In this document: positions 1 to 64,000 of the stretch, in pieces
Layout: each line of letters opens with the position of its first letter
Numbering within the stretch: position 1 is the first letter of the stretch
Assembly (NCBI RefSeq): GCF_003076475.1
Contig: NZ_CP020919.1
Span: forward strand, 2,728,001 to 2,792,000
Origin: Flavobacterium kingsejongi
Lineage (GTDB): Bacteria > Bacteroidota > Bacteroidia > Flavobacteriales > Flavobacteriaceae
Length of the DNA stretch: 64,000 bases
Direction of reading: 5' to 3'
Notes under the pieces: generated by a model
Told to the model about the DNA's origin: nothing
The model's input: only the letters and a program-made list of their open reading frames with translations
The model's database searches: none
Position numbers and translations under genes: made by a program

Positions 1-1
1 T

Positions 2-184
2 GAAAAATATTTTCCTTTATTCATCGAAGATTATAAAAGGGTAGCCGAACTCAATTCCAAGCGTATAGGCCAGGTATTTCATATTAAGGAATATCCTATA
101 GCGTGGAAAGTACTAAAGGGGATGTTAAGCTTCCTGACCGCACTGCTGCCTAAAAAATCCAGGACAGCAGATACGGAATCGTAA
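2..184 (+). CDS. 3' end of an unidentified gene (partial)
   Basis: An open frame enters from the left edge and stops with TAA at 182-184, giving the last 60 residues of a protein. It ends in a basic, serine-rich tail after a hydrophobic stretch around FLTALLPKK. No family motif remains in this fragment. Because the next genes are glycosyltransferases, it may be the C-terminus of another surface-glycan enzyme, but that is inference from position only. Confidence 0.6.
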   Translation, partial: EKYFPLFIEDYKRVAELNSKRIGQVFHIKEYPIAWKVLKGMLSFLTALLPKKSRTADTES

Positions 185-376
185 ATAAGAATTGTTTCGG
201 GAATTAATTGGAGTCTTTACGGCACACGGTCACTTTTAAGAACTTTCGTTAAGAATAGCATATTCTTATTATAAATTTATTGTAAAAGCTATGATTGTTC
301 CTCCAATTATGGGTAAATTGGAATTGGTAACGCGATATTTTTTAACAAATTCGCGGGTTTAAAACAATAAAATCAA

Positions 377-384
377 TACTTTTG
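377..384 (+). promoter_or_regulatory. Bacteroidota -7 promoter element
   Basis: TACTTTTG is an exact match to the TAnnTTTG element of Bacteroidota primary-sigma promoters. It lies 51 bases before the ATG at 436. No clear -33 TTG is seen at the usual spacing. Confidence 0.6.
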
Positions 385-435
385 CGCGCCTTCTGTAGCG
401 GGCTAATTTAGTTGAAGAATAAGAGATATAAGAAT

Positions 436-1347
436 ATGAAGAAAATTCACGTAGGTTTCCTTTTATCCTATGACTACGATAAGATAAAGCTTTCCCTTCC
501 GCCTGTATATAAGGATGCTGATAGAATTTTTATTGCGATGGACCAGGAGCTAAGAACCTGGACCGGAAATAAATTTGAAGTGGATCCTTCCTTTTTTGAG
601 TGGATCAAAGCGTTTGATGTTGACCATAAAATAGAATTCTATAGCGATAATTTTTTCGTTCCGGAGCTTACGGCGATTGAAAATGATACGCGCGAAAGGC
701 ATTTGTTGTCTTTAAAGATGGGTATTGGCAATTGGCTGATCCAGGTCGATAGCGATGAGTATTTTATTGATTTTGGGAAGTATGTCCGCGATTTAAAAAA
801 ACACGACCATTTTCTGGATCATCCGGAGCGTAATCCGGTACAAATTTCAGGGTTCCACCTTGATGTTTATAAGTACCTGGACGATGGCTTACTGTATGTA
901 AAAAACGCATCCAAAGTATTGCTGGCGACCAATTACCCCAATTACAAATATGCGCGCCAAAGTAAAGAACGGATCATCTATACCGATAATCTGGTCCTGC
1001 ATGAATCGTTGGCCCGTACTGAAGCTGATTTGCGGTACAAGCTGAAGAATTGGGGGCATAATGACGAACTAAATAAAACGTTCCTGGAGAAATGGCTGAA
1101 AGCGGATAAGCACAACTACCATGAAATCAAGGATGTTTTTTACCTTGATGCTACACAATGGAAAGAGTTGGGTTATTTGCCTACCAAGAACATACAAGAG
1201 CTGAAACAGCACTTTAATGAGATTGATTGTGTGAATGTGACCCAAGTATTCCTTTGGAAGAAAAACTTCGGGCAATGGTTCAAGCACCTTAAGGTATTTA
1301 AAATGGGAAAGAAGCCATTTTTTAACCCTAATTTCAAGATCAAATAA
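436..1347 (+). CDS. Glycosyltransferase, GT-A fold (DxD type)
   Basis: A predicted cytoplasmic glycosyltransferase of 303 residues. A DSD motif near residues 105-107, preceded by a hydrophobic strand (WLIQV), fits the metal and nucleotide-sugar binding DxD of GT-A enzymes. The N-terminus (KKIHVGFLLSYD) resembles the start of such a domain. I chose ATG 436 over the in-frame TTG at 412 because it is the first strong start after the -7 element at 377-384. There is no signal peptide or membrane segment. It opens a run of glycosyltransferases, so a role in LPS core or surface polysaccharide assembly is likely. Donor and acceptor sugars cannot be read from the sequence. Confidence 0.75.
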   Translation: MKKIHVGFLLSYDYDKIKLSLPPVYKDADRIFIAMDQELRTWTGNKFEVDPSFFEWIKAFDVDHKIEFYSDNFFVPELTAIENDTRERHLLSLKMGIGNWLIQVDSDEYFIDFGKYVRDLKKHDHFLDHPERNPVQISGFHLDVYKYLDDGLLYVKNASKVLLATNYPNYKYARQSKERIIYTDNLVLHESLARTEADLRYKLKNWGHNDELNKTFLEKWLKADKHNYHEIKDVFYLDATQWKELGYLPTKNIQELKQHFNEIDCVNVTQVFLWKKNFGQWFKHLKVFKMGKKPFFNPNFKIK

Positions 1348-1352
1348 AACGG

Positions 1353-2423
1353 TTAGCGTTCTAAAACGAAACGGTAAACATTTAAATATTCAGAGGCTGC
1401 TTTTTTCCAATCAAAAAAAGCAGCTCTTTCTTTCATTTTCTGACTCACTATCGCTTCGTTCTGGTTGAAATGATTCAGCCCCTGCACTACTATTTCTTTC
1501 ATGTATTCCGGGTCAAAATTGTCCCAATAGTATGCATGTTCACCGCCAATTTCGGGTAATGAGGTATAATTCGATAAAAAAACCGGTTTTCCAAAACGCA
1601 TCGCTTCAATAGGAGGGAGCCCAAATCCTTCGCGAATTGATGGAAAGGCGAATGCAAGGCAGTGCTGCAAGAAAAATTGTTTTCCTGCTTCATCTACTTT
1701 TCCGGTGAGGAAGACTTTATCTTCCAATTTGTTGTCCCTGATATATTCCTTAATCACGTTACCATATTCATGGCTGTCATTTCCCGACAGGACCAGATTA
1801 ACGTCCGGCATAAGGGCAATCATTTTTACCAGTGAGAGGAAATTTTTACGCTCCTGGAAATCACCAATGCTGTAAATAAAAGGGCGATCCGTTGGGATTG
1901 ATGTGCTGTAATCCTGGGTGTCAAGGATGGTAGTAATAGGATTGCCATTGTGAATGATATATTCCGGTACTTTGGGGACATCAAAATACTGATGGGTTTG
2001 CTTGCGGGCGAATTCGGAAATATAGGTTATCGCATCCGATCGTTTCAGTTTGGCGATAAAAAGCTTGTTATTCCGGTGCTGCATGTCACTGGAAATCTCT
2101 TCGACAAAATTTACATCATGTACGGTCAACAGGTATTTTGACGTACGGTAAGGTTCTATTTTAGTGTTCTGATTGAGGGAGTGCCACAGGTCGTGTTTTT
2201 TTCTGATGCGAAAAATAGGATGCCGCTGCAGGCTACTGTATTTATGGTATTGAAAAAGAGGCCCGTATTGCTGTTGCAATCTTTCCGGATGTTTCGAGTT
2301 CAGGATAAGTTGCAGGTCATTGGGATTGATTTCAGCAAAAGCCTTAACTAATTCCTGGTTAAATGTGCCAAGTCCTGATGCCCGGTTATCGATATTATGA
2401 GATTCTAAAAATATTTTCTTCAT
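1353..2423 (-). CDS. GT4-family glycosyltransferase
   Basis: A 356-residue GT-B retaining glycosyltransferase. The C-terminal half carries the family hallmark: SIGDFQERKN (phosphate-binding region, about residues 186-195) and the E-x7-E motif in REGFGLPPIEA near residue 265, which holds the nucleotide sugar. The N-terminal half has an acceptor-domain start (RASGLGTFNQE) and HDVNFVEE. It lies 6 bases downstream of the GT2 gene at 2430-3197 on the same strand, so the two are probably cotranscribed. It converges on the 436-1347 gene with a 5-base gap. A mannosyl- or glucosyltransferase acting on LPS core or O-antigen is plausible. Confidence 0.85.
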   Translation of the reverse strand: MKKIFLESHNIDNRASGLGTFNQELVKAFAEINPNDLQLILNSKHPERLQQQYGPLFQYHKYSSLQRHPIFRIRKKHDLWHSLNQNTKIEPYRTSKYLLTVHDVNFVEEISSDMQHRNNKLFIAKLKRSDAITYISEFARKQTHQYFDVPKVPEYIIHNGNPITTILDTQDYSTSIPTDRPFIYSIGDFQERKNFLSLVKMIALMPDVNLVLSGNDSHEYGNVIKEYIRDNKLEDKVFLTGKVDEAGKQFFLQHCLAFAFPSIREGFGLPPIEAMRFGKPVFLSNYTSLPEIGGEHAYYWDNFDPEYMKEIVVQGLNHFNQNEAIVSQKMKERAAFFDWKKAASEYLNVYRFVLER

Positions 2424-2429
2424 GGGGCG

Positions 2430-3197
2430 TTAGTCAATTTTTCGATATTTCATCCAAAGTTGTAAATACCGTTTAAAAACAGAAAAAGAATGAACGTAGG
2501 CCAATACAAACCCTTCTTTACCATCCAGGATTCCGAGACGATATAGGTATTGCCACGTAAAGCGGTAGGCCGGCCTGATAAAAAAGTGATAGGCATTCGG
2601 TCTTTTTCTTTTTGCGTATAATGTCTCAGCCTGCAATTTGCTGTAATTACTGAGTTTTGTATTGTAATTATCGAAACTGGTATAGCTGAAGTGATCTGCT
2701 TTTTGTTTTAAATGCCCTATTTTTCCATTTACGGTTACCGTTTCGTGCACCAGTCCTTTGTATTGGCAAAAACCTTTATGGAACAGCCGGATTACAGTAT
2801 CAGTTTGCCAACCACCGAAACGGATGTGCTTTCCCATGAAATAAAAATTCCTTTTGATGGCATAGGCAACGGTATTTTGGGTCTGGGCTACTGTGGCAAG
2901 GATTTCAGTTTGCAGTTCGGGGCTTATAATTTCATCAAGGTCGAAAAAAAGAATCCAGTCGTTTTGTGCCTTTGAAATGGCGAAATTCCGCTGTTCTGAA
3001 AAGTTATGGAACGTCTTCTGGATCACAGTTACATTTAGTTCTTTGGCCAGTGTGACTGTAGCGTCGGTACTGAAGGAATCCACGAAAATAATCTCGTCGG
3101 CAAATGCTAAACTTTCTACATACCTTCTAACATTCTGTGCTTCATTAAAAGTGATGGCTAAAGCTGTTATTTTAGGACTCGAATTATTTTTGGACAT
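2430..3197 (-). CDS. GT2-family glycosyltransferase, WaaE/KdtX-like
   Basis: A 255-residue inverting GT2 enzyme. It has the ALAITFNEAQNV start, FVDSFSTD (first acidic site) and FFDLDEI (DxD) expected of the small LPS-core beta-1,4-glucosyltransferase group (WaaE/KdtX-like), followed by VHETV and a basic aromatic C-terminus. The chosen ATG at 3197 excludes an upstream in-frame TTG at 3218, because that codon lies inside the promoter -7 box at 3216-3223. It is transcribed ahead of the GT4 gene. A paralogue sits at 3966-4703; the two flank a deacetylase. Addition of a hexose to the inner core is the likely role; the exact linkage is inference. Confidence 0.82.
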   Translation of the reverse strand: MSKNNSSPKITALAITFNEAQNVRRYVESLAFADEIIFVDSFSTDATVTLAKELNVTVIQKTFHNFSEQRNFAISKAQNDWILFFDLDEIISPELQTEILATVAQTQNTVAYAIKRNFYFMGKHIRFGGWQTDTVIRLFHKGFCQYKGLVHETVTVNGKIGHLKQKADHFSYTSFDNYNTKLSNYSKLQAETLYAKRKRPNAYHFFIRPAYRFTWQYLYRLGILDGKEGFVLAYVHSFSVFKRYLQLWMKYRKID

Positions 3198-3215
3198 AAC
3201 ATTAAATATAATAGG

Positions 3216-3223
3216 CAAATGTA
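3216..3223 (-). promoter_or_regulatory. Bacteroidota -7 promoter element for the GT2-GT4 pair
   Basis: The minus strand reads TACATTTG, an exact TAnnTTTG match, 18 bases before ATG 3197. It decides the start codon: the upstream TTG start would lie within the promoter. Confidence 0.6.
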
Positions 3224-3260
3224 ATAATTTTACATTTATAACTTTTTTAAAAATTACCTG

Positions 3261-3974
3261 ATGGCATCCCTTCCCGTTTTAATGTATCATAATGTTTCTG
3301 AAGACAAAAATAAAAGCTTCAGGCTAACGATTTCTACAGTAAAACTCGAGGAGCAATTTAGGTATTTTTCAGAAAATAACTACACGACTTTTCACTTTTC
3401 TGAATTGGAAAACCGTATTGCGCTTCCGCCGAAATCCATAGTGATTACTTTTGATGATGTTACCACAAATCAATTCCTGCATGCTGTCCCTTTATTAAAG
3501 AAATACGGATTGAAAGCTACTTTTTTTATTCCTTTTTACTATCTGGGTAAAACGGATGAATGGAATAAGGGAGCCGAAAAGATTATGACACTCTCCGAGC
3601 TACAGGCAATTGATCCCAGCCTGATTGAGTTTGGGTATCATTCTTCGCGACACCGCCATTATGCTAAATTATCGGATGCCGAAATACAGGAAGATTTTGA
3701 CGAAAGTGAGCGTATCATTGCAGCAAATGGATTGAAGGTTTATCCGGCATTGGCATTTCCGTATGGGAATTATCCCAAAAAGGAACCGCAGAAAAGTCGT
3801 TTTCAGGAACTCCTAAAAAAAAATAATATCAAATTCGGGTTAAAGATTGGCAATAGAAGGAATAAGTTTCCCTTTAAAAATACTTTTGAAGTACAGCGTA
3901 TTGATGTTAAAGGAGAGGATAGCTTTTTGAAATTCAGGCTTAAGCTAAAATTTGGTAAGCTGAAATTATTTTAG
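3261..3974 (+). CDS. Polysaccharide deacetylase (NodB domain, CE4)
   Basis: A 237-residue metal-dependent carbohydrate deacetylase. Motif 1 is VITFDDV (catalytic and metal Asp pair, near residue 65), motif 2 is YHSSRHRH (H-S-x-x-H metal ligands, near residue 127), and FPYGNY matches the substrate-groove motif 3. The usual TFDDG is TFDDV here. There is no signal peptide, so it probably acts in the cytoplasm on a sugar precursor or lipid-linked glycan. It diverges from the GT2 gene at 2430-3197 and overlaps the next GT2 gene tail to tail by 9 bases. The context suggests deacetylation of an N-acetylated sugar in the same glycan. Confidence 0.85.
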   Translation: MASLPVLMYHNVSEDKNKSFRLTISTVKLEEQFRYFSENNYTTFHFSELENRIALPPKSIVITFDDVTTNQFLHAVPLLKKYGLKATFFIPFYYLGKTDEWNKGAEKIMTLSELQAIDPSLIEFGYHSSRHRHYAKLSDAEIQEDFDESERIIAANGLKVYPALAFPYGNYPKKEPQKSRFQELLKKNNIKFGLKIGNRRNKFPFKNTFEVQRIDVKGEDSFLKFRLKLKFGKLKLF

Positions 3975-4703
3975 CCCTTTTTGCAGTAAGAGCAACTTGG
4001 CATAGCGCGAAAAAACACCATAGGCATTTACCGCAGCAACAGCCAATCCGGGTACACCATCCAAAAAGCCGCGTTTGAGGATATAGGAACTGAAAAAACG
4101 GTAAAATGGCTTAAAAGCCAAATGAAAGAAAGTCACTTTTTTACGTTTCTGAAAAGCGGTATTGGCCTGGAACCATGCATAGGAGTCTTTCTTCTGTAAA
4201 AAATGAAACAGCCCTTTATAGGTATAATGGATCATGAAATTTTGCAATTGTCCAATGCTGCCTTTTACCAGTAGCTTCTCGTGTACATCGCCCTGAAAAA
4301 CAATGCCGTCATTTTTAACCAGGCGAACTACTTTATCCACCTTATGATACAGAAAACGGTTCATGTAAAAATGAGGGAACTTTATTTTATAGCCGGCATG
4401 TTTTGGAGCATTTATAGTTTGCTGTATTTCAAACTTTAATTTTTCGGTAACCCGTTCATCAGCATCGATAAATAATACCCAGTCTCCGGTAGCGGCTGCA
4501 ATAGCATAGTTTTTCTGGCTGGAGAAATTATCGAATTTGCGCTCCAGGACAGTACATCCTGCAGCGAGTGCTTTGGCTTTGGTAGTATCGGTACTGAAAG
4601 AATCTACTACAATAATCTGGTCGGCAAAAGCCACTGATTTTAGTGCATCTTCAATATAGGAATCCTCATTGTAGGTGGGGATAATTACCGATAATTTTGT
4701 CAT
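3966..4703 (-). CDS. GT2-family glycosyltransferase, WaaE/KdtX-like (second copy)
   Basis: A 245-residue GT2 enzyme with LSVIIPTYNED at the start, VVDSFSTD around residue 34 and LFIDADE (DxD) near residue 76, then VHEKL and a hydrophobic, basic C-terminus. It shares architecture and several motifs with the gene at 2430-3197 and is probably its paralogue. Its 3' end overlaps the deacetylase stop by 9 bases. The start at 4703 gives the expected beta-strand right after Met. Likely adds a hexose to LPS core or a related glycan. Substrate is unknown. Confidence 0.82.
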   Translation of the reverse strand: MTKLSVIIPTYNEDSYIEDALKSVAFADQIIVVDSFSTDTTKAKALAAGCTVLERKFDNFSSQKNYAIAAATGDWVLFIDADERVTEKLKFEIQQTINAPKHAGYKIKFPHFYMNRFLYHKVDKVVRLVKNDGIVFQGDVHEKLLVKGSIGQLQNFMIHYTYKGLFHFLQKKDSYAWFQANTAFQKRKKVTFFHLAFKPFYRFFSSYILKRGFLDGVPGLAVAAVNAYGVFSRYAKLLLLQKGLK

Positions 4704-4743
4704 TCCAAATTTTTTAGTGAAGACAAAACTAACAAAAAATAAT

Positions 4744-4751
4744 TATCTTTG
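4744..4751 (+). promoter_or_regulatory. Bacteroidota -7 element immediately before a start codon
   Basis: TATCTTTG matches TAnnTTTG exactly and ends only 4 bases before the tandem ATG-ATG at 4756-4761. Transcription would begin at or very near the start codon, so the mRNA may be leaderless. Confidence 0.55.
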
Positions 4752-4755
4752 CGGA

Positions 4756-5577
4756 ATGATGCAGAAGAATATTTCGATTATAATCAGTACCTATAATTCA
4801 ACTGAATGGCTCAAAAAAGTTTTGTGGGGCTATAATACGCAGACGTACCGGAATTTTGAAATGGTCATTGCCGATGACGGTTCGAAACAGGATACTTTTG
4901 ACCTGATTGAAACCCTGAAAAAAGAGGTTTTTTATCCTATAATCCATGTATGGCATGAAGATAACGGTTTTCAGAAATCGCAAATCCTCAATAAATCCAT
5001 CGTCGCCTGTACGACCGATTATATCATGATGTCAGACGGGGACTGCATTCCACGGCCTGATTTTGTAGAGCAGCATATTAAATTCAGGGAAGAAGGCTAC
5101 TTCCTTTCCGGAGGTTACCATAAATTGCCTTTGCAGTTATCCAAAGACATTACCAAAGAAGATATTTATTCCGGAAGGTGTTTTGACGTTTCATGGCTTA
5201 AAAAACATGGGATGGCAACGTCATTCAAAAATAATAAAGTAGATGCGACGGGGATTACAAGTTCGATCTTGAATTTCCTGACCCCTACGACACCAAGCTG
5301 GAACGGGCATAATGCTTCGGGCTGGAAAACAGATATCCTCGCAGTGAATGGTTTTGACGAAAGAATGCAATACGGTGGCCAGGATCGTGAATTAGGGGAA
5401 CGCCTGGTGAATGCTGGTATCGCACCGAAACAAATCCGCTACAGCACTGTGTGCCTGCACCTCGACCATCCGAGAGGTTATGCAACACCGGAATCCATTA
5501 ATAAGAACCGGAATATCCGCAAAGAAACCAAAGACCAGAAGAAAAAATGGACGGATTTTGGTATTATAAAAAAATAA
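4756..5577 (+). CDS. GT2-family glycosyltransferase (chondroitin-polymerase-like domain)
   Basis: A 273-residue GT2 enzyme. It has SIIISTYNSTEWL at the start, VIADDGS (first acidic site), MMSDGDCIPR (DxD) near residue 90 and a C-terminal galactosyltransferase-like stretch NGFDERMQYGGQDRELGERL, in which the ED/QD pair is usually catalytic. The start is placed at ATG 4756 (or 4759). Upstream in-frame codons precede the promoter box at 4744-4751 and run into the neighbouring divergent gene. It has no membrane segments. It ends 3 bases before the convergent GT9 gene. Role: transfer of a sugar to LPS or a surface glycan. Confidence 0.82.
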   Translation: MMQKNISIIISTYNSTEWLKKVLWGYNTQTYRNFEMVIADDGSKQDTFDLIETLKKEVFYPIIHVWHEDNGFQKSQILNKSIVACTTDYIMMSDGDCIPRPDFVEQHIKFREEGYFLSGGYHKLPLQLSKDITKEDIYSGRCFDVSWLKKHGMATSFKNNKVDATGITSSILNFLTPTTPSWNGHNASGWKTDILAVNGFDERMQYGGQDRELGERLVNAGIAPKQIRYSTVCLHLDHPRGYATPESINKNRNIRKETKDQKKKWTDFGIIKK

Positions 5578-5580
5578 GGC

Positions 5581-6651
5581 TTACGCTTCTTTAAGGTTAT
5601 ATTTCAAAAAGGCATCCAGCTCTGGGATAATCAGTTCCGGAGTGAGTTCCTGGTAAAGGGCATCTGGATTCTTTTCAATTTTCTTGCGTTCTTCAAACGT
5701 AAAATTATCAAAAAGGTTGGGTTTCATTTCCAAAAGATGAACCGAATGATGGAACTTTCCATCTTCAAAACTGGCCCAGTGGTCTTTATTCACATAAGGT
5801 GAAAAGATCGTAAAAGTAGGTTTATGCAATGCTTTTGCAATGTGGACCGTTCCGCCTTCATTCGAAACCAAGGCGTCACACTGATTCATCAACACACAAA
5901 ATTCACGGATATTTTGGGCGTAAATCCCGGTGATGATATGCTTTTGGTTTTTACAAAGCGCATAGATTTTCTGTGCGTCCTCTTTTTGATGTGGCGCATA
6001 GTTAAACAACAGGTTTACATCATATTGTTCGGCAATAAAATCTACAAGGGCGGCAATATAAGGGTAGGGCATGGATTTTTGTGGCGTACTGCCTAAAATA
6101 CCTAACATGATGATTTTCTTATTTTTAAAAGGCGCTAACGTAGTGTCCTGTTTTTCGGCTTCGGTCAGGAATATTTTTGGCTCGTAATCAATCGTGTCAA
6201 AGCGCTCCGATTCCTGTAACAGGTGGATACGGTCTTCGATTGCCTTTCCACAGATTTTAGTTTTTTCTTTTGCAATCGCTACCGGATTGGTGTAATACCC
6301 CAGATTTCCTAATTTCTTACGGCTTTTGTGTCCGATGGTTTGGATAGCATTTGAAAACTTACTGATGAGTCGGCTTTGCATTTTGGAATAGGGATCAAAA
6401 ATCACATCGTATTTCTCTTTGCGTATTGACTGGATCAGTTTCCACAAATTGGGTAATTTTTTAAGCTCTTTGTCTTTGATCGAAATGATTTTATCGATAT
6501 TCGGATTATTTTCAATAACGCCATGCGTAAAATCATATGCCAGGAAATGAATCTCACTGTCTGGATATTTTAGCTTGTAATTGGTTGCAATGATAGAACT
6601 TATCAGTACATCGCCAATGCGTTTATTTTGGATAATCAGGACTTTCTTCAT
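5581..6651 (-). CDS. GT9-family heptosyltransferase-like protein
   Basis: A 356-residue GT-B enzyme of the LPS heptosyltransferase family. The N-terminus has IIQNKRIGDVLISS, the R-x-GD-x-L signature at about residues 11-16. The C-terminal donor-binding part has ALVSNEGGTVHIAKALHKP near residue 265, where many relatives have D-S-G-x-x-H. It is a single-gene unit divergent from the kinase at 6711. Heptosyltransferases add ADP-heptose to the Kdo or heptose of the inner core. The Asn-Glu at the usual Asp-Ser/Thr site is typical of some GT9 variants with unknown sugar specificity. Confidence 0.85.
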   Translation of the reverse strand: MKKVLIIQNKRIGDVLISSIIATNYKLKYPDSEIHFLAYDFTHGVIENNPNIDKIISIKDKELKKLPNLWKLIQSIRKEKYDVIFDPYSKMQSRLISKFSNAIQTIGHKSRKKLGNLGYYTNPVAIAKEKTKICGKAIEDRIHLLQESERFDTIDYEPKIFLTEAEKQDTTLAPFKNKKIIMLGILGSTPQKSMPYPYIAALVDFIAEQYDVNLLFNYAPHQKEDAQKIYALCKNQKHIITGIYAQNIREFCVLMNQCDALVSNEGGTVHIAKALHKPTFTIFSPYVNKDHWASFEDGKFHHSVHLLEMKPNLFDNFTFEERKKIEKNPDALYQELTPELIIPELDAFLKYNLKEA

Positions 6652-6687
6652 AGTAAAATTTGTTACCGCAAAGTAATATTTTTTTTC

Positions 6688-6695
6688 TACTTTTA
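6688..6695 (+). promoter_or_regulatory. Probable -7 element (7 of 8)
   Basis: TACTTTTA differs from TAnnTTTG only in the last base and lies 15 bases before ATG 6711. It supports the start chosen for the kinase-like gene. Confidence 0.4.
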
Positions 6696-6710
6696 AGCCA
6701 AAATTTAGCT

Positions 6711-7469
6711 ATGCCGGTCAACATTCATACACTTCCCGAATATTCAGATGAAAAAACATCCCTCCTGCAACTGACGGATAATTTTCATGACGAAGGGGAA
6801 CTGATTGTTAAGGGGTCACGGAATATTATAAAATCGAATACCTTCCAGGGGCAACAGGTTAATATCAAGTATTTTAAGAAACCGGGCGCTTTTAATGCTG
6901 TCGTTTATAATTTCTTTCGGGAATCCAAAGCTAAGCGCTCTTTTGATTATGCGGTGCGGCTTTTAAAAGCCGGAATACGGACCCCGAAACCGATCGCTTA
7001 TATTGAAGAAAAAACAGCTTTTACACTTCAAAGCAGTTATTATATCTGCGCACAAATCAATTATGACTTTACTTTCCGGGAGCTGATCCACGATCCGTTA
7101 TGGAAAGACCGCGACCTGATCCTGGAACAATTCACGGAATTTACATTCCGGATGCATGAAAACAGGATTAATTTTCTCGATCATTCCCCGGGAAATACGC
7201 TTATTGTGAAAAGGGGGGAAGGGCAGTATGATTTCTACCTGATCGACCTGAACCGAATGACATTTGAAGATTTATCTATTGCACAACGGATGGATAATTT
7301 TAAGAAATTGTGGTTGTCCAAAACGATGGTTAAAATAATCGCCCGTAAATATGCAGCGCTGAGTGGGGAAGACCCGGAGCAGCTACAGTGTATCCTTTTG
7401 GAAAAAACAATAGCCTTCAAACGCCGGATTACCAAAAAGAAATGGCTGAAACGCAAACTGAAAAAATAA
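6711..7469 (+). CDS. Lipopolysaccharide kinase, InaA/Kdo-kinase-like
   Basis: A 252-residue small protein-kinase-fold enzyme of the LPS kinase (InaA/KdkA/WaaP) type. FLDHSPGNTLI near residue 164 corresponds to the catalytic loop (H-x-D/S-x3-N), and FYLIDLNRM near residue 188 to the metal-binding D-x-N/G. The N-terminal IIKSNTFQGQQVNIKYFKK fits the lobe with the ATP-binding lysine. The catalytic Asp is Ser here, while the preceding Asp-His is present, so activity should be judged with care. ATG 6711 was chosen over upstream starts, which precede the -7 box. The context (GT9 next door) supports phosphorylation of Kdo or heptose. Confidence 0.72.
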   Translation: MPVNIHTLPEYSDEKTSLLQLTDNFHDEGELIVKGSRNIIKSNTFQGQQVNIKYFKKPGAFNAVVYNFFRESKAKRSFDYAVRLLKAGIRTPKPIAYIEEKTAFTLQSSYYICAQINYDFTFRELIHDPLWKDRDLILEQFTEFTFRMHENRINFLDHSPGNTLIVKRGEGQYDFYLIDLNRMTFEDLSIAQRMDNFKKLWLSKTMVKIIARKYAALSGEDPEQLQCILLEKTIAFKRRITKKKWLKRKLKK

Positions 7470-7493
7470 GGATTCCATTGGGAACCCTGCATA

Positions 7494-7526
7494 AAAAAGG
7501 GGAATTGTACTGCAATTCCCCTTTTT
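7494..7526. terminator. Bidirectional hairpin terminator
   Basis: A 9-bp stem GGGGAATTG/CAATTCCCC with a 5-base loop is flanked by A5 and T5 runs that extend the pairing. It sits between the convergent kinase gene and dapD and can end transcription from both sides. Confidence 0.9.
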
Positions 7527-7536
7527 GTATTTCATA

Positions 7537-8352
7537 TTAAACAGCGACGTCGTATTCGCGAAGCGCATTATTTAAGGAGGTTTTTAAATCTGTAGACGCT
7601 TTACGTTTACCAATAATCAGGGCACAAGGAACCTGGAATTCGCCAGCGGCAAATTTTTTCGTATAACTTCCCGGGATTACCACCGAACGGGCCGGTACAA
7701 CACCTTTCATTTCTACAGGAGTGTCACCAGTAACATCGATAATTTTGGTCGATGCGGTGAGGCATACATTGGCACCCAATACGGCTTCTTTTTCAACGCG
7801 TACGCCTTCAACGACAATACAACGGGAACCGATGAAAGCACCATCCTCTATAATTACCGGAGCAGCTTGTAATGGTTCCAAAACACCACCAATACCAACA
7901 CCACCGCTCAGATGTACATTTTTACCAATCTGTGCACAGCTGCCTACAGTCGCCCAGGTATCTACCATAGTTCCTTCATCTACATAGGCACCAATGTTAA
8001 CGTAACTCGGCATCAGGATTACTCCGCTGGCGATAAATGCACCATGTCGGGCAACAGCATTCGGTACAACACGGATTCCTTTGGCAGCATATCCCCTTTT
8101 TAAAGGCATTTTATCATGGTATTCAAATATACCAGCTTCCAGCGTTTCCATTTTTTGAATTGGAAAATAAAGAACAACGGCTTTTTTTACCCATTCGTTT
8201 ACCTGCCATCCATCGGCAACCGGCTCAGCCACGCGCAATGTCCCTGCATCGATCAGGTCGATCACTTCGCGAATAGCAGTAGTTGTTGTCGTTTCCTGAA
8301 GCAAAGCCCTGTCTTGCCAGGCCGCTTCTATAATAGTTTGTAGATTTTTCAT
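7537..8352 (-). CDS. dapD: 2,3,4,5-tetrahydropyridine-2,6-dicarboxylate N-succinyltransferase
   Basis: DapD transfers succinyl from succinyl-CoA to tetrahydrodipicolinate in the lysine and meso-diaminopimelate pathway. The 271-residue protein has the DapD N-terminal helical domain (NLQTIIEAAWQDR), then the left-handed beta-helix of hexapeptide repeats with PNAVARHGAFI, VNIGAYVDEGTMVDTWATVGSCAQIG and GGVGIGGVLEP. Length matches the family (about 270). The start at 8352 is fixed by the -7 box at 8370-8377; an upstream in-frame Met at 8433 lies before the promoter. It appears monocistronic. Confidence 0.97.
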   Translation of the reverse strand: MKNLQTIIEAAWQDRALLQETTTTTAIREVIDLIDAGTLRVAEPVADGWQVNEWVKKAVVLYFPIQKMETLEAGIFEYHDKMPLKRGYAAKGIRVVPNAVARHGAFIASGVILMPSYVNIGAYVDEGTMVDTWATVGSCAQIGKNVHLSGGVGIGGVLEPLQAAPVIIEDGAFIGSRCIVVEGVRVEKEAVLGANVCLTASTKIIDVTGDTPVEMKGVVPARSVVIPGSYTKKFAAGEFQVPCALIIGKRKASTDLKTSLNNALREYDVAV

Positions 8353-8369
8353 GCTAATTAGATTTTGGG

Positions 8370-8377
8370 CAAAGATA
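8370..8377 (-). promoter_or_regulatory. -7 promoter element of dapD
   Basis: The minus strand reads TATCTTTG, an exact TAnnTTTG match, 17 bases before the dapD start. It excludes the longer N-terminal extension. Confidence 0.65.
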
Positions 8378-8414
8378 AAACCATTTTTCATATATAAAGT
8401 ATCGGCTGTTGGAA

Positions 8415-8570
8415 ATGACCAGCGGTTATGCAAAATCCAACAAATTAAAGCTTTTTTATGATATCCTGCTTTATGGAGGCCTTGTTGTTGTCCTATTAAC
8501 GGTTGTGCTGCTTTTTGGCGTTTTATTTCGTTATTTTAGAGTTTTAATTGACCGTATTTCAATACTATAA
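8415..8570 (+). CDS. Small single-span membrane protein, 51 residues
   Basis: A short ORF opens with ATG 8415 and stops with TAA 8568-8570. It encodes a basic N-terminus (YAKSNKLKLFYD), one strongly hydrophobic span at about residues 18-38 (LLYGGLVVVLLTVVLLFGVL) and a polar tail with Arg residues. Such composition is typical of small membrane proteins and unlikely by chance in AT-rich intergenic DNA. It is 55 bases upstream of the amidase on the same strand, so the two may be coexpressed. No family is recognised and no clear promoter is visible. Confidence 0.5.
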   Translation: MTSGYAKSNKLKLFYDILLYGGLVVVLLTVVLLFGVLFRYFRVLIDRISIL

Positions 8571-8624
8571 TTGTTTCCTTTATCGTTATAAAATTTAAAC
8601 CGTACTAACCCCAAACTTAACCTT

Positions 8625-9242
8625 ATGAAAAAACAAATTAAAGTAATGTTGGCTTTCGCTATTGTATTGTCTTTTGCTTTTACAATACCGCAAATTCCTG
8701 TTAAGCCTTTTCGCGTGATCATTGATGCCGGACATGGCGGCCGGGATTATGGTGCAAAAACAGGACAAGCTACTGAAAAAGATATTACGGAAGCCATAGC
8801 ACAAAAAATAAAGCTGATGAATAAAGATCAGAACATTGAAATTTATGTGACCCGTAACGGCGATACTTTTATGGATCTTAAAGATAGGGTCCAGTTCGTG
8901 AATAGTCTGGATGCCAATTTACTTATTTCCCTACATGTGAGTTCGGATAAGGATGTCGCATCATCGGGAATGGGAATCTATACCTATACCGATTCCAGCC
9001 ATTATAAGGAATCAACGGCTTATGCCAATCAGTTAAAAAATAAATTGTCAGAAAATAAAAACTGGCAGATAGCACCCATTAAAGAAGCCTCATTCTATAT
9101 TTTAAAAAATGTAAATACTCCTGCATTACACCTGGATCTTGGTTATTTATCAAATGCCAAGGATAAAGCTATCCTAAGTTCTACTGATGGGCAGGATGAA
9201 ATTTCAAATGCAATTTTGGATTATATCCAGGCTATACGCTAA
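8625..9242 (+). CDS. N-acetylmuramoyl-L-alanine amidase-like protein (Amidase_3)
   Basis: Amidase_3 enzymes cut the bond between MurNAc and L-Ala in peptidoglycan using zinc. The 205-residue protein has an N-terminal hydrophobic export signal (residues 5-22), IIDAGHGG with zinc ligand H37, a Glu near 51 and SLHVSS with H104. The last motif, normally a catalytic Glu before the GF/Y-x-SN stretch, reads LDLGYLSN with Asp171, so activity may be altered. It is shorter than classical amidases with an AMIN domain. It probably acts in the periplasm. A 51-residue membrane protein gene precedes it. Confidence 0.85.
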   Translation: MKKQIKVMLAFAIVLSFAFTIPQIPVKPFRVIIDAGHGGRDYGAKTGQATEKDITEAIAQKIKLMNKDQNIEIYVTRNGDTFMDLKDRVQFVNSLDANLLISLHVSSDKDVASSGMGIYTYTDSSHYKESTAYANQLKNKLSENKNWQIAPIKEASFYILKNVNTPALHLDLGYLSNAKDKAILSSTDGQDEISNAILDYIQAIR

Positions 9243-9364
9243 TTGAACGCGTTAACAGCTCTTAACAAAGATTAGTATAAGTTTAATATGATGATTGAAT
9301 CGTTCGGAAATGGTATTTGTAATTTTATAAGAACCAAATTATTAAACTTTAAAAAATTAATGTT

Positions 9365-9913
9365 ATGAGTAAGAAAATTGCAATTTTAGCCACCAGCGGA
9401 TTTGAGGAAAGTGAATTAAAATCACCGAAAGAACGGCTGGAAAAAGAAGGATGGACCGCTCATATTGTCAGCCTGAAACCGGGAACAATTCGTGCAGAAG
9501 TCAATAACGAATGGACGAACGAATATAAAGTGGATAAAACTCTGGATGAAGTTACGGCTAATGATTATCATGCACTGGTACTTCCCGGTGGTGTGGTCAA
9601 TCCGGATGCGCTCCGCAGAAGCGATAAGGCAGTGCAGTTTGTAAAGGATTTCTTTACTGCTAAAAAACCGGTAGCCGCAATCTGCCACGGGCCACAAATA
9701 TTAATCAATGCAGAAGTGGTCGACGGCCGTAAGATGACATCTTTCTTTTCCATCCGTAAAGATTTGGAGAATGCAGGTGCCCATTGGGTAGACCAGGAAG
9801 TTGTGGTCGATGAAGGATTTGTGACCAGTAGGAATCCGAACGACCTTCCGGCATTTAACGATAAAATGGTCGAAGAAATAAAAGAAGGCAAGCATGAACT
9901 ACAGCATGATTAA
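9365..9913 (+). CDS. DJ-1/PfpI family protein (YhbO-type)
   Basis: A 182-residue cytoplasmic protein of the PfpI/DJ-1 class I glutamine amidotransferase-like fold. AAICHGPQIL near residue 104 holds the nucleophile elbow Cys followed by His, and an acidic residue is available from the N-terminal GFEESEL. TSFFSIRKDLENAGAHWVDQEVVVDEGFVTSRNP is typical of the YhbO/GSP18 subgroup, which is linked to stress defence and reported glyoxalase/deglycase activity. It is followed by a strong terminator and looks monocistronic. Expected size for the family is 170-190. Confidence 0.92.
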   Translation: MSKKIAILATSGFEESELKSPKERLEKEGWTAHIVSLKPGTIRAEVNNEWTNEYKVDKTLDEVTANDYHALVLPGGVVNPDALRRSDKAVQFVKDFFTAKKPVAAICHGPQILINAEVVDGRKMTSFFSIRKDLENAGAHWVDQEVVVDEGFVTSRNPNDLPAFNDKMVEEIKEGKHELQHD

Positions 9914-9954
9914 TTCAATTTAGATTCAACAGTAGCTGAATCAATCTGCTTTTT

Positions 9955-9991
9955 AAAACTCCCGTTTCCAATTTGGAACCGGGAGTTTTTT
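9955..9991. terminator. Bidirectional hairpin terminator
   Basis: Arms AAAACTCCCG and CGGGAGTTTT, with an inner TTCC/GGAA pairing and one mismatch, end in T6. It lies between the convergent DJ-1 family gene and the luciferase-like monooxygenase. Confidence 0.88.
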
Positions 9992-10003
9992 ATGTAGCCT
10001 AAA

Positions 10004-11008
10004 TTACTGAGGGAAAATTTGTGCCAGTAGGCGATAGGATTCCTTACGGTCTTCGAAGTTTTCGGCCATAGTGGCTACCATGATTTCCTCGATATCGTAT
10101 TGATCGGCCAGTTTCAGGAATTTACGTTGTACCTCTTCCGGAGTCCCGGCGACAAAACGGCCTCTGTTATAGGCTATCCTTGCTTTTTGTGCCAAGCTGT
10201 ATTTGATACTCATAATTTCTTCATAGGAAGGAAGGTCACCGGTAGCACCGGATTCAATATGCAGCATCCGGTAATCGAATTCTGTAATCCATTGTTGTAT
10301 TTTCTCCTTATCTTCAGAACAAAAGGCGAAAATCCCCATATTGACTTCCGGAGTCTGCCGTTCTGGCGATGGTTTGAAATTATGGCGGTAAAATTCAACA
10401 ACATCCGGGCCACCTTCTGGATTGATAAAATGGGCAAAAGAAAGTGCCATTCCAAAATGTGCCGCAAACTGTGCGCTATCGCCGCTGGAGGTTAAAATCC
10501 ACAGGTTAGGAATTTGTTCCGGCCTTGGATAGGACTTTACTTTTTCATGGATGGTATCGGGTAATTCATCACCTCTCAGGAAAGCCTGTACATCGACCAA
10601 CTGCTGCATAAAATCTTTTTCGCTGAAATTGTTTGCAGGATTTAACAGGTGGGAGGATAAGCGATCGCCGCCCGGAGCCCTTCCAATCCCCAGGTCAATA
10701 CGACCCGGATAGAGGGTTTCCAAAAGCCCAAAATTCTCAGCGACTTTTAAAGCACTATGGTTCGGGAGCATAATACCGCCTGACCCTATTTTAATTGTAT
10801 TTGTTTTGCCTGCGAGGTATGGAATCAACACTTCCGGGGCACTTCCGGCTACCATTTTAAAGTTATGGTGTTCGGATACCCAATAACGGGTAAAACCCAG
10901 TGCTTCGGCCAGCTGTACTAATTCACCCGATTGTTCCAGGGCCTCTTTTGCAGTGCCGCCTCTTTTTACCTGGGATTGATCCAGGACGCTTAGTTTAATA
11001 TTTCTCAT
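10004..11008 (-). CDS. Luciferase-like flavin-dependent monooxygenase (LLM class)
   Basis: A 334-residue TIM-barrel protein of the bacterial-luciferase-like family (MsnO8/YhbW-type). Markers are LSVLDQSQ at the start, RYWVSEHHN (conserved E-H-H near residue 47), GSGGIMLPNHSALKVAE, and RIDLGIGRAPGGD near residue 108. These proteins usually use reduced flavin supplied by a reductase to oxidise small organics. The substrate is not predictable. It is a single gene. A perfect 17-bp palindrome 45 bases upstream suggests control by a dimeric regulator. Confidence 0.9.
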   Translation of the reverse strand: MRNIKLSVLDQSQVKRGGTAKEALEQSGELVQLAEALGFTRYWVSEHHNFKMVAGSAPEVLIPYLAGKTNTIKIGSGGIMLPNHSALKVAENFGLLETLYPGRIDLGIGRAPGGDRLSSHLLNPANNFSEKDFMQQLVDVQAFLRGDELPDTIHEKVKSYPRPEQIPNLWILTSSGDSAQFAAHFGMALSFAHFINPEGGPDVVEFYRHNFKPSPERQTPEVNMGIFAFCSEDKEKIQQWITEFDYRMLHIESGATGDLPSYEEIMSIKYSLAQKARIAYNRGRFVAGTPEEVQRKFLKLADQYDIEEIMVATMAENFEDRKESYRLLAQIFPQ

Positions 11009-11052
11009 TGTGATTTACGGTCTATGATTATACTCCTAAATTGCAGTTTCTT

Positions 11053-11069
11053 ATGACACTTAGTGTCAT
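11053..11069. promoter_or_regulatory. 17-bp perfect palindrome, operator candidate
   Basis: ATGACACT-T-AGTGTCAT is a perfect dyad upstream of the luciferase-like gene. A second, weaker dyad (GTAAC-N5-GTTAC, 11075-11089) follows. No adjacent regulator gene is present. A role as operator is inferred from symmetry and position. Confidence 0.5.
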
Positions 11070-11251
11070 TTGGAGTAACGTAAAGTTACGAAGTAAATTT
11101 CTTATCCGTTATTATATTGCGCTTATTGAGGAGATGGATGCAGCGAATAGTGAATTGTTTTTTGTTTTAACACCCGAAAAGAAAAGTTATTTGTTTTTTG
11201 TATCCTATAGTTTCAAAAGAATACTGTTTTTGCAGTTTGGTAATTTTGGGG

Positions 11252-11281
11252 TAAAAAAATCCCCTGAAGCAATCAGGGGAT
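11252..11281 (-). terminator. purL terminator
   Basis: On the minus strand the arms ATCCCCTGA and TCAGGGGAT with a 5-base loop are followed by a T7 run. It lies 12 bases after the purL stop. Confidence 0.9.
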
Positions 11282-11292
11282 AGAGTGGAATA

Positions 11293-14200
11293 TTATTTTT
11301 GGGTTTCAATCCATTTTCGTGCATTGACAAACGCTTCATGCCAAGGGGAAACTTCATCGTTTCGTCCTTCCGGATAATTAGCCCAGTTCCACTGGAACGT
11401 CGAACGCTCAATGTGTGGCATCATCACCAGGTGGCGTCCTGTAGTATCACACATCATTGCGATATCAAAGGCCGAACCATTAGGATTGGCAGGGTAACCT
11501 TCATAAGCATATTTAGAAACCACATTATAGCGGTTTTCGCTATACGGAAGTTCAAATTTACCTTCACCATGAGAAATCCAAACACCTAAAGTACTTCCGG
11601 CTAATGTATTCAGCATTACGGAATTGTTCTCCTGTACTTTTACAGAAGTAAAGCCACTTTCGTGTTTTTTAGAATCGTTATGGAGCATTTTTGGCTTCTT
11701 CTCATGATCCGGGTTGATCAGGCCTAATTCTACAAAAAGCTGGCATCCGTTACAGATTCCTACCGATAAGGTATCTTCTCTTTTGAAGAAGTTGTCCAAG
11801 GCTGTTTTGGCTTTTTCATTGTATAAAAAGGCACCAGCCCATCCTTTGGCAGAACCCAGAACGTCAGAGTTAGAGAATCCACCTACAGCACCGATAAACT
11901 GAATGTCTTCCAGTGTTTCCCTTCCGGAGATTAAGTCCGTCATGTGTACGTCTTTCACGTCAAATCCGGCCAGGTACATCGCATTGGCCATCTCGCGTTC
12001 GGAATTACTCCCTTTTTCACGGATGATGGCTGCTTTTGGTCTTGCTGTTGCAGCATCAATTACTGGTTTTTTACCTGTAAAGTGGCTTGGGAAGCTAAAC
12101 TGAAGCGGTTGGTTTTTATAGTTGTCAAAACGTTCTTTGGCTTTTTGGGCACCCGATTGTTTGCGGTCTAATAAATAAGACGTTTTGTACCAGATATCTC
12201 TAAATTCTGAAACTTCAAATAGATTTCCTTCGATCGAAAGATTTTTACTTTTTTCAACTTGACCAATTTTAAAAAACTCTATATTTTTTTGAGATAATTT
12301 TTGCTCAATATTACTCTGCTTGTTCGCTTGAAATACTATTCCAATATTTTCAGAAAAAAGAATTTTTACTAAATTTTTCTCGCTTAATTTACTAAATGAA
12401 ATTCTTGCACCAAGATTATTGTCTGCGAAGCACATCTCTAATAATGTAGTAATTAATCCTCCACTTCCAATATCATGCCCAGCAATTATATCACCATCTA
12501 AGATTAGTTCTTGAATGGCATTAAATGCATTTTTAAAAAAATCAGAATTTTTTATTGTTGGAGTTTCATGACCAATTGATTTCCTAATTTGAGCATAAGA
12601 AGATCCTCCCAGTTTGTAAGCATCCTGAGAAAGGTTAATGTAATAGATGTTTCCACCGTTTTTCTGTAATACAGGCTCTACCACTTTTTTAATGTCGGTA
12701 CAGTTTCCTCCTGCGGATATTATTACAGTACCCGGAGCGATAACATCACCATCGGCATATTTCTGTTTCATAGACAGGGAATCTTTTCCGGTTGGGATAT
12801 TGATTCCAAGTTCAATAGCAAAATCAGAACAGCCTTTTACTGCTTCATAGAGTCGGGCATCTTCGCCTTCATTTTTACAGGCCCACATCCAGTTGGCTGA
12901 AAGTGATACACCCTGTAATCCGTTTTTGATCGGTGCCCAGATGATATTTGATAATGCTTCTGCAATGGCATTTCGGCTTCCAGCAACAGGATCAATGAGG
13001 GCAGAAATAGGCGCATGACCAATAGATGTTGCAACGCCTTCTTTTCCTAAATAATCCAACGCCATTACCCCAACATTATTCAAAGGCAATTGTAAAGGTC
13101 CAGCACATTGTTGTTTGGCTACTTTTCCACCAACACAACGGTCTACTTTGTTGGTCAGCCAATCTTTACAAGCTACCGCCTCCAATTGTAATATTTTTTC
13201 TGTTTCAGTATATAAACTTAGCCCCTCTATTAATAAACCAGTTTCTGAATAATAATCAATTTCTTTATAGTTTCGAGTAATTGTAGTATCTTCCATTACT
13301 ACTTTTGGAGAACTTCCAAACATGTCTTCCAAAGCAAAATCCATAGGTTTTGCGCCTGTAGTTTTAGATTCAAATGTAAAGCGGTGATTTCCGGTTACAT
13401 CCCCCACAGCGTACATTGGCGAACGTTCCCGGTCGGCAATTTTTTGCAGGGTATCCATATCTTTTTGTCCAATAACCAATCCCATTCTTTCCTGGGATTC
13501 GTTACCGATGATTTCTTTAGCAGAAAGGGTAGGGTCTCCCACCGGTAATTTGTCCAGGTCAATTAAGCCTCCGGTTTCTTCAACCAGTTCAGACAGGCAG
13601 TTCAGGTGGCCACCTGCACCGTGATCGTGGATGGAAACGATAGGATTTTCATCGCTTTCTACCAATCCGCGAATTGCATTGGCAGCCCGTTTTTGCATTT
13701 CAGGATTAGAACGCTGGATGGCATTCAGCTCGATACCCGAATTGAAGGCACCGGTATCTGCGGACGAAACTGCAGCACCACCCATTCCGATTCTATAATT
13801 TTCACCCCCTAAAATGACGATTTTATCGCCCGGTTGTGGTTTCTTTTTGATCGCCTGACTTTCTTTGCCATACCCAATTCCACCAGCAAGCATAATGACT
13901 TTGTCAAATCCTAACTTGCGGTTGTCTTCTTCGTGTTCAAAGGTCAATACGGAACCGGTAATAAGCGGCTGGCCGAATTTATTTCCAAAATCGGAAGCAC
14001 CATTAGACGCTTTAATCAGGATGTCCATTGGTGTCTGGTACAGCCATTTTCTTTCGTCCATTCCGTTCTCCCAGTTGCGGTCTGCTTCCAGTCGGGAATA
14101 GGCGGTCATGTATACCGCTGTTCCGGCTAATGGCAATGAGCCCTGACCTCCTGCGAGACGATCACGGATTTCACCTCCGGAACCTGTTGCGGCCCCATTA

Positions 14201-14973
14201 AAAGGTTCTACCGTGGTGGGGAAGTTATGGGTTTCTGCTTTCAGGGAAATAACAGAATCAAAATCTTTGGTTGTATAAAAATCAGGCTTATCGGCTGATT
14301 TAGGTGCGAATTGTTGTACGGTAGGGCCTTTTACAAAAGCCACATTGTCTTTATAAGCAGAAACAATATCATTCGGATTTTCAGAAGCCGTCTTTTTGAT
14401 CAGTTTGAATAGCGAAGATGGTTTTTCTTCCCCGTCGATCACAAACGTACCGTTGAAAATTTTGTGGCGGCAGTGTTCTGAATTGACCTGTGAAAATCCA
14501 AATACTTCGGAATCGGTAAGCTTACGGCCTATTTTTTCGGAAAGCGTATTAAGATAGTCTACTTCTTCAGTACTCAATGCCAATCCTTCTGTAGCATTGA
14601 ATGCCGCGATATCCCCAATTTCCAAAATCGGTTCGGGCTGTATCGCAATGGTATAGATTTCCTGGTTTAATTCGGTATATTTTTGCGAAAGCATCGGGTC
14701 GAAATCGGTGAAAGTATCGGCTACTTTCTGGAATTCTTCAATCCTGAGGATGCCTTCAATTCCCATGTTCTGGGTAATTTCAACAGCATTCGTACTCCAT
14801 GGCGTAATCATTGCGGCACGGGGGCCAACAAAAAAATCCGCAAGCACGGATTTTTCTATTTTATGAGCGTCGCCAAAAAGCCAGTTTAATTTTGAGATAT
14901 TTTCAGCAGAAAGTTCGTTTTGCGACTGAACTGCAAAAACCGTATTTGTTTGGTTTCCGAAGAAATGAATCAT
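11293..14973 (-). CDS. purL: Phosphoribosylformylglycinamidine synthase, single-chain
   Basis: PurL converts FGAR, glutamine and ATP to FGAM in purine synthesis. At 1226 residues this is the long single-polypeptide type, with N-terminal PurS-like domain, AIR-synthase-like halves (LSLKAETHNFPTTVEPFNGAATGSGG region near residue 240) and a C-terminal class I glutaminase. The glutaminase nucleophile is Cys1074 in GICNGCQ, with His1187 and Glu1189 in PHIER. Family length is about 1,200-1,300. Two stretches (about 12,190-12,640 and 13,190-13,330) are much richer in A+T than the rest, yet the frame stays open. It has a strong promoter and its own terminator. Confidence 0.98.
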   Translation of the reverse strand: MIHFFGNQTNTVFAVQSQNELSAENISKLNWLFGDAHKIEKSVLADFFVGPRAAMITPWSTNAVEITQNMGIEGILRIEEFQKVADTFTDFDPMLSQKYTELNQEIYTIAIQPEPILEIGDIAAFNATEGLALSTEEVDYLNTLSEKIGRKLTDSEVFGFSQVNSEHCRHKIFNGTFVIDGEEKPSSLFKLIKKTASENPNDIVSAYKDNVAFVKGPTVQQFAPKSADKPDFYTTKDFDSVISLKAETHNFPTTVEPFNGAATGSGGEIRDRLAGGQGSLPLAGTAVYMTAYSRLEADRNWENGMDERKWLYQTPMDILIKASNGASDFGNKFGQPLITGSVLTFEHEEDNRKLGFDKVIMLAGGIGYGKESQAIKKKPQPGDKIVILGGENYRIGMGGAAVSSADTGAFNSGIELNAIQRSNPEMQKRAANAIRGLVESDENPIVSIHDHGAGGHLNCLSELVEETGGLIDLDKLPVGDPTLSAKEIIGNESQERMGLVIGQKDMDTLQKIADRERSPMYAVGDVTGNHRFTFESKTTGAKPMDFALEDMFGSSPKVVMEDTTITRNYKEIDYYSETGLLIEGLSLYTETEKILQLEAVACKDWLTNKVDRCVGGKVAKQQCAGPLQLPLNNVGVMALDYLGKEGVATSIGHAPISALIDPVAGSRNAIAEALSNIIWAPIKNGLQGVSLSANWMWACKNEGEDARLYEAVKGCSDFAIELGINIPTGKDSLSMKQKYADGDVIAPGTVIISAGGNCTDIKKVVEPVLQKNGGNIYYINLSQDAYKLGGSSYAQIRKSIGHETPTIKNSDFFKNAFNAIQELILDGDIIAGHDIGSGGLITTLLEMCFADNNLGARISFSKLSEKNLVKILFSENIGIVFQANKQSNIEQKLSQKNIEFFKIGQVEKSKNLSIEGNLFEVSEFRDIWYKTSYLLDRKQSGAQKAKERFDNYKNQPLQFSFPSHFTGKKPVIDAATARPKAAIIREKGSNSEREMANAMYLAGFDVKDVHMTDLISGRETLEDIQFIGAVGGFSNSDVLGSAKGWAGAFLYNEKAKTALDNFFKREDTLSVGICNGCQLFVELGLINPDHEKKPKMLHNDSKKHESGFTSVKVQENNSVMLNTLAGSTLGVWISHGEGKFELPYSENRYNVVSKYAYEGYPANPNGSAFDIAMMCDTTGRHLVMMPHIERSTFQWNWANYPEGRNDEVSPWHEAFVNARKWIETQK

Positions 14974-15002
14974 GTTGTTTTTAGTTATGTTGTTGCGTTA
15001 CG

Positions 15003-15033
15003 CAAAATTAATTCAATTGTATGAAATAGGCAA
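15003..15033 (-). promoter_or_regulatory. purL promoter (-33 TTG, -7 TAATTTTG)
   Basis: The minus strand shows TTG at 15033-15031, a 20-base spacer, and an exact -7 element TAATTTTG at 15010-15003. The purL ATG is 30 bases further on. This is one of the clearest Bacteroidota promoters in the window. Confidence 0.75.
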
Positions 15034-15056
15034 TTTGAAAACGCTTTATTTGAAAA

Positions 15057-16565
15057 TTATTCTGCACTATAATTATAAGCCCCCAAATCTGCAGGGGTAC
15101 TCCTTGGATTTCCTAAGATATCATTGGGAACTGGTGTAGAAGGTGCTACATTTCGTGCAGCAGAACTTTCCTGTATTTTGAGGTTATTATTCCCCGGATT
15201 GATAAACCTCGGGTTGTTCGAGGTGGATGTTTTGGCGATCAGGCAATTGTTATAATACACATCACTGGACGCAGTACTGCTGGTAAACTGGTACAGTGGA
15301 TTGCTGCCGTACTGCCCGGAAAAGTCAATAAATTTGATCAGGCAATAGTTGAAGGCAAGCTGGAATTGTGCATTGTTATTCTTGCTTAGTCCCAATTCAA
15401 GGTTGTTATTACCGTATATGATACAGTTGGTAAAGCTGGAATTCTGTAGGTTTTCCGTTAAGGTTCCCGTAGAAGTTTCTATAAAGTTGGTCAGGGTAAC
15501 AGTAGGAGCAGAACGCGAGCCGCTATTCCAGTAATTGCCAAAGGTAGATTGGCTAAAGTTATATGTTCCACCATACGTCCCTGCAAAAGTACTTTCACCG
15601 GTTCGGCTGATGACTACATTCTCTCCGGTGATAACTCCGGTTCGTGCCAATATTCCTGAATTGGTATGATTGTACAGTTGGGTATTTTTGATCACTAAAG
15701 GCGAATTTTCAACCAATATTCCAATTCCGGCATTTTTGATAGTAGCATAATTAATACTGTTGTTCACACTACCCGAAGTGAGCCAGATCGTACCCCATTG
15801 TCCTGGTGTATCGGAAAAAGAGGGCTCGAGGCGGTCCCCTTCAAAAACCACCTGATCGGTTAATGTACCGTTGACCTGTAAGGAAGCATTGTTGGCAGCG
15901 ATTAATCCGGATCCGGAATGGAAATGGATTTTTGCTCCGGGATCGATAGTAAGCGTTTTGTTCCCTGGGATGGCTGCATAGCCGTAAATGACATAGGGTT
16001 TTTGAGCCGTCCAGTGGAGTTCACTATCATCAAGGAAGAAACCATAGACTTCTTCACCACCAATAGGCAGGGTTTCGTAGGTTCCATCTGTATTCCGTGC
16101 AGGATACAGGAAGACAGCATCCTGGATCAGGGTGACTAAGTTTACATTTTGGGTAACACCGCCGCCGGAAAATTGTATTTCGTCAGTATATAGGAAGTCC
16201 GTAGGATTGGCATCCCCGATAGCTGCTGTAGTTTGAATATAAATATAAAGACTGTCTTTGGCCAGTACTTCTACATTGGTAAAAATCTTATTGTCGTTTC
16301 CGGTCATTCCATCTACTGTGATGCGGTATTTGGAATCCAGGCCTTTGCCCAGTTTCACGGAAGGGATGCTGATGTCTTTATTACTTCGGTTGTATACCTT
16401 TAAGGTGTAGGTGCTGGAACCGATGTTGGCAAACACCGTGTCGAGGTATATGGTATCCCTGGAAAACTCCAATCCACCGGAACTGGTTTCGAAATCAAAG
16501 TCTTTACGGCAGGAAGTAAAGCACACAATTGTTAGAACCAGGAATGTATAGATATAATGACGCAT
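15057..16565 (-). CDS. Lipoprotein with right-handed parallel beta-helix
   Basis: A 502-residue exported protein. The signal peptide ends in a lipobox (VCFTSC, Cys19), so it should be lipid-anchored in the outer membrane. Residues 30-140 look like an Ig-like domain (TYTLKVYNRSNKDISIPSV). From about 195 on there is a ladder of short repeats rich in Gly, Asn and Thr (GSGLIAANNASLQVNGTL, YATIKNAGIGILVENSP, LYNHTNSGILARTG), typical of parallel beta-helices. The C-terminus (DILGNPRSTPADLGAYNY) is the common end of the choice-of-anchor beta-helix group. The ligand is unknown. Single gene. Confidence 0.85.
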   Translation of the reverse strand: MRHYIYTFLVLTIVCFTSCRKDFDFETSSGGLEFSRDTIYLDTVFANIGSSTYTLKVYNRSNKDISIPSVKLGKGLDSKYRITVDGMTGNDNKIFTNVEVLAKDSLYIYIQTTAAIGDANPTDFLYTDEIQFSGGGVTQNVNLVTLIQDAVFLYPARNTDGTYETLPIGGEEVYGFFLDDSELHWTAQKPYVIYGYAAIPGNKTLTIDPGAKIHFHSGSGLIAANNASLQVNGTLTDQVVFEGDRLEPSFSDTPGQWGTIWLTSGSVNNSINYATIKNAGIGILVENSPLVIKNTQLYNHTNSGILARTGVITGENVVISRTGESTFAGTYGGTYNFSQSTFGNYWNSGSRSAPTVTLTNFIETSTGTLTENLQNSSFTNCIIYGNNNLELGLSKNNNAQFQLAFNYCLIKFIDFSGQYGSNPLYQFTSSTASSDVYYNNCLIAKTSTSNNPRFINPGNNNLKIQESSAARNVAPSTPVPNDILGNPRSTPADLGAYNYSAE

Positions 16566-16710
16566 GGAATGGTAATTTTGGTAAATGTAAATATTAATTG
16601 CATAATTTAAAAATAACTTATTTTAATTCCTGACAGGAGCCTGAAAACACTATTTTTAACCAGTTACAATCATTTTATTCTTTAATTTTACCAATCTAAA
16701 ATTTGAAATT

Positions 16711-17139
16711 ATGTCTTTTGATAAAGAAAAAATGCTGGCGATGTGCCAAAAGTTTTCTGAAAACACACTGATGGAAACACTGGAAATTGAATTTATTGAT
16801 GCGGGTGAGGATTTCTTAGTCGCGAAAATGCCGGTGAACTCAAGGGTGCACCAACCGATGGGACTCTTACATGGCGGCGCATCAGTAGCGTTGGCAGAAT
16901 CGGTGGGCAGTGCAGCCTCTATATTATATATCAATCCTGAAGAAGAGGAAGTACGGGGGATTGAAATCTCAGCCAATCATTTAAAAAGCAAGCGGGAAGG
17001 GGTCGTTTTTGGTACGGCACGCATTATTCATAAAGGAAGAACCATCCATTTGTGGGAAATAAAAGTGACCGATGAAGCCGGAAACCTGATTTCTTTGTGC
17101 AAACTGACTAATATGGTGTTACCGCGCATCAAAAAATAA
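16711..17139 (+). CDS. Hotdog-fold acyl-CoA thioesterase (MenI/PaaI type)
   Basis: A 142-residue hotdog thioesterase. VHQPMGLLHGGASVALAESVGSAAS (about residues 46-70) contains the HGG loop and the catalytic Glu of the 4-hydroxybenzoyl-CoA/DHNA-CoA thioesterase group; the C-terminal part has GRTIHLWEIKVTDEAGNLISLCKLTNMV. It lies 14 bases upstream of an isochorismate synthase gene, so hydrolysis of 1,4-dihydroxy-2-naphthoyl-CoA in menaquinone synthesis is a good inference. A general PaaI-like thioesterase is the alternative. Confidence 0.85.
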   Translation: MSFDKEKMLAMCQKFSENTLMETLEIEFIDAGEDFLVAKMPVNSRVHQPMGLLHGGASVALAESVGSAASILYINPEEEEVRGIEISANHLKSKREGVVFGTARIIHKGRTIHLWEIKVTDEAGNLISLCKLTNMVLPRIKK

Positions 17140-17153
17140 AAGAGGCTACGGAC

Positions 17154-18218
17154 ATGATAAATATATTGGATCGTATAAAAGTACAGCAGGAGAAAAACCT
17201 TCCTTTTGTAGTCTACAGAAAACAGCTCGAAACCGGGATTACCGGAATTTTTCAGGATACAGCAGCTTTGTTTTTATCGGAAGACCTGAGTGAAACCGGA
17301 TTTGTTTTTGCTCCTTTTGATAGCCGTAACCCTACCATATTAATTCCGGAAGCGCATTCCGAAGTCATTCGGGAAGCATTTGTACCTAAAGTTATAAAAA
17401 GCATGGCAGATGATTCGTTTGAGGCGGATGATCAAGCCCGGCAGCATTTTGAAGCACTGGTTGCTTCCGGAGTAGCTGCTATAGAAGAAGGCCGTTTTTC
17501 CAAAGTAGTGCTATCGCGCAAAGAAAAGGTAGTGCTTCAGGAAAGGGATTACGCAGTAGTGTTTGAAAAATTGCTTCAGGCGTATCCTGCGGCATTTGTT
17601 TATATTTGGTATCATCCGGAAATAGGGCTTTGGATGGGGGCAACACCCGAAAAATTAGTACAGAGCGACCGTGGCCATTTTACCACCATGGCATTGGCAG
17701 GCACTCAAAAGTACCAGGATACGGAAGAGGTACATTGGCCCGAAAAAGAACGGCAGGAACAACTTTTCGTGACTGATTTTATCGTTCAGGAACTCCGGGA
17801 CTATACAACTGAAATTAAGCTCTCTTCACCGCATACCCTGCGGGCGGGCGGGATAGTACACATTAAAACCGATATCACAGGAACATTGAAAGCCGGAGCT
17901 ACGGTAAAGGAAGTGGTAACAGTATTGCATCCAACACCTGCCGTTTGTGGCTTGCCAAAGGAAAGTGCCAAACAGTTTATCCTGGCAGCAGAAGGCTATG
18001 ACCGGGAGTTTTATTCCGGATTTCTGGGTGAATTGCAAAAGAATTTTCAAACCGGGCAGGCAGCTTCTGACTTTTATGTCAACCTGCGGTGCATGCAGCT
18101 TATAGGAAGTGAAGCTAATTTGTACATCGGATGTGGCATTACGCGGGACAGTGATCCCGAAAAAGAGTTCCAGGAAACAGTCAATAAAGCGATGACCATG
18201 AAGCGGGTTTTGCTATAA
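17154..18218 (+). CDS. menF: Isochorismate synthase
   Basis: A 354-residue chorismate-binding enzyme that turns chorismate into isochorismate, the first committed step of menaquinone synthesis. Conserved elements are SKVVLSRKE near residue 120, WMGATPEKLVQ near 161, TMALAGTQ near 178, HPTPAVCGLPK near 261, and EFYSGFLGE followed by LYIGCGITRDSDPEKEFQET, the Mg2+ site region. The N-terminal domain is short, as in compact isochorismate synthases. It follows the thioesterase in a two-gene operon. A siderophore-type EntC is less likely since no other siderophore genes are present. Confidence 0.92.
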   Translation: MINILDRIKVQQEKNLPFVVYRKQLETGITGIFQDTAALFLSEDLSETGFVFAPFDSRNPTILIPEAHSEVIREAFVPKVIKSMADDSFEADDQARQHFEALVASGVAAIEEGRFSKVVLSRKEKVVLQERDYAVVFEKLLQAYPAAFVYIWYHPEIGLWMGATPEKLVQSDRGHFTTMALAGTQKYQDTEEVHWPEKERQEQLFVTDFIVQELRDYTTEIKLSSPHTLRAGGIVHIKTDITGTLKAGATVKEVVTVLHPTPAVCGLPKESAKQFILAAEGYDREFYSGFLGELQKNFQTGQAASDFYVNLRCMQLIGSEANLYIGCGITRDSDPEKEFQETVNKAMTMKRVLL

Positions 18219-18266
18219 AGTAACGTTAAATAGAAAAAATCACAGGTGCCCAATAGGATAGCGACC

Positions 18267-18274
18267 TACCTTTG
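18267..18274 (+). promoter_or_regulatory. -7 promoter element of bshB1
   Basis: TACCTTTG matches TAnnTTTG exactly, 19 bases before ATG 18294. A longer frame starting with GTG at 18246 begins upstream of this box and is therefore rejected. Confidence 0.65.
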
Positions 18275-18293
18275 GGGCCATAAAATAATACGT

Positions 18294-19010
18294 ATGAAAT
18301 TAGATATATTAGTATTTGGCGCACATCCCGATGACGTGGAATTGAGTTGTGGTGCTACGATTGCAAAAGAAATCTCTTTGGGGAGAACAGTAGGTATTGT
18401 GGATCTCACCCGTGGTGAATTAGGGACGCGCGGTACTGCTGAAATCCGTGATGAAGAGGCCGAAAATGCCGGGAAGATCCTTGGGGTTTCCGTTCGCGAG
18501 AATCTACGGTTCCGGGATGGTTTTTTTACCAATGATGAAGCGCACCAACGGGAAGTGATCCGCATGATCCGGAAGTACCAACCCGAGATTGTGATTTGCA
18601 ATGCTGTCGATGACCGACATATCGATCATGGAAAAGGGAGCAAACTGGTTTCCGACGCCTGTTTCCTTTCCGGGCTGATTAAGATTGAAACGCAGGAGGA
18701 AGGTGCATTCCAGGATGCCTGGCGTCCAAAGCTGGTGTACCATTACATACAGTGGAAAAACCTTACACCGGACTTTGTCGTGGACGTCACCGGATTCATG
18801 GATATTAAAGTAGCTTCCCTGATGGCCTACAAATCCCAGTTTTATGATCCGGATTCCAAGGCTCCGGTAACGCCAATTGCTACAAAAAACTTTAAAGACA
18901 GCATCCTTTATCGCGCGCAGGACCTGGGCAGGCTGATCAACACTGATTATGCCGAAGGATTTACAGTGGAAAGATATTTGGCAGTCAATAGTTTAGGAGA
19001 TTTAGTGTAA
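18294..19010 (+). CDS. bshB1: Bacillithiol biosynthesis deacetylase BshB1
   Basis: BshB1 removes acetyl from GlcNAc-malate in the synthesis of bacillithiol, the low-molecular-weight thiol of Firmicutes and many Bacteroidota. The 238-residue protein is a PIG-L/LmbE-type zinc enzyme: VFGAHPDDVE near residue 8 gives the H-x-x-D-D zinc and catalytic site, and DRHIDHGKGS near residue 105 supplies further ligands. LTRGELGTRGT and AYKSQFYDP are typical of BshB1. It is monocistronic, just upstream of tRNA-His. Confidence 0.94.
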   Translation: MKLDILVFGAHPDDVELSCGATIAKEISLGRTVGIVDLTRGELGTRGTAEIRDEEAENAGKILGVSVRENLRFRDGFFTNDEAHQREVIRMIRKYQPEIVICNAVDDRHIDHGKGSKLVSDACFLSGLIKIETQEEGAFQDAWRPKLVYHYIQWKNLTPDFVVDVTGFMDIKVASLMAYKSQFYDPDSKAPVTPIATKNFKDSILYRAQDLGRLINTDYAEGFTVERYLAVNSLGDLV

Positions 19011-19027
19011 ATTTCTTCAAATTTTAT

Positions 19028-19057
19028 TTGTAGAAACCAAAATGAGTCTTATATTTG
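19028..19057 (+). promoter_or_regulatory. tRNA-His promoter
   Basis: TTG at 19028-19030, a 19-base spacer and an exact -7 element TATATTTG at 19050-19057 precede the tRNA by 16 bases. Confidence 0.7.
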
Positions 19058-19073
19058 CACTCGTTAAACAAAT

Positions 19074-19148
19074 GGTGGTTGTAGCTCAGCTGGTTAGAGC
19101 ATCGGTTTGTGGTGCCGAGGGTCGCCGGTTCGAACCCGGTCATCCACC
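19074..19148 (+). tRNA. tRNA-His (anticodon GTG)
   Basis: Cloverleaf of 75 nt with the histidine-specific extra G at position -1 (19074) opposite C73 (19148). D arm AGCTC...GAGC, anticodon stem TCGGT/GCCGA with loop TTGTGGT (GTG at 19109-19111), and T arm GCCGG-TTCGAAC-CCGGT are present. One T-T mismatch occurs in the acceptor stem. CCA is not fully encoded. Confidence 0.96.
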
Positions 19149-19158
19149 CAGAAATTTA

Positions 19159-19187
19159 AAGCTTCAGAGAAATCTGGAGCTTTTTTT
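19159..19187 (+). terminator. tRNA-His terminator
   Basis: Arms AAGCTTCAGA and TCTGGAGCTT (one G-T pair), GAAA loop, then T7. It lies 11 bases after the tRNA. Confidence 0.88.
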
Positions 19188-19380
19188 GTTACTATAACTT
19201 CCAGTTTTATTTTCCCGAGCTCTCTTCCTTTTGTATCAATTCAAGCGATAAAAAAACCAATTCATTTAAAATTAACTTGCGAATATTTTCATAAGACATT
19301 CAGTACATAATGCGATATTTATTATTGAACTTAAGTTTTTTTTAACTAAATTGCTGCTTATTAACTATAAATAGAATACT

Positions 19381-19713
19381 ATGGGAACGTTTTTAGTTAC
19401 AAAAAGAAAAAATGGAGAATTCCAGTTTGTTTTAAAAGCCGGAAATGGCGAGCCGATATTGGTTAGTGAAGGGTATACGACCAAAACGAATTGTCATAGC
19501 GGTATTGAGTCTGTCCGGAAAAATTCTCAGGACGAGTCTAAATTTGAAAAAAAAGAAGCCAAAAATGGTCAATTTCATTTCAACCTGAAAGCCACAAACG
19601 GCCAGATCATTGGTACAGGAGAGATGTATGCTTCTGCCGCAGGACGGGACAATGGTATTGCTTCAGTAATGAAAAATGCACCGGAGGCAAAAATTAAGGA
19701 AGAACTGGATTAA
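19381..19713 (+). CDS. YegP-like protein with two DUF1508 repeats
   Basis: A 110-residue protein made of two DUF1508 units. Each has the pattern of a short beta-sheet ending in a helix: GEFQFVLKAGNGEPILVSEGYTTKTNCHSGIESVRKN (about 12-48) and GQFHFNLKATNGQIIGTGEMYASAAGRDNGIASVMKNAP (about 63-100). This matches E. coli YegP in size and layout. The function is not established; it is often found near stress genes. It is a single gene between tRNA-His and a terminator. The 230 bases upstream hold no clear promoter match. Confidence 0.92.
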   Translation: MGTFLVTKRKNGEFQFVLKAGNGEPILVSEGYTTKTNCHSGIESVRKNSQDESKFEKKEAKNGQFHFNLKATNGQIIGTGEMYASAAGRDNGIASVMKNAPEAKIKEELD

Positions 19714-19753
19714 TATAGTATTATCTTTCGATTACTTCCGTTACGATACAGTA

Positions 19754-19785
19754 AAAACCAGTACATCCATTGTATTGGTTTTTTT
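19754..19785 (+). terminator. Hairpin terminator after the YegP-like gene
   Basis: Arms AAAACCAGTACA and TGTATTGGTTTT (one G-T pair) enclose a TCCAT loop and end in a T run. Confidence 0.85.
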
Positions 19786-19843
19786 ATTTCCCACAATCAA
19801 GCTGTATCTTTAGGGCACATTTTAATGACCATCACGAATCGCT

Positions 19844-20899
19844 ATGGAAAGAAAAACAAAACTAATTGAAGCGTTAAAGATAAAAATCCCGGTAGTGCAG
19901 GGGCCGATGCTGGGCGTTACAACACCCGCTATGGTTGCCGCTGTTTCTAATTCGGGCGGTTTGGGATCGTTGCCAGTGGGTGGACTTGCACCGGATAAAG
20001 TGGAAGAATTGATTCAGGCCACAAAGCGACTGACAGACCAGCCTTTTGCGGTGAATGTTTTTGCCCATGAAATACCGACTCATACGAATCCTGCCATTCT
20101 CAACGCGATGCAGGATTTTCTGGCCGCTTTTTCTCTTGCGCATGGCCTTCCTTATACCGTTCGTGATACTTCGGAATTTAAGTTTGTCGGTTATCAGGAA
20201 CAGCTGGATAGTATACTACGAAATAAGGTCCCAGTGGTTAGCAGCACATTCGGGGTGCTGGATCAGCATTCGATGTCACGATTGCAGGAAAAGAAAATAA
20301 CGGTTATAGGTACGGCGACAAGTGTTGCTGAGGCATTGGTATTGGAACAAAGCGGTGTGGCTATCGTTACCGCACAGGGGATTGAAGCTGGCGGGCACCG
20401 GGGTTCTTTCCTACAGCAGGACCGATTGCCGCAAATAGGCTCCATGTCGTTAATTCCACTGATTTCCGATGCCGTGCAAATTCCGGTTTTGGCTGCTGGC
20501 GGTATTGCTACAAACAGGGCAATGCGTGCAGCATTTCTATTAGGTGCCGCCGGGGTGCAGGTGGGAAGCCTTTTTATTCCTGCCGCAGAAAGTGCCGCTT
20601 CTGAAATTTATAAAGAAGCAGTAATGGGGGCTAAAGATACCGATACCGTAGTGACCAAAGCCCTGACAGGACGATGGGCGAGAGGCATCCGGAATGTCTT
20701 GCTGGAATCGATCGAAAATGCCGGTTTGGAAATTCCCGATTATGTAATTCATAATTTCCTGACATCGGGAATCCGCAGTTTTGCAGCAGGAGCACAACGA
20801 AAAGAATTCCTGTCCCTTTGGGCCGGGCAATCTTCTTCAAAAGCCAAAAGAGGCACCACTGCCGAATTGTTTCTGGAATTGGTGCAGGACGGCTGGTAA
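19844..20899 (+). CDS. Nitronate monooxygenase (2-nitropropane dioxygenase family)
   Basis: A 351-residue FMN-dependent TIM-barrel enzyme that oxidises alkyl nitronates such as propionate 3-nitronate. Conserved parts: PVVQGPMLGVTTPAMVAAVSNSGGLGSL near residue 14-40, TAQGIEAGGHRG near residue 180, with the catalytic His, and LAAGGIATNRAMRAAFLLGAAGVQVGSLF near residues 215-245, which binds the FMN phosphate. Full family length, cytoplasmic. Single gene between two hairpin terminators. A relative acting on another substrate cannot be excluded. Confidence 0.94.
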   Translation: MERKTKLIEALKIKIPVVQGPMLGVTTPAMVAAVSNSGGLGSLPVGGLAPDKVEELIQATKRLTDQPFAVNVFAHEIPTHTNPAILNAMQDFLAAFSLAHGLPYTVRDTSEFKFVGYQEQLDSILRNKVPVVSSTFGVLDQHSMSRLQEKKITVIGTATSVAEALVLEQSGVAIVTAQGIEAGGHRGSFLQQDRLPQIGSMSLIPLISDAVQIPVLAAGGIATNRAMRAAFLLGAAGVQVGSLFIPAAESAASEIYKEAVMGAKDTDTVVTKALTGRWARGIRNVLLESIENAGLEIPDYVIHNFLTSGIRSFAAGAQRKEFLSLWAGQSSSKAKRGTTAELFLELVQDGW

Positions 20900-20938
20900 T
20901 TTTATTTAATAAAGAAATAGTGCGGTGACGCCATAAAT

Positions 20939-20968
20939 AAACTCCGAATGTTTCCATTCGGAGTTTTT
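20939..20968. terminator. Bidirectional hairpin terminator
   Basis: AAACTCCGAATG and CATTCGGAGTTT pair perfectly over 12 bp around a TTTC loop. It sits between the convergent nitronate monooxygenase and M28 peptidase genes. Confidence 0.9.
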
Positions 20969-20984
20969 GTATCAGGGCAGGATT

Positions 20985-22001
20985 TTATTCTCCAGTTTTG
21001 TCTACGACAGGGCGGTTTTCGCGGTTGGCCAGTTCCCAAGCTGTGGCAAATACCAATCGGGCTCTTTTGGCTAAGATATCATATTCAATTTTGTCTGGTG
21101 TATCTCCCGGAAGGTGGTAATCCTCATGGACACCATTGAAGTAAAATAAAGCAGGTACTCCTTTTTTAGCAAAGTTATAATGGTCGGAACGGTAATAGAT
21201 TTGTTCCGGGTCATTCAGTGCGTTGTATTTGTAATCCAGTTCTAAATGGCCATATTTTTTATTGGCTTCTTCCGAAATTTTATGAAGATCAGTACTCAGT
21301 CGGTCGGAACCGATCAGGTACACATAATTCGGATTGTCTTTGTGTTTCGCATCGCGTCGGCCAATCATATCGATGTTAAGGTCGGTAATGGTATTCGCCA
21401 GCGGGAAAAGCGGATGTTCAGAATAATAACGCGATCCGTGAAGGCCGTGCTCTTCGCCGGTAACATGCAGGAATAAGATGGAACGTTTGGGGCCATGACC
21501 CTCTTTTTTCGCCTGCATAAAAGCCTGTGCAATTTCAAGCAGTGTTACTGTTCCGGAACCATCATCGTCGGCTCCATTATAAACTTCCCCGTTTTTCATT
21601 CCTACGTGGTCGTAATGGGCTGAAATAACTAAAATCTCATCCGGTTTTTCACTGCCTTCAATATATGCCCAGATGTTTTCGGAATCTGGTAATTTTGGGC
21701 TATAGGCACGAGCCATAAATTCAGAAGGTACTTTCTGGTAAAAGTTTTCGGCTCCCTTAGGATAGGAAATACCATTGCTTTTGTATTGGTCGATAAGATA
21801 TTGTCCTGCTCTTTTCTGACCTTTGGAACCTGTATCCCTGCCTTCATTTTCATCAGAGGCTACAATATATAAATGGGTTTTCAGCTCCTCCGGCGTAATG
21901 GTATTCATGTATTTGACCAGGTATTTCTCTGAAGTATTGTTTTTGCCGCCGCCGCACGATAACGCTACTAAAGCCAGTCCTATTACTACAATTTTTCTCA
22001 T
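20985..22001 (-). CDS. M28 family zinc aminopeptidase lipoprotein
   Basis: A 338-residue peptidase of MEROPS family M28. The signal peptide ends in a lipobox (VALSC, Cys16) followed by GGG, so it should be membrane-anchored. The two-zinc site is visible: SAHYDH (near 127), NGADDDGSG (near 142), TGEEHG (near 182), NIDMIG (near 210) and HEDYHLPGDTPDKI (near 294). It probably trims peptides in the periplasm or at the cell surface. No neighbours on the same strand. Confidence 0.93.
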   Translation of the reverse strand: MRKIVVIGLALVALSCGGGKNNTSEKYLVKYMNTITPEELKTHLYIVASDENEGRDTGSKGQKRAGQYLIDQYKSNGISYPKGAENFYQKVPSEFMARAYSPKLPDSENIWAYIEGSEKPDEILVISAHYDHVGMKNGEVYNGADDDGSGTVTLLEIAQAFMQAKKEGHGPKRSILFLHVTGEEHGLHGSRYYSEHPLFPLANTITDLNIDMIGRRDAKHKDNPNYVYLIGSDRLSTDLHKISEEANKKYGHLELDYKYNALNDPEQIYYRSDHYNFAKKGVPALFYFNGVHEDYHLPGDTPDKIEYDILAKRARLVFATAWELANRENRPVVDKTGE

Positions 22002-22196
22002 CGGTTGTTGGGTTTCTATTTTGTACTAAAATAGTTTTTTTTCTGCTGTAAAAAAATATTTTTTCAATTCCGGTTGCAAAAGCTCTTTTGTAATGCCCGG
22101 CTTACGGGATTCAGGGCTGCCGGACTGTTGGAGTTTGAGCTTCGGAACTCTTGCTGGGCAGCTCATTATAAGCCGCTTGAAAGAAACAAATTACTT

Positions 22197-22221
22197 TTAG
22201 TCTACTAAGTTACTAGACTAA
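22197..22221. promoter_or_regulatory. Inverted repeat upstream of a -7 box, operator candidate
   Basis: TTAGTCTA and TAGACTAA are exact reverse complements separated by 9 bases. They end 13 bases before the -7 element at 22235, where a repressor could block polymerase. No regulator gene is adjacent. Confidence 0.5.
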
Positions 22222-22234
22222 TAATATTAATGCT

Positions 22235-22242
22235 TACTTTTG
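22235..22242 (+). promoter_or_regulatory. -7 promoter element
   Basis: TACTTTTG matches TAnnTTTG exactly. The in-frame ATG at 22230 lies upstream of it, which supports ATG 22308 as the true start of the hydrolase. Confidence 0.6.
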
Positions 22243-22307
22243 TTGCAAATGCTATTGCTTTTTTCAGACGGCAGCGTTCGTTTAAATTTAATTTTAATGA
22301 GAAAGAT

Positions 22308-23057
22308 ATGGAGTATACACTAACCGCCAATAACCCGGAGCAGGACGAAAACGAATTGCGCCAGCCTGTGATTCTTTTACACGGGCTCTTTGGAAACCTC
22401 AGCAACTGGAAAGCAGTACAGGATGTGTTTTCAGCAGATTATAATCTTTATACCCCTTTATTGCCATTATTTGATACTGTCCTGGGACGCAACCGCCTGG
22501 ATCGCCTGGTCGTATTTTTAGAAAAGTATATCCTGGATCATAACATCCAAAATCCAATACTGATTGGAAATTCACTGGGTGGGCATGTGGCATTATTGTA
22601 TACGCTAAAACATCCTGATAAAGTCAGCAAACTGGTCCTGACCGGGAGTTCAGGATTATATGAAAATTCTTTTGGCGGTGGTTTTCCACGGGTCAAAGAC
22701 TACAATTATATCCGTAAGAAAGTAGAAGATGTGTTTGACCGCAAAGAAGTGGTGAATGCCGAAGTGGTGGATAGCGTGTACAGCATCGTCCAGAATAATT
22801 CCAAAGTCATAGCGGTTATCAGCCTGGCCCGGGATGCGCAAAGGCAAAACCTCAAAGACCGCCTGGCTGAGATTAAAATACCGGTACTTTTGATCTGGGG
22901 GCTTCAGGATATTGTGACGCCACCCGAAGTGGCCCGGGAGTTTCATACCCTTATCCCGCATTCCAAATTACACCTGATCGATGAATGTGGCCACGTTCCG
23001 ATGATGGAACAACCTATTCTGTTCAACCAATACCTCAAAGTTTTTCTAAGTAAATAA
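22308..23057 (+). CDS. Alpha/beta-fold hydrolase
   Basis: A 249-residue alpha/beta hydrolase. VILLHGLFGNLSNW gives the oxyanion region (about residues 21-34), IGNSLGGHVAL the nucleophile elbow with Ser near 91, WGLQDIVTPPEVA the acid, and DECGHVPMMEQP the catalytic His near 230. It has no signal peptide and no membrane span. Its stop is 2 bases before the sterol-desaturase-like gene, so both share one mRNA. The pairing suggests ester lipid metabolism. Substrate unknown. Confidence 0.9.
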   Translation: MEYTLTANNPEQDENELRQPVILLHGLFGNLSNWKAVQDVFSADYNLYTPLLPLFDTVLGRNRLDRLVVFLEKYILDHNIQNPILIGNSLGGHVALLYTLKHPDKVSKLVLTGSSGLYENSFGGGFPRVKDYNYIRKKVEDVFDRKEVVNAEVVDSVYSIVQNNSKVIAVISLARDAQRQNLKDRLAEIKIPVLLIWGLQDIVTPPEVAREFHTLIPHSKLHLIDECGHVPMMEQPILFNQYLKVFLSK

Positions 23058-23059
23058 TT

Positions 23060-24286
23060 ATGGAAAATATTAATTATCTGGCATTTGCAATGCCGGCATT
23101 CTTTATATTTTTATATCTGGAATATGCCTTTACAAAACGGAAGAAGAAAAATACAGTATTCCGCTATGAAAGTTCGGTTTCCAATGTTACCATCGGGATT
23201 GCAGAGCGGTTGCTGGACCTGTTTATAGCAGCCAGTTTTGTACAGCTGTATTATTGGATATACAACCATTATGCCCTGTTCGAAATCCCCAATCACTGGG
23301 CGATATGGATTTTTTTATTGTTAACAACCGATTTTGTGTGGTATTGGTACCACCGCCTCGGCCATGAAGTGAATTTTTTCTGGGCTGCCCATATCGTGCA
23401 CCATCAGAGTGAGGAGTTCAATTACACTGTAGCCGCCCGTATCACGACCTTCCAGGCCATTATCCGGGATTGTTTCTGGTGCCTGCTGCCATTTGTCGGT
23501 TTTCATCCCGCTATTGTATCAATCATCCTGATTGTCCACGGTGCCTATTCCTTTTTTACACACACCCAAATGATCAAAAGTATCGGCTGGCTGGAATATG
23601 TACTGATTACGCCTTCGCTGCATGGCATTCACCATGCTTCGGACGAAAAATACCTGGATAAGAATTACGGGGATGTTTTTGTGTTTTGGGATAAGTTGTT
23701 CGGGACTTTCCAGAAAGAAGAAGAAGCGCCCAAATACGGATTGACGCATCCCCTGAAAAGCTACAGTTTCCTGTGGCAGCATTTCCATTACTACCTTGAA
23801 ATCATCGAAGCCTGCCGGCGAACTGTAGGCCTTAAGAACAGGCTCCGGATCATCTTTGGCAGCCCTGCGGTGATGGACCAGAATATCCGCCCGATCCTGG
23901 AACGTAAATTCCTGCAGGACAAAGAAAAACAACCCTGTATCCTGCCGTTTAAGAAGTACCTGAATTTTCAGGTCGGGCTTTCGGTAGTTGTATTAACGCT
24001 GTTTACCCTGTTTTTCAATTACCTCGGATTTGCAGCCAAAACCTGTATTGTATTATTTATACTGCTCACACTAATTAACTGTGGGGCATTGCTCGAGCAG
24101 CGGAAATGGATCCATTATCTGGAATATTCCCGCATATTATTGCTTTTTGCTTATGTTTTTATGGTATTTGGGCGGGTGGAGTTCCTTATCTTACCCATTT
24201 TAGCCATCGCCATATTAAACGATGCTTTTGACCTGGATCAGAAATACCTGCGTTTTGTGTACCGCGAGCCTCATGTCGATAAATAG
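23060..24286 (+). CDS. Sterol desaturase / fatty acid hydroxylase family membrane protein
   Basis: A 408-residue multi-span membrane di-iron oxygenase. Histidine boxes YHRLGHE (H98, H102), HIVHH (H111, H114, H115) and HGIHHASDEKYLDKNYG (near residue 200) match the FA_hydroxylase family. N-terminal spans lie around 5-22, 48-70 and 80-97; more hydrophobic segments follow at about 315-400, an extension seen in alkylglycerol-monooxygenase-like relatives. It probably hydroxylates or cleaves a lipid in the inner membrane. It is cotranscribed with the alpha/beta hydrolase. Confidence 0.92.
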   Translation: MENINYLAFAMPAFFIFLYLEYAFTKRKKKNTVFRYESSVSNVTIGIAERLLDLFIAASFVQLYYWIYNHYALFEIPNHWAIWIFLLLTTDFVWYWYHRLGHEVNFFWAAHIVHHQSEEFNYTVAARITTFQAIIRDCFWCLLPFVGFHPAIVSIILIVHGAYSFFTHTQMIKSIGWLEYVLITPSLHGIHHASDEKYLDKNYGDVFVFWDKLFGTFQKEEEAPKYGLTHPLKSYSFLWQHFHYYLEIIEACRRTVGLKNRLRIIFGSPAVMDQNIRPILERKFLQDKEKQPCILPFKKYLNFQVGLSVVVLTLFTLFFNYLGFAAKTCIVLFILLTLINCGALLEQRKWIHYLEYSRILLLFAYVFMVFGRVEFLILPILAIAILNDAFDLDQKYLRFVYREPHVDK

Positions 24287-24287
24287 A

Positions 24288-25163
24288 CTATTTGTAACGC
24301 TCTATAAATTGTGAAGGCGTCTCGTTGGTTTTGGATTTGAATAACCGGGAGAAATAAGCATAATCATCATAGCCCAGGTATAGTGCAATATTGGTAAACG
24401 AATCCCGGGATTGTACAAACATCCTTTTGGCTTCCAGTATGATACGTTCGATAATCAGGTCGGAGGTGGTTTTTCCCAATACGGTTTTTGTGATCCTGTT
24501 CAGGTGTTTGGTACTAATGTTCATTAGGTCAGCATATCCGGCGGGCGATTTCTCCGTTAGGAAATGCGTTTCAACCAGGCGTTCCAGGTGTTTCAATTTA
24601 TCAGCATACGGATTGGATTTGTGTACCAGTGTATCGTTTTCCTTTTCATACAAACGCGTCATATCAATATACATCATATCGATCAGGCTGATGATTTTCT
24701 GGCGTTTCAGCAGGTACTCATTTTCATATTCTTCCAGTATCACGGTAAATGAACGGATCATTTTTTCAAGTTGCTCCTGGTCAATATAGATGAAGGGAGG
24801 ATTTTGTGTGGAAAAAAAGAAAGGGAAATTGGTGATGGATTTGCTGTTGAACTGAAAGTCATAAAAGGCCTGGGTATGGAAGAATATAAATCCGTCACAA
24901 TCATCAGAAAGTACCCAGTGGTGCGTCTGTCCCGGATTGAGCAGGAAGATGCTGCCGGGCTGTATGGTATAGGCATTAAAATCGATTTCATGGATGCCGC
25001 TTCCCTGTGTAAAAAGTACTGTCACATAGAAATTATGCTTGTGCGGAATGGTGATCGATTTGTGATAAAACTCCAAATGCTTTACAAACGTATTGGCATA
25101 AAAATCAGGATTGATTGTATTCTTTTCAAATTGTTGGATGTCAAGTACCTGTACTGATTTCAT
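24288..25163 (-). CDS. AraC family transcriptional regulator
   Basis: A 291-residue regulator with an N-terminal cupin sensor (HKHNFYVTVLFTQGSGIHEIDF, PGSIFLLNPGQTHHW, about residues 40-85) and a C-terminal double helix-turn-helix DNA-binding domain (STKHLNRITKTVLGKTTSDLI and FTNIALYLGYDDYAYFSRLFKSKTNETPSQF, about 195-288). It ends one base after the convergent sterol-desaturase-like gene and diverges from a DUF983 gene. Its target is unknown; the small-molecule ligand would bind the cupin. Confidence 0.95.
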   Translation of the reverse strand: MKSVQVLDIQQFEKNTINPDFYANTFVKHLEFYHKSITIPHKHNFYVTVLFTQGSGIHEIDFNAYTIQPGSIFLLNPGQTHHWVLSDDCDGFIFFHTQAFYDFQFNSKSITNFPFFFSTQNPPFIYIDQEQLEKMIRSFTVILEEYENEYLLKRQKIISLIDMMYIDMTRLYEKENDTLVHKSNPYADKLKHLERLVETHFLTEKSPAGYADLMNISTKHLNRITKTVLGKTTSDLIIERIILEAKRMFVQSRDSFTNIALYLGYDDYAYFSRLFKSKTNETPSQFIERYK

Positions 25164-25197
25164 ACGTTTTATTTTTTTAGCCCTGCAGTGCCAGTTA

Positions 25198-25205
25198 CAA
25201 AAATA
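25198..25205 (-). promoter_or_regulatory. -7 promoter element of the AraC-type gene
   Basis: The minus strand reads TATTTTTG, an exact TAnnTTTG match, 34 bases before the start at 25163. Confidence 0.5.
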
Positions 25206-25286
25206 CCGTACTGACTGATTGAAATTATGTCCTAAAAGTACAAATTTGTGAGCGATAAGTATAAGATTATTTGCAATAGCCTGCCG

Positions 25287-25294
25287 TAAATTTG
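25287..25294 (+). promoter_or_regulatory. -7 promoter element of the DUF983 gene
   Basis: TAAATTTG matches TAnnTTTG exactly, 21 bases before ATG 25316. Confidence 0.6.
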
Positions 25295-25315
25295 TAGTGT
25301 ACTAAATGATAGACT

Positions 25316-25663
25316 ATGTCAATGATATTAAATATTTTTAGAGGAAGATGTCCCCACTGTGAAAAAGGACGCATTTTTGAGAAATTAGGAAATCCATTTC
25401 TTTTTCAAATGCCGAAGATGAAACAAAAATGTGACGTTTGTGGGCATTCCTTCGAACGGGAACCGGGGTTTTTCTTTGGGGCGATGTTTGTGAGCTATGC
25501 GGTAGCAGTTCCCCAGATGGTGGTATTGTTATTAGCCTGTAAAGCATTGGGATTGGAAAATATCCCGATTATAATCATTGTGATTATTGCTTTTATACTC
25601 CTGAGTACTACCAATTTCAGGTTGTCGCGAACGATCTGGATGTATATTTTCCGGAACGTATAA
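25316..25663 (+). CDS. DUF983 family membrane protein
   Basis: A 115-residue protein with an N-terminal zinc-ribbon-like part (CPHC near residue 12 and CDVC near 39, plus FEREPGFFFGAMFVSYA) and two hydrophobic spans at about 55-78 and 84-103. This layout is that of DUF983 (UPF-type) proteins, which are small and common in Bacteroidota and Alphaproteobacteria. Function is not established; a link to membrane or cytochrome oxidase biogenesis has been suggested from gene neighbourhoods, but the present neighbours do not test that. Confidence 0.88.
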   Translation: MSMILNIFRGRCPHCEKGRIFEKLGNPFLFQMPKMKQKCDVCGHSFEREPGFFFGAMFVSYAVAVPQMVVLLLACKALGLENIPIIIIVIIAFILLSTTNFRLSRTIWMYIFRNV

Positions 25664-25677
25664 CGGACCAATTTATA

Positions 25678-25720
25678 AAGCCCCGGACAGGTCTGATAGC
25701 TACTGGCCGGGGCTCTTTTT
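25678..25720 (+). terminator. Hairpin terminator after the DUF983 gene
   Basis: Arms AAGCCCCGG and CCGGGGCT with extra inner CAG/CTG pairing, then C-T5. It also separates the convergent dienelactone hydrolase gene. Confidence 0.88.
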
Positions 25721-25735
25721 AGTTATTTCTTCTTC

Positions 25736-26509
25736 TTATTTTTTCAGGGTTTCGTCCAGGAACATCAGGAAATGTTTCCACGATCTTTTATCGGCTTTTT
25801 CATTATAGGCAGCCCCTTTGGAATTATCATTTCCCGCTGATTTCTCCGTAAAGGCATGTACAGCATTGGCATAATAGATCATCTCCCAGTCGGCCTTGCC
25901 ATCACGCATCTCCTGTTGAAACGCAAGTACATCTTTTTGCGGTACATATGGATCATCTGCGCCATGCAATACCAATACCCCGGTTTTGATTGGGCCATTT
26001 TTGCGATCGGCTTCTTTACCCAGTCCGCCATGAAAGGACACTACACCTCTAACATCCATACCGCTACGGGCCGCTTCCAAAACTCCTGTACCACCGAAGC
26101 AATACCCAATAATAACAATATTATCAGCATTGGCACCAGCCTTAATCAATTCCTGGCGGGCAAGGTCAATTCGTTTTGTATACAGTTGGTAGTCTTTTTT
26201 GTATTTACCGGATTGTTCTCCGGCTTCTTTCAGGTCTTTTGGGTAATTCCCCTCTCCATAAATATCAGCGACAAAGGCATAATACCCTAAACCGGACAGT
26301 TCCTGTGCTACCTCTTTAGAATGATCATCAATACCTTTCCAGGCAGGCAGGATCAGGATTCCGGGTTTGGATTTGGTTGTTTTTTTGGGTGCTATTGCAA
26401 AACCATTAAGCTTTTGATCTTTGTCTTTATAGGCTACAGGCTTTAGCTGTGCCAACGCTTCTGTGTGGACGATAACAGCCAACAGCAGGGGTAAAATAAT
26501 TTTTTTCAT
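25736..26509 (-). CDS. Exported dienelactone hydrolase family protein
   Basis: A 257-residue alpha/beta hydrolase with a signal peptide (cleavage near LAQ, residue 21). The catalytic triad of the dienelactone hydrolase family is visible: Cys in IIGYCFGGTGVLE near residue 143, Asp in LHGADDPYVP near 188, and His in NAVHAFTE near 220. It therefore acts in the periplasm or outside, unlike the cytoplasmic enzymes of aromatic degradation. No catabolic partner genes are adjacent, so the natural substrate is open. Confidence 0.92.
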   Translation of the reverse strand: MKKIILPLLLAVIVHTEALAQLKPVAYKDKDQKLNGFAIAPKKTTKSKPGILILPAWKGIDDHSKEVAQELSGLGYYAFVADIYGEGNYPKDLKEAGEQSGKYKKDYQLYTKRIDLARQELIKAGANADNIVIIGYCFGGTGVLEAARSGMDVRGVVSFHGGLGKEADRKNGPIKTGVLVLHGADDPYVPQKDVLAFQQEMRDGKADWEMIYYANAVHAFTEKSAGNDNSKGAAYNEKADKRSWKHFLMFLDETLKK

Positions 26510-26531
26510 AGTAGTGTGATTTGGTTCTATA

Positions 26532-26539
26532 CAAATATA
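26532..26539 (-). promoter_or_regulatory. -7 promoter element of the dienelactone hydrolase gene
   Basis: The minus strand reads TATATTTG, an exact TAnnTTTG match, 22 bases before the start at 26509. Confidence 0.6.
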
Positions 26540-26608
26540 ATTAGGTATTTGTGGAAATGCTATAAGGCTTTCATAAAATAATGTAAAGCAGGTTCAAAAG
26601 AATACAAC

Positions 26609-26616
26609 TAAGTTTG
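26609..26616 (+). promoter_or_regulatory. -7 promoter element of the SpoIIAA-like gene
   Basis: TAAGTTTG matches TAnnTTTG exactly, 49 bases before ATG 26666. Confidence 0.55.
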
Positions 26617-26665
26617 ATACTGTTTAACCGAACATCCAAATCGTTCCACACTAAATCAAATTACC

Positions 26666-27046
26666 ATGATTGAGAAACTCAAAGATGTACCCGATACGAT
26701 AGCCGCTTTTCGTGCGGTAGGCGAAATTACCAAAGAGGATTTTACCAACCTGGTGATACCGGAAGTTGAAGCACTCGTACAGCGTACGGACAAACTGAAT
26801 TACCTCTTGTTGCTGGATACGGAGTTAAAGGAATTTTCCGCCGGTGCCTGGCTGCAGGATGCATTATTAGGCATTAAAAATATCACCAAATGGAACCGTG
26901 CCGCCATTGTATCCGATTCTGAAGGTGTCATCCAGTTTACCAACGCATTCAGCGTAGTGATGCCCGGCGAATTCAAAGGATTCCGCAAAAACGAATTACA
27001 GCTGGCCATTGACTGGGTCGCTGAAAAAATTGATACTATTAAGTAA
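26666..27046 (+). CDS. SpoIIAA-like (STAS-related) protein
   Basis: A 126-residue cytoplasmic protein of the SpoIIAA-like/DUF3478 type. The pattern AFRAVGEITKEDFTNLVIPEVEALV, LLLLDTELKEFSAGAWLQDALLGIKNITKWNRAAIVSD and PGEFKGFRKNELQLAIDWV is characteristic. Such proteins have a STAS-like fold, but the phosphorylatable Ser of true anti-anti-sigma factors is not evident. It lies 29 bases before a pyridoxamine-oxidase-like stress gene and is probably cotranscribed with it. A general stress role is inferred. Confidence 0.85.
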   Translation: MIEKLKDVPDTIAAFRAVGEITKEDFTNLVIPEVEALVQRTDKLNYLLLLDTELKEFSAGAWLQDALLGIKNITKWNRAAIVSDSEGVIQFTNAFSVVMPGEFKGFRKNELQLAIDWVAEKIDTIK

Positions 27047-27075
27047 CCGGGAGCAATCCCCTAAAAATAAATACC

Positions 27076-27582
27076 ATGGGAAATTATAAAAACCTCAGCA
27101 ATGAAGAAGCGATTGCCAAACTGAAAAAACTGGCAGAAGATATTAAAGTATGTATGTTCTGTACCGAACTTACAAAAGCTCCTTTTTCCACACGCCCTAT
27201 GAACCTGCAGGAAGTAGATGCTGCCGGAAATTTATGGTTCATCAGCGGCGCCGATAGCGATAAGAATTTTGAAATCAAACAGGACGACAAAGTGCAGTTG
27301 CTGTTTGCCAAACTTTCGAGTTCGGAATATTTAAATATCTATGGACACGCCCATATCTACACCGATCAGTCTACGATTGAAGAGAAGTGGAGCCCAATGG
27401 CGAAGGCCTGGTTTAAAGATGGAAAAAAAGATCCTAATGTATCTATCATCAGGGTACAGCCGGAATATGTATATTATTGGGATACCAAAGACGGCATGAT
27501 GGTTTCATTGCTGAAAATAGCTGTAGCTGCCGTTACCGGAAAACAAATGGACGGTAGTATCGAAGGAAAGATCAGCGTATAA
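27076..27582 (+). CDS. Pyridoxamine 5'-phosphate oxidase-related stress protein (GSP26-like)
   Basis: A 168-residue flavin-binding split-barrel protein like general stress protein 26. Typical parts are KVCMFCTELTKAPFSTRPMNLQEVDAAGNLWFISGADSDKNFEI (about 24-67), VQLLFAKLSSSEYLNIYGHAHI and WSPMAKAWFKDGKKDPNVSIIRVQPEYVYYWDTKDGMM. It probably binds FMN or F420-like flavin; the reaction is unknown. It is the second gene of a two-gene unit with the SpoIIAA-like protein and ends at a strong terminator. Confidence 0.92.
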   Translation: MGNYKNLSNEEAIAKLKKLAEDIKVCMFCTELTKAPFSTRPMNLQEVDAAGNLWFISGADSDKNFEIKQDDKVQLLFAKLSSSEYLNIYGHAHIYTDQSTIEEKWSPMAKAWFKDGKKDPNVSIIRVQPEYVYYWDTKDGMMVSLLKIAVAAVTGKQMDGSIEGKISV

Positions 27583-27610
27583 CGAGTTCTTTTAGCCTAC
27601 ACATAAAATA

Positions 27611-27642
27611 AAAAAAGCTTCTGTCCCCACAGAAGCTTTTTT
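27611..27642. terminator. Bidirectional hairpin terminator
   Basis: AAAAAAGCTTCTGT and ACAGAAGCTTTTTT pair perfectly over 14 bp around a CCCC loop, between convergent genes. Confidence 0.93.
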
Positions 27643-27656
27643 AGTACCAATTACTT

Positions 27657-28901
27657 TTAGTGTTTAAATTTTTTAAAGATGGTCGTCGCAATATGGCCAC
27701 CAAATCCAAAAGTATTACTCATGGCATAGCGCAGGGGTTTGTGTTGCGCAGTACCCAGTGTAAAATCGAAGCTTTCGCTAAAATCGGGATCTACTGTAAC
27801 GGTATTGATCGTCGGCGGAACACAGCCATCTACTATCGCCATGACTGAAGCAATAGCTTCTATAGCGCCGGCAGCACCAAGCAGGTGGCCTGTCATAGAT
27901 TTGGTTGCACTGATGTTCAGTTCCGGGCGGATCCCAAATACCCGTTGTACCGCGATCAGTTCACTGCGGTCGCCCATTGGGGTTGATGTAGCATGCATGT
28001 TGATGTAGTCGATGGCTTCCGGTTGTATTTCGGCATCTTCCAGTGCCGCCAGCATCCCCAGGTAGGCACCTTCGCCTTGGGGATGGGTACCGGTGAGGTG
28101 ATAGGCATCAGCAGCCATACCACCTCCGACGATTTCCGCAATGATAGGCGCATTTCGTGCCAAGGCACTCTCATAACTTTCGAGCACCAAGGCTCCGGCA
28201 CCTTCGCCAATTACAAAACCATCCCGGGTAGGGTCAAAGGGACGCGAAGCCGTTTCCGGGCTATCGTTCCGTACCGATAGTGCTTTGGAAGCATTAAAAC
28301 CGCCTACTGCCGTTGCTGTAATGGCAGCTTCGGATCCTCCGGTAATTATCATGTCGGCCTTTCCCCAGCGGATATAGTTAAAAGCATCAATAATAGCTGT
28401 ATTGGAAGTAGCACAGGCAGAAACCGTAGTGAAATTAATACCCCGCAGCCCGTATTTAATTGAAATCACTCCGGAGGCAATATCCACAATCATTTTAGGG
28501 ATGAAATATGGATTGAACCGGGGAGTGCCATTGCCAACAGCATATTCCGTAACCTGCTCTTCAAAGGTGGTGATTCCCCCATTACCGCTGCCCCAGATGA
28601 CGCCAATCCGGTTGCAGTTTAGGGTTTCAAAATTAATTTTTGCCTGTTGTACCGCTTCTTCAACGGCAATCAGTGCGTATTGGGTGTACAGGTCATATTT
28701 CCGGGCTTCACTTTTTTCAATATGATCCAGTGGATTAAAATCCTTCAGCTCACAACCAAACTGCGTCTTGAACTTTGCCGGGTCAAATTTCGTAATCGGG
28801 CTCGCACCGCTTTTTCCGGCTTTCAGGTTCGACCAAAATTCTGCCGTACTATTTCCGATAGGGGTCAGTGCGCCCATTCCGGTAATAACAACTCTTTTCA
28901 T
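27657..28901 (-). CDS. fabF: Beta-ketoacyl-ACP synthase II-like (FabF family)
   Basis: A 414-residue condensing enzyme. The Cys-His-His active site is visible: VSACATS (Cys near 164), NMHATSTPMGD (His near 304) and SMTGHLLGAAG (His near 339). KASII enzymes join malonyl-ACP to acyl-ACP. NMHATS where the usual form is NAHGTS suggests a divergent or specialised copy. The start at 28901 gives the standard KRVVITGMGALTP. It ends an operon-like row of TetR, thiolase, thioesterase and SDR genes, but has its own promoter region with a TetR-type operator. A specialised acyl or polyketide-like product is possible. Confidence 0.92.
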   Translation of the reverse strand: MKRVVITGMGALTPIGNSTAEFWSNLKAGKSGASPITKFDPAKFKTQFGCELKDFNPLDHIEKSEARKYDLYTQYALIAVEEAVQQAKINFETLNCNRIGVIWGSGNGGITTFEEQVTEYAVGNGTPRFNPYFIPKMIVDIASGVISIKYGLRGINFTTVSACATSNTAIIDAFNYIRWGKADMIITGGSEAAITATAVGGFNASKALSVRNDSPETASRPFDPTRDGFVIGEGAGALVLESYESALARNAPIIAEIVGGGMAADAYHLTGTHPQGEGAYLGMLAALEDAEIQPEAIDYINMHATSTPMGDRSELIAVQRVFGIRPELNISATKSMTGHLLGAAGAIEAIASVMAIVDGCVPPTINTVTVDPDFSESFDFTLGTAQHKPLRYAMSNTFGFGGHIATTIFKKFKH

Positions 28902-28917
28902 AGTAGCAAATATTGGA

Positions 28918-28933
28918 TATACCAATCGGTATA
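28918..28933. promoter_or_regulatory. TetR-type operator, copy 1 (before fabF)
   Basis: TATACCAATCGGTATA is a 16-bp near-perfect dyad (arms TATACC/GGTATA). It lies 17 bases before the fabF start, next to a -7-like box (minus AATATTTG, 28914-28907). Identical copies occur at 31531 and 32181. Confidence 0.8.
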
Positions 28934-28949
28934 TTGTTAAGTATAAAAA

Positions 28950-29690
28950 TTAGGATACCGGATTTACCATCAACAGGGCATCGGCCGGAGAGGCAAGAAA
29001 GGCGTTGTATAAGTCCGCAGTCATTCCCACATGTATCTCAGTTTGGTCCGTAGCAAGTGCCTGTACTAAGTCCTGGGCTACCTGTGCCGGAGCGATACCA
29101 TTTTCACCGCCTATATCTTTCGAAAAATTAGTATTCACCAAAGGAGGCATAAGTTCAAAAACAGATACGGTACTGGAACGTAAAGCCACTCGTAAAGACT
29201 GGGTATACGAATGCAATGCTGCTTTGCTGGCACTGTAGGTAGGAAGGCGCGCACCCGGTACGAAAGCCACAATAGAAGATACATTTACAATGGCTGCTGT
29301 AGCTTGTTCTTGCAGGGCAGGCAGCAGAAGCTCATTGAGGCGGATGATGGAAAGGTAATTGGTCAGTATTTCTTCCTGTGCGTTTTTAAAACTGTTTGTA
29401 CTGGCTGCGAGGTCATAATAGTAAGCGCTGCCCGCATTATTGATTACAATGTTAAGGGCTGGGAAGTCCTTTTGCAGTTGTGCGACTAACTGCAGGGTAT
29501 CTGCTTCATTGGTCACATCGGCACGGATGGCGGTCACATTGCTGAGTTGGGCAGCTGCCGTCTTAAGGCGGTCTTCATTGCGCCCGGTGATGATTACTTT
29601 GTTGCCTTTTTCAGAGAACTGACGGGCCATTTCGAATCCGATACCGGCACTTCCGCCGGTAATTAATACGGTATTATTTGTTGTATTCAT
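28950..29690 (-). CDS. Short-chain dehydrogenase/reductase (DltE-like)
   Basis: A 246-residue NAD(P)-dependent SDR. It has the Rossmann GGSAGIGFEMA (residues 12-22), NNAGSAYYY near 88, Ser in IVNVSSIVAF near 138, and YSASKAALHSY near 152 for the catalytic Tyr and Lys. In this cluster it may reduce a 3-ketoacyl intermediate. Spacing to the thioesterase gene is 12 bases, so both share a transcript. The substrate is inferred only. Confidence 0.92.
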   Translation of the reverse strand: MNTTNNTVLITGGSAGIGFEMARQFSEKGNKVIITGRNEDRLKTAAAQLSNVTAIRADVTNEADTLQLVAQLQKDFPALNIVINNAGSAYYYDLAASTNSFKNAQEEILTNYLSIIRLNELLLPALQEQATAAIVNVSSIVAFVPGARLPTYSASKAALHSYTQSLRVALRSSTVSVFELMPPLVNTNFSKDIGGENGIAPAQVAQDLVQALATDQTEIHVGMTADLYNAFLASPADALLMVNPVS

Positions 29691-29702
29691 TATAAAAGGT
29701 TT

Positions 29703-30143
29703 TTATTTATTTCTGGGTTCTATTTTAAGAAGATTCGTATACCCTTTAGCGATCAGGCGGGATTTATCGGCATTCCAGACGTTACACTGGGCATTGACAA
29801 TCTGGTTTCCTTTTTTGATGATGGTACTCTCTGCAATCAGGATATCATTTTCTTTGGCTGCGGCAAAATAATCGATGACCAAGTTGACGGTGGTATAAAA
29901 CCAGGGCTCGCCATAGGAAATCAGGGTAGCCCCGATGCAATCATCAATGATGGCTGCGGTAATTCCGCCATGTAACGTTCCCATAGGGTTGGTCATTTCA
30001 TTACGGATGGTGTATTCAAATTCGAGTTTGCCTTCTTCTACGGTACGCATAACTGGTTTGAGCCAGTTCATAAAGGGAGAAGGGGAGTGTTGCACCTCTT
30101 GTCCGATGCGGTCTTTTAAAAATTGAAATGCTTTGTTGTCCAT
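29703..30143 (-). CDS. PaaI family hotdog thioesterase
   Basis: A 146-residue acyl-CoA thioesterase. NPMGTLHGGITAAIIDDCIGATLISYG (about residues 52-78) carries the HGG loop with catalytic acidic residues of the PaaI group. It lies 19 bases downstream of the frameshifted thiolase and 12 before the SDR gene. It would release free acid from an acyl-CoA in this lipid cluster. Not the same subgroup as the menaquinone-linked thioesterase at 16711. Confidence 0.9.
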   Translation of the reverse strand: MDNKAFQFLKDRIGQEVQHSPSPFMNWLKPVMRTVEEGKLEFEYTIRNEMTNPMGTLHGGITAAIIDDCIGATLISYGEPWFYTTVNLVIDYFAAAKENDILIAESTIIKKGNQIVNAQCNVWNADKSRLIAKGYTNLLKIEPRNK

Positions 30144-30162
30144 GCTATAGTTGTATACTTGA

Positions 30163-31444
30163 TTATTTTTCCATGATCATTGTAATGCCCTGTCCGCCTG
30201 CGGCACAAATGGAGATGAAGCCTTTGCCCGATCTTTTTTCGTGTAGCAGTTTGGCCATAGTGGCGATAATACGGCCACCGGTAGCGGCAAAAGGATGCCC
30301 GGCTGCGGTACTGCTGCCGTTTACATTCAGTTTGCTACGGTCGATGGGTCCTAATGCGGTTGCTAATCCGAGGGAGGCAGTAAGTTCCTGGCTTTCCCAT
30401 ATTTTTAGTGTCGTTAGTACCTGTGCGGTGAACGCTTCGTGTATTTCATAAAAGTCAAAGTCCTGCAGTTTCATCCCGGCACGCTCCAACATTCGTGTAG
30501 CTGCTGCTACGGGTGCCAATAATAAGTTTTGCTTGTTTTCGACGTATTCGATAGCGGCAAGTTCTGAAAACGTAATGTAAGCCAATACCGGAAGTCCTTG
30601 CGCTTTGGCCCAGTCTTCACTCGCTAATAATACAGCGGATGCACCATCGGTTAACGGAGAGGAATTACCGGCGGTCAGGCTGCCGTTTTGCGGGTCAAAT
30701 GCCGGGCGGATTTTTGCCAGCTTTTCTATAGAAGTATCCCGTCTCAGGTTGTTGTCAGCTTCCAGGCCATGGAAGGGCTGGATCATATCCTTAAAAAATC
30801 CGTTATCATAGGCTTTAGCCATTTTTTGGTGGCTTTCCAGTGCCAGCTGATCCTGTTCGGCTCTCGGGATCTGGTAGTATTTCGCGGTCAGTTCCGTATG
30901 CCCGCCCAGCGATAATCCGGTACGGGGTTCCGAATTCATTGGGGCGAGTGGGGACAGGTCGCGGAATTTGATTTTGAGTACCTGTTTGATACTTTCCCAG
31001 GTCGTTTTACTGCGCTTTACGGCGAACAGGTTTTTGCGCAAGCGTTCCTTCAGGAGCAGGGGCACATTACTGGTGGAGTCAACCCCTCCGGCAATACCGA
31101 CTTCAATTTGTCCCAAAGCAATCTTATTGCCAATATAAATGGCAGCTTCTATTCCGGTGTCGCAGGCCTGCTGTAGGTCACAGGCGGGTGTTGCGGGATC
31201 CAGCTGGGTACTCATGACACATTCCCGCATCAGGTTCAGGTCGAGGCTGCTTTTGATAACAGCACCACCGGCCACTTCACCCAAACGTTGCCCTGCTAAA
31301 TGGTACTTGGTGACCCATGCCATCGAGGACAGCGGTCATCATTTCCTGCAGGGAAGCATCGGTATAATTGGTATTCTGACGGGCAAACGGAATCCTGTTG
31401 TATCCGACAACAGCGACTTTTCTAACGAGATTTTGATCAGACAT
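30163..31444 (-). pseudogene. Acetyl-CoA C-acyltransferase (thiolase, FadI-like), frameshifted
   Basis: A thiolase that would be about 426 residues. Codons 1-43 start at ATG 31444 and read MSDQNLVRKVAVVGYNRIPF and on to LDGM; the rest continues in another frame from VTKYHLAGQRLGEVAGGAVI. Removing one base from the CCC run at 31314-31316 joins both parts exactly. The main frame keeps the active site: Cys in DLQQACDTG, His in EIHEAFTAQ and AAGHPFAATGG, Cys in SICAAGGQG. So the gene either carries a real recent one-base insertion or a sequencing error. A shorter protein starting at 31323 would lack the first strand. First of a thiolase-thioesterase-SDR transcript. Confidence 0.85.
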
Positions 31445-31490
31445 AGCGATTGTTCTTTTAATTCGTATTGAGTTGTCCCTTAAAATTAAA

Positions 31491-31512
31491 ACTTTAATTC
31501 CTGCTTATTCAA
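31491..31512 (-). promoter_or_regulatory. Probable thiolase promoter
   Basis: The minus strand shows TTG (31512-31510) and, at the right spacing, TAATTTTA (31498-31491), one base off TAnnTTTG. It is 46 bases before the thiolase ATG, with a TetR-type operator about 20 bases upstream. Confidence 0.4.
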
Positions 31513-31530
31513 TTTTCGGCTTTTTATTTT

Positions 31531-31546
31531 TATACCAATCGGTATA
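31531..31546. promoter_or_regulatory. TetR-type operator, copy 2 (before the thiolase)
   Basis: TATACCAATCGGTATA, identical to the copies before fabF and tetR, in the gap between the tetR stop and the thiolase promoter. Confidence 0.78.
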
Positions 31547-31563
31547 TTGATGAATAAAAAAAA

Positions 31564-32160
31564 TCAGGCCTGTAATGCCATGATCATTTTCTGAGCCACC
31601 TGCATGGCTGATTTCAGCCCTGCCATATTCCCGGTTACTTTGGTAATCATAATGCCCCCTTCAATCACGGCGATAAATCCGTAAGCAAAAGCTGTTACAT
31701 CTTCTTCAGGTTTGAATTCCCCGTCCCGGATGCCCTCCGCTACAAGAGTAGCAATAGCAATTTGCCATTTCTCTATGGCGGAAGCCGCTTTTTTTCGCAA
31801 TTCGGGGTGGGTATCGTCGCTTTCGGTTGCTGTATTTAAAATGGGGCAGCCATACTGCAGGAGTGGATTGGTATGAAATCCGGCAAAGGTATCGAGATAG
31901 ACCTGTAGTTTTTCCGTAGCCGTATTCTTTTGGTGCATCTGCTGGATCATGTGCCTGCTGATCTGTCCGTAGTTGTAGTCAAAGGCAGCGAGTACTACTT
32001 CATCTTTGTTGCCAAAGTTGCCGTAAATACTACCCTTGGTTAATCCGGTAGCCACGGTCATATCATTCAGCGAAGTACCAGTAAAGCCTTTTTTATTAAA
32101 AATAGGCGCGGTCTTTTCAATGATGAACTGTTTCGTCTTTTCTGCTTTTGTCATAGTCAT
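31564..32160 (-). CDS. TetR/AcrR family transcriptional regulator
   Basis: A 198-residue repressor. The N-terminal HTH is clear: FNKKGFTGTSLNDMTVATGLTKGSIYGNFGNKDEVVLAAF (about residues 21-60). The ligand domain contains LLQYGCPILNTATE near residue 105, a Cys-containing pattern common in the NemR/YxaF-like subgroup, which may sense electrophiles or acyl compounds. Two starts, Met1 (32160) and Met3, are possible. Its own promoter has the operator at 32181-32196 between the -33 and -7 elements, so autorepression is expected. Likely controls the thiolase-thioesterase-SDR and fabF units. Confidence 0.94.
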   Translation of the reverse strand: MTMTKAEKTKQFIIEKTAPIFNKKGFTGTSLNDMTVATGLTKGSIYGNFGNKDEVVLAAFDYNYGQISRHMIQQMHQKNTATEKLQVYLDTFAGFHTNPLLQYGCPILNTATESDDTHPELRKKAASAIEKWQIAIATLVAEGIRDGEFKPEEDVTAFAYGFIAVIEGGIMITKVTGNMAGLKSAMQVAQKMIMALQA

Positions 32161-32174
32161 TCGGAATTACGGTG

Positions 32175-32205
32175 TAAAATTATACCAATCGGTATAAAAA
32201 AACAA
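32175..32205 (-). promoter_or_regulatory. tetR promoter
   Basis: The minus strand reads TTG (32205-32203), a 20-base spacer and TAATTTTA (32182-32175), one base off consensus. The operator dyad fills most of the spacer. Confidence 0.5.
32181..32196. promoter_or_regulatory. TetR-type operator, copy 3 (before tetR)
   Basis: Third identical TATACCAATCGGTATA, placed between the -33 and -7 elements of tetR, the classic site for autorepression. Confidence 0.82.
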
Positions 32206-32322
32206 TAGTATTGGCATTTATTTAACCGGGCATCGTACTTATTCGATAGTATAAGGGATTCCAGAAACCTACAGCAAGCTAAAAACAGTAAAAAAAACGG
32301 TAAAGTGAAAAAAACGGATTCC

Positions 32323-32517
32323 GTCCACAGTAGTGGACAGGCTGCTGCAGACTGCAGGAAGGTATCTACTACTGTAGACGGGCTGCTGCAAGAGTGCAGG
32401 AAGGTATCCACTACTGTAGACGGGCGCTGCAAGTGTGCAGGAGACCGTCTACTGCTGTGGACGGGCCGCTGCAAGTGTGCAGGAGATCATCTACTACTGT
32501 GGACGGGCCGTTGCATG
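32323..32517. repeat. Array of about five hairpin-forming 42-bp repeats
   Basis: Units start at 32323, 32365, 32407, 32448 and 32490 (last one partial); lengths are 42, 42, 41 and 42. Each holds a small dyad (for example TCTAC-TACT-GTAGA, or GTCCAC-AGTA-GTGGAC) followed by CTGC-N6-GCAG. The dyads vary but mostly keep pairing, with G-T pairs. There are no spacers between units, so it is not a CRISPR array. Two diverged relatives follow at about 32510-32570 and 32586-32645, sharing CCATTGT and ACTGTAGAC. It lies in the 560-base gap between the cydB stop and tetR. Function unknown. Confidence 0.85.
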
Positions 32518-32675
32518 AAAAAAGGCCATTGTCAACTGTAGACAGCAATCAAAAAAGTGCGAGAGTGCCTTTACAATTATAGTGGGTTGATGACAAAAAA
32601 GCAGTCCATTGTTTACTGTAGACGGAAACCAAAAAAATGCAACAGGGTATTTTTTAGCAATTTTCCAGACACTAC

Positions 32676-32700
32676 AAAGCCAGATCAGTGATCCGGCTTT
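32676..32700. terminator. Hairpin after cydB
   Basis: AAAGCC and GGCTTT with inner GATC pairing and one mismatch. It lies 23 bases after the cydB stop. The T-rich flank is better on the plus strand, so its strength for cydAB is uncertain. Confidence 0.5.
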
Positions 32701-32723
32701 TGGTATTTTTTTTCGCAATGGAT

Positions 32724-33767
32724 TTAATGATCGTGATCCGGTGCTGTAGTTGTTTCTAAAATTTTAATCATCTTAAAGGATTTCAGCAAATGAAATAGTC
32801 CCGGTAAGATCAGGAATCCCCCAACCAATAATGAAATGGCCAATACTTTAATCACTTCCGGAGGAGCGGCATTATCGAGCAGGCTGATCGCTCCGGTTTT
32901 GGTGATGATAATATCGGGATAGTGGGCAAAAAGTGCCGCAGTAATAATCAGGATCACCTGCAGTCCGGCAAAAAAGCGGCAGAGGATGTAATCGCCTTTG
33001 CGGATGCTGTACCAGAGTGGGAATATTAAGATGGCCGAAATACTCACCAGCCCGAGGGCATAGTAATTCTGGATGAAATCGAGTACAAATTGTTTTTCCT
33101 GGGTGTAGCCGATGACCAATGTAATCAGTCCCAGTAATATGACCGTATAGGTGGCGATTGTCGCTTTACGGATGTATAATTTACGGTTTTCAAGATCCAC
33201 TTCCCCAATTAGGAACGTAGCAGCGAGGAAAGTACATAAGGCGGCAAAGAATAGGCCGATAGCAATCGGGAAGGCCTGGAACCAGGGTGTAATAAAAAGG
33301 ATGACAAAATCGGGATTTTCCGCAGGATCCATCAGTACTATATTGCCACTGATCAGGGTACCAAAAGTCATTCCGAGGAAAATCGGGGTGACCACACAGG
33401 AAAGCTCAAACATCTTGTCGTATAGGATCTGGGATTTGTCTTTTACTGCATCATAATGCCGGAACACAAAGGCGACCCCACGCAGGGTAATGCCGAGCAA
33501 GACCAACGTCAGTGGGATGTGCAGGTAGATCACAAGTATATTGTAATACCCGGGAAAAGCAATCCAGAGGATTACGATAAGGATAATAATCCAGATGTGG
33601 TTGGCTTCCCATACCGGGCCCATCACACTGTATACGGTTTTTTTAATCAGTTTTTTATTTTCCTTTGATGAAAACAGCTCGAGGATCCCAGCACCAAAAT
33701 CGGCACCACCCAGCAGCACATACAAAAAGAATGAAAAGGCAAGAAAGAATAAGACGATATACAACAT
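32724..33767 (-). CDS. cydB: Cytochrome bd ubiquinol oxidase subunit II
   Basis: CydB, the second large subunit of the bd-type quinol oxidase in the inner membrane. The 347-residue protein starts YIVLFFLAFSFFLYVLLGGADFGAGILELF, which is typical, followed by VMGPVWEANHIWIII and LRGVAFVFRHYD. About eight or nine membrane spans are visible. It follows cydA with a 5-base gap. No small CydX-like frame was found after it. Bd oxidases support growth at low oxygen and reduce menaquinol in this phylum. Confidence 0.96.
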   Translation of the reverse strand: MLYIVLFFLAFSFFLYVLLGGADFGAGILELFSSKENKKLIKKTVYSVMGPVWEANHIWIIILIVILWIAFPGYYNILVIYLHIPLTLVLLGITLRGVAFVFRHYDAVKDKSQILYDKMFELSCVVTPIFLGMTFGTLISGNIVLMDPAENPDFVILFITPWFQAFPIAIGLFFAALCTFLAATFLIGEVDLENRKLYIRKATIATYTVILLGLITLVIGYTQEKQFVLDFIQNYYALGLVSISAILIFPLWYSIRKGDYILCRFFAGLQVILIITAALFAHYPDIIITKTGAISLLDNAAPPEVIKVLAISLLVGGFLILPGLFHLLKSFKMIKILETTTAPDHDH

Positions 33768-33772
33768 GACCT

Positions 33773-35077
33773 TTAGGTATTAGGAGTGTTATTGAGGACT
33801 TTAATCTGACGGCTCATCAGCCAGGTTACGGCAATAGCGAGTACGGTATAGAGCACCACATACATGTAGAAACTGTAAATCATTCCAGGCATAGGGGTTA
33901 CCGCATCTTTGGTACGCATCACATTATGTATGATCCAGGGTTGCCGCCCGACTTCGGTTACGATCCATCCGGCTTCGAGGGCTAAAAAACCGACAGGAGC
34001 TAAGCAGGCAAAATAAAGCCAGTACTTCCGGCTGTCCTGCCATTTTATTTTTTTAAGGCTGGTAAAATAAAAAATTCCTGAAAACAACATCAGCATCCCA
34101 AGGCCAACCATGATCTGGAACGCATAATGGGTAATGGCTACCGGGGGGCGGTCTTCGGCCGGAAAATCATTCAGTCCTTTTACTTCCGCATCAAAATCGC
34201 CAAAGGCCATAAAAGAAAGTGCTTTGGGGATTTCAATCTTATAGGAGACTTCCTGTGTTTTTTCGTCCACAATCCCACCGATAAACAGGGGAACCCCTTT
34301 TTCCGTATTGTAATGGGCTTCGAGGGCAGCGAGTTTGGCAGGCTGGCGTTTGGCAATATCCTTAGCTGATAAATCCCCACTGAGCGGTTGTAATAGTGCT
34401 GCAACGGCCCCTATGGAAATAGCGATTTTAAAAGCCGCTTTGTGCAGGATGGTGTTCCTGTTTTTGTAGACTTGGAAGGCATGGATCCCGGCGACGGCAA
34501 AACTGGTGGCAGCAAAGGCAGCCAGTGTCATGTGCAGCGCCTGGGTGAACCAGGCCGGATTCAGGAAGGCTTTCACCGGATCGATATTCAGGAATTTCCC
34601 GTCGATATAATCAAATCCCGATGGGGCATTCATCCAGCTGTTGGCCGAAACGACAAGTATACCGGACAGTACACCCGAAACACCTACGATAATCCCGGTA
34701 AACCAGTGGAATTTTTCGGGAAGCTTGTTCCAGCCATACAGGTAAAATCCAAGGGCAATGGCTTCGATAAAAAAAGCAGCACCTTCCAGGGAAAAAGGCA
34801 TCCCGATAATCGGGCCGGCATGTTTCATGAATTCGGGCCACAGGAGGCCAAGTTCAAAGGACAGTGCGGTACCAGACACGGCACCGGTCACAAAGAAAAT
34901 GGCGACGCCTTTTTGCCAGGATTTGGTGAGGGAGAGGAAAACCGGATTGCGGGTTTTCATGAATTTGTAATGTGAAATTACCATGAAGAACGGCATGACC
35001 ATTCCGATACAGGCAAAGACAATATGAAAGATGAGGGTGAATGCCATCTGCATTCGGGCAGCATCAAGATTTTCCAT
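33773..35077 (-). CDS. cydA: Cytochrome bd ubiquinol oxidase subunit I
   Basis: CydA carries the haems and the quinol site. The 434-residue protein has ARMQMAFTLIFHIVFACIGM (haem-ligand His near 18), GPIIGMPFSLEGAAFFIEAIALG (conserved Glu near 100), ALHMTLAAFAATSF (His near 180) and EVGRQPWIIHNVMRT near 385. The Q-loop after span 6 is short, so it is the short-loop type and clearly shorter than E. coli CydA (522). It forms an operon with cydB. The -7 element at 35104-35111 supports the start. Confidence 0.96.
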   Translation of the reverse strand: MENLDAARMQMAFTLIFHIVFACIGMVMPFFMVISHYKFMKTRNPVFLSLTKSWQKGVAIFFVTGAVSGTALSFELGLLWPEFMKHAGPIIGMPFSLEGAAFFIEAIALGFYLYGWNKLPEKFHWFTGIIVGVSGVLSGILVVSANSWMNAPSGFDYIDGKFLNIDPVKAFLNPAWFTQALHMTLAAFAATSFAVAGIHAFQVYKNRNTILHKAAFKIAISIGAVAALLQPLSGDLSAKDIAKRQPAKLAALEAHYNTEKGVPLFIGGIVDEKTQEVSYKIEIPKALSFMAFGDFDAEVKGLNDFPAEDRPPVAITHYAFQIMVGLGMLMLFSGIFYFTSLKKIKWQDSRKYWLYFACLAPVGFLALEAGWIVTEVGRQPWIIHNVMRTKDAVTPMPGMIYSFYMYVVLYTVLAIAVTWLMSRQIKVLNNTPNT

Positions 35078-35103
35078 AGTAGCGGTTTTAAATTGACCTT
35101 CAG

Positions 35104-35111
35104 CAAAGGTA
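35104..35111 (-). promoter_or_regulatory. -7 promoter element of cydAB
   Basis: The minus strand reads TACCTTTG, an exact TAnnTTTG match, 26 bases before the cydA start. No FNR/Crp-type dyad was seen nearby. Confidence 0.6.
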
Positions 35112-35258
35112 CTGGATCCGCTTCGGTAAAGCTATTTTATACCGTACTAATTCTATGGATTCCCCTTTAATTTAACAGTTAAAAAGCCAGTTTTCGCGAG
35201 GTTTCCAAAAGCAGTTGCCCTACCGTAAATATAGCCCTTTCCACTTGTTGTGCCCGGC

Positions 35259-35759
35259 TTAAAGTTCCGCTACGGGAGCCGCATACAGCAGCAGGTCTTT
35301 TTCGGTTTCCATCGGTTGCTGATAGCGCAATCCCAGGCGTTCCAATAAAGCAATCGAGGCATGGTTGTTACTGAGGGTAGTAGCCAGCAGTACCGTATCG
35401 CTTTCCTTTTTAACAATGTGTTCGATAACCGATTTTGCCGCTTCGTAGGCATAGCCTTTTCCGGTGTGTTCCGGCAGGAAGGAAAAACCAATATCACGGT
35501 GTTCCAGATGATCCCGTTTGATCAAAGAGAGTATCCCAACGGGTATTTCCCCTTCGCAGGTTCTGACTACCCAGTAGGAGATATTGCTGTTGTGAATGAT
35601 TTTCTGGATATAGGCATCAGCATCCGAAAGGCTCCTGACATTCCGGTCCCCGATGAATTGCAGGAAGCCCGGAGTATTAACAATCGTGAAAATAAAGGCA
35701 GCGTCCTCCGGTGTTAAGGGGCGGAGGTGCAGTCGTTCACTTTTGAATTGCTGTGGCAT
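35259..35759 (-). CDS. GNAT family N-acetyltransferase (RimJ/RimL-like)
   Basis: A 166-residue acetyltransferase. ERLHLRPLTPEDAAFIF is the RimJ/RimL-type start, IGFSFLPEHTGKGYAYEAAKSVIEHIV (about 93-119) the acetyl-CoA binding motif, and ATTLSNNHASIALLERLGLRYQ the typical C-terminal part. Substrate may be an N-terminus, amino acid or small amine. It lies 47 bases downstream of the Nudix regulator and may be cotranscribed with it. Confidence 0.9.
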   Translation of the reverse strand: MPQQFKSERLHLRPLTPEDAAFIFTIVNTPGFLQFIGDRNVRSLSDADAYIQKIIHNSNISYWVVRTCEGEIPVGILSLIKRDHLEHRDIGFSFLPEHTGKGYAYEAAKSVIEHIVKKESDTVLLATTLSNNHASIALLERLGLRYQQPMETEKDLLLYAAPVAEL

Positions 35760-35806
35760 GGAATATAAAATAAAAAAGGGTTACAATCGTAATGTTCTTT
35801 TGACGC

Positions 35807-36553
35807 TTACCAACCTCCACTCAGGCCTTCTTTCAGGGCTTTTTGGTATTTTTCAAGATCAAAACTGTACAAATCCGGCGCACGGTGCGCACCACCTTTA
35901 CGGGGTTCCTCGTGTTTGAGCAATATGTCATAACGCAGCAGTTTACGATAGAAATTACCGCGATTCAGTTTTTTGTCCAATATGATTTCATACAGCTTCT
36001 GGATTTCCGGCATTGTAAATTGTTCCGGCAACAGATTGTAGCCAATGGGTTTATTGTTCAGTTGTTTGCGTAAGGTCAGCAGGGCCTTGTCAAAGATCTG
36101 GCGGTGGTCCATCATAAACGGTGGGAGTTGTTCGATATCTTTCCACTCACAGGCGGTAGAGAACTCATCCATGATAATACCTACTTTGGAATAGTCGACC
36201 AGGGCATAATAACCGATCGATATAAAACGCTGCTTGTTCCAAAGGGTATCCGGATAGTCTTCAAAAAAACCTTCGGAGCGGTTGAGATCGCCAAAGGTGT
36301 AAAATTGTTGGAGGTAAATATCGGTGGCACCGGCCCTGTCTTTCAGGATGCGTACGGCGGCAGCATCTAATGGCTCTTCTTTATAGACATAGCCGCCGGG
36401 GAGGCCCCAGAGCTCCTGGTCTTTCATTTTGAGCAATAACACTTTCAAGGTCCCATCATGAAATCCGAATATGACAGAGTCAATAGAAATATGGGGGATG
36501 TAATTTTTCCAGGACGTTTCTGACCGCTGTTCGAGTAAACTTTTCAATTCCAT
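35807..36553 (-). CDS. Nudix-domain transcriptional regulator (NrtR/AraR-like)
   Basis: A 248-residue protein with an N-terminal Nudix domain (VIFGFHDGTLKVLLLKMKDQELWGLPGGYV near 25-55) and a C-terminal winged helix (QFTMPEIQKLYEIILDKKLNRGNFYRKLL near 180-208). The Nudix box lacks the full catalytic R-E-x-x-E-E-x-G-x-x pattern (it reads ILKDRAGATD), as in regulators that sense ligands instead of hydrolysing them. In Bacteroidota such proteins (for example AraR) control sugar use. It is divergent from a TonB channel and glycosidase operon, its likely target. The start at 36553 is fixed by the -7 box at 36572. Confidence 0.9.
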   Translation of the reverse strand: MELKSLLEQRSETSWKNYIPHISIDSVIFGFHDGTLKVLLLKMKDQELWGLPGGYVYKEEPLDAAAVRILKDRAGATDIYLQQFYTFGDLNRSEGFFEDYPDTLWNKQRFISIGYYALVDYSKVGIIMDEFSTACEWKDIEQLPPFMMDHRQIFDKALLTLRKQLNNKPIGYNLLPEQFTMPEIQKLYEIILDKKLNRGNFYRKLLRYDILLKHEEPRKGGAHRAPDLYSFDLEKYQKALKEGLSGGW

Positions 36554-36571
36554 AGGGATCGCAATTCTGCC

Positions 36572-36579
36572 CAAATTTA
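36572..36579 (-). promoter_or_regulatory. -7 promoter element of the Nudix regulator
   Basis: The minus strand reads TAAATTTG, an exact TAnnTTTG match, 18 bases before ATG 36553. It removes the longer N-terminus starting at 36649. Confidence 0.65.
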
Positions 36580-36705
36580 CTGTTTTTGGTTTTTGAAACC
36601 GTTGAATTTGTTTTTTTTTAAACATTTTTTTAATCACAATAAAAACCAATCGAAACGATAAAATGGCTTTTCAGCTAAAATAATAACGATGCTAAAAAAA
36701 TAAGC

Positions 36706-36753
36706 TACCTCGTTTTCGCCAGTAAACACAAAGGCTTACGAAAACGAGGTAGT
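36706..36753 (+). terminator. Orphan long hairpin in a divergent promoter region
   Basis: CTACCTCGTTTTCG and CGAAAACGAGGTAG pair perfectly over 14 bp around a 20-base loop, then TCTTTTTA. No gene ends upstream on the plus strand; the 402-base gap separates two divergent genes. It may be an attenuator in the leader of the sugar operon or the end of a small RNA. Confidence 0.55.
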
Positions 36754-36887
36754 CTTTTTATTGAATTTTAGGTATACGCTAAGGACTATTCGTTTTTATT
36801 GTTTTTATCGAATTGAACGCTTGTTTTAGTTGCGATTATGAAAATAAATAGTTGCTTTTTTTGTAAATATCAAAAAAAGGATTTAAT

Positions 36888-36908
36888 ATTGCTTCATAAT
36901 GAAGCAAT
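36888..36908. promoter_or_regulatory. 21-bp perfect palindrome, operator candidate
   Basis: ATTGCTTCAT-A-ATGAAGCAAT is a perfect dyad that ends 47 bases before the TonB-dependent receptor start. The divergent Nudix regulator is the obvious candidate binder. Confidence 0.65.
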
Positions 36909-36955
36909 GACTATTTTATCAAATCAAATAAACTAAAAAGCAATTCAGAGTACGT

Positions 36956-39205
36956 ATGAAAAAAATTATAATTTCTGCTTTTTGCCTGACCCTGTTTCCT
37001 GTTTTTGAAGCATTTTCACAGGAGGGCAAAACCACTCCGGCAGATTCGCTGAAAGTAAAAGCGAAAGTGGTGAATTCGGATACCAAAGAGGAAAAAAACC
37101 GAAACATAATGCTGAATGCAGCCAATAACTCCGGGCCTCGTGATGTGAATATCGGGTTGCCTTCTTCAGTAGGGGGTATTACAATCCAGGAAAATGATTT
37201 ACCAGTGGTATATTATTTCTGGCCGGAATTGCCTAACCGGACGTGGCGGCAAAGTAAAAGTCTGGGTCGTACGGGATTGCTGAAAATTGGGGAAGCCGCC
37301 ATTACTACCGGAGATCTTGGGTTTGCGGTAAATTCCTATACCAAGCTGGGTACGGACAAACATGAAGTGGTGGGGAATCTTTCCGGTAGCCATTTTGGTT
37401 GGCTGAAAGGGGATGTGAATGTATCCGGCCCTTTAGGCAACAACTGGTACTATACGATGGGGGCTTATGCCAACTTTGACCCGAACTCATTTGATTTAAA
37501 ATTTGCACAATATTCCGACCGCACACAAATTTATCGCGCAGGACTGACCAAACGATTCAACAACGGAAAAGGGGAGATTAGTGTCCTGTATAAATATGCT
37601 AATTCGGCATCATTGAGTAATTATGCGGTATTTCAATATAAAGAAGGCGGGAAAGTAGCGGAGATCGACGGGTTCCGTATTGGGCGTGATTCTTATATCG
37701 TCAATGATGGAATACTCAAATTCAAGGACATCTTAACCGGGGAATCCAAAACTGCCGATATGGGTGGTAGCGATGCTGCTTCTTTTTCACATTCGGTTGA
37801 CATCCTTGGGAATTATGACCTTGGGAACGACTGGAAATTCAATTTCTCTACCCGTATGCGTTATGCCGAAGCCTCCCAGTTGGTGACCATTCCACTGAGT
37901 ATCTTTCAGGCCGGAGCCGGTGATGGTTTTGCGTACCAGGCGAATGGACAGCCGTATACCGGAAATGTCAATTCGATGCTGGGTATGTACACCGACGGTA
38001 CACCAACCAAAACGTTACTGTCCCGGTTTGAGATTAAGAAAAGCATCAACAACCACAATTGGCGCTTCGGGTTGACCGAATACTATTACAATGTGGATAA
38101 ATTTACCTCCAACCGCTCGTTTTTCTACCAGACCGTGGATGCCAATCCCAATAAACTGGTACGCAATAGCGCCGGGGGAACAGGTACCGATGCTGATGGA
38201 TTTTACAACTACAATGTCGGAGGCGAATACCACAATGGGTTTGAAAATAAACTGTCGGCTTATTTCTCTGATGACTGGGTAGTGAACAACCGTTTGAGCC
38301 TGACCTATGGTGTCAACCTACGCTACAACAAATTAAAAGGCGACTATTACCTGACGCCGCGTACGCCTAACCTGATACTGGATCCGAACGACCGCAGTTA
38401 TTTTGATAACAATTGGTTTCACTTAGGGGCTTCGGTTAACGCAGTCTTCAAAGTGACGCAGAAAGCAGGATTATTAGCCGACTTTACATACACCGAAAAA
38501 AACGGCCAGCTGGAAAGTTATTCCGGAGCAGTAGCGCCTAATCTCTCCAAGACCAAAAGCCCGTTGGCTGCCTTTGGACTGTACTTTAACCACGATAAAT
38601 TCAGTGTGGTATCCCAGGCCACCTACCTGACCCGCAACAACTACCAGGCGCGACTGAACCTGGTGAACCCGGACAACGGTAGCGAATCACAGGTGGCGAC
38701 TGTATTTTATGACATCCAGACCATCGGTTGGACAACGGATATCGTAGCGAAACCTTTTAAGGGATTGAACCTGCATTACCTGATTACATTCCAGGATCCG
38801 GTGTATAAAAATTACAACTTTTCGGCGTTTGGGAACAATTATTCCTACGATGATAAAAATGTACTGGAAATCTCCAAAGTGCTGATGGAAATCGATCCGA
38901 GTTATACCTACAAAGACTTTAAAGTATGGGCGAGTTTCCGCTACTTCAGCAAGCAGTTTGCCAACCTGACCAATGCCCTGTATTTCGACGCCCGTTGGGA
39001 AACCTTCGGTGGGGTGAATTATAAGATCAACGATCATTTTGATATTGGGCTGACGGCTGTCAACTTCCTGAACCAGACCGGAGCCAAAGGAACGATTAAC
39101 GGTGCGGAACTCATTACGGATGCCACGCCCTATTACGATAAGCTTTTGGTAGGATCCTATATCAGGCCTTTTACTTTGGAAGCATCACTGAATTTCAGAT
39201 TTTAA
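36956..39205 (+). CDS. TonB-dependent outer-membrane receptor
   Basis: A 749-residue outer-membrane channel with a signal peptide (cleavage near AFSQ, residue 22). The plug is suggested by GGITIQENDLPVVYYFWPELPNRTWRQSKSLGRTGLLKIGEAAI, followed by a long row of amphipathic beta strands and a C-terminal aromatic end (LEASLNFRF) as in barrel proteins. It lacks the N-terminal carboxypeptidase-regulatory domain of SusC, and no SusD partner is present. The first gene of an operon with two GH3 enzymes and an esterase, it probably imports an oligosaccharide or glycoside. Confidence 0.9.
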   Translation: MKKIIISAFCLTLFPVFEAFSQEGKTTPADSLKVKAKVVNSDTKEEKNRNIMLNAANNSGPRDVNIGLPSSVGGITIQENDLPVVYYFWPELPNRTWRQSKSLGRTGLLKIGEAAITTGDLGFAVNSYTKLGTDKHEVVGNLSGSHFGWLKGDVNVSGPLGNNWYYTMGAYANFDPNSFDLKFAQYSDRTQIYRAGLTKRFNNGKGEISVLYKYANSASLSNYAVFQYKEGGKVAEIDGFRIGRDSYIVNDGILKFKDILTGESKTADMGGSDAASFSHSVDILGNYDLGNDWKFNFSTRMRYAEASQLVTIPLSIFQAGAGDGFAYQANGQPYTGNVNSMLGMYTDGTPTKTLLSRFEIKKSINNHNWRFGLTEYYYNVDKFTSNRSFFYQTVDANPNKLVRNSAGGTGTDADGFYNYNVGGEYHNGFENKLSAYFSDDWVVNNRLSLTYGVNLRYNKLKGDYYLTPRTPNLILDPNDRSYFDNNWFHLGASVNAVFKVTQKAGLLADFTYTEKNGQLESYSGAVAPNLSKTKSPLAAFGLYFNHDKFSVVSQATYLTRNNYQARLNLVNPDNGSESQVATVFYDIQTIGWTTDIVAKPFKGLNLHYLITFQDPVYKNYNFSAFGNNYSYDDKNVLEISKVLMEIDPSYTYKDFKVWASFRYFSKQFANLTNALYFDARWETFGGVNYKINDHFDIGLTAVNFLNQTGAKGTINGAELITDATPYYDKLLVGSYIRPFTLEASLNFRF

Positions 39206-39214
39206 TTTACCACT

Positions 39215-41527
39215 ATGAAAAAGATAATGATCACGGCCAGTCTGGCATTTCTCATCAGTACCACCCTTAGTGCGCAAAAGCAGGGGGAATTTGTACTCGT
39301 AAAAAACACTAAAGGGGCTACCCTGGGCTATGCTCCCGGTTCAGGCATTAAGATAATTACCGTTAACGGAAAACATTTTAAGGACCTCAACCGGAATGGC
39401 AAACTGGATAAGTATGAAGACTGGCGTTTGCCGGCAGCAGTACGGGCCAAAGATCTGGCAGCACAAATGTCTGTAGAGCAGATCGCCGGATTGATGCTGT
39501 ACAGCCGGCATCAGGCGTTACCCGCGGGCAATTCAGGTTACAATGCCGGTACCTATGATGGAAAAATATTCCCGGAAAGCACGGCGAAAGCCTGGAATCT
39601 TACCGATCAGCAGAAGACCTTTTTGAAAGAAGACAACCTCAGGCATGTCCTGATTACCAAAGTAGAAAGCCCGGAGGCTGCTGCTTTATGGAATAATGAA
39701 ATGCAGGCGTATGTAGAAGGCATCGGGCTTGGTATCCCAAGTAATACCAGTACCGATCCGAGGCATACGGCCCTGGTGACTTCGGAGTTTAATGCCGGTG
39801 CCGGTGGAACGATTTCGATGTGGCCTGACGGGTTGGGTATGGCGGCTACTTTTGATCCGCAGGTAGTGGAGCAATTCGGCCAGATTGCGGCCAAAGAATA
39901 CCGTGCACTGGGCATTGCTACAGCCTTATCACCACAGATCGACCTGGGTTCCGAGCCACGCTGGTACCGTATTGCAATGACTTTTGGCGAAAGCCCGGAA
40001 CTCACCCGCGATATGGGTCGTGCATATATTGATGGCTTCCAGACTTCCTATGGTACTGCCGAAATCAAAGACGGCTGGGGGTATAACAGTGTCAATGCGA
40101 TGGTCAAACACTGGCCGAGTGGTGGAGCGGAAGAAGGCGGACGTGATGGCCATTGGGCCTATGGAAAATTTGCCGTCTATCCCGGGAACAATTTGCAACA
40201 GCATATCGATCCTTTTATCAATGGGGCTTTTAAGCTCAAAGGCAAAACCGGAAAAGCCGCTGCAGTAATGCCGTACTATACCATAAGTTTTGACCAGGAT
40301 AAAAAATACAATGAAAATGTAGCCAATGGCTATAGCAAATATATCATTACCGACCTGCTTCGGGATAAATACGGCTATGATGGCGTAGTCTGTACCGACT
40401 GGTTAGTGACTGGCGATGAAGGGAAAACGCCGGATCAGTTTGCCGGGAAACCCTGGGGTGCGGAAGCCCTGACGATTGCCGAACGCCACTACAAAGTAAT
40501 TATGGCGGGTGTCGACCAGTTTGGCGGTAATAATGATAAAAAACCAGTTTTGGAAGCCTACGCTATGGGTGTTAAGGAATTTGGAGCGCCGTTTATGAGG
40601 GCACGTTTTGAACGATCGGCAGTTCGCCTGCTGCAAAATAGCATTCGTGTCGGCCTTTTTGAAAATCCGTATCTTGATGTAGCGACTACAAAAGCAGTAG
40701 TGGGGAATCCGGAGTTTATGAAAGCGGGTTATGAAGCCCAATTGAAATCGATAGTATTGCTGAAAAACCACGACCAGGTATTGCCAATGGCAGCCCAAAA
40801 GACGGTGTATGTCCCTAAAATCTATTTTCCATCTACCAAAGACTGGTGGGGTAAAGCCAGCGAGCCACGACTGGACTATCCGGTGAATATGGAGCTGGTC
40901 AAAAAATATTACAATGTCAGTGAAGATCCTGAAAAGGCTGATTTTGCTCTGGTTTTTGTGACCAGCCCGCAGAGCCTTGAAGGCGGTTACGACCTGCATG
41001 ACCGTAAAGCGGGAAGCAATGGTTATGTCCCAATCTCATTGCAATACGGGACCTATACCGCGACTGAAGCCCGGGAACACAGTATTGCTGCGGGAGATGC
41101 CGTAATCGATCCTACTATTACTGACAGGACTTATAAAGGGAAAACAGTAACAGCCGCCAACACCATGGATTTGAGAACCATCTTGGACACCCGGGACATG
41201 ATGAAAGGAAAACCGGTTATTGTAGCAGTTACAGCTTCCAAACCCATGATTTTTAAGGAATTTGAAAAAGAAGTTGCCGGAATTGTCCTGAACTTCGGCG
41301 TTTCCACCCAGGCGATACTGGATATTGTTTCCGGAAAAACAGCGCCTTCCGGATTATTGCCGGTACAAATGCCTGCGGATATGAGTACGGTTGAAAAACA
41401 ACTGGAAGATGTGCCTTATGATATGATTCCCTACCGGGACACTGAAGGGAATGCCTATGATTTTGCCTTTGGACTGAACTGGGAAGGTGTGATTAAGGAT
41501 GCGCGTACTGCAACCTATAAAAAATAA
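39215..41527 (+). CDS. Glycoside hydrolase family 3 protein, exported
   Basis: A 770-residue GH3 enzyme with signal peptide (cleavage near LSAQ, residue 21). The catalytic nucleophile is Asp395 in VVCTDWLV; further GH3 parts are ATALSPQIDLGSEPRWYR near 245 and MVKHWPSGGAEEGGRDG near 296. It lacks the fibronectin type III tail of many beta-glucosidases. Before the barrel lies a perfect EF-hand-type loop (DLNRNGKLDKYE, residues 57-68). It starts 9 bases after the TonB receptor. Likely cleaves a beta-linked glucoside or xyloside outside the cytoplasm. Confidence 0.92.
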   Translation: MKKIMITASLAFLISTTLSAQKQGEFVLVKNTKGATLGYAPGSGIKIITVNGKHFKDLNRNGKLDKYEDWRLPAAVRAKDLAAQMSVEQIAGLMLYSRHQALPAGNSGYNAGTYDGKIFPESTAKAWNLTDQQKTFLKEDNLRHVLITKVESPEAAALWNNEMQAYVEGIGLGIPSNTSTDPRHTALVTSEFNAGAGGTISMWPDGLGMAATFDPQVVEQFGQIAAKEYRALGIATALSPQIDLGSEPRWYRIAMTFGESPELTRDMGRAYIDGFQTSYGTAEIKDGWGYNSVNAMVKHWPSGGAEEGGRDGHWAYGKFAVYPGNNLQQHIDPFINGAFKLKGKTGKAAAVMPYYTISFDQDKKYNENVANGYSKYIITDLLRDKYGYDGVVCTDWLVTGDEGKTPDQFAGKPWGAEALTIAERHYKVIMAGVDQFGGNNDKKPVLEAYAMGVKEFGAPFMRARFERSAVRLLQNSIRVGLFENPYLDVATTKAVVGNPEFMKAGYEAQLKSIVLLKNHDQVLPMAAQKTVYVPKIYFPSTKDWWGKASEPRLDYPVNMELVKKYYNVSEDPEKADFALVFVTSPQSLEGGYDLHDRKAGSNGYVPISLQYGTYTATEAREHSIAAGDAVIDPTITDRTYKGKTVTAANTMDLRTILDTRDMMKGKPVIVAVTASKPMIFKEFEKEVAGIVLNFGVSTQAILDIVSGKTAPSGLLPVQMPADMSTVEKQLEDVPYDMIPYRDTEGNAYDFAFGLNWEGVIKDARTATYKK

Positions 41528-41663
41528 AGTTAGTAAGCCGGGGCGGGGATATTTTCCCTGGTCCGGTTTTTTATATCAAGTGATTGAAATGATCGCAGCC
41601 GAAAAATATGTTTTATCGCAGCCGATTTTAAAAATGCATACTATTAACCAATTCAATATCCCC

Positions 41664-42554
41664 ATGAAAACAAACATCACATTTTTTATGTTATGCTTTA
41701 TGTTCCTGCACCATGCTGCCCAAGCACAGGATGAAACCGTAAAATTATATACAGGTAAAGCCCCCGGGTCAGAAAACTGGACACAGCAAGAAGCGCAAAT
41801 GTATTCCGATCTTTTTAAAACAGATGTTGTCTATAATGTCACGGCTCCGTCTTTGTTGGTTTTTAAACCTGCAAAAGGCGTGAAAAATACTGGAACGGCT
41901 ATTGTAATCGCACCGGGTGGCGGATTTCAGAGCCTGTCCATTACCCGCGAGGGAACCGAACTGGCACAATGGCTGAGTGCTAAAGGAATTACTGCTTTTG
42001 TGCTGAAATACCGTTTGGTCAAAACAGAATCGAACGATCCGGCCCGTGAGATGATGGACAAACTGAAAGACCGTGCTGCTTTTGAGAAAAGTACGGCTCC
42101 GGTCATCCAGCTTGCGGCACAGGATGGCAATAAAGCATTGCAATATGTACACGACAATGCGGCGCGCTTTGGGATTAAAAAAGGACAGATCGGGATCATT
42201 GGTTTTTCTGCCGGAAGTACGGTTGCGTTGGAAACGGTACTCTATACCCCTTCGGAAATCGTACCTGACTTTGCCGCTTCCCTCTACGGTGGGCCAAGCG
42301 CAAAGCTGCTGACCACACCGGTACCAACGAAGAAAATTCCATTATTTATCTGTGCAGCCAGCGATGACCAGTTGCAACTGGCACCACGAAGCGTACAGCT
42401 GTATAATAAATGGCTCGAAGCGGGGCAATCGGTAGAATTGCACCTGTATGCCAAAGGCGGGCATGGCTTTGGAACCGGAAAACAAAACCTTCCGGTAGAC
42501 AGCTGGGTACAGCGCTTTGAAGACTGGCTGAAACAACAAGGCTTCAGCAATTAA
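41664..42554 (+). CDS. Exported alpha/beta hydrolase, acetyl-esterase-like
   Basis: A 296-residue esterase with a signal peptide (cleavage near AQAQ, residue 21), which supports ATG 41664 over in-frame starts from 41499. IVIAPGGGFQSLSITREGTELAQWL holds the oxyanion loop, IIGFSAGSTVALE the Ser nucleophile near 181, CAASDDQLQLA the acid and YAKGGHGFGTG the His near 272. This pattern fits BD-FAE-like acetylxylan or related esterases found with glycosidases. It sits between two GH3 genes and may remove acyl groups from the same substrate. Confidence 0.9.
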   Translation: MKTNITFFMLCFMFLHHAAQAQDETVKLYTGKAPGSENWTQQEAQMYSDLFKTDVVYNVTAPSLLVFKPAKGVKNTGTAIVIAPGGGFQSLSITREGTELAQWLSAKGITAFVLKYRLVKTESNDPAREMMDKLKDRAAFEKSTAPVIQLAAQDGNKALQYVHDNAARFGIKKGQIGIIGFSAGSTVALETVLYTPSEIVPDFAASLYGGPSAKLLTTPVPTKKIPLFICAASDDQLQLAPRSVQLYNKWLEAGQSVELHLYAKGGHGFGTGKQNLPVDSWVQRFEDWLKQQGFSN

Positions 42555-42573
42555 AAATCGAAAATAACGACTT

Positions 42574-45021
42574 ATGAAAAATAGGATACAAAAAACAGCG
42601 AAAGTATCGTTGTTAACCGCACTGGTAGTAAGCAGCCTGTCCTGGGATGCCTTGCCTAAAAAAGAATATGATCCGGTAATTACCATCAATGGATTTACCT
42701 TTACCGACCTGAACCGGAATGGGAAATTAGACCTGTATGAAGATTACCGGCTTCCCGTATCACAAAGGGTACAGGACCTGGTGAGCCAGATGACCGATGA
42801 AGAAAAAGCCAGTATGCTTATGGGAACCGGGATGCCTGGCTTTGATGGGCTGACCCCTGTTGTTGGTGCTGTTGAAGGGCGTGTGCCGGGAGCTGCCGGG
42901 ATAACATTTGCGATCGAACGCTTGGGAATCCCAGGAGTGATCTTAGCGGATGGTCCGGCAGGATTACGCATCAAACCAATCCGCGAAAACGATCAAAACA
43001 CCTATTATTGTACGGCTTTTCCGGTAGGAACTGCCTTAGCTTCTTCCTGGAATGAAACCCTGATCGAGAATGTAGGAAAAGCGATGGGGAATGAAGTGAA
43101 AGAATATGGAGTGGATGTATTATTAGCGCCTGCACTGAACATCCACAGGAATCCGTTGTGCGGCCGTAATTTCGAATATTATTCCGAAGATCCCTTAGTT
43201 TCCGGTAAGATTGCTGCGGCAATGGTAAAAGGGATACAGTCCAATGGCGTAGGGACATCGATCAAACACTTTGCGGCCAACAACCAGGAAACAAATCGTT
43301 TGTCGATCAACGAACATATTAGTGAACGCGCCATGCGGGAAATCTACCTGAAAGGCTTTGAAATCACGGTAAAAGAATCGGATCCCTGGACTGTCATGTC
43401 ATCCTACAACCTCATCAACGGCACCTATACTTCTGCACGGAAAGACCTGTTGACCGATATCCTTAGGGACGAATGGGGCTTTAAAGGAATTGTGATGACC
43501 GACTGGTTTGGAGGGTATGCCGGATTCTCGGCGATTGCTGCCAAAGATGCTACCAGTAATGTTACCCAGCAACTGATCGCCGGGAATGATTTGCTGATGC
43601 CCGGACTGCCAGCGCAAAAAGCCAGTATACTGGAAAACATGAAAAATGGGAAGCTCTCCAAAGCTGTGGTGGATACCAATGTCAAAAGGATATTGGAATT
43701 TATCCTGAAATCCCCGGTAATGAAGCAGTATAAATATTCTGACAAACCAGACCTGAAAGGCAACGCAGCGGTAACCCGTGAAGCGGCATCGGAAGGAATG
43801 GTCCTGCTGAAAAATGATAAAAACGTATTGCCCTATACTTCACAATCGGCGCCAATAGCGGTTTTTGGAGTTACGTCTTATGATTTCATTGCCGGTGGTA
43901 CCGGAAGTGGGGATGTCAACGAAGCCTATACCGTATCATTGATCGAAGGACTGACGAAAGCAGGTTATCCGTTAGATGAAGAACTTAAAAAAATGTATAC
44001 CCCTTTTGCAGCCAAAGAGAAAGCGGCCGAACTGGAGAGCCGTAAAAAAAGGGGCATGCTGGCCTTGCCGGAGCGCCTGCCGGAATTACAGCTGGATACT
44101 AAGCTTATTGCGCAGAAAGCCACATCTTCGGAACTGGCGATCATTACTATCGGCCGTAATTCCGGAGAGGGAGGCGACCGTAAAGTAGCGGACGATTTTA
44201 ATTTAGCAGCAGACGAAATAGCCCTGATTGACAACGTCAGCAAAGCTTTTCACGCTAAAGGCAAAAAAGTAGTGGTAATCCTGAATATTGGTGGGGTTAT
44301 TGAAACGGCAAGCTGGAAAGACAAGGTAGATGGGATTTTGTTATCGTGGCAGCCAGGCCAGGAAGGCGGTAATTCTGTAGCCGATGTATTTTCGGGTAAG
44401 GTGAATCCTTCCGGTAAGCTTACCATGACTTTCCCGGTACAGTATACGGATACACCTTCGTCCAAAAACTGGTTGGGCACCCCGGCGGCTAATCCCGTTG
44501 AGGTGACTTATGAAGAAGGCGTATATGTAGGGTATCGTTATTACACTACTTTTAACGTAAAACCTTCTTATGAATTTGGTTATGGAAAATCCTATACACA
44601 GTTCCAGTATTCCGGAGTCAAAGTAGACCAGCCTGTATTTGCAAAACAACTTACGGTTTCGGTGACGGTAAAAAATACTGGGAAAACATCCGGTAAAGAA
44701 GTGGTGCAGCTGTATCTTTCGGCACCATCAAAAAGTATCGACAAACCAAAAGAAGAATTGAAAGCTTTTGGCAAAACCAAACTCCTGAATCCGGGAGAAA
44801 GTGAAACGCTTACGATGGTCCTCACGCCAAAAGACCTGGCTTCTTTCTTAGAAAGCAAAAGTGCCTGGATGGCGGAAGCCGGAACGTATACGGTTGGAGT
44901 AGGCGCTTCTTCATTAGACATCAAAGGAAAAGCGACATTTAAGGTACCGGAGGAAATTACGGTAGAAAAAGTAAAAAAAGCATTTGCTCCGGACGTCACC
45001 TTTATGGAGTTGAAACCGTAA
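42574..45021 (+). CDS. Glycoside hydrolase family 3 beta-glucosidase-like, exported
   Basis: An 815-residue GH3 enzyme with all three classical domains: barrel with the nucleophile Asp310 in GIVMTDWFGG and SIKHFAANNQET near 230, alpha/beta sandwich (EGMVLLKNDKNVLPY near 408) and a C-terminal fibronectin type III domain (TVKNTGKTSGKEVVQLYLSAP near 695). The N-terminus is hydrophobic but its signal cleavage site is not obvious. A perfect EF-hand loop (DLNRNGKLDLYE, 45-56) mirrors the first GH3. Last gene of the operon, followed by a strong terminator. Probably releases glucose from beta-glucosides. Confidence 0.94.
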   Translation: MKNRIQKTAKVSLLTALVVSSLSWDALPKKEYDPVITINGFTFTDLNRNGKLDLYEDYRLPVSQRVQDLVSQMTDEEKASMLMGTGMPGFDGLTPVVGAVEGRVPGAAGITFAIERLGIPGVILADGPAGLRIKPIRENDQNTYYCTAFPVGTALASSWNETLIENVGKAMGNEVKEYGVDVLLAPALNIHRNPLCGRNFEYYSEDPLVSGKIAAAMVKGIQSNGVGTSIKHFAANNQETNRLSINEHISERAMREIYLKGFEITVKESDPWTVMSSYNLINGTYTSARKDLLTDILRDEWGFKGIVMTDWFGGYAGFSAIAAKDATSNVTQQLIAGNDLLMPGLPAQKASILENMKNGKLSKAVVDTNVKRILEFILKSPVMKQYKYSDKPDLKGNAAVTREAASEGMVLLKNDKNVLPYTSQSAPIAVFGVTSYDFIAGGTGSGDVNEAYTVSLIEGLTKAGYPLDEELKKMYTPFAAKEKAAELESRKKRGMLALPERLPELQLDTKLIAQKATSSELAIITIGRNSGEGGDRKVADDFNLAADEIALIDNVSKAFHAKGKKVVVILNIGGVIETASWKDKVDGILLSWQPGQEGGNSVADVFSGKVNPSGKLTMTFPVQYTDTPSSKNWLGTPAANPVEVTYEEGVYVGYRYYTTFNVKPSYEFGYGKSYTQFQYSGVKVDQPVFAKQLTVSVTVKNTGKTSGKEVVQLYLSAPSKSIDKPKEELKAFGKTKLLNPGESETLTMVLTPKDLASFLESKSAWMAEAGTYTVGVGASSLDIKGKATFKVPEEITVEKVKKAFAPDVTFMELKP

Positions 45022-45043
45022 ATCAGGCATTACTAATTATAAC

Positions 45044-45077
45044 AAAAGCCCTTCCGGTCCATGACCAGAAGGGCTTT
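45044..45077 (+). terminator. Terminator of the GH3 operon
   Basis: AAAGCCCTTC and GAAGGGCTTT with inner GGTC/GACC pairing around a CAT loop. It lies 23 bases after the second GH3 gene. Confidence 0.85.
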
Positions 45078-45100
45078 GTCATTGTAAGCATTCCTATAAT

Positions 45101-45592
45101 TTAGAGTTCGCCGATGCCACCCAGGGCGACTACTTTGTTATCGGTGATTTTGATTTCGAGGCCATGTTCGTTATCCAGGGTATAATTAATTTCCAACATT
45201 AGGGAATTAGCATCGAGTATCCGGATATAATTGAGGTCGCGGATGGCGTTGAAATGTTTTTCGGGTGTGTCAATCCCCAAAGGCGGTTGCCCGGATTTGG
45301 ATTCGGTTTCATAATAGTGGGCATACAACCGTTGGTAGCGTTCAAAAGCTTTTTCTTTAATATCGGTGACGACAACGTCAATATCTCCTAAAAAGGCAGT
45401 GAATGTAGCCTGGTAGCGGTCTAAGGCTTCCAGGCTTGGGAAGTCTTCAATTTCTTCACCCTCCTCATCGAATTCGGATCCGAGGAATACCTCAATTTCA
45501 TTGGGGGTAAAATGCGGAATGGTAAAATAGCGTTCGGTAGAAAATCCGGCCCATTCTTCGACAATAGTATTCCAAAAAGGATGTTGTTCCAT
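45101..45592 (-). CDS. Hypothetical protein, 163 residues
   Basis: A complete ORF with acidic, aromatic-rich composition (HPFWNTIVEEWAGFSTERYFTIPHFTPNEIEVFLGSEFDEEGEE). There is no signal peptide or membrane span, so it should be cytoplasmic. The pattern of a short sheet, a charged loop, a helical middle and a C-terminal sheet (LMLEINYTLDNEHGLEIKI) recalls small DUF6985/DUF2004-type proteins, but this is a weak impression. Single gene; function unknown. Confidence 0.65.
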   Translation of the reverse strand: MEQHPFWNTIVEEWAGFSTERYFTIPHFTPNEIEVFLGSEFDEEGEEIEDFPSLEALDRYQATFTAFLGDIDVVVTDIKEKAFERYQRLYAHYYETESKSGQPPLGIDTPEKHFNAIRDLNYIRILDANSLMLEINYTLDNEHGLEIKITDNKVVALGGIGEL

Positions 45593-45649
45593 AGTATTTC
45601 GTTTTATAATAGTTAACGGTTGTGGGGAGTGATTATTTTACAAACTGCT

Positions 45650-46360
45650 TTATTCCGGATTGAACTGGAAACCTTTGAGCCAATGTTTTTCATCGCGCCA
45701 GATCATCCAGCAGTACCCAATGGTAGCAGTACCCTCCATAATTTTCAATTGCATCCAGTAGCCTTTTACCTGAACGGGATAGAAACGCAGGGATTTCGAT
45801 TCTTCATACCGGAGGTGTGCCCTAAACGTACGGTCTGCTTTTGGAAGTGCTGCACGGTCATACGGTTTGTCATAGAGAATTGTGGTATCATAAGCGCGGT
45901 CAAAGCTGAAAAATTCGCCTTGTGCGGCCTGTTTCCGAAAATAATCATTCCAAGTGTAAAATGTTCCGGCAGTTTTGGAAAGGTAGGCCATTTGCCCAAT
46001 GCTATCAATCCGGATCTGATAACGGTTATTGCCTGTTGCGCTACAAATAAAACTCAGGCTCCCGCTTCCGCAAAGAAAAGGCAGGATGGTGCCTCTATGA
46101 AAACGATCGGGTTCGGCACAGGACATGCATTCCGGGCAGTTGGTTTGTTGCAATGTCAGTACAGTGAGGACCGATCCGGAAGTACTGTCACGGTACAAGG
46201 GAATCGGTGAAAGTTCAAAGGGAACCGTAATTTCCACCAGGCCATTGCCCAAATAATCAGGAGCTGGTGCTGCTTTCCTTTGGCAGGAATCCAGGCCTAA
46301 TACCATAATAACGCTGAACAGTATAGCAAGTGAATGGTATCGTATCAGGAATCGCCCCAT
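45650..46360 (-). CDS. Hypothetical lipoprotein with CPECMSC cluster
   Basis: A 236-residue exported protein. The start at 46360 gives a compact signal peptide ending in lipobox LGLDSC; upstream in-frame Met codons only lengthen the basic N-terminus. It has IPLYRDSTSGSVLTVL, which resembles an SH3-like strand pair, and a cysteine cluster CPECMSC near residue 77 that might bind metal or form disulfides. No family recognised. Single gene ahead of a bidirectional terminator on its 5' side shared with the SDR gene. Confidence 0.68.
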   Translation of the reverse strand: MGRFLIRYHSLAILFSVIMVLGLDSCQRKAAPAPDYLGNGLVEITVPFELSPIPLYRDSTSGSVLTVLTLQQTNCPECMSCAEPDRFHRGTILPFLCGSGSLSFICSATGNNRYQIRIDSIGQMAYLSKTAGTFYTWNDYFRKQAAQGEFFSFDRAYDTTILYDKPYDRAALPKADRTFRAHLRYEESKSLRFYPVQVKGYWMQLKIMEGTATIGYCWMIWRDEKHWLKGFQFNPE

Positions 46361-46426
46361 GAGTAATCGGGATACCATTAGCGGTATCTTCCCCAAATAT
46401 AACCAAAATCAATTTATATTTAAAAA

Positions 46427-46465
46427 CGAAAAAGCGGATTACCCTGTGGGCAATCCGCTTTTTCG
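46427..46465. terminator. Hairpin terminator after the SDR gene
   Basis: CGAAAAAGCGGATT and AATCCGCTTTTTCG pair over 14 bp. It ends transcription of the minus-strand SDR gene at 46482 and insulates the lipoprotein gene. Confidence 0.88.
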
Positions 46466-46481
46466 AGCAGTTTATTGCCGC

Positions 46482-47315
46482 TTAGAAATCGGTAGATTCG
46501 GAGGTAGTTTTCCATTCTTCCAATCCCTGTTGGATCAGGACTACTTTTTGTGTGGCTCTTTTATAAGCATCACTGCCTAAAAAAAGGCGAACGGGCGGTT
46601 GCTCCAAATTGGCCAGTTCGATAAAAGCGGTTGCTGCTTTATCGGGATCTCCTGCCTGGGTGCCGTCCATGGTCAGGTAACGGGCATGAGAGGCACGTAC
46701 AGTTGTATAGTCCGCAATCGGGTTGGCGGGTAAGCTGAGTGAGTCGGGAGTAAGGAAATTGGTACGGAAAGCACCAGGCTCGACAACGGTCACATGAATG
46801 CCAAATTCCGCCAGGTCTTCTGCCAGAACTTCGGAGAGTCCAACTACGGCAAATTTGGTCGCGGCATAAACGGCCCATCCGGTAGCAGCGGCAAATCCGG
46901 CGATGGAAGCAATATTGATGATATGGCCCGAACGCTGACTGCGCAACTGGGGTACGATCGCACGGATGACATTCATCGTTGCAAATACATTTACTTCAAA
47001 ACTCTGCATAATCTCACTGTTTTCCAGTTCTTCAAGGGTTCCACCAATACCATACCCGGCATTGTTGACCACCACATCCACACGGCCGAAAGTAGCAATC
47101 GTTTCTTGTACCGCAGTAGCAATGCTGCTTTCACTCAGCAAGTCTACCTGTAAGGGGAGGAAATCAGAGGAAGTCGTCCCAACCGCAGCAGTAAGTGCCT
47201 CAGCCGTTCTCGAAGTCGCAGCTAGCTGATGCCCTTCCTGCAGTAGTTTTTTAACCAATGAAAGCCCCAGTCCTTTGGACGCTCCCGTAATAAACCAAAC
47301 TTTTTTAGTGCTCAT
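46482..47315 (-). CDS. Short-chain dehydrogenase/reductase
   Basis: A 277-residue classical SDR. FITGASKGLGLSL (residues 9-21) binds the nucleotide, DLLSESS and VNNAGYGIGG near 86-95, INIASIAGF near 136, and YAATKFAVVGLSE near 149 for catalytic Tyr and Lys. The insertion after PGAFRTNFL is typical of the extended group often annotated oxidoreductase. Substrate unknown. Monocistronic. Confidence 0.92.
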   Translation of the reverse strand: MSTKKVWFITGASKGLGLSLVKKLLQEGHQLAATSRTAEALTAAVGTTSSDFLPLQVDLLSESSIATAVQETIATFGRVDVVVNNAGYGIGGTLEELENSEIMQSFEVNVFATMNVIRAIVPQLRSQRSGHIINIASIAGFAAATGWAVYAATKFAVVGLSEVLAEDLAEFGIHVTVVEPGAFRTNFLTPDSLSLPANPIADYTTVRASHARYLTMDGTQAGDPDKAATAFIELANLEQPPVRLFLGSDAYKRATQKVVLIQQGLEEWKTTSESTDF

Positions 47316-47426
47316 AACTATTTCATTTATACAAATGTACCGGGAATTTACAAAATAGGAATTGCCCCATTCAAACAGATACTTGCTAAATTCAAATAAT
47401 TTTTTGGAATGTGTAAGTTGTGAGAA

Positions 47427-47482
47427 GTGAAAAGTAAGAAGTGAAAAGTAGAAAGGGAAAAGTAGAAAGGGAAAAGTAGGAA
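47427..47482. repeat. Four tandem 14-bp purine-rich repeats
   Basis: Units GTGAAAAGTAAGAA, GTGAAAAGTAGAAA, GGGAAAAGTAGAAA and GGGAAAAGTAGGAA lie end to end. The strand is almost pure purine. The array is about 100 bases upstream of the secreted-protein gene at 47586, within a 270-base gap. Copy number may vary. Confidence 0.85.
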
Positions 47483-47585
47483 GGCAGATATATGTTAATA
47501 CTATTAAATTGTAAAGTTATTATGCCTAAAATCAATTCGTATTGTAATTAGTTTAACTTTATCCCATCAAAACAACCAAATATTT

Positions 47586-48308
47586 ATGAAAAATTTTAAG
47601 ACAGTACTCTTTGTACTCTTGCTCGCGGTTTTAGCTCCTGCTACTGCCCAGACTAAAAAAGTAGCCGTAGTAACCTTTTATGCGGATAAACGCGTGGGCA
47701 TGTCCGATTTGGGGTTGGAAGGCTTAGCTGACATCACGAGCTTACAGGACAATCCTAATTTTAACCTGCAACCGCTATTGGACGAATACCATACTCGCTT
47801 TTTTGGAACGTATGCGAAAGAATTTCCTTTTGAATTGCTTCCGGAAGCTACGGTTACCGAAAATGAAAGCTATAAAAACTTCAAAGCACAGTTCCCTACA
47901 GACGGTTCTAACGAAAGCCGTTTTACAACCTTCGCAGGATACAAAGCGATAAACAGTAACTGGGGGAAAGAAAATGAAAAAGAAATGATCAGGATTTTTA
48001 GTGAGGCGGATGGCGTATTATTCGTTTATATTAATTTTGATTTTGTGAAAGGATTTGGTATCGGTGGAACCTCGACAGTAAAAATAAAAGCCTATACCAA
48101 TATTGTACTTTATAATAAAAAAGGCGAAAAAGTATTCACTATTAATGAGAATGCACAATCGAAGAAAACAGGCGTTATGGTTGGAGGTGTTCCGGTGATA
48201 AAACCGGAAAAAGTCCTGCCAATGTGCCAAAGTGCTTTAGATGAACTGATGAAAGACCTTGATAAAAGGCTACCGAAAATTATCAGTAAGACGGCTAAAA
48301 AACTATAA
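47586..48308 (+). CDS. Hypothetical exported protein, 240 residues
   Basis: A signal peptide (residues 1-21, cleavage near ATAQ) precedes KKVAVVTFYADKRVGMSDLG, a strand pattern seen in small periplasmic proteins of this phylum. The rest is mixed alpha/beta with GFGIGGTSTVKIKAYTNIVLYNKKGEKVFTINE. No catalytic motif is seen. Single gene with a purine-repeat array upstream and a very strong hairpin downstream. Function unknown. Confidence 0.75.
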   Translation: MKNFKTVLFVLLLAVLAPATAQTKKVAVVTFYADKRVGMSDLGLEGLADITSLQDNPNFNLQPLLDEYHTRFFGTYAKEFPFELLPEATVTENESYKNFKAQFPTDGSNESRFTTFAGYKAINSNWGKENEKEMIRIFSEADGVLFVYINFDFVKGFGIGGTSTVKIKAYTNIVLYNKKGEKVFTINENAQSKKTGVMVGGVPVIKPEKVLPMCQSALDELMKDLDKRLPKIISKTAKKL

Positions 48309-48447
48309 AAAAATAGTACTTTTCAGATCAAATAATTAATCAAAGATGCAGCAGAAGTGTTGTGCCTTTTTCATGGAATATGTTACAAATGAAACCGATA
48401 TGCTAATAGACTGAAAGTAAAAACAGAACTCCTGATTTAGTAAATAC

Positions 48448-48480
48448 AATAAAGGGATTGGCACAGCCAATCCCTTTATT
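48448..48480. terminator. Bidirectional hairpin terminator
   Basis: AATAAAGGGATTGGC and GCCAATCCCTTTATT pair perfectly over 15 bp around ACA, between convergent genes. Confidence 0.92.
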
Positions 48481-48501
48481 TTTTAGTATAGTTCCAATTA
48501 T

Positions 48502-49191
48502 TTAATGTTTCATCCATTTGATACGTGCCAGGGCTTCCTGGTATTGTTCGGCATAGGCACCGTCCAGCACATCATCGGTATGGCTTCCAAAATCCAGCAG
48601 TATGTTTTCCGCTCTCAGGTTACCATAGAGTGCCAAAATCTCTAATCGGCCCAGGATTTCATCCGTTTCCATATTTTGTAATTGTTGCTGTTCCAACTGA
48701 TCCAAAAACTGTTTCTGGGCTTCCTGGCTTATCGTTGCAGTTATGGGTACAGGCCGCTTTCCGGATGAGGTCGGTACTCCTTTGTGGGATGTAATCGTTT
48801 CTTTCGCAAAAACAACGGATCCCCATTTCCAGGTATCATCTACCGGGAAATCAGCTTGTTCATAAATGGTGAGTGTATCGTTTTTAAATGCAGTAGTGCA
48901 ACTTTGTGTAGCACCATACTCGGTAATAGAAGTACCTGTTTTGCAATCAAAAACATTAAATTCCGAAAGCACTTTATCTTCGTTAAAACCACAGACGGTA
49001 ATCCCCGAACCATCGGAAAAATGATAGGCAGCTATGGGGCTATCTTTAGCAGTAGCGCCTATGCCATCATAACAATGGCAATCCCTTTGGGATACGCTTC
49101 CCTGGGGAGCATTTGCTTTTATTTCCGGGGTTGTTTTTTTGTCACAACCGGTAAAAAGGACAATCATAAAGGCCAGAAGGTAAATTTTCAT
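48502..49191 (-). CDS. Hypothetical lipoprotein, 229 residues
   Basis: The N-terminus MKIYLLAFMIVLFTGC is a lipoprotein signal with Cys16. The body has several cysteines (CHCYDG, CGFNED, FDCKTG, SCTTAF) and a Gln-rich helical stretch near 165-180. No domain is recognised. It should be anchored in a membrane facing the periplasm. Single gene. Confidence 0.7.
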   Translation of the reverse strand: MKIYLLAFMIVLFTGCDKKTTPEIKANAPQGSVSQRDCHCYDGIGATAKDSPIAAYHFSDGSGITVCGFNEDKVLSEFNVFDCKTGTSITEYGATQSCTTAFKNDTLTIYEQADFPVDDTWKWGSVVFAKETITSHKGVPTSSGKRPVPITATISQEAQKQFLDQLEQQQLQNMETDEILGRLEILALYGNLRAENILLDFGSHTDDVLDGAYAEQYQEALARIKWMKH

Positions 49192-49290
49192 TGCTATTAC
49201 GGTGTTGGTGTATTGTAAAAATACACTTTCAAAAGGATTTTTAAGCCCCTATTGAACTGATTTTAAAATAAATACTATTCTTTTTTTGGA

Positions 49291-50322
49291 TTACAATACT
49301 AATTTAGCCTCCCATTCCAGTCCACTAATGTCAGTCAGCACCAGGCGGTAGTTGCCTTTAGGGAGCGTATCGAAAGCAGTATCGGGGAAGGTCAGCGTGG
49401 CTTTTGCGCCCAAGGGCAGGATGAGGCTGTGTTTGCCCGGTTTTACTTTGGCGACATAGCGATTACTAATTGCTGATGGCGCAACTTGTGAGAGTGCTTT
49501 ATGATCCTTTTCGAAGATAATGTTACCGCTTTCATCTTCAACGTGGACACCGATTAAAAAAGAACCGTATACGTCAGCACCTTCTACCCTAAAAACAGTG
49601 AATTCCAGGTTGCTATTGGTAATCGAAGCCTCAGTTACTTCTACTTTTGGTTTAACTGATTTATTGTGCAGTTCGCCATATACGCCGCCGTGAAAATACT
49701 GGTTGGTAAAGAGCGCGATAAAAAGGATCAGGAGTGATCCGGCTACAACCGGAACCTGCAGTTTCCTGATGTGTACCGGCAATATCCCGGAAGTAAGCCA
49801 GTTCCATTTTTTTTGGGCCTGTTGGGTGGCGGAAAAGAAGAGGTGGTCCAGGGAATAGTTGCCACCCCCGGAAAGAAACAGGGAAAATCCGGCTGCAATG
49901 CCCAGGATCCCAATCTGCCATTCATCCAGGCAGGTGGTACCGAGCCAACCGCTACCGAGCAGGATTCCCATAGCAAGGCTGAATACACCAATACTCATCA
50001 GGCGGGTGAATAGTCCCAGCATAAACAGCAGCCCCACAATCCCTTCCACGATTGTGAAGCCGACCATAGACCACCACAGTGCATCCGGATTGCTGACGAG
50101 GTATTCGATGATGGGTTTTATCCCCAGGGCATTCGGAAGGAAGTGGTTGAATTTTTCACCCACATAACCCGCTTCTTCGGGGTTCAGTTTGTTTTCTAAT
50201 ACGACGCGGCGCCAAAAGGCAGAGAAATACGTCCATCCTGTAACAAGGCGTAAAGCGAGTGTAGCCATTCCGGCATAAGAATAGGAAGTTGCAGCAGTAT
50301 GCTGATCGATAGTATGCGACAT
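49291..50322 (-). CDS. DoxX-family protein, DoxD-DoxA fusion
   Basis: A 343-residue protein in two parts. Residues 15-170 hold four membrane spans with the DoxD pattern (ALRLVTGWTYFSAFWRR, NPDALWWSMVGFTIVEGIVGLLFMLGLFTRL, WQIGILGIAAGFSLFLSGGGNYSLD). After one more span near 190-207, a periplasmic DoxA-like beta domain follows (VTEASITNSNLEFTVFRVEGADVYG, ISGLEWEAKLVL). In Acidianus DoxD and DoxA are separate subunits of thiosulfate:quinone oxidoreductase; the fused form occurs in Bacteroidota. Thiosulfate oxidation here is inference. A similar leader precedes the small gene at 50752. Confidence 0.88.
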   Translation of the reverse strand: MSHTIDQHTAATSYSYAGMATLALRLVTGWTYFSAFWRRVVLENKLNPEEAGYVGEKFNHFLPNALGIKPIIEYLVSNPDALWWSMVGFTIVEGIVGLLFMLGLFTRLMSIGVFSLAMGILLGSGWLGTTCLDEWQIGILGIAAGFSLFLSGGGNYSLDHLFFSATQQAQKKWNWLTSGILPVHIRKLQVPVVAGSLLILFIALFTNQYFHGGVYGELHNKSVKPKVEVTEASITNSNLEFTVFRVEGADVYGSFLIGVHVEDESGNIIFEKDHKALSQVAPSAISNRYVAKVKPGKHSLILPLGAKATLTFPDTAFDTLPKGNYRLVLTDISGLEWEAKLVL

Positions 50323-50335
50323 GTGTGTAATTTTT

Positions 50336-50361
50336 GAATTTAGATATCCGTAACAAAATCA
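50336..50361 (-). promoter_or_regulatory. Shared 26-bp leader element, copy 1 (before doxDA)
   Basis: This segment matches 50753-50778 at 22 of 26 positions and lies just upstream of the doxDA-like gene. Its end overlaps a -7-like box (minus TGATTTTG, 50361-50354). Confidence 0.5.
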
Positions 50362-50404
50362 TTGCTGGCAGCAGGAAGCAACCAGGCCTTAAAATTGTGG
50401 GATA

Positions 50405-50752
50405 TCAAATCAAAAATTGTTCGTTTTTTTTATACAGGGGAACGTGTACTGTAAAGTACAGAAAAGGTACCGGTAGTGGTTTTTGCTGGTAAGATGTTGC
50501 TGTTATGGCAATGTATGTGTAGGGAACGGGATAATCATTTTGTGATTTCCGGATGCCCTGCTGATACGCTGATGGCCTTTTTGTTTCGGTTTCCACGCAA
50601 AATCCTGCAGTGGTATTTTTCTCCGATAACTCCATCACCGGAATTCCCAATTGCTGTTTGATTTCTCTCTTAGCGGTACAGGGCAGCACCAAAAATACCA
50701 CTACTAACAAGAGGGCAAAAGTATGAAGGTGATGTTTAAAACGGCTGTACAT
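50405..50752 (-). CDS. Small hypothetical exported or membrane protein, 115 residues
   Basis: The start at ATG 50752 follows an exact -7 box at 50777-50784. The N-terminus has a basic stretch and one hydrophobic segment (FALLLVVVFLVLPC, about 12-25), which could be a signal peptide or lipoprotein signal. The rest is short, polar and aromatic, with no known domain. It lies 83 bases upstream of the DoxDA gene on the same strand and shares a leader motif with it, so the two are probably coregulated. Confidence 0.6.
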   Translation of the reverse strand: MYSRFKHHLHTFALLLVVVFLVLPCTAKREIKQQLGIPVMELSEKNTTAGFCVETETKRPSAYQQGIRKSQNDYPVPYTYIAITATSYQQKPLPVPFLYFTVHVPLYKKNEQFLI

Positions 50753-50778
50753 GAATTTAGAAATTCGGAATAAAATCA
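50753..50778 (-). promoter_or_regulatory. Shared 26-bp leader element, copy 2
   Basis: The minus strand contains the dyad GAATTT-CT-AAATTC directly before the ATG at 50752, in a 26-bp block that matches 50336-50361 at 22 positions. Confidence 0.5.
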
Positions 50779-50784
50779 AACTTA
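50777..50784 (-). promoter_or_regulatory. -7 promoter element
   Basis: The minus strand reads TAAGTTTG, an exact TAnnTTTG match, 24 bases before the start at 50752. The alternative start at 50779 lies inside it. Confidence 0.6.
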
Positions 50785-51020
50785 GCTAAAAAAATCCCGA
50801 AATCAAATGCTTTAGGGATTAATTATCAGGGCGAAGGTGCTAATTGTTGCTCTGGAGGAATTGGAATGGCAAAGTGAAATTTTTATCAACAAAAAGAAAG
50901 CAATACTGATCGCGTCAGGATAAATACGTAAATTTCAATTTCATAAAGTAAACAGTAAGCGATTTAAAATCAACTACTGATACGGAAGTCTATGCCCCAC
51001 ATTGCTTCATTAAAACCGAT

Positions 51021-51635
51021 ATGCTTATGCTAGTACTGTTAGATAACGGACATGGTGGAATTATCAAAGGAAAATATCAAACACCAGGAAAACGAAGTCC
51101 GAAATGGAGCGATGGCTCCCAACTTTTTGAAGGCGAATTCAACCGGGCCATTGTCAATGGTATCATACAGGAACTCACACACCTGAAAATCCCATATGTG
51201 AACATCGCCCCGGAATACACCGACGTACCTCTTGCTGAACGGGTACAACGTGCCAATGCGCATGCCAACGAACCTTGTTTTTACCTGAGCATCCACTCCA
51301 ATGCGGGTGGTGGTTCGGGAGTCGAAATTTATACTTCCAAAGGAACTACGGAAAGCGATGCTATTGCGACACTATTCGGAGCAGCATTCAAAGCTGTTTT
51401 TCCAGAGCAATTATTACGCACCGATTTTAGCGATGGCGACCTGGATAAGGAGAGCAATTTTTATGTACTCCGCAAAACCCGGATGCCGGCTATCCTCACT
51501 GAAAATTTCTTTATGGATAATGAAGCCGAATGTAAATCATTATTACTGACACCCGAAGGCAGGCAGCGGATCATTGCCTATCATGTTCAGGGTATTGTCA
51601 GTACGCTGGAGTATTACAAGCAAAAACACACCTGA
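51021..51635 (+). CDS. N-acetylmuramoyl-L-alanine amidase without signal peptide (Amidase_3)
   Basis: A 204-residue zinc amidase. Ligands and catalytic residues are all visible: DNGHGG (H11), FEGEFNR (Glu near 37-39), SIHSNAGG (H92) and ILTENFFMDN (E161). It has no signal peptide, unlike the amidase at 8625, so it may act in the cytoplasm, be released on lysis, or come from a phage-derived lysin. PWS-like QTPGKRSPKWSDGSQLFEGE is typical of the phage and Bacteroidota lysin type. It lies 81 bases before the patatin gene start (same strand). Confidence 0.9.
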   Translation: MLMLVLLDNGHGGIIKGKYQTPGKRSPKWSDGSQLFEGEFNRAIVNGIIQELTHLKIPYVNIAPEYTDVPLAERVQRANAHANEPCFYLSIHSNAGGGSGVEIYTSKGTTESDAIATLFGAAFKAVFPEQLLRTDFSDGDLDKESNFYVLRKTRMPAILTENFFMDNEAECKSLLLTPEGRQRIIAYHVQGIVSTLEYYKQKHT

Positions 51636-51716
51636 TCATTTATGTCATCATGTTGTTTTAATGTGATTCCAGTAGCAATTTTCCCTAAATCACCAACTCC
51701 AAACTTTACACAATTG

Positions 51717-53447
51717 ATGGAAACGAATTCAAAATTTAAGATCTGTATTACTATGGCCGGAGCGGTGTCTGCCGGTGCTTTTACCGGAGGTGTAATGGAC
51801 TATATCCTGGAAACCCTGGAACTATGGGAGCAGGCCAAGCAAAAAAACCGTTCCTTAGGAACCGATCATCCGAGCTATGATTTTACAGTTCCCATGCATG
51901 ATGTCGAACTGGATGTGATCAGCGGTGCTTCTGCCGGAGGAATCACCGGATCACTTACGCTGTTGAATGTTATTGATGAAACTTACCGTCCGGTAAATAA
52001 AGATAATCCTTTGGGGCAAAATAACCGTTTTTACCAAAGCTGGGTGGTGATGGGGGATGATGCCGAAAGTGATACGTTCGAAAAACTACTCGCTGCAGAT
52101 GACCTTAAAAAGGGAGAACAACCCGAATCGCTGCTCAATTCCAAACCCATTGATTCCATAGCCGACAAAGCCCTGGTTATTGCAAAAGTACGCGCTTATC
52201 CACCGTATATCTCCAACAGCCTGGACCTGATCCTGACCACAACCAACTTAAGAGGGATTAATTTTAAAATTGATTTTGGCGGTAATGATCAGTCGGGATC
52301 GGTAATCACCAGCCATGCGGGTTTTTTCCGGTACAAACTGGCCAATGAACACTATAAAACCGGGATTCCGGATGGTGAGGAATTGTATTATGTGCTGGAT
52401 CTTTCCGATACTAAAGAAATGAATTACCTCAAGGATGCAACACTGAGTACTGCTGCATTTCCGATAGGGCTAAAATCGAGGGAAGTAGCTATCTCTCAAA
52501 AATATGTGGAACGTTATCCCAAATACCTCTTTGGAAAGCGACAGGGCATTTATCCGCTGCTCAGGGAAAATAGTGTTTATAAATTCAATTCCATCGATGG
52601 TGGGCTGATCAACAATGAACCTTTTGCCATTGCACTAAAGGTACTGAAAGAAAAAAATCCGGTGGCTGTAGCCCAGGATCGTTATGCAGTAGTTATGATT
52701 GATCCTTTCCCGAATCAGGATAATGATGTGGAACCCAATAATCCGAAACGTGATATTATTTCTATTGCCAAAGGAATGTTCAAGGCACTCCGGAATCAGG
52801 TGATGTTCAACCAGGATGGGATATTGGATGCGCTGGAAGTAAGTGACCGTACTAAATTTCTTGTGGAACCTGTACGTAAAATAATGGTGCAGGGCAGTTG
52901 GGCAAGGGCCAAAAGTGACCTGGCATCGGCGCCTTTCAGTGGTTTTACTGGATTTATAGATCAATCGTTCCGTAAGCACGATTACCATCTGGGACGGTTG
53001 AATGGGCAGTCTTTCCTCCGTTATTATTTCGGAGTTACAGAAACCGATCTGGAAGCCCGACTGGGGACAGTACCGGATGCACGGGCTTTTGAACGTTTTT
53101 ACATCCATGAATCCAAACACGATACGACTACTGTAAAGGTGTTCCCGATCATACCGGATATGCGCTTACTAAAAGCCCGGACCAATGAATCGGATAGTGT
53201 AACGTATGGCACCGATGCGACGTTGCAGTATCCGGAATACCCTAAAATTGTCAGGGCAGATTTTGAAAAGAAATACAAGAGCCAGATTAAAAAACGAATT
53301 GAATTAGTCGCAAATGCACTGGTTGGGAACTTTTGGTTTTCATTAGCCAACAGGCTATTCCTTAGGAAAAGAATTTATGATGGTGTAAATGATATGATCC
53401 TCAAGGAACTGGAAGAGGCAGGGCTGACCGAAAGTTCACAGCGATAA
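51717..53447 (+). CDS. Patatin-like phospholipase
   Basis: A 576-residue protein with a patatin-like catalytic core. The oxyanion region is ITMAGAVSAGAFTGGVMDYI near residues 10-30, the nucleophile elbow VISGASAGGITGS (Ser near 69), and the catalytic Asp in SIDGGLINNEPFA near 295. The start at 51717 puts the core immediately after Met; frames upstream look unstructured. A long C-terminal region of unknown fold follows. No signal peptide. It may hydrolyse membrane phospholipids in the cell or after export by another route. Confidence 0.9.
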   Translation: METNSKFKICITMAGAVSAGAFTGGVMDYILETLELWEQAKQKNRSLGTDHPSYDFTVPMHDVELDVISGASAGGITGSLTLLNVIDETYRPVNKDNPLGQNNRFYQSWVVMGDDAESDTFEKLLAADDLKKGEQPESLLNSKPIDSIADKALVIAKVRAYPPYISNSLDLILTTTNLRGINFKIDFGGNDQSGSVITSHAGFFRYKLANEHYKTGIPDGEELYYVLDLSDTKEMNYLKDATLSTAAFPIGLKSREVAISQKYVERYPKYLFGKRQGIYPLLRENSVYKFNSIDGGLINNEPFAIALKVLKEKNPVAVAQDRYAVVMIDPFPNQDNDVEPNNPKRDIISIAKGMFKALRNQVMFNQDGILDALEVSDRTKFLVEPVRKIMVQGSWARAKSDLASAPFSGFTGFIDQSFRKHDYHLGRLNGQSFLRYYFGVTETDLEARLGTVPDARAFERFYIHESKHDTTTVKVFPIIPDMRLLKARTNESDSVTYGTDATLQYPEYPKIVRADFEKKYKSQIKKRIELVANALVGNFWFSLANRLFLRKRIYDGVNDMILKELEEAGLTESSQR

Positions 53448-53669
53448 CAGCTTCGTGTCTTTTGTCTGTTCTCAAAAGTAAATAAGAAGGATCATAATTC
53501 AGTATAAGAAAATAATAGCGCCCAAAATACATCCTGGATCCAATGAAATTTATAATATAAGTATCTGTATTTTAGTAGGTTGTGTTTGGTGATTTGCCTG
53601 TGTATTTTTATACGCGCTAATATTGCTGCTCACGGCTTGGAAAGAGCATCTTTTATGTTGATTATAGCG

Positions 53670-53677
53670 TACATTTG
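53670..53677 (+). promoter_or_regulatory. -7 promoter element of the response regulator gene
   Basis: TACATTTG matches TAnnTTTG exactly, 20 bases before ATG 53698. The rest of the 250-base gap after the patatin gene shows nothing I can name. Confidence 0.6.
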
Positions 53678-53697
53678 GAAAAAATCCAACCCTACTG

Positions 53698-54153
53698 ATG
53701 AACAATAAGGAAAATCTAAAAATTTTACTGACAGACGATGACCCTGATGACAGGGATTTGTTTAAAGAAGCCATTTCGGAACTCAATTTAAAACACCCTG
53801 TAGAATATTGTGTAAATGGATTGGAGCTTTTGGAGCGGTTGAAGAGCGGTGGTGAAAATCCCGACCTGATATTTTTAGATCTTAACATGCCAATGTTATC
53901 GGGTGTGGAGACACTGGAAGAGATTCGTAAGGATCCCCGGTTTAAAAACATTCCTATTATTGCCATCTATTCTACTTCGTCTTCGGAAGCAGATCATAAA
54001 AAAACGTTTCTGTCTGGAGCAAATGCCTATGTGACGAAGCCGGTTTGTTTTAAACAGTTGAAACTACTGTTGGAAAAAGTGATTGAAACCGATTGGAGCA
54101 AGCAAATTGCAGATTCCAATATGGAAACATTCGTGATTAGCATTTCAAAATAG
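53698..54153 (+). CDS. Stand-alone response regulator receiver (Rcp1-like)
   Basis: A 151-residue receiver domain with no output domain. LLTDDDPDDRDLF gives the acidic pocket, LIFLDLNMPMLSG the phosphoacceptor Asp near residue 61, YSTSSSEADHKK the Thr/Ser switch and YVTKPV the conserved Lys near 115. The pattern DxDDxxR with a long alpha-4 fits the Rcp1 group that receives phosphate from phytochrome-type or hybrid kinases. The CheB-CheR kinase fusion starts 252 bases downstream and is the probable partner. Confidence 0.95.
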   Translation: MNNKENLKILLTDDDPDDRDLFKEAISELNLKHPVEYCVNGLELLERLKSGGENPDLIFLDLNMPMLSGVETLEEIRKDPRFKNIPIIAIYSTSSSEADHKKTFLSGANAYVTKPVCFKQLKLLLEKVIETDWSKQIADSNMETFVISISK

Positions 54154-54405
54154 CGGATTAATAGGAACAATTCAAACTACATCAGCTCATTACAGGCAAA
54201 TCCGGAAAAACCAGACCGGGACGACTCCTTTATTTTGATGCAATTCATGTTAATTGTTTGTTTTTTTAGCGGTTTGTGCTTTTGAAAAGAATACATTTAG
54301 CAATCATCTGTTATAGAACCTGTAAAGGGCTGATTGCCTGTTTTGGGAACTAAAAGAATAGTTCAGAATAGCCCCCTCTTACTGTAGGGTATACCCAGTA
54401 TCATT

Positions 54406-57400
54406 ATGCAACCCGAAACTACTACTAAGCCACAGGCTACCCTTCAGGATTTCCCAATTGTGGGTGTCGGTGCTTCTGCCGGAGGTCTGGAAGCCTTCAA
54501 ACAATTTATTGCGGCTATCCCGGCAGATTCCGGAATGGCGTATGTATTTGTACAACACCTGGATCCCAGCCATGAAAGTAAACTTACGGAAATTTTATCC
54601 AGGGTTGCAAAAATTGCAGTCAATGAAATTACGGATGAGATCCATCTCGCTCCCGATCATATTTATGTCATCCCCGAAAACAAAATGCTCACCTCCTTTG
54701 ATGGAGTACTCAAACTGAGCCCCCGCGAAAAGCAATCGAAGAATTCAGCCATTGATATCTTTTTTAGCTCATTGGCGGAAGCCCATCTGGACCTGGCATA
54801 CGGAATACTGCTTTCCGGTAACGGATCGGATGGTACGATTGGCCTGCAAACGATTAAGGAATGGGGCGGAACCACCTTTGCCCAGGATTTGGAAGCCTCT
54901 AATACTGCAATGCCACAGAATGCTATTAATGCCGGGGTTGTCGATTATGTATTGTCCCCGGAAAAAATCGTGGGAAAACTTCTCGAATTGGTGGCGTTGA
55001 AAACAAAAAAGAAGTTGGAAAATGAGCAAAATGAAGAAGGGATATTCTATGAAATCATACAACTTCTAAAACACCACAGCGGTGTTGATTTTACCTATTA
55101 TAAACAAACAACCATACGGCGCCGTATTGCGAGACGGATGGCTCTGGGCAAAATCATGACGCTTAGGGATTACCTGAAGTTATTGCAAGGCGATACATTA
55201 GCACCACAAGCTTTATTTAATGACCTGCTGATCCCGGTTACCGAATTTTTCAGGGATCCGAAAATATTCCAGACGATGCGGGAGACGGTTTTTCCGCTAA
55301 TCCTGAAGAGGGTAGGGGAAAGCAATTGCATACGTGTGTGGGTAGCAGGTTGTTCTACCGGTGAAGAAGCCTATACACTCGCCATATCACTTACGGAATT
55401 CTTAGGTAAAAATTTGTCGGGAACCCAAATTCAGGTTTTTGCGTCTGATATTTCAGAACTCGCGATTTCCAAAGCCCGGATCGGATTCTACCGAAAAGCA
55501 CAACTCCGGAATGTACCGGAGCAGTTGCTAAAAAAATACTTTACCCAAAATACCAGTGGATACCAAATCAACAGGCAAATCAGGGATACCTGTGTTTTTG
55601 CCGTGCATAACTTTTTAAAAGATCCTCCATTTGCAAAAATGGACCTGATCTCGTGCAGAAATGTATTCATTTATATGGATGCTTTCCTGCAAAAAAAATC
55701 ACTAACTACGTTTCATTATGCACTAAAAGAAAATGGGTTCTTACTTTTAGGGAAATCAGAAACTGCTGTTCCGGCAGGAGAGCTCTTCCAGACATTTGAA
55801 AAAGCAGGAAAAATTTATACACGCAAACAAGTATTGGGACGTTTTGTACATGCAGCCATGGGAAATAAAGAAAAATATATCGGATTCAAGCGGAATCCAA
55901 CTCTTGTAGAGATACAGAAAGAGGATTTCAAAAAAAGTGCAGAGGCCTTATTGCTTTCGCGCTATACGCCTGCCAGTGTAGTGGTTAATGATCAGATGGA
56001 TATTGTACACATCAACAGTTCCATTGCAGAATTCATTGAGCTCGCCACGGGAAAACCTACTTTTAACCTGTTAAAAATGGCACGTGAAGGTTTGGCCTTT
56101 GAGCTGCGGAACGCCTGGCACAAATGCAGGGAAAATATGTCCCATATCATAAAAGAAGGCATTCAGGTAAAGAATAAAGGGGGAATTGCCGAAATTACCA
56201 TCGAGATACAACCGCTTAGTGATGCCGCAGAACCTTTTTTTCTGGTGGTTTTTTACAAGTCGGTCGTAGTTCCGCAGGCCATAACTGCAGGGGCTACACC
56301 GGAACAAATTTATCATGATATCAATTTAAAACGCATCAGTCAGCTGGAACTTGAATTGTCAAAAATCCATGATGATGTTAATGCGATCAGTGAAGAGCAG
56401 GAATCCTCTAATGAGGAACTGCAGAGTGCCAATGAAGAATTATTGAGCGGCAGCGAAGAATTGCAGAGCCTGAACGAAGAATTGGAGACTTCTAAGGAAG
56501 AATTGCAATCGAGTAACGAAGAACTGATCCAGATCAACCAGGAGTTGCTGAATAAGCAACAGCAGATCAATATCTCAAGAAATTATACCGAAGCGATTGT
56601 CGCTACACTCCGCGAACCTATAGTCGTACTGGATACCAACCTTCGGATCAAGAATATCAACCGGGCCTTTTCTAAAAAATACAATATTGCCAAACAGGAA
56701 GCGGAAGGGAAACTGATTTATGAAATCCAAAACCACCTTTTTGACAATATCCCAATGCGCGCCATGCTGGAGAAGGTATTGCCTGAAAAAATGCAACTCG
56801 ATGATTACCAGATTTCGGTTAACCTATTGCCTTACGGCGAAAGTATCATGCTGCTAAATGCCCGGCAGGTGACCAATGAAACCAGTAAAGAACAGTTGAT
56901 CCTGCTTGCGATTGAAGATATTACGGAGCGGAGGATTATTGAAAAAAGACTGCAGGTACTTTCCAGCGGTTTTGAGAATATCGTGCAGGAACGTACTGCA
57001 GCATTACTGACTTCCAATACGGAACTCGAAAGCACTATAAAAGAATTACACGGTGCTAATATACAGCTACAGGAGTATGCTTATGTGGCCAGCCATGATT
57101 TACAAGAGCCACTCCGTAAGATACTAATGTTTATCAGCAGGTTATTTACGCTAAAAGACAGGCCTTCTGATGAAGCTATGGAGATCCTGCAAAAGATCAG
57201 CAAATCGTCGCTGCGGATGACTACACTGATCAAAGACCTCTTAGCATATTCGTACCTCAACAACCATGAAGAGCAATTTGTCCCGACAGATCTCAATGTG
57301 ATCCTCGAAAATATACTAACCGATTTTGAACTTCTGATAGAAGAGCAGCAATTTGTCATAAAAATAGGAGCCATGCCAACGGTTAGTGCGATTCCGCTGC

Positions 57401-57771
57401 AAATGAACCAGCTATTTTATAATCTGATCAGCAACGCGCTTAAATTCCATAAGAATGATGGTACTACTTCTAAAATTGAGATTAAATCCCGTAAGCTTAC
57501 CCCCAAACAGCTTTTGAAATATCCGGATTTAGATGCCACAAAAACCTATTGTGAAATTATGATCCGGGATAATGGAATAGGCTTTAATAAGGAATATGAA
57601 AACAAAATTTTCACGATCTTCCAAAGGCTTCATAATAACGATGCCTATACTGGTACCGGTATTGGCCTGGCGATCAGTAAGAAAATTATTGATAACCACA
57701 AAGGCATTATTTTTTCTAAAGCCAAAGAAAATATAGGTGCAGCCTTTTACGTCCTATTGCCAATGGAATAG
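54406..57771 (+). CDS. CheB-CheR-PAS-histidine kinase fusion
   Basis: A 1,121-residue cytoplasmic signalling protein. Order: CheB methylesterase (about 16-195; GASAGGLEA with Ser, VQHLDP with His, GNGSDGTIG with Asp), CheR methyltransferase (about 205-470; RVWVAGCSTGEEAYTLA binds AdoMet), a PAS domain near 510-610, a regular coiled coil near 630-720 (repeated SNEELQS-like heptads), a second PAS near 730-840, HisKA with H897 in ASHDLQEPLRK, and HATPase (NALKFH, DNGIGFN, GTGIGLAIS). It looks full length. No flagellar chemotaxis genes are nearby; a link to gliding or stress signalling is possible. Confidence 0.95.
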   Translation: MQPETTTKPQATLQDFPIVGVGASAGGLEAFKQFIAAIPADSGMAYVFVQHLDPSHESKLTEILSRVAKIAVNEITDEIHLAPDHIYVIPENKMLTSFDGVLKLSPREKQSKNSAIDIFFSSLAEAHLDLAYGILLSGNGSDGTIGLQTIKEWGGTTFAQDLEASNTAMPQNAINAGVVDYVLSPEKIVGKLLELVALKTKKKLENEQNEEGIFYEIIQLLKHHSGVDFTYYKQTTIRRRIARRMALGKIMTLRDYLKLLQGDTLAPQALFNDLLIPVTEFFRDPKIFQTMRETVFPLILKRVGESNCIRVWVAGCSTGEEAYTLAISLTEFLGKNLSGTQIQVFASDISELAISKARIGFYRKAQLRNVPEQLLKKYFTQNTSGYQINRQIRDTCVFAVHNFLKDPPFAKMDLISCRNVFIYMDAFLQKKSLTTFHYALKENGFLLLGKSETAVPAGELFQTFEKAGKIYTRKQVLGRFVHAAMGNKEKYIGFKRNPTLVEIQKEDFKKSAEALLLSRYTPASVVVNDQMDIVHINSSIAEFIELATGKPTFNLLKMAREGLAFELRNAWHKCRENMSHIIKEGIQVKNKGGIAEITIEIQPLSDAAEPFFLVVFYKSVVVPQAITAGATPEQIYHDINLKRISQLELELSKIHDDVNAISEEQESSNEELQSANEELLSGSEELQSLNEELETSKEELQSSNEELIQINQELLNKQQQINISRNYTEAIVATLREPIVVLDTNLRIKNINRAFSKKYNIAKQEAEGKLIYEIQNHLFDNIPMRAMLEKVLPEKMQLDDYQISVNLLPYGESIMLLNARQVTNETSKEQLILLAIEDITERRIIEKRLQVLSSGFENIVQERTAALLTSNTELESTIKELHGANIQLQEYAYVASHDLQEPLRKILMFISRLFTLKDRPSDEAMEILQKISKSSLRMTTLIKDLLAYSYLNNHEEQFVPTDLNVILENILTDFELLIEEQQFVIKIGAMPTVSAIPLQMNQLFYNLISNALKFHKNDGTTSKIEIKSRKLTPKQLLKYPDLDATKTYCEIMIRDNGIGFNKEYENKIFTIFQRLHNNDAYTGTGIGLAISKKIIDNHKGIIFSKAKENIGAAFYVLLPME

Positions 57772-57799
57772 GATATGCATTTTACTTTTGAGCTATAGC

Positions 57800-58213
57800 T
57801 TAATTGTATTTGAAACTTAGGTGGATCTCCTCACAATCCTCGTACAGCCGGGTGAACGTGAGGTATAACATGAGCGTATTCTCCGAGAGCTCCCGGATGA
57901 GTGTTTCAATGGTATGGTCTGCCTGGTCTTTGTAGTCTGTTATTTTGAATTCAGCATCCATTAGTTTGGAGATGGTGATAAAGGTTGCTTTTTCAACGGC
58001 CTGGTCTTCCAATTCGTCCCAGTGAGCCGCAATATCATGCTCCGATTCCAGGTATTCGATCGTCTCCGGTTTGTTGTTCGTAATAAATTCAATTACTTTC
58101 TCATTCACTACAGGTTTTAATTCCCGATGTACCAAGGAAGGTAAAATGATAATTTCAGGAATCTTATAGGTAACAAAGAGTAATTTTTCCATAGCATCGG
58201 ATTTATATTGCAT
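57800..58213 (-). CDS. Hypothetical protein, 137 residues
   Basis: An acidic, helix-rich protein without signal peptide or membrane span (EYLESEHDIAAHWDELEDQAVEKATFITISKLMDAEFKITDYKDQADHTIETLIRELSENTLMLYL). Met1 (58213) or Met8 (58192) may be the start; a -7-like box (minus TAATTTTA, 58234-58227) favours Met1. It converges on the kinase fusion gene. No known family. It is the last chromosomal gene before the tRNA-Ser. Confidence 0.65.
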   Translation of the reverse strand: MQYKSDAMEKLLFVTYKIPEIIILPSLVHRELKPVVNEKVIEFITNNKPETIEYLESEHDIAAHWDELEDQAVEKATFITISKLMDAEFKITDYKDQADHTIETLIRELSENTLMLYLTFTRLYEDCEEIHLSFKYN

Positions 58214-58495
58214 GATTAATTTTGTTTAAAATTATTACATGAAATTACGGCGACTAAATCCTAAAGTTCTTACACTTCTTTTTCTTTTTGTTACATTTAA
58301 AAAGGGTATTTTCTGGTTTGACATTCGGTTAAAAATGGTTTTGATAGTGTATAGATTATCTTTTTTAGTGATGAAATACAGGCATTGCTAAAAAAAATAG
58401 GAAGGATGAATGTTGATTGTTAGTCTGTTAAAGTAGAAGCTTGAAAATGTCTAAAAAAAAGTAGGGAAAAGTTTTTCAAAATCAAAAAAGCGTTC

Positions 58496-58503
58496 TATAT
58501 TTG
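58496..58503 (+). promoter_or_regulatory. -7 promoter element of tRNA-Ser
   Basis: TATATTTG matches TAnnTTTG exactly, 32 bases before the tRNA. The remaining 280 bases upstream to the hypothetical gene at 58213 show no other feature. Confidence 0.6.
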
Positions 58504-58535
58504 CAACCGCAATCAGGTAATGATCGCGACATACT

Positions 58536-58620
58536 GGAGAAATGGCAGAGCGGTCGAATGCGGCAGTCTTGAAAACTGTTGACTGTAACAGGTCCGGGGG
58601 TTCGAATCCCTCTTTCTCCG
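58536..58620 (+). tRNA. tRNA-Ser (anticodon TGA)
   Basis: A class II cloverleaf of 85 nt: acceptor GGAGAAA/TTTCTCC with discriminator G at 58620, anticodon loop CTTGAAA with TGA at 58570-58572, a long variable arm, and T arm GGGGG-TTCGAAT-CCCTC. No CCA is encoded. Its 3' end is the probable attachment site of the adjoining prophage. Confidence 0.96.
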
Positions 58621-58626
58621 CACAAG

Positions 58627-58666
58627 ATCGGGAATACCTTTATTTATAGGGCTTCCCGATTTTTTA
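58627..58666 (+). terminator. tRNA-Ser terminator
   Basis: ATCGGGAA and TTCCCGAT pair around an 18-base loop, followed by T6. It may come from the element or the host side. Confidence 0.75.
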
Positions 58667-58671
58667 TATAA

Positions 58672-58693
58672 AAAAAGGTAACAAAAAGGTAAC
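58672..58693. repeat. Direct repeat next to the integrase, arm-site candidate
   Basis: AAAAAGGTAAC occurs twice in tandem (58672-58682, 58683-58693), 67 bases before the integrase start. Short direct repeats here are typical of integrase arm-binding sites. Confidence 0.45.
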
Positions 58694-58704
58694 AACTTTT
58701 ATTT

Positions 58705-58714
58705 ATCACCTGAT
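58705..58714. repeat. ATCACCTGAT, inverted copy at 59923
   Basis: ATCACCTGAT here and its reverse complement ATCAGGTGAT at 59923-59932 bracket the integrase gene. Possible recombination-protein sites, or chance plus a terminator arm. Confidence 0.35.
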
Positions 58715-58760
58715 TGAATAACTCTCCCCTCAGACATTTTAATTTTTAAAAACAATTAAA

Positions 58761-59921
58761 ATGAATTCAATCTTCACAGTTCCAAAATTAGTTTCTTATC
58801 GAGAACCTGATAAGCAGTGGTTTATTTTTTTTAGATATCAAGGTAAATTGATCAAATACAAAAAAGGAATCAATTATATCAAAAATTTTAAAGAGAGATC
58901 TCTTGCTGCTAATGCGTTGAAATCTGCATTATATCAAAAGTTAAAGCAAGGATGGAATCCTCTTGTTCCCGAAATAGAAGCATTAGATCAGTCAATGACT
59001 TTGATTCAAGCAATTCATTTCGCATTGGAAAAGAAAAAACCTTTTTTGGCCCCTAAAAGCTATTCCGGGTATAAATGCACTGTGAACTTTATAGAGGCTG
59101 CTATAATTTCATTGAAACAACATAATCTCTTAATAAATGATGTAAAGCGTGTTCATATAAAAACTATTATTGAACAGGCGAGGAAGCAACGTAGCTGGTC
59201 GAACAACGCATACAATAAGCATCTTAATCAATTAAAAGCTATTTTGAGTGAATTGATCCAGTGGGATATAATAGAGAACAATCCAGCATTTAAAATTAAC
59301 AATTTACCTGTTGCAGAAACAAGATCTAATATCCCAGCAAGCTCTGCACAACAAAGCATAATACGGGATTCATTACAGAAAAACCATCCTGATTTTTATT
59401 TATTCATAATTACTATTTTTCATACCGGAATTAGACCACATGAAATTTTATTAATAACCCTTGAAATGGTTGACTTGAAAAATAATCAGATTATACTTCC
59501 GCATGAAATAACTAAAACCCAAAAAGAAAGAATAGTACCAATTAATCAACATTTAAAATTATATTTTGAGTTACTAAATTTACACCAATACCCGAAAGAT
59601 TATTACCTATTCGGTAGCTACAGAGAAGCTACCAAAGGTAATCTTGGAAAACATGATGATTTTATACCAGGTCCTACAAAGATAAAAAGGGATACTGCCA
59701 CTCGCAGGTGGGAGAAGTTGGTAAAAAAAGGATTAGGAATTGACGCAAACATGTATTCAAACAAACATGCAGGAGCTAATGCAAAGATTTTAGCAGGTAT
59801 TGATCTGGATGCATTAAGGGAATTGTATGGTCATACATCAAAGTTGATGACAACTAAATATGCCACTGTAATCAAGCAAGTAAACAGGCAGCAAATAATG
59901 GAAAAATCACCTGAATTTTAA
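58761..59921 (+). CDS. Tyrosine recombinase (phage integrase)
   Basis: A 386-residue integrase that inserts and excises the element at tRNA-Ser. The N-terminal part (SLAANALKSALYQKL) and core-binding helices precede the catalytic domain. Visible active-site positions: Arg in FHTGIRPHEILLI near residue 224, Lys in EITKTQKERIVPI near 255, the H/K box MYSNKHAGANAK near 332-343, and LYGHTSKLMTTKYATVIKQ with His and the nucleophile Tyr near 366. The box II His is Tyr and Arg is Lys here, as in many Bacteroidota integrases. The start follows the direct repeats at 58672. Confidence 0.95.
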   Translation: MNSIFTVPKLVSYREPDKQWFIFFRYQGKLIKYKKGINYIKNFKERSLAANALKSALYQKLKQGWNPLVPEIEALDQSMTLIQAIHFALEKKKPFLAPKSYSGYKCTVNFIEAAIISLKQHNLLINDVKRVHIKTIIEQARKQRSWSNNAYNKHLNQLKAILSELIQWDIIENNPAFKINNLPVAETRSNIPASSAQQSIIRDSLQKNHPDFYLFIITIFHTGIRPHEILLITLEMVDLKNNQIILPHEITKTQKERIVPINQHLKLYFELLNLHQYPKDYYLFGSYREATKGNLGKHDDFIPGPTKIKRDTATRRWEKLVKKGLGIDANMYSNKHAGANAKILAGIDLDALRELYGHTSKLMTTKYATVIKQVNRQQIMEKSPEF

Positions 59922-59933
59922 TATCAGGTGATT
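59905..59933 (-). terminator. Terminator of the lysis gene row
   Basis: AATCACCTGA and TCAGGTGATT form a 10-bp stem. On the minus strand it is followed by T5, 6 bases after the spanin-candidate stop, and it overlaps the integrase stop. Confidence 0.7.
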
Positions 59934-59938
59934 GGAAG

Positions 59939-60457
59939 TTATGGGCGCATAATTCTGGAAATTCTATAAACTAAAAATCCAAGAGCAGCAATCGCACAAC
60001 ATCCACCAAAACACGAGAGCATCACAACCCATTTAGGCATATACTTCACAGGTATTTCCCGGGTATCTTTAATAATTTCTTTGGTATGCACTGTAGCATT
60101 GTTTATTGTAGTCTGATTATCTGTGGGTCCTACTTTAATTAAAGCACGTAGCTCTTTTAAGACATCATCGTACATCAATTGATATGAGTTGTCACCGGAT
60201 GATTTTGAAGAGTTTAGATTTGAAAGAATTTTACTCACTGCAGAATTCACAGCACTATCAAATTTTTGATCACCGGTTTGGCTTTGGGCAATTTTAAATT
60301 TCAAACTATCTATAATCGCTTTATTCCGCTCAATTGTTGTTAGACGGTCAGTATTTACAATTACTTCCTTTTGTTCTTCTCTTTTTTCCTTGACTACTTT
60401 AGTTGTGCCGCATCCAGTAGCGGTAATCAACATAAAAAAATATAATATATTTTTCAT
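59939..60457 (-). CDS. Candidate unimolecular spanin (lipoprotein with C-terminal membrane segment)
   Basis: A 172-residue protein. The N-terminus MKNILYFFMLITATGC is a lipoprotein signal with Cys16; residues 17-142 are polar, charged and helical; residues about 143-164 (WVVMLSCFGGCCAIAALGFL) form one membrane span, followed by a basic tail. A lipid-anchored N-terminus plus a C-terminal inner-membrane segment is the known topology of u-spanins (T1 gp11), which fuse inner and outer membranes at the end of lysis. It is last in the row endolysin, holin, this gene. No sequence match to T1 gp11 is claimed. An unrelated phage lipoprotein is the alternative. Confidence 0.7.
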   Translation of the reverse strand: MKNILYFFMLITATGCGTTKVVKEKREEQKEVIVNTDRLTTIERNKAIIDSLKFKIAQSQTGDQKFDSAVNSAVSKILSNLNSSKSSGDNSYQLMYDDVLKELRALIKVGPTDNQTTINNATVHTKEIIKDTREIPVKYMPKWVVMLSCFGGCCAIAALGFLVYRISRIMRP

Positions 60458-60468
60458 AATTTTTTTTA

Positions 60469-60852
60469 TTATCGTTTTACTTTATCGACAAGAGCATCAA
60501 TCAATTCTTTAGCTCCTAATTTCGCAGCATCAAATATTGCGACCAATACCTCTTCCATCTTTTTTTGTATTATTTTGCTATTGGAACTCATAAAAGCACA
60601 TATCGCATAAATCAAAAACTGTTTTAGATGAAAAAACTGATCGAATATTGCATACCCTATTATAGCTATGAAAAAACCGAATACAGCTTCTGACATGAAC
60701 CAAAAAAAAGTAAGCTTAGTTCCTGAGTAAATTCCTTTAATCACTCTTACGATTACCCCAAACATTACAAATAGTGAAAACATAAAGCCTTCTTTTATCT
60801 CCTGGGAGTAATCTTGCCATATTTGGGTTAAAAAATCTTTCATCCATTCCAA
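60469..60852 (-). CDS. Phage holin
   Basis: A 127-residue membrane protein with three hydrophobic spans at about 22-38, 48-70 and 76-90 and a charged, helical C-terminus (KKMEEVLVAIFDAAKLGAKEL). Size, three spans and position between the endolysin and a spanin-like gene fit a phage holin that forms the inner-membrane hole for endolysin release. It overlaps the endolysin gene by 13 bases. Met1 and Met4 are both in frame; a dual start as in lambda S is possible but the added residues carry an acid, so it is uncertain. Confidence 0.82.
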   Translation of the reverse strand: MEWMKDFLTQIWQDYSQEIKEGFMFSLFVMFGVIVRVIKGIYSGTKLTFFWFMSEAVFGFFIAIIGYAIFDQFFHLKQFLIYAICAFMSSNSKIIQKKMEEVLVAIFDAAKLGAKELIDALVDKVKR

Positions 60853-61217
60853 CGGGCTTTAGTCCCACGTATATCATAGTGAGTAAATGTCTTGTAAATT
60901 CCGATACCGCCCTGTTTCATTTTTCCGGAAGCAATTAATTTTTCAATTCTATCCGCAAGTTGCTTTGGTGTAAAACCTTTGGCGCGAATATCACCGGCAT
61001 TCCCTTTCGGATGTTGACTATTTAGAGCGCCACCTATCTTTTTATTGTAAGAAGGGGAACGGTACCCGCTATTGATGGTTATTGCCACACCGATATCCTC
61101 CCGAAGTACTTCCAAGTTGGCTACTAACTCAATGAGATGAGGTAATATTTCCTTAGGTGTTACGCTGCCATCGTGGCATTCAAATTCTTTTAGTGTAAAA
61201 TGTTCTGATAAATTCAT
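60840..61217 (-). CDS. Phage endolysin, M15 peptidase (D-Ala-D-Ala type)
   Basis: A 125-residue single-domain zinc peptidase of family M15 (Peptidase_M15_3). SGYRSPSYN near residue 50, then SQHPKGNAGDI with His and Asp zinc ligands near 67-75, and HYDIRG with the third His near 113. It cuts peptide cross-links of the host wall. It has no signal peptide, so it needs the holin. It lies 11 bases after the tail protein gene and overlaps the holin start. Confidence 0.92.
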   Translation of the reverse strand: MNLSEHFTLKEFECHDGSVTPKEILPHLIELVANLEVLREDIGVAITINSGYRSPSYNKKIGGALNSQHPKGNAGDIRAKGFTPKQLADRIEKLIASGKMKQGGIGIYKTFTHYDIRGTKARWNG

Positions 61218-61228
61218 TGATAAAGGTT

Positions 61229-64000
61229 TTAGGTTAGTAATGCATTTGGTAAGGGAGCTCGAAGTCTGTAAACATTGGCCGTAGGTTCATAGGTGACATC
61301 CTGAACGCGGATGTGAACCATGTTATCTTGAATGTAACAGCCGACTAATCCTTTAATAGAGATTTCGTAATCGGTTAATGAGATTCGGATAAATTTCTCA
61401 GGATCCAAAATCCCACTTGGAATAGTTCCGATTACTACATACGCATTAGTTGAACCAAGTCCGGTTTGGGTGATGTTGATATCCAGGATAAACGTGTTTT
61501 CCTTAACGCGATATCTGAAAGCGTTTACTGTGAAGTTGCCCGGCAGATTGGTTGGAGTTAAGTTTGTCCAGGCGAAATCCTTTTTTAGAATTACTTGACC
61601 AAGATTAACCGCATGATCTTGCATAATTGCAGCAGGCACCGATACCGGTCTCTGATAATAGCAGTATCCGTCAGGGTGTATACTGTGTACCAAAAGATTA
61701 GGGCTGTTCTGATCAACTCGGACAATCGTATCAAAAGTGCCTGTGAAGCTATAGTTGGCAACCAATAAATGCTCTCGGGTATCAGGATTACCTATAGTAT
61801 TTCGAAAAACTAATATACCTGTCCTCAGCGATGCAGAGCTCACTTCAGTATTAGTTCTTATTGATCCGACGACGTCGAGCTTGACTGCAGGATTAACAGT
61901 CCCCAATCCCCAGTTTCCGTCCGGATTACAATACATTTCGGGAACATAAGAACCTGAGCTGTTACTAATTTGCCTGCTAATAGCAAAATCCCCATATGCT
62001 TGGGAATCTCCCTGAACAGACCAAGACCGGGAATCCGTTGCATTAGGATTCGCGATTGTTTTTAAAACTGGCGCGACAATAGAGTTTGTAGTCCTTAATT
62101 CGTTTTCAAATATTTTTTGACCTTGTATAGTTTGGTTGCCTGTGGTTCTTACCGTCCCCGGATCAGGGTTGGTCGAAGTAAAAATGGTACCTAATTGTAC
62201 GCTATCCACCATTGCTTTTAATTGGCTCCCGTCCCATCCAATACGGATAAGATTCCCACCCCAACCGGGAAAGCCTCCGGACACTACCTGTTGCTCATTC
62301 ATTACCTGATTCAATCCCAGGTATGTTTTTACAGAAATAGCATTTGCCGGAATCCACTTTGAAGTATTGAGGCTTCTGGCCATGATCAAACTGATATCAC
62401 CCACAGCTGCAGGGGTATCTTCATAGGGAACGCCTCCAAGCCCATTGGATTGTACTGAAACAATGTTCCATATTGATCCCGGAATCGCATTGCCGCCGTT
62501 CGTATCAACTTTGTTTGCTTGCAAAGTATTGATCGAGTTGTATTGCGCCAAATTAACATCGTCGATCCCATTAAGGTAAGATTGCAAGCCGGTGATGTTT
62601 CCGATTGATAGTATTACAGAAGATATCGGATGCCCCTCAGTATCGCGGAGTTCTAATAAATAAGGGTTGCCGCCATTAAACGCAATGCTTTTTGCCAGGT
62701 TAGAAACAAATGCCGACACGGGTACCTCCGATAGTATTTCCCCAGCATCATTTCTTAGCTCCAACATTTCCGTCGCATCATTATAAAAGAAAGTCGTGCC
62801 CTCATTATTTAAAAAAGCAACGTTCAATGTGGCCAGAGTGTCTCCGGAACCATTTTGCAAATAGACTTCCTGTGCTGCTTGGTTAGCTATCAGGTTCAAC
62901 CCATTGATATTATCATATATGTCGGCTAAAAGGGCTATATCCCCATTTTTATTTTGAAATGACTGATTTTTATTTCCGGTGAATCCACCAGAAATCCCGG
63001 CTATATTTAATGTACCAGCACCTTTTGCGATTTGAATTAAATTTCTTCTTACTCCGATGTATTCATTTCCACTATTTGCCTGGGCAAATACCCCATTACC
63101 AGTAATGGTTGTGTGAGATCCGGTTCCTGTGAATTCAGCTGTTTTTGTTGTTGTACTTCCGGCTGTTAATACACTTTCTAAATTTTGAGTACCATTAGAT
63201 AATAATTCCAGTCTATTTTGCCCTGCTGAATACCTATACTGAGCAATACCACCGGCCGGTATAGAAATATCCCCCATCCAGTTGTTAAAAAATTTAACAA
63301 AATCACCGGCAAAATTATTACGTATTATCAGATTAGCGGTTCCAGAATTTATATAAGTAAAAACAATACCGTCGTAGATATTATCTGGATCACCATTGAA
63401 ATACATGCCCGTAATCTGGGTAGTATTATTTGTAAATCGGATTGTAGTTTTTTGATAAAAGTTTACTGCCCCGTAGTTTCCGGAAACTGCAAATATTTGT
63501 TCGCCTTTTTCAGATTTCGGAATATAGAAAACACCAATTTCAGGATCGGTAGGATCACTTATATTTGAATCCGAAATTAACAATTCTGTAACTAAGACAG
63601 TATTGAAGGGTATATTGGGTCTTAAAGCAATGCCATTTCTTTCCAAACCAGTTATTCTTACAAGCTGAGATGCTGTATTTAAAACGATGATATCTCTTCT
63701 TATTTTCCCAGTCTCACATAATGGAATAGGAATAGCAGTTTCTATTAAAGTAGAATATATTATGTTGTTTATTGAACCTTGAAGTGGCGGAACTTTTAAC
63801 TCATTTTCATCTAAATATATTTCCCCATCTATTGAAATCAATCTATTGTAGGCACCTTGATTAACAGCAGAAATGATCTTTTGTATTTCTAAGCTTTCTG
63901 AGACCCCATCTTTAGAAACATGAAATTTAGAATGAGGATCAATTGTTATTTGTTCCGGAAGTTCTTCAATCCTTTTTGCATTAATTGTTATTGCATTAAG
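61229..64000 (-). CDS. Phage tail / fiber protein (5' end outside window)
   Basis: At least 923 residues. A start codon listed at 63841 is not real: the frame stays open to the window edge, adding 53 codons (IEELPEQITIDPHSKFHVSKDGVSESL). The sequence is Asn, Gly and Thr rich, with many short strands and IGNITGLQSYLNGI-like segments, typical of tail or baseplate fiber proteins, and with KLDVVGSIRTNTEVSSASLR and GNWGLGTVNPA near the C-terminal third, which recur in tail-fiber beta-helix regions. It probably recognises the host surface. It is the last structural gene before lysis. Confidence 0.82.
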   Translation of the reverse strand, partial: LNAITINAKRIEELPEQITIDPHSKFHVSKDGVSESLEIQKIISAVNQGAYNRLISIDGEIYLDENELKVPPLQGSINNIIYSTLIETAIPIPLCETGKIRRDIIVLNTASQLVRITGLERNGIALRPNIPFNTVLVTELLISDSNISDPTDPEIGVFYIPKSEKGEQIFAVSGNYGAVNFYQKTTIRFTNNTTQITGMYFNGDPDNIYDGIVFTYINSGTANLIIRNNFAGDFVKFFNNWMGDISIPAGGIAQYRYSAGQNRLELLSNGTQNLESVLTAGSTTTKTAEFTGTGSHTTITGNGVFAQANSGNEYIGVRRNLIQIAKGAGTLNIAGISGGFTGNKNQSFQNKNGDIALLADIYDNINGLNLIANQAAQEVYLQNGSGDTLATLNVAFLNNEGTTFFYNDATEMLELRNDAGEILSEVPVSAFVSNLAKSIAFNGGNPYLLELRDTEGHPISSVILSIGNITGLQSYLNGIDDVNLAQYNSINTLQANKVDTNGGNAIPGSIWNIVSVQSNGLGGVPYEDTPAAVGDISLIMARSLNTSKWIPANAISVKTYLGLNQVMNEQQVVSGGFPGWGGNLIRIGWDGSQLKAMVDSVQLGTIFTSTNPDPGTVRTTGNQTIQGQKIFENELRTTNSIVAPVLKTIANPNATDSRSWSVQGDSQAYGDFAISRQISNSSGSYVPEMYCNPDGNWGLGTVNPAVKLDVVGSIRTNTEVSSASLRTGILVFRNTIGNPDTREHLLVANYSFTGTFDTIVRVDQNSPNLLVHSIHPDGYCYYQRPVSVPAAIMQDHAVNLGQVILKKDFAWTNLTPTNLPGNFTVNAFRYRVKENTFILDINITQTGLGSTNAYVVIGTIPSGILDPEKFIRISLTDYEISIKGLVGCYIQDNMVHIRVQDVTYEPTANVYRLRAPLPNALLT

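Follow-up and report, generated by a model that had tools for sequence, protein, structure and literature searches.

A probable unimolecular spanin closing the lysis cassette of a Flavobacterium prophage, and the sequence family to which it belongs

Does the small gene that closes a prophage lysis cassette in Flavobacterium encode a unimolecular spanin (u-spanin)? The gene lies in a stretch of 64,000 nucleotides (the window), part of a 4.22 Mb single-contig Flavobacterium genome. A sequence-only reading had proposed a u-spanin from an N-terminal lipobox, a C-terminal membrane segment and a position after the holin gene, and had added that genes of this kind are not commonly named in Flavobacterium phages. 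Topology, synteny, conservation and predicted fold agree with the first part, whereas the claim of novelty did not hold as it stood. The gene product is very probably a u-spanin, with anchoring and membrane fusion as its presumed activities. The features on which this argument draws are collected in the table.

Features of the u-spanin gene, its lysis cassette and the surrounding prophage (window coordinates throughout; the last five rows lie beyond the window)
Feature	Coordinates	Strand	Basis
tRNA-Ser(TGA) adjoining integrase, likely attachment site	58536..58621	plus	position
Tyrosine integrase, convergent with cassette	58761..59921	plus	PF00589 E 5.7e-13; phrog_1 E 5.3e-37
u-spanin gene, 172 aa	59939..60457	minus	invariant lipobox Cys, K-x-SG-x-N family motif, topology, purifying selection
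C-terminal membrane segment, residues ~142-165, then basic tail	59963..60034	minus	hydropathy; AlphaFold helix 142-170
Beta-rich periplasmic domain, residues 38-119	60101..60346	minus	AlphaFold of residues 36-120 alone
Lipobox A-T-G-Cys16 (Cys codon 60410-60412)	60410..60421	minus	Cys16 is an invariant alignment column
Lipoprotein signal peptide, residues 1-15	60413..60457	minus	sequence; AlphaFold helix 2-14
Holin-like gene, perhaps LydA/holin superfamily III type	60469..60852	minus	weak: phrog_175 holin E 0.0073
Endolysin gene, peptidase M15	60840..61217	minus	phrog_894 endolysin E 1.9e-34; PF08291 E 1.2e-18
Probable tail fibre gene, just upstream of cassette	61229..63841	minus	BppL_N E 1.1e-4, below curated cut-off; position
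Tape-measure-like gene	68901-71528		phrog_4211 E 1.8e-9
Mutator-family transposase gene	71597-72808		interrupts prophage
Host-like genes	72940-79629		by eye; interrupt prophage
Mu-type transposase gene	79841-81388		interrupts prophage
Terminase large subunit gene	87480-88970		phrog_979 E 4.8e-101; PF03237

The reading frame opens with ATG, and the coordinates, Cys16, the membrane segment (about 143-164) and the gene order of the sequence-only reading proved right; only the strand was missing there. The N terminus, MKNILYFFMLITATGC, is a short basic-hydrophobic stretch closing in the lipobox, and the C terminus consists of one hydrophobic segment, in which the top 19-residue hydropathy window of this end starts at residue 145 (value 2.25), and the basic tail YRISRIMRP. 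The intervening periplasmic part of about 125 residues is devoid of cysteine, three further cysteines (149, 153 and 154) being located within the membrane segment. Both the lipoprotein signal and the C-terminal span, on which the earlier proposal depended, are found by simple rules and in the structure model. Under a rule that demands a lipobox and a sole membrane span at the C-terminal end, 52 of the 54 distinct proteins of the family pass (the window's own included and identical proteins counted once), compared with 3 of 2,700 shuffled family proteins. Two of 119 called open reading frames (ORFs) in the window and the stretches L118, L119 and L070 also pass, both being copies of the u-spanin gene. 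In a 400 kb sample of this genome, for which later starts were tried as well, the rule is passed by one of 350 called ORFs, namely by an 84-aa version that begins at a later start. The combination of lipobox and C-terminal span hence exceeds chance.

In the AlphaFold model of the full protein (31 rows; mean pLDDT 70.1, pTM 0.38), residues 2-14 form the signal helix and residues 142-170 a second helix. Between them, a confidently predicted domain (about 40-117) is preceded by a disordered linker (17-38) and followed by a loose stretch (120-136). Residues 36-120 modelled alone reached a mean pLDDT of 91.4, with the order E E H E E E E (E, strand; H, helix). Comparisons of the periplasmic domain with PDB and BFVD structures brought out no known fold.

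The 31 aligned rows all share the lipid Cys, and D50, L78, N82, K85, S87, G88, N90 and T112 are likewise invariant. A rule-based candidate lipid Cys preceded at -1 by G, S, A, N or C is present in all 54 family proteins and the K-x-SG-x-N motif in 51; in every one of the 54, the tail that follows the membrane segment carries a net positive charge. Since a basic tail lies on the cytoplasmic side under the positive-inside rule, the C terminus is predicted to reside in the cytoplasm. Values of dN/dS range from 0.055 to 0.19 in 9 of 11 tested pairs, namely those with finite dS, one of which is near saturation (dS 2.99); the u-spanin gene is under purifying selection.

The family set leaves out the partial matches L028, L030, L032 and L033, as well as L029 (32.7 bits) and L106-L108 (28-36 bits). 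Genome surveys, whose counts include the window's genome and in which a limited number of candidates was scored per genome, gave a match in 11 of 100 related genomes (E <= 0.01), a family member in 40 of 398 at genus level (E <= 1e-6), and matches in 16 of 395 at order level (E <= 0.001), five of them near full length (G000, G123, G278, G303 and G263) and the others partial. At class level 2 of 295 genomes matched, both in the genus Flavobacterium. Genome contigs supplied 20 loci, assigned to Flavobacterium (14), 'Flavobacteriaceae bacterium' (3), 'Flavobacteriia bacterium' (2) and 'Bacteroidetes bacterium' (1). The window protein alone as query found no match in IMG/VR; four alignment scans of IMG/VR found 6, 11, 7 and 3 overlapping loci, the last three (L106-L108) being more distant. 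Four family members searched by tblastn (limits E 1, 0.1, 0.1 and 0.01) had no match in 50,697 phage records, a search that may pass over records very near the window's genome. The three distant loci (L107 3957-4472, L108 4480-4980 and L106 5560-6138) encode lipobox proteins with YIPWWVKILAWIG before or in the C-terminal span, a stretch very close to its counterpart in part of the u-spanin family. Judged from the next genes, two of these contigs are presumably crAss-like.

A spanin in these hosts has to remain periplasm-facing. Acidic residues just past the lipid Cys direct lipoproteins of Bacteroidota to the cell surface; the export signal is K-(D/E)2 or Q-A-(D/E)2 in Capnocytophaga, and SusD homologues of F. 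johnsoniae yield the consensus SDDFE (PMC5080379). Positions +2 to +6 hold no D/E in any of the 54 family proteins and at least one K/R in all of them, which reflects conservation and not 54 independent events, because the family shares descent. The 400 kb genome sample contains 24 lipoprotein-like ORFs, of which 12 carry D/E at these positions and 6 are basic there without an acidic residue. The Bacteroidota surface-export (LES) signal is therefore absent, as a spanin needs. A single acid, at +6, is found in each of the candidate u-spanins of phages Ingeline (IGLKD) and Arctus_1 (RSKKE), so that the strict no-acid rule appears particular to the family of the window protein.

The cassette is transcribed from the M15 endolysin gene through the holin-like gene and, after a gap of 11 bp, into the u-spanin gene, the last of the cassette. 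Relatives of the holin-like gene in L003 and L014 match PF16083 with E 1.5e-5 and 0.0017, below the curated cut-off. The probable tail fibre ORF runs to 64051 once sequence beyond the window is added, and has no PHROG match at E <= 1. By eye, the coding strand of the cassette contains no other lipoprotein-like ORF of at least 20 aa. As the protein is known from neighbourhood and topology, and the literature searched yielded no functional test of the family, it might serve lysis in another way, for instance by controlling holin timing or tethering peptidoglycan enzymes. A diderm host, however, needs an outer-membrane step for which no other candidate was seen in the cassette, and topology and beta-rich domain match those of u-spanins; we consider such another role highly improbable.

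To follow the u-spanin gene through its family, same-strand genes up to 3 kb away were counted as neighbours, most loci extending only about 1.5 kb to each side; the reference proteins were taken from the same 54 loci, several of them backed by Pfam or PHROGs. An endolysin-type neighbour is present in 46 of the 54 loci, a holin-type one in 28, a gene for a single-span coiled-coil protein in 19 and DUF5675 in 3. Counting endolysin- and holin-type genes together, 51 loci have at least one of them nearby, and five of these loci (L006, L010, L063, L064 and L102) depend on the M23 reference alone; this reference also carries a peptidoglycan-binding part, on which some M23 matches fall. In 41 loci an endolysin-type gene is accompanied by a holin gene or a coiled-coil gene in the holin slot, and L099 is the only locus of the 54 in which none of the searched lysis-type neighbours was found. 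The neighbouring enzymes belong to various classes (M15, GH19, amidase-2, amidase-3 and N-acetylmuramidase), and several holin types occur. The u-spanin gene is thus kept while the enzymes change, as predicted for a general outer-membrane lysis factor.

These counts also bear on the idea of a lipoprotein unconnected with lysis, such as the product of a superinfection exclusion or lysogenic conversion gene at the attachment end of a prophage. The gene does adjoin an integrase gene in the window, in a second copy elsewhere in the genome and in L019 (the last two integrases named by eye), and its product is an envelope lipoprotein. Yet it is nearly contiguous with the holin and endolysin genes and shares their direction, and with lysis-type neighbours in 51 of 54 loci its homologues are not restricted to non-lysis contexts, the outcome that the sequence-only reading had named as speaking against itself. 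In addition, a same-strand gene follows within 200 bases downstream in 34 of 40 listed loci, so that the element mostly continues beyond the u-spanin gene, and the C-terminal span with its basic tail is conserved. A non-lysis lipoprotein is accordingly very unlikely.

The coiled-coil protein has one N-terminal span (L004 2035-2337, L023 2043-2399 and L024 1988-2323). It occurs near the u-spanin gene in the 19 loci counted above and together with holin-type references in none of the 54; proteins of phage 11b (27215-27652) and Arctus_1 (L110 2539-2895) resemble it by eye. We regard it as a candidate for an unrecognised holin or lysis regulator of Bacteroidota phages. Being superficially similar to an inner-membrane spanin (i-spanin), with a C-terminal Cys in some cases, it could also be taken for the missing partner in a two-component spanin of which the lipoprotein would be the outer-membrane half. 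Several observations contradict this assignment: an outer-membrane spanin (o-spanin) does not need the C-terminal span that is conserved here, and the cassette of the window comprises holin, endolysin and u-spanin genes only, with no coiled-coil protein found. Furthermore, basic residues after the span of the coiled-coil protein suggest a cytoplasmic coiled coil, and its separation from holin-type references makes it look like a holin replacement. A two-component system therefore seems highly improbable, and a unimolecular spanin remains the preferred reading.

A gene for a DUF5675 protein (PF18925) directly precedes the u-spanin gene in L017 (5534-5962, E 2.6e-20) and L018 (5573-5995, E 2.1e-22), as well as the candidate u-spanin gene of Ingeline_1 (L114 31621-32052, E 1.7e-20). 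Because it occupies the slot held elsewhere by an endolysin or holin gene, the DUF5675 protein may be a lysis enzyme.

The terminase large subunit and tape-measure-like genes identify the element as a tailed prophage, and the transposase and host-like genes inside it indicate that it has been rearranged; this IS-rearranged prophage may be defective. By eye, a second copy of the transposase pair lies near 93641-95942 (window coordinates). The tRNA-Ser gene is assigned as attachment site from its position only, because 22 bases of its 3' end have no second copy in the genome, allowing up to 1 mismatch. A second cassette copy is located at 4.21 Mb beside a different integrase. The endolysins of the two copies are identical in protein, as are the holins, and over 516 compared nucleotides the u-spanin genes (window versus L002 1501-2028) show 39 differences, of which 27 fall within the final 121. 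The 3' end, on the integrase side, carries most of the copy differences, with the character of the membrane segment kept; this divergence perhaps stems from recombination at integrase exchange.

Family members also occur in small Flavobacterium clusters (L066 in G013:C6, L067 in G033:C13, L068 in G004:C4 and L069 in G051:C1) that combine a lysis cassette with many small proteins bearing N-terminal hydrophobic segments. L066 holds a DnaC-like helicase loader and L067 an ArdC-N/metallopeptidase/AAA fusion protein; a tyrosine integrase gene is present in three of the four stretches (L066, L067 and L068), several kb away in L066. Scanning 14 non-integrase proteins of these clusters against PHROGs and/or Pfam revealed no terminase, portal or capsid family, and the lysozyme-like protein L067 10861-11340 also matches tail and head PHROGs. 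The clusters may be tailless proviruses.

As to novelty, the 2018 catalogue of 58 u-spanins lists phages 11b and FCL-2, together with several phi-numbered phages, RAP44 and P12053L (PMC6139136, Table 5). By their sequence records, 11b and FCL-2 are Flavobacterium phages. The phi-numbered phages, RAP44 and P12053L we take to be phages of Cellulophaga, Riemerella and a marine flavobacterium. For Cellulophaga phage Ingeline a u-spanin has been annotated, and for Nekkels a potential one (PMC8776804), and a 2025 survey states that Bacteroidetes phages exclusively use unimolecular spanins (PMC12596118). A u-spanin in a Flavobacterium prophage is therefore to be expected, and the argument for novelty falls with these three reports; it stands in so far as GenBank leaves such genes unnamed, the candidates in the records of 11b and Ingeline_1 being labelled 'hypothetical protein'. 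What is new is the sequence family, of which no description was found in the literature searched; with u-spanins already catalogued from phages of related bacteria, the find is mostly an ordinary one. The catalogue reports no periplasmic cysteine in any of its 58 u-spanins (PMC6139136). Among the 54 family members 35 likewise have none, and 19 have one or two, ten of these with CDSxC and nine with a single Cys; this sets the family apart from the catalogued u-spanins.

The T1 gp11 family shares with the window protein the lipobox, the single C-terminal span, the place as last gene of the lysis cassette and the lack of periplasmic cysteine, and, in its published description, with which alone the comparison was made, a short helix followed by four or more strands (PMC6139136). 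In the AlphaFold model of the window protein two strands precede the helix. No tblastn match was found at E <= 1 in a collection that includes T1, and the window protein falls outside the T1 gp11 sequence family, defined by at least 40% identity over 40% of the periplasmic part. All but two members of the T1 family are described as accompanied by a pinholin and a SAR endolysin (PMC6139136), whereas by eye the M15 endolysin of the window has no N-terminal signal or span.

Closer to the host, the candidate u-spanin of phage 11b (NC_006356 28129-28593, annotated as a hypothetical protein) is a singleton in the catalogue (PMC6139136, Table 5). Like the window gene it belongs to a Flavobacterium phage and to a lysis region, where it directly follows the GH19 endolysin gene, and its product has a lipobox FSC followed by basic residues and a C-terminal span; it differs in lacking the SGDN motif and scores 18.1 bits against the family profile A6 (E 7e-7 when seven hand-picked proteins were searched). 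The Leeuwenhoekiella phage Arctus_1 protein (PP314354 36216-36755, hypothetical protein) resembles the family in its lipobox GGC, its C-terminal span and its location one gene from a lysozyme gene, but has the acid at +6 and reaches 17.6 bits against the same profile (E 1e-6). These scores leave distant kinship with both proteins possible; judged by sequence, the 11b candidate would be at most a distant relative of the window family. The Ingeline candidate (MT732435 32052-32525) has the lipobox TTSC and a C-terminal span and, like its counterparts in L017 and L018, comes after a DUF5675 gene; apart from its acid at +6, it is distinguished by a score of 6.9 bits against the family profile (E 0.002 in the same set of seven). 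With lambda Rz/Rz1 the window protein has in common the proposed end result, fusion of inner and outer membrane. The lambda system, however, comprises two proteins, including a helical i-spanin with an N-terminal span, and nothing similar was seen in the window cassette. U-spanins have been argued to differ from the helical two-component spanins, and PMC6139136 reports that physiological or biochemical data on their working were not yet available.

On this basis we propose the following sequence of events. Through signal peptidase II and acylation, the N terminus would become anchored in the inner leaflet of the outer membrane; lacking an acidic export signal, the protein would stay periplasm-facing and would not be flipped to the cell surface. 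In the inner membrane the C-terminal helix would adopt an N-out/C-in orientation, with the flexible linkers (about 17-38 and 120-136) and the strand-strand-helix-four-strand domain reaching across the periplasm inside the peptidoglycan mesh. After the holin has opened the inner membrane and the M15 enzyme has cut the peptidoglycan, the u-spanin molecules would be free to move, and might then change shape or cluster, drawing both membranes together. The outer membrane would be disrupted at the end of infection, probably through fusion with the inner membrane, an activity that we infer for the protein.

More tentatively, and with doubt somewhat outweighing confidence, we suggest that Flavobacterium prophages share a distinct structural class of u-spanin. 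Such a class would have a compact strand-strand-helix-four-strand domain with K-x-SG-x-N, a strictly basic post-Cys stretch that avoids surface flipping, and a Cys subgroup, with CDSxC at the helix start, that is maybe disulfide-stapled. It would form an exchangeable module common to tailed prophages and to small integrase-associated elements with no recognised tail, portal or terminase gene. For experiments, the family offers a well-predicted periplasmic domain, more than 50 natural variants and nearly invariant residues. Its Cys-bearing subgroup can test the claim that u-spanins do without periplasmic cysteines, and, as the hosts have a known lipoprotein surface-flipping signal, the question whether a u-spanin of Bacteroidota must avoid this signal is directly testable.
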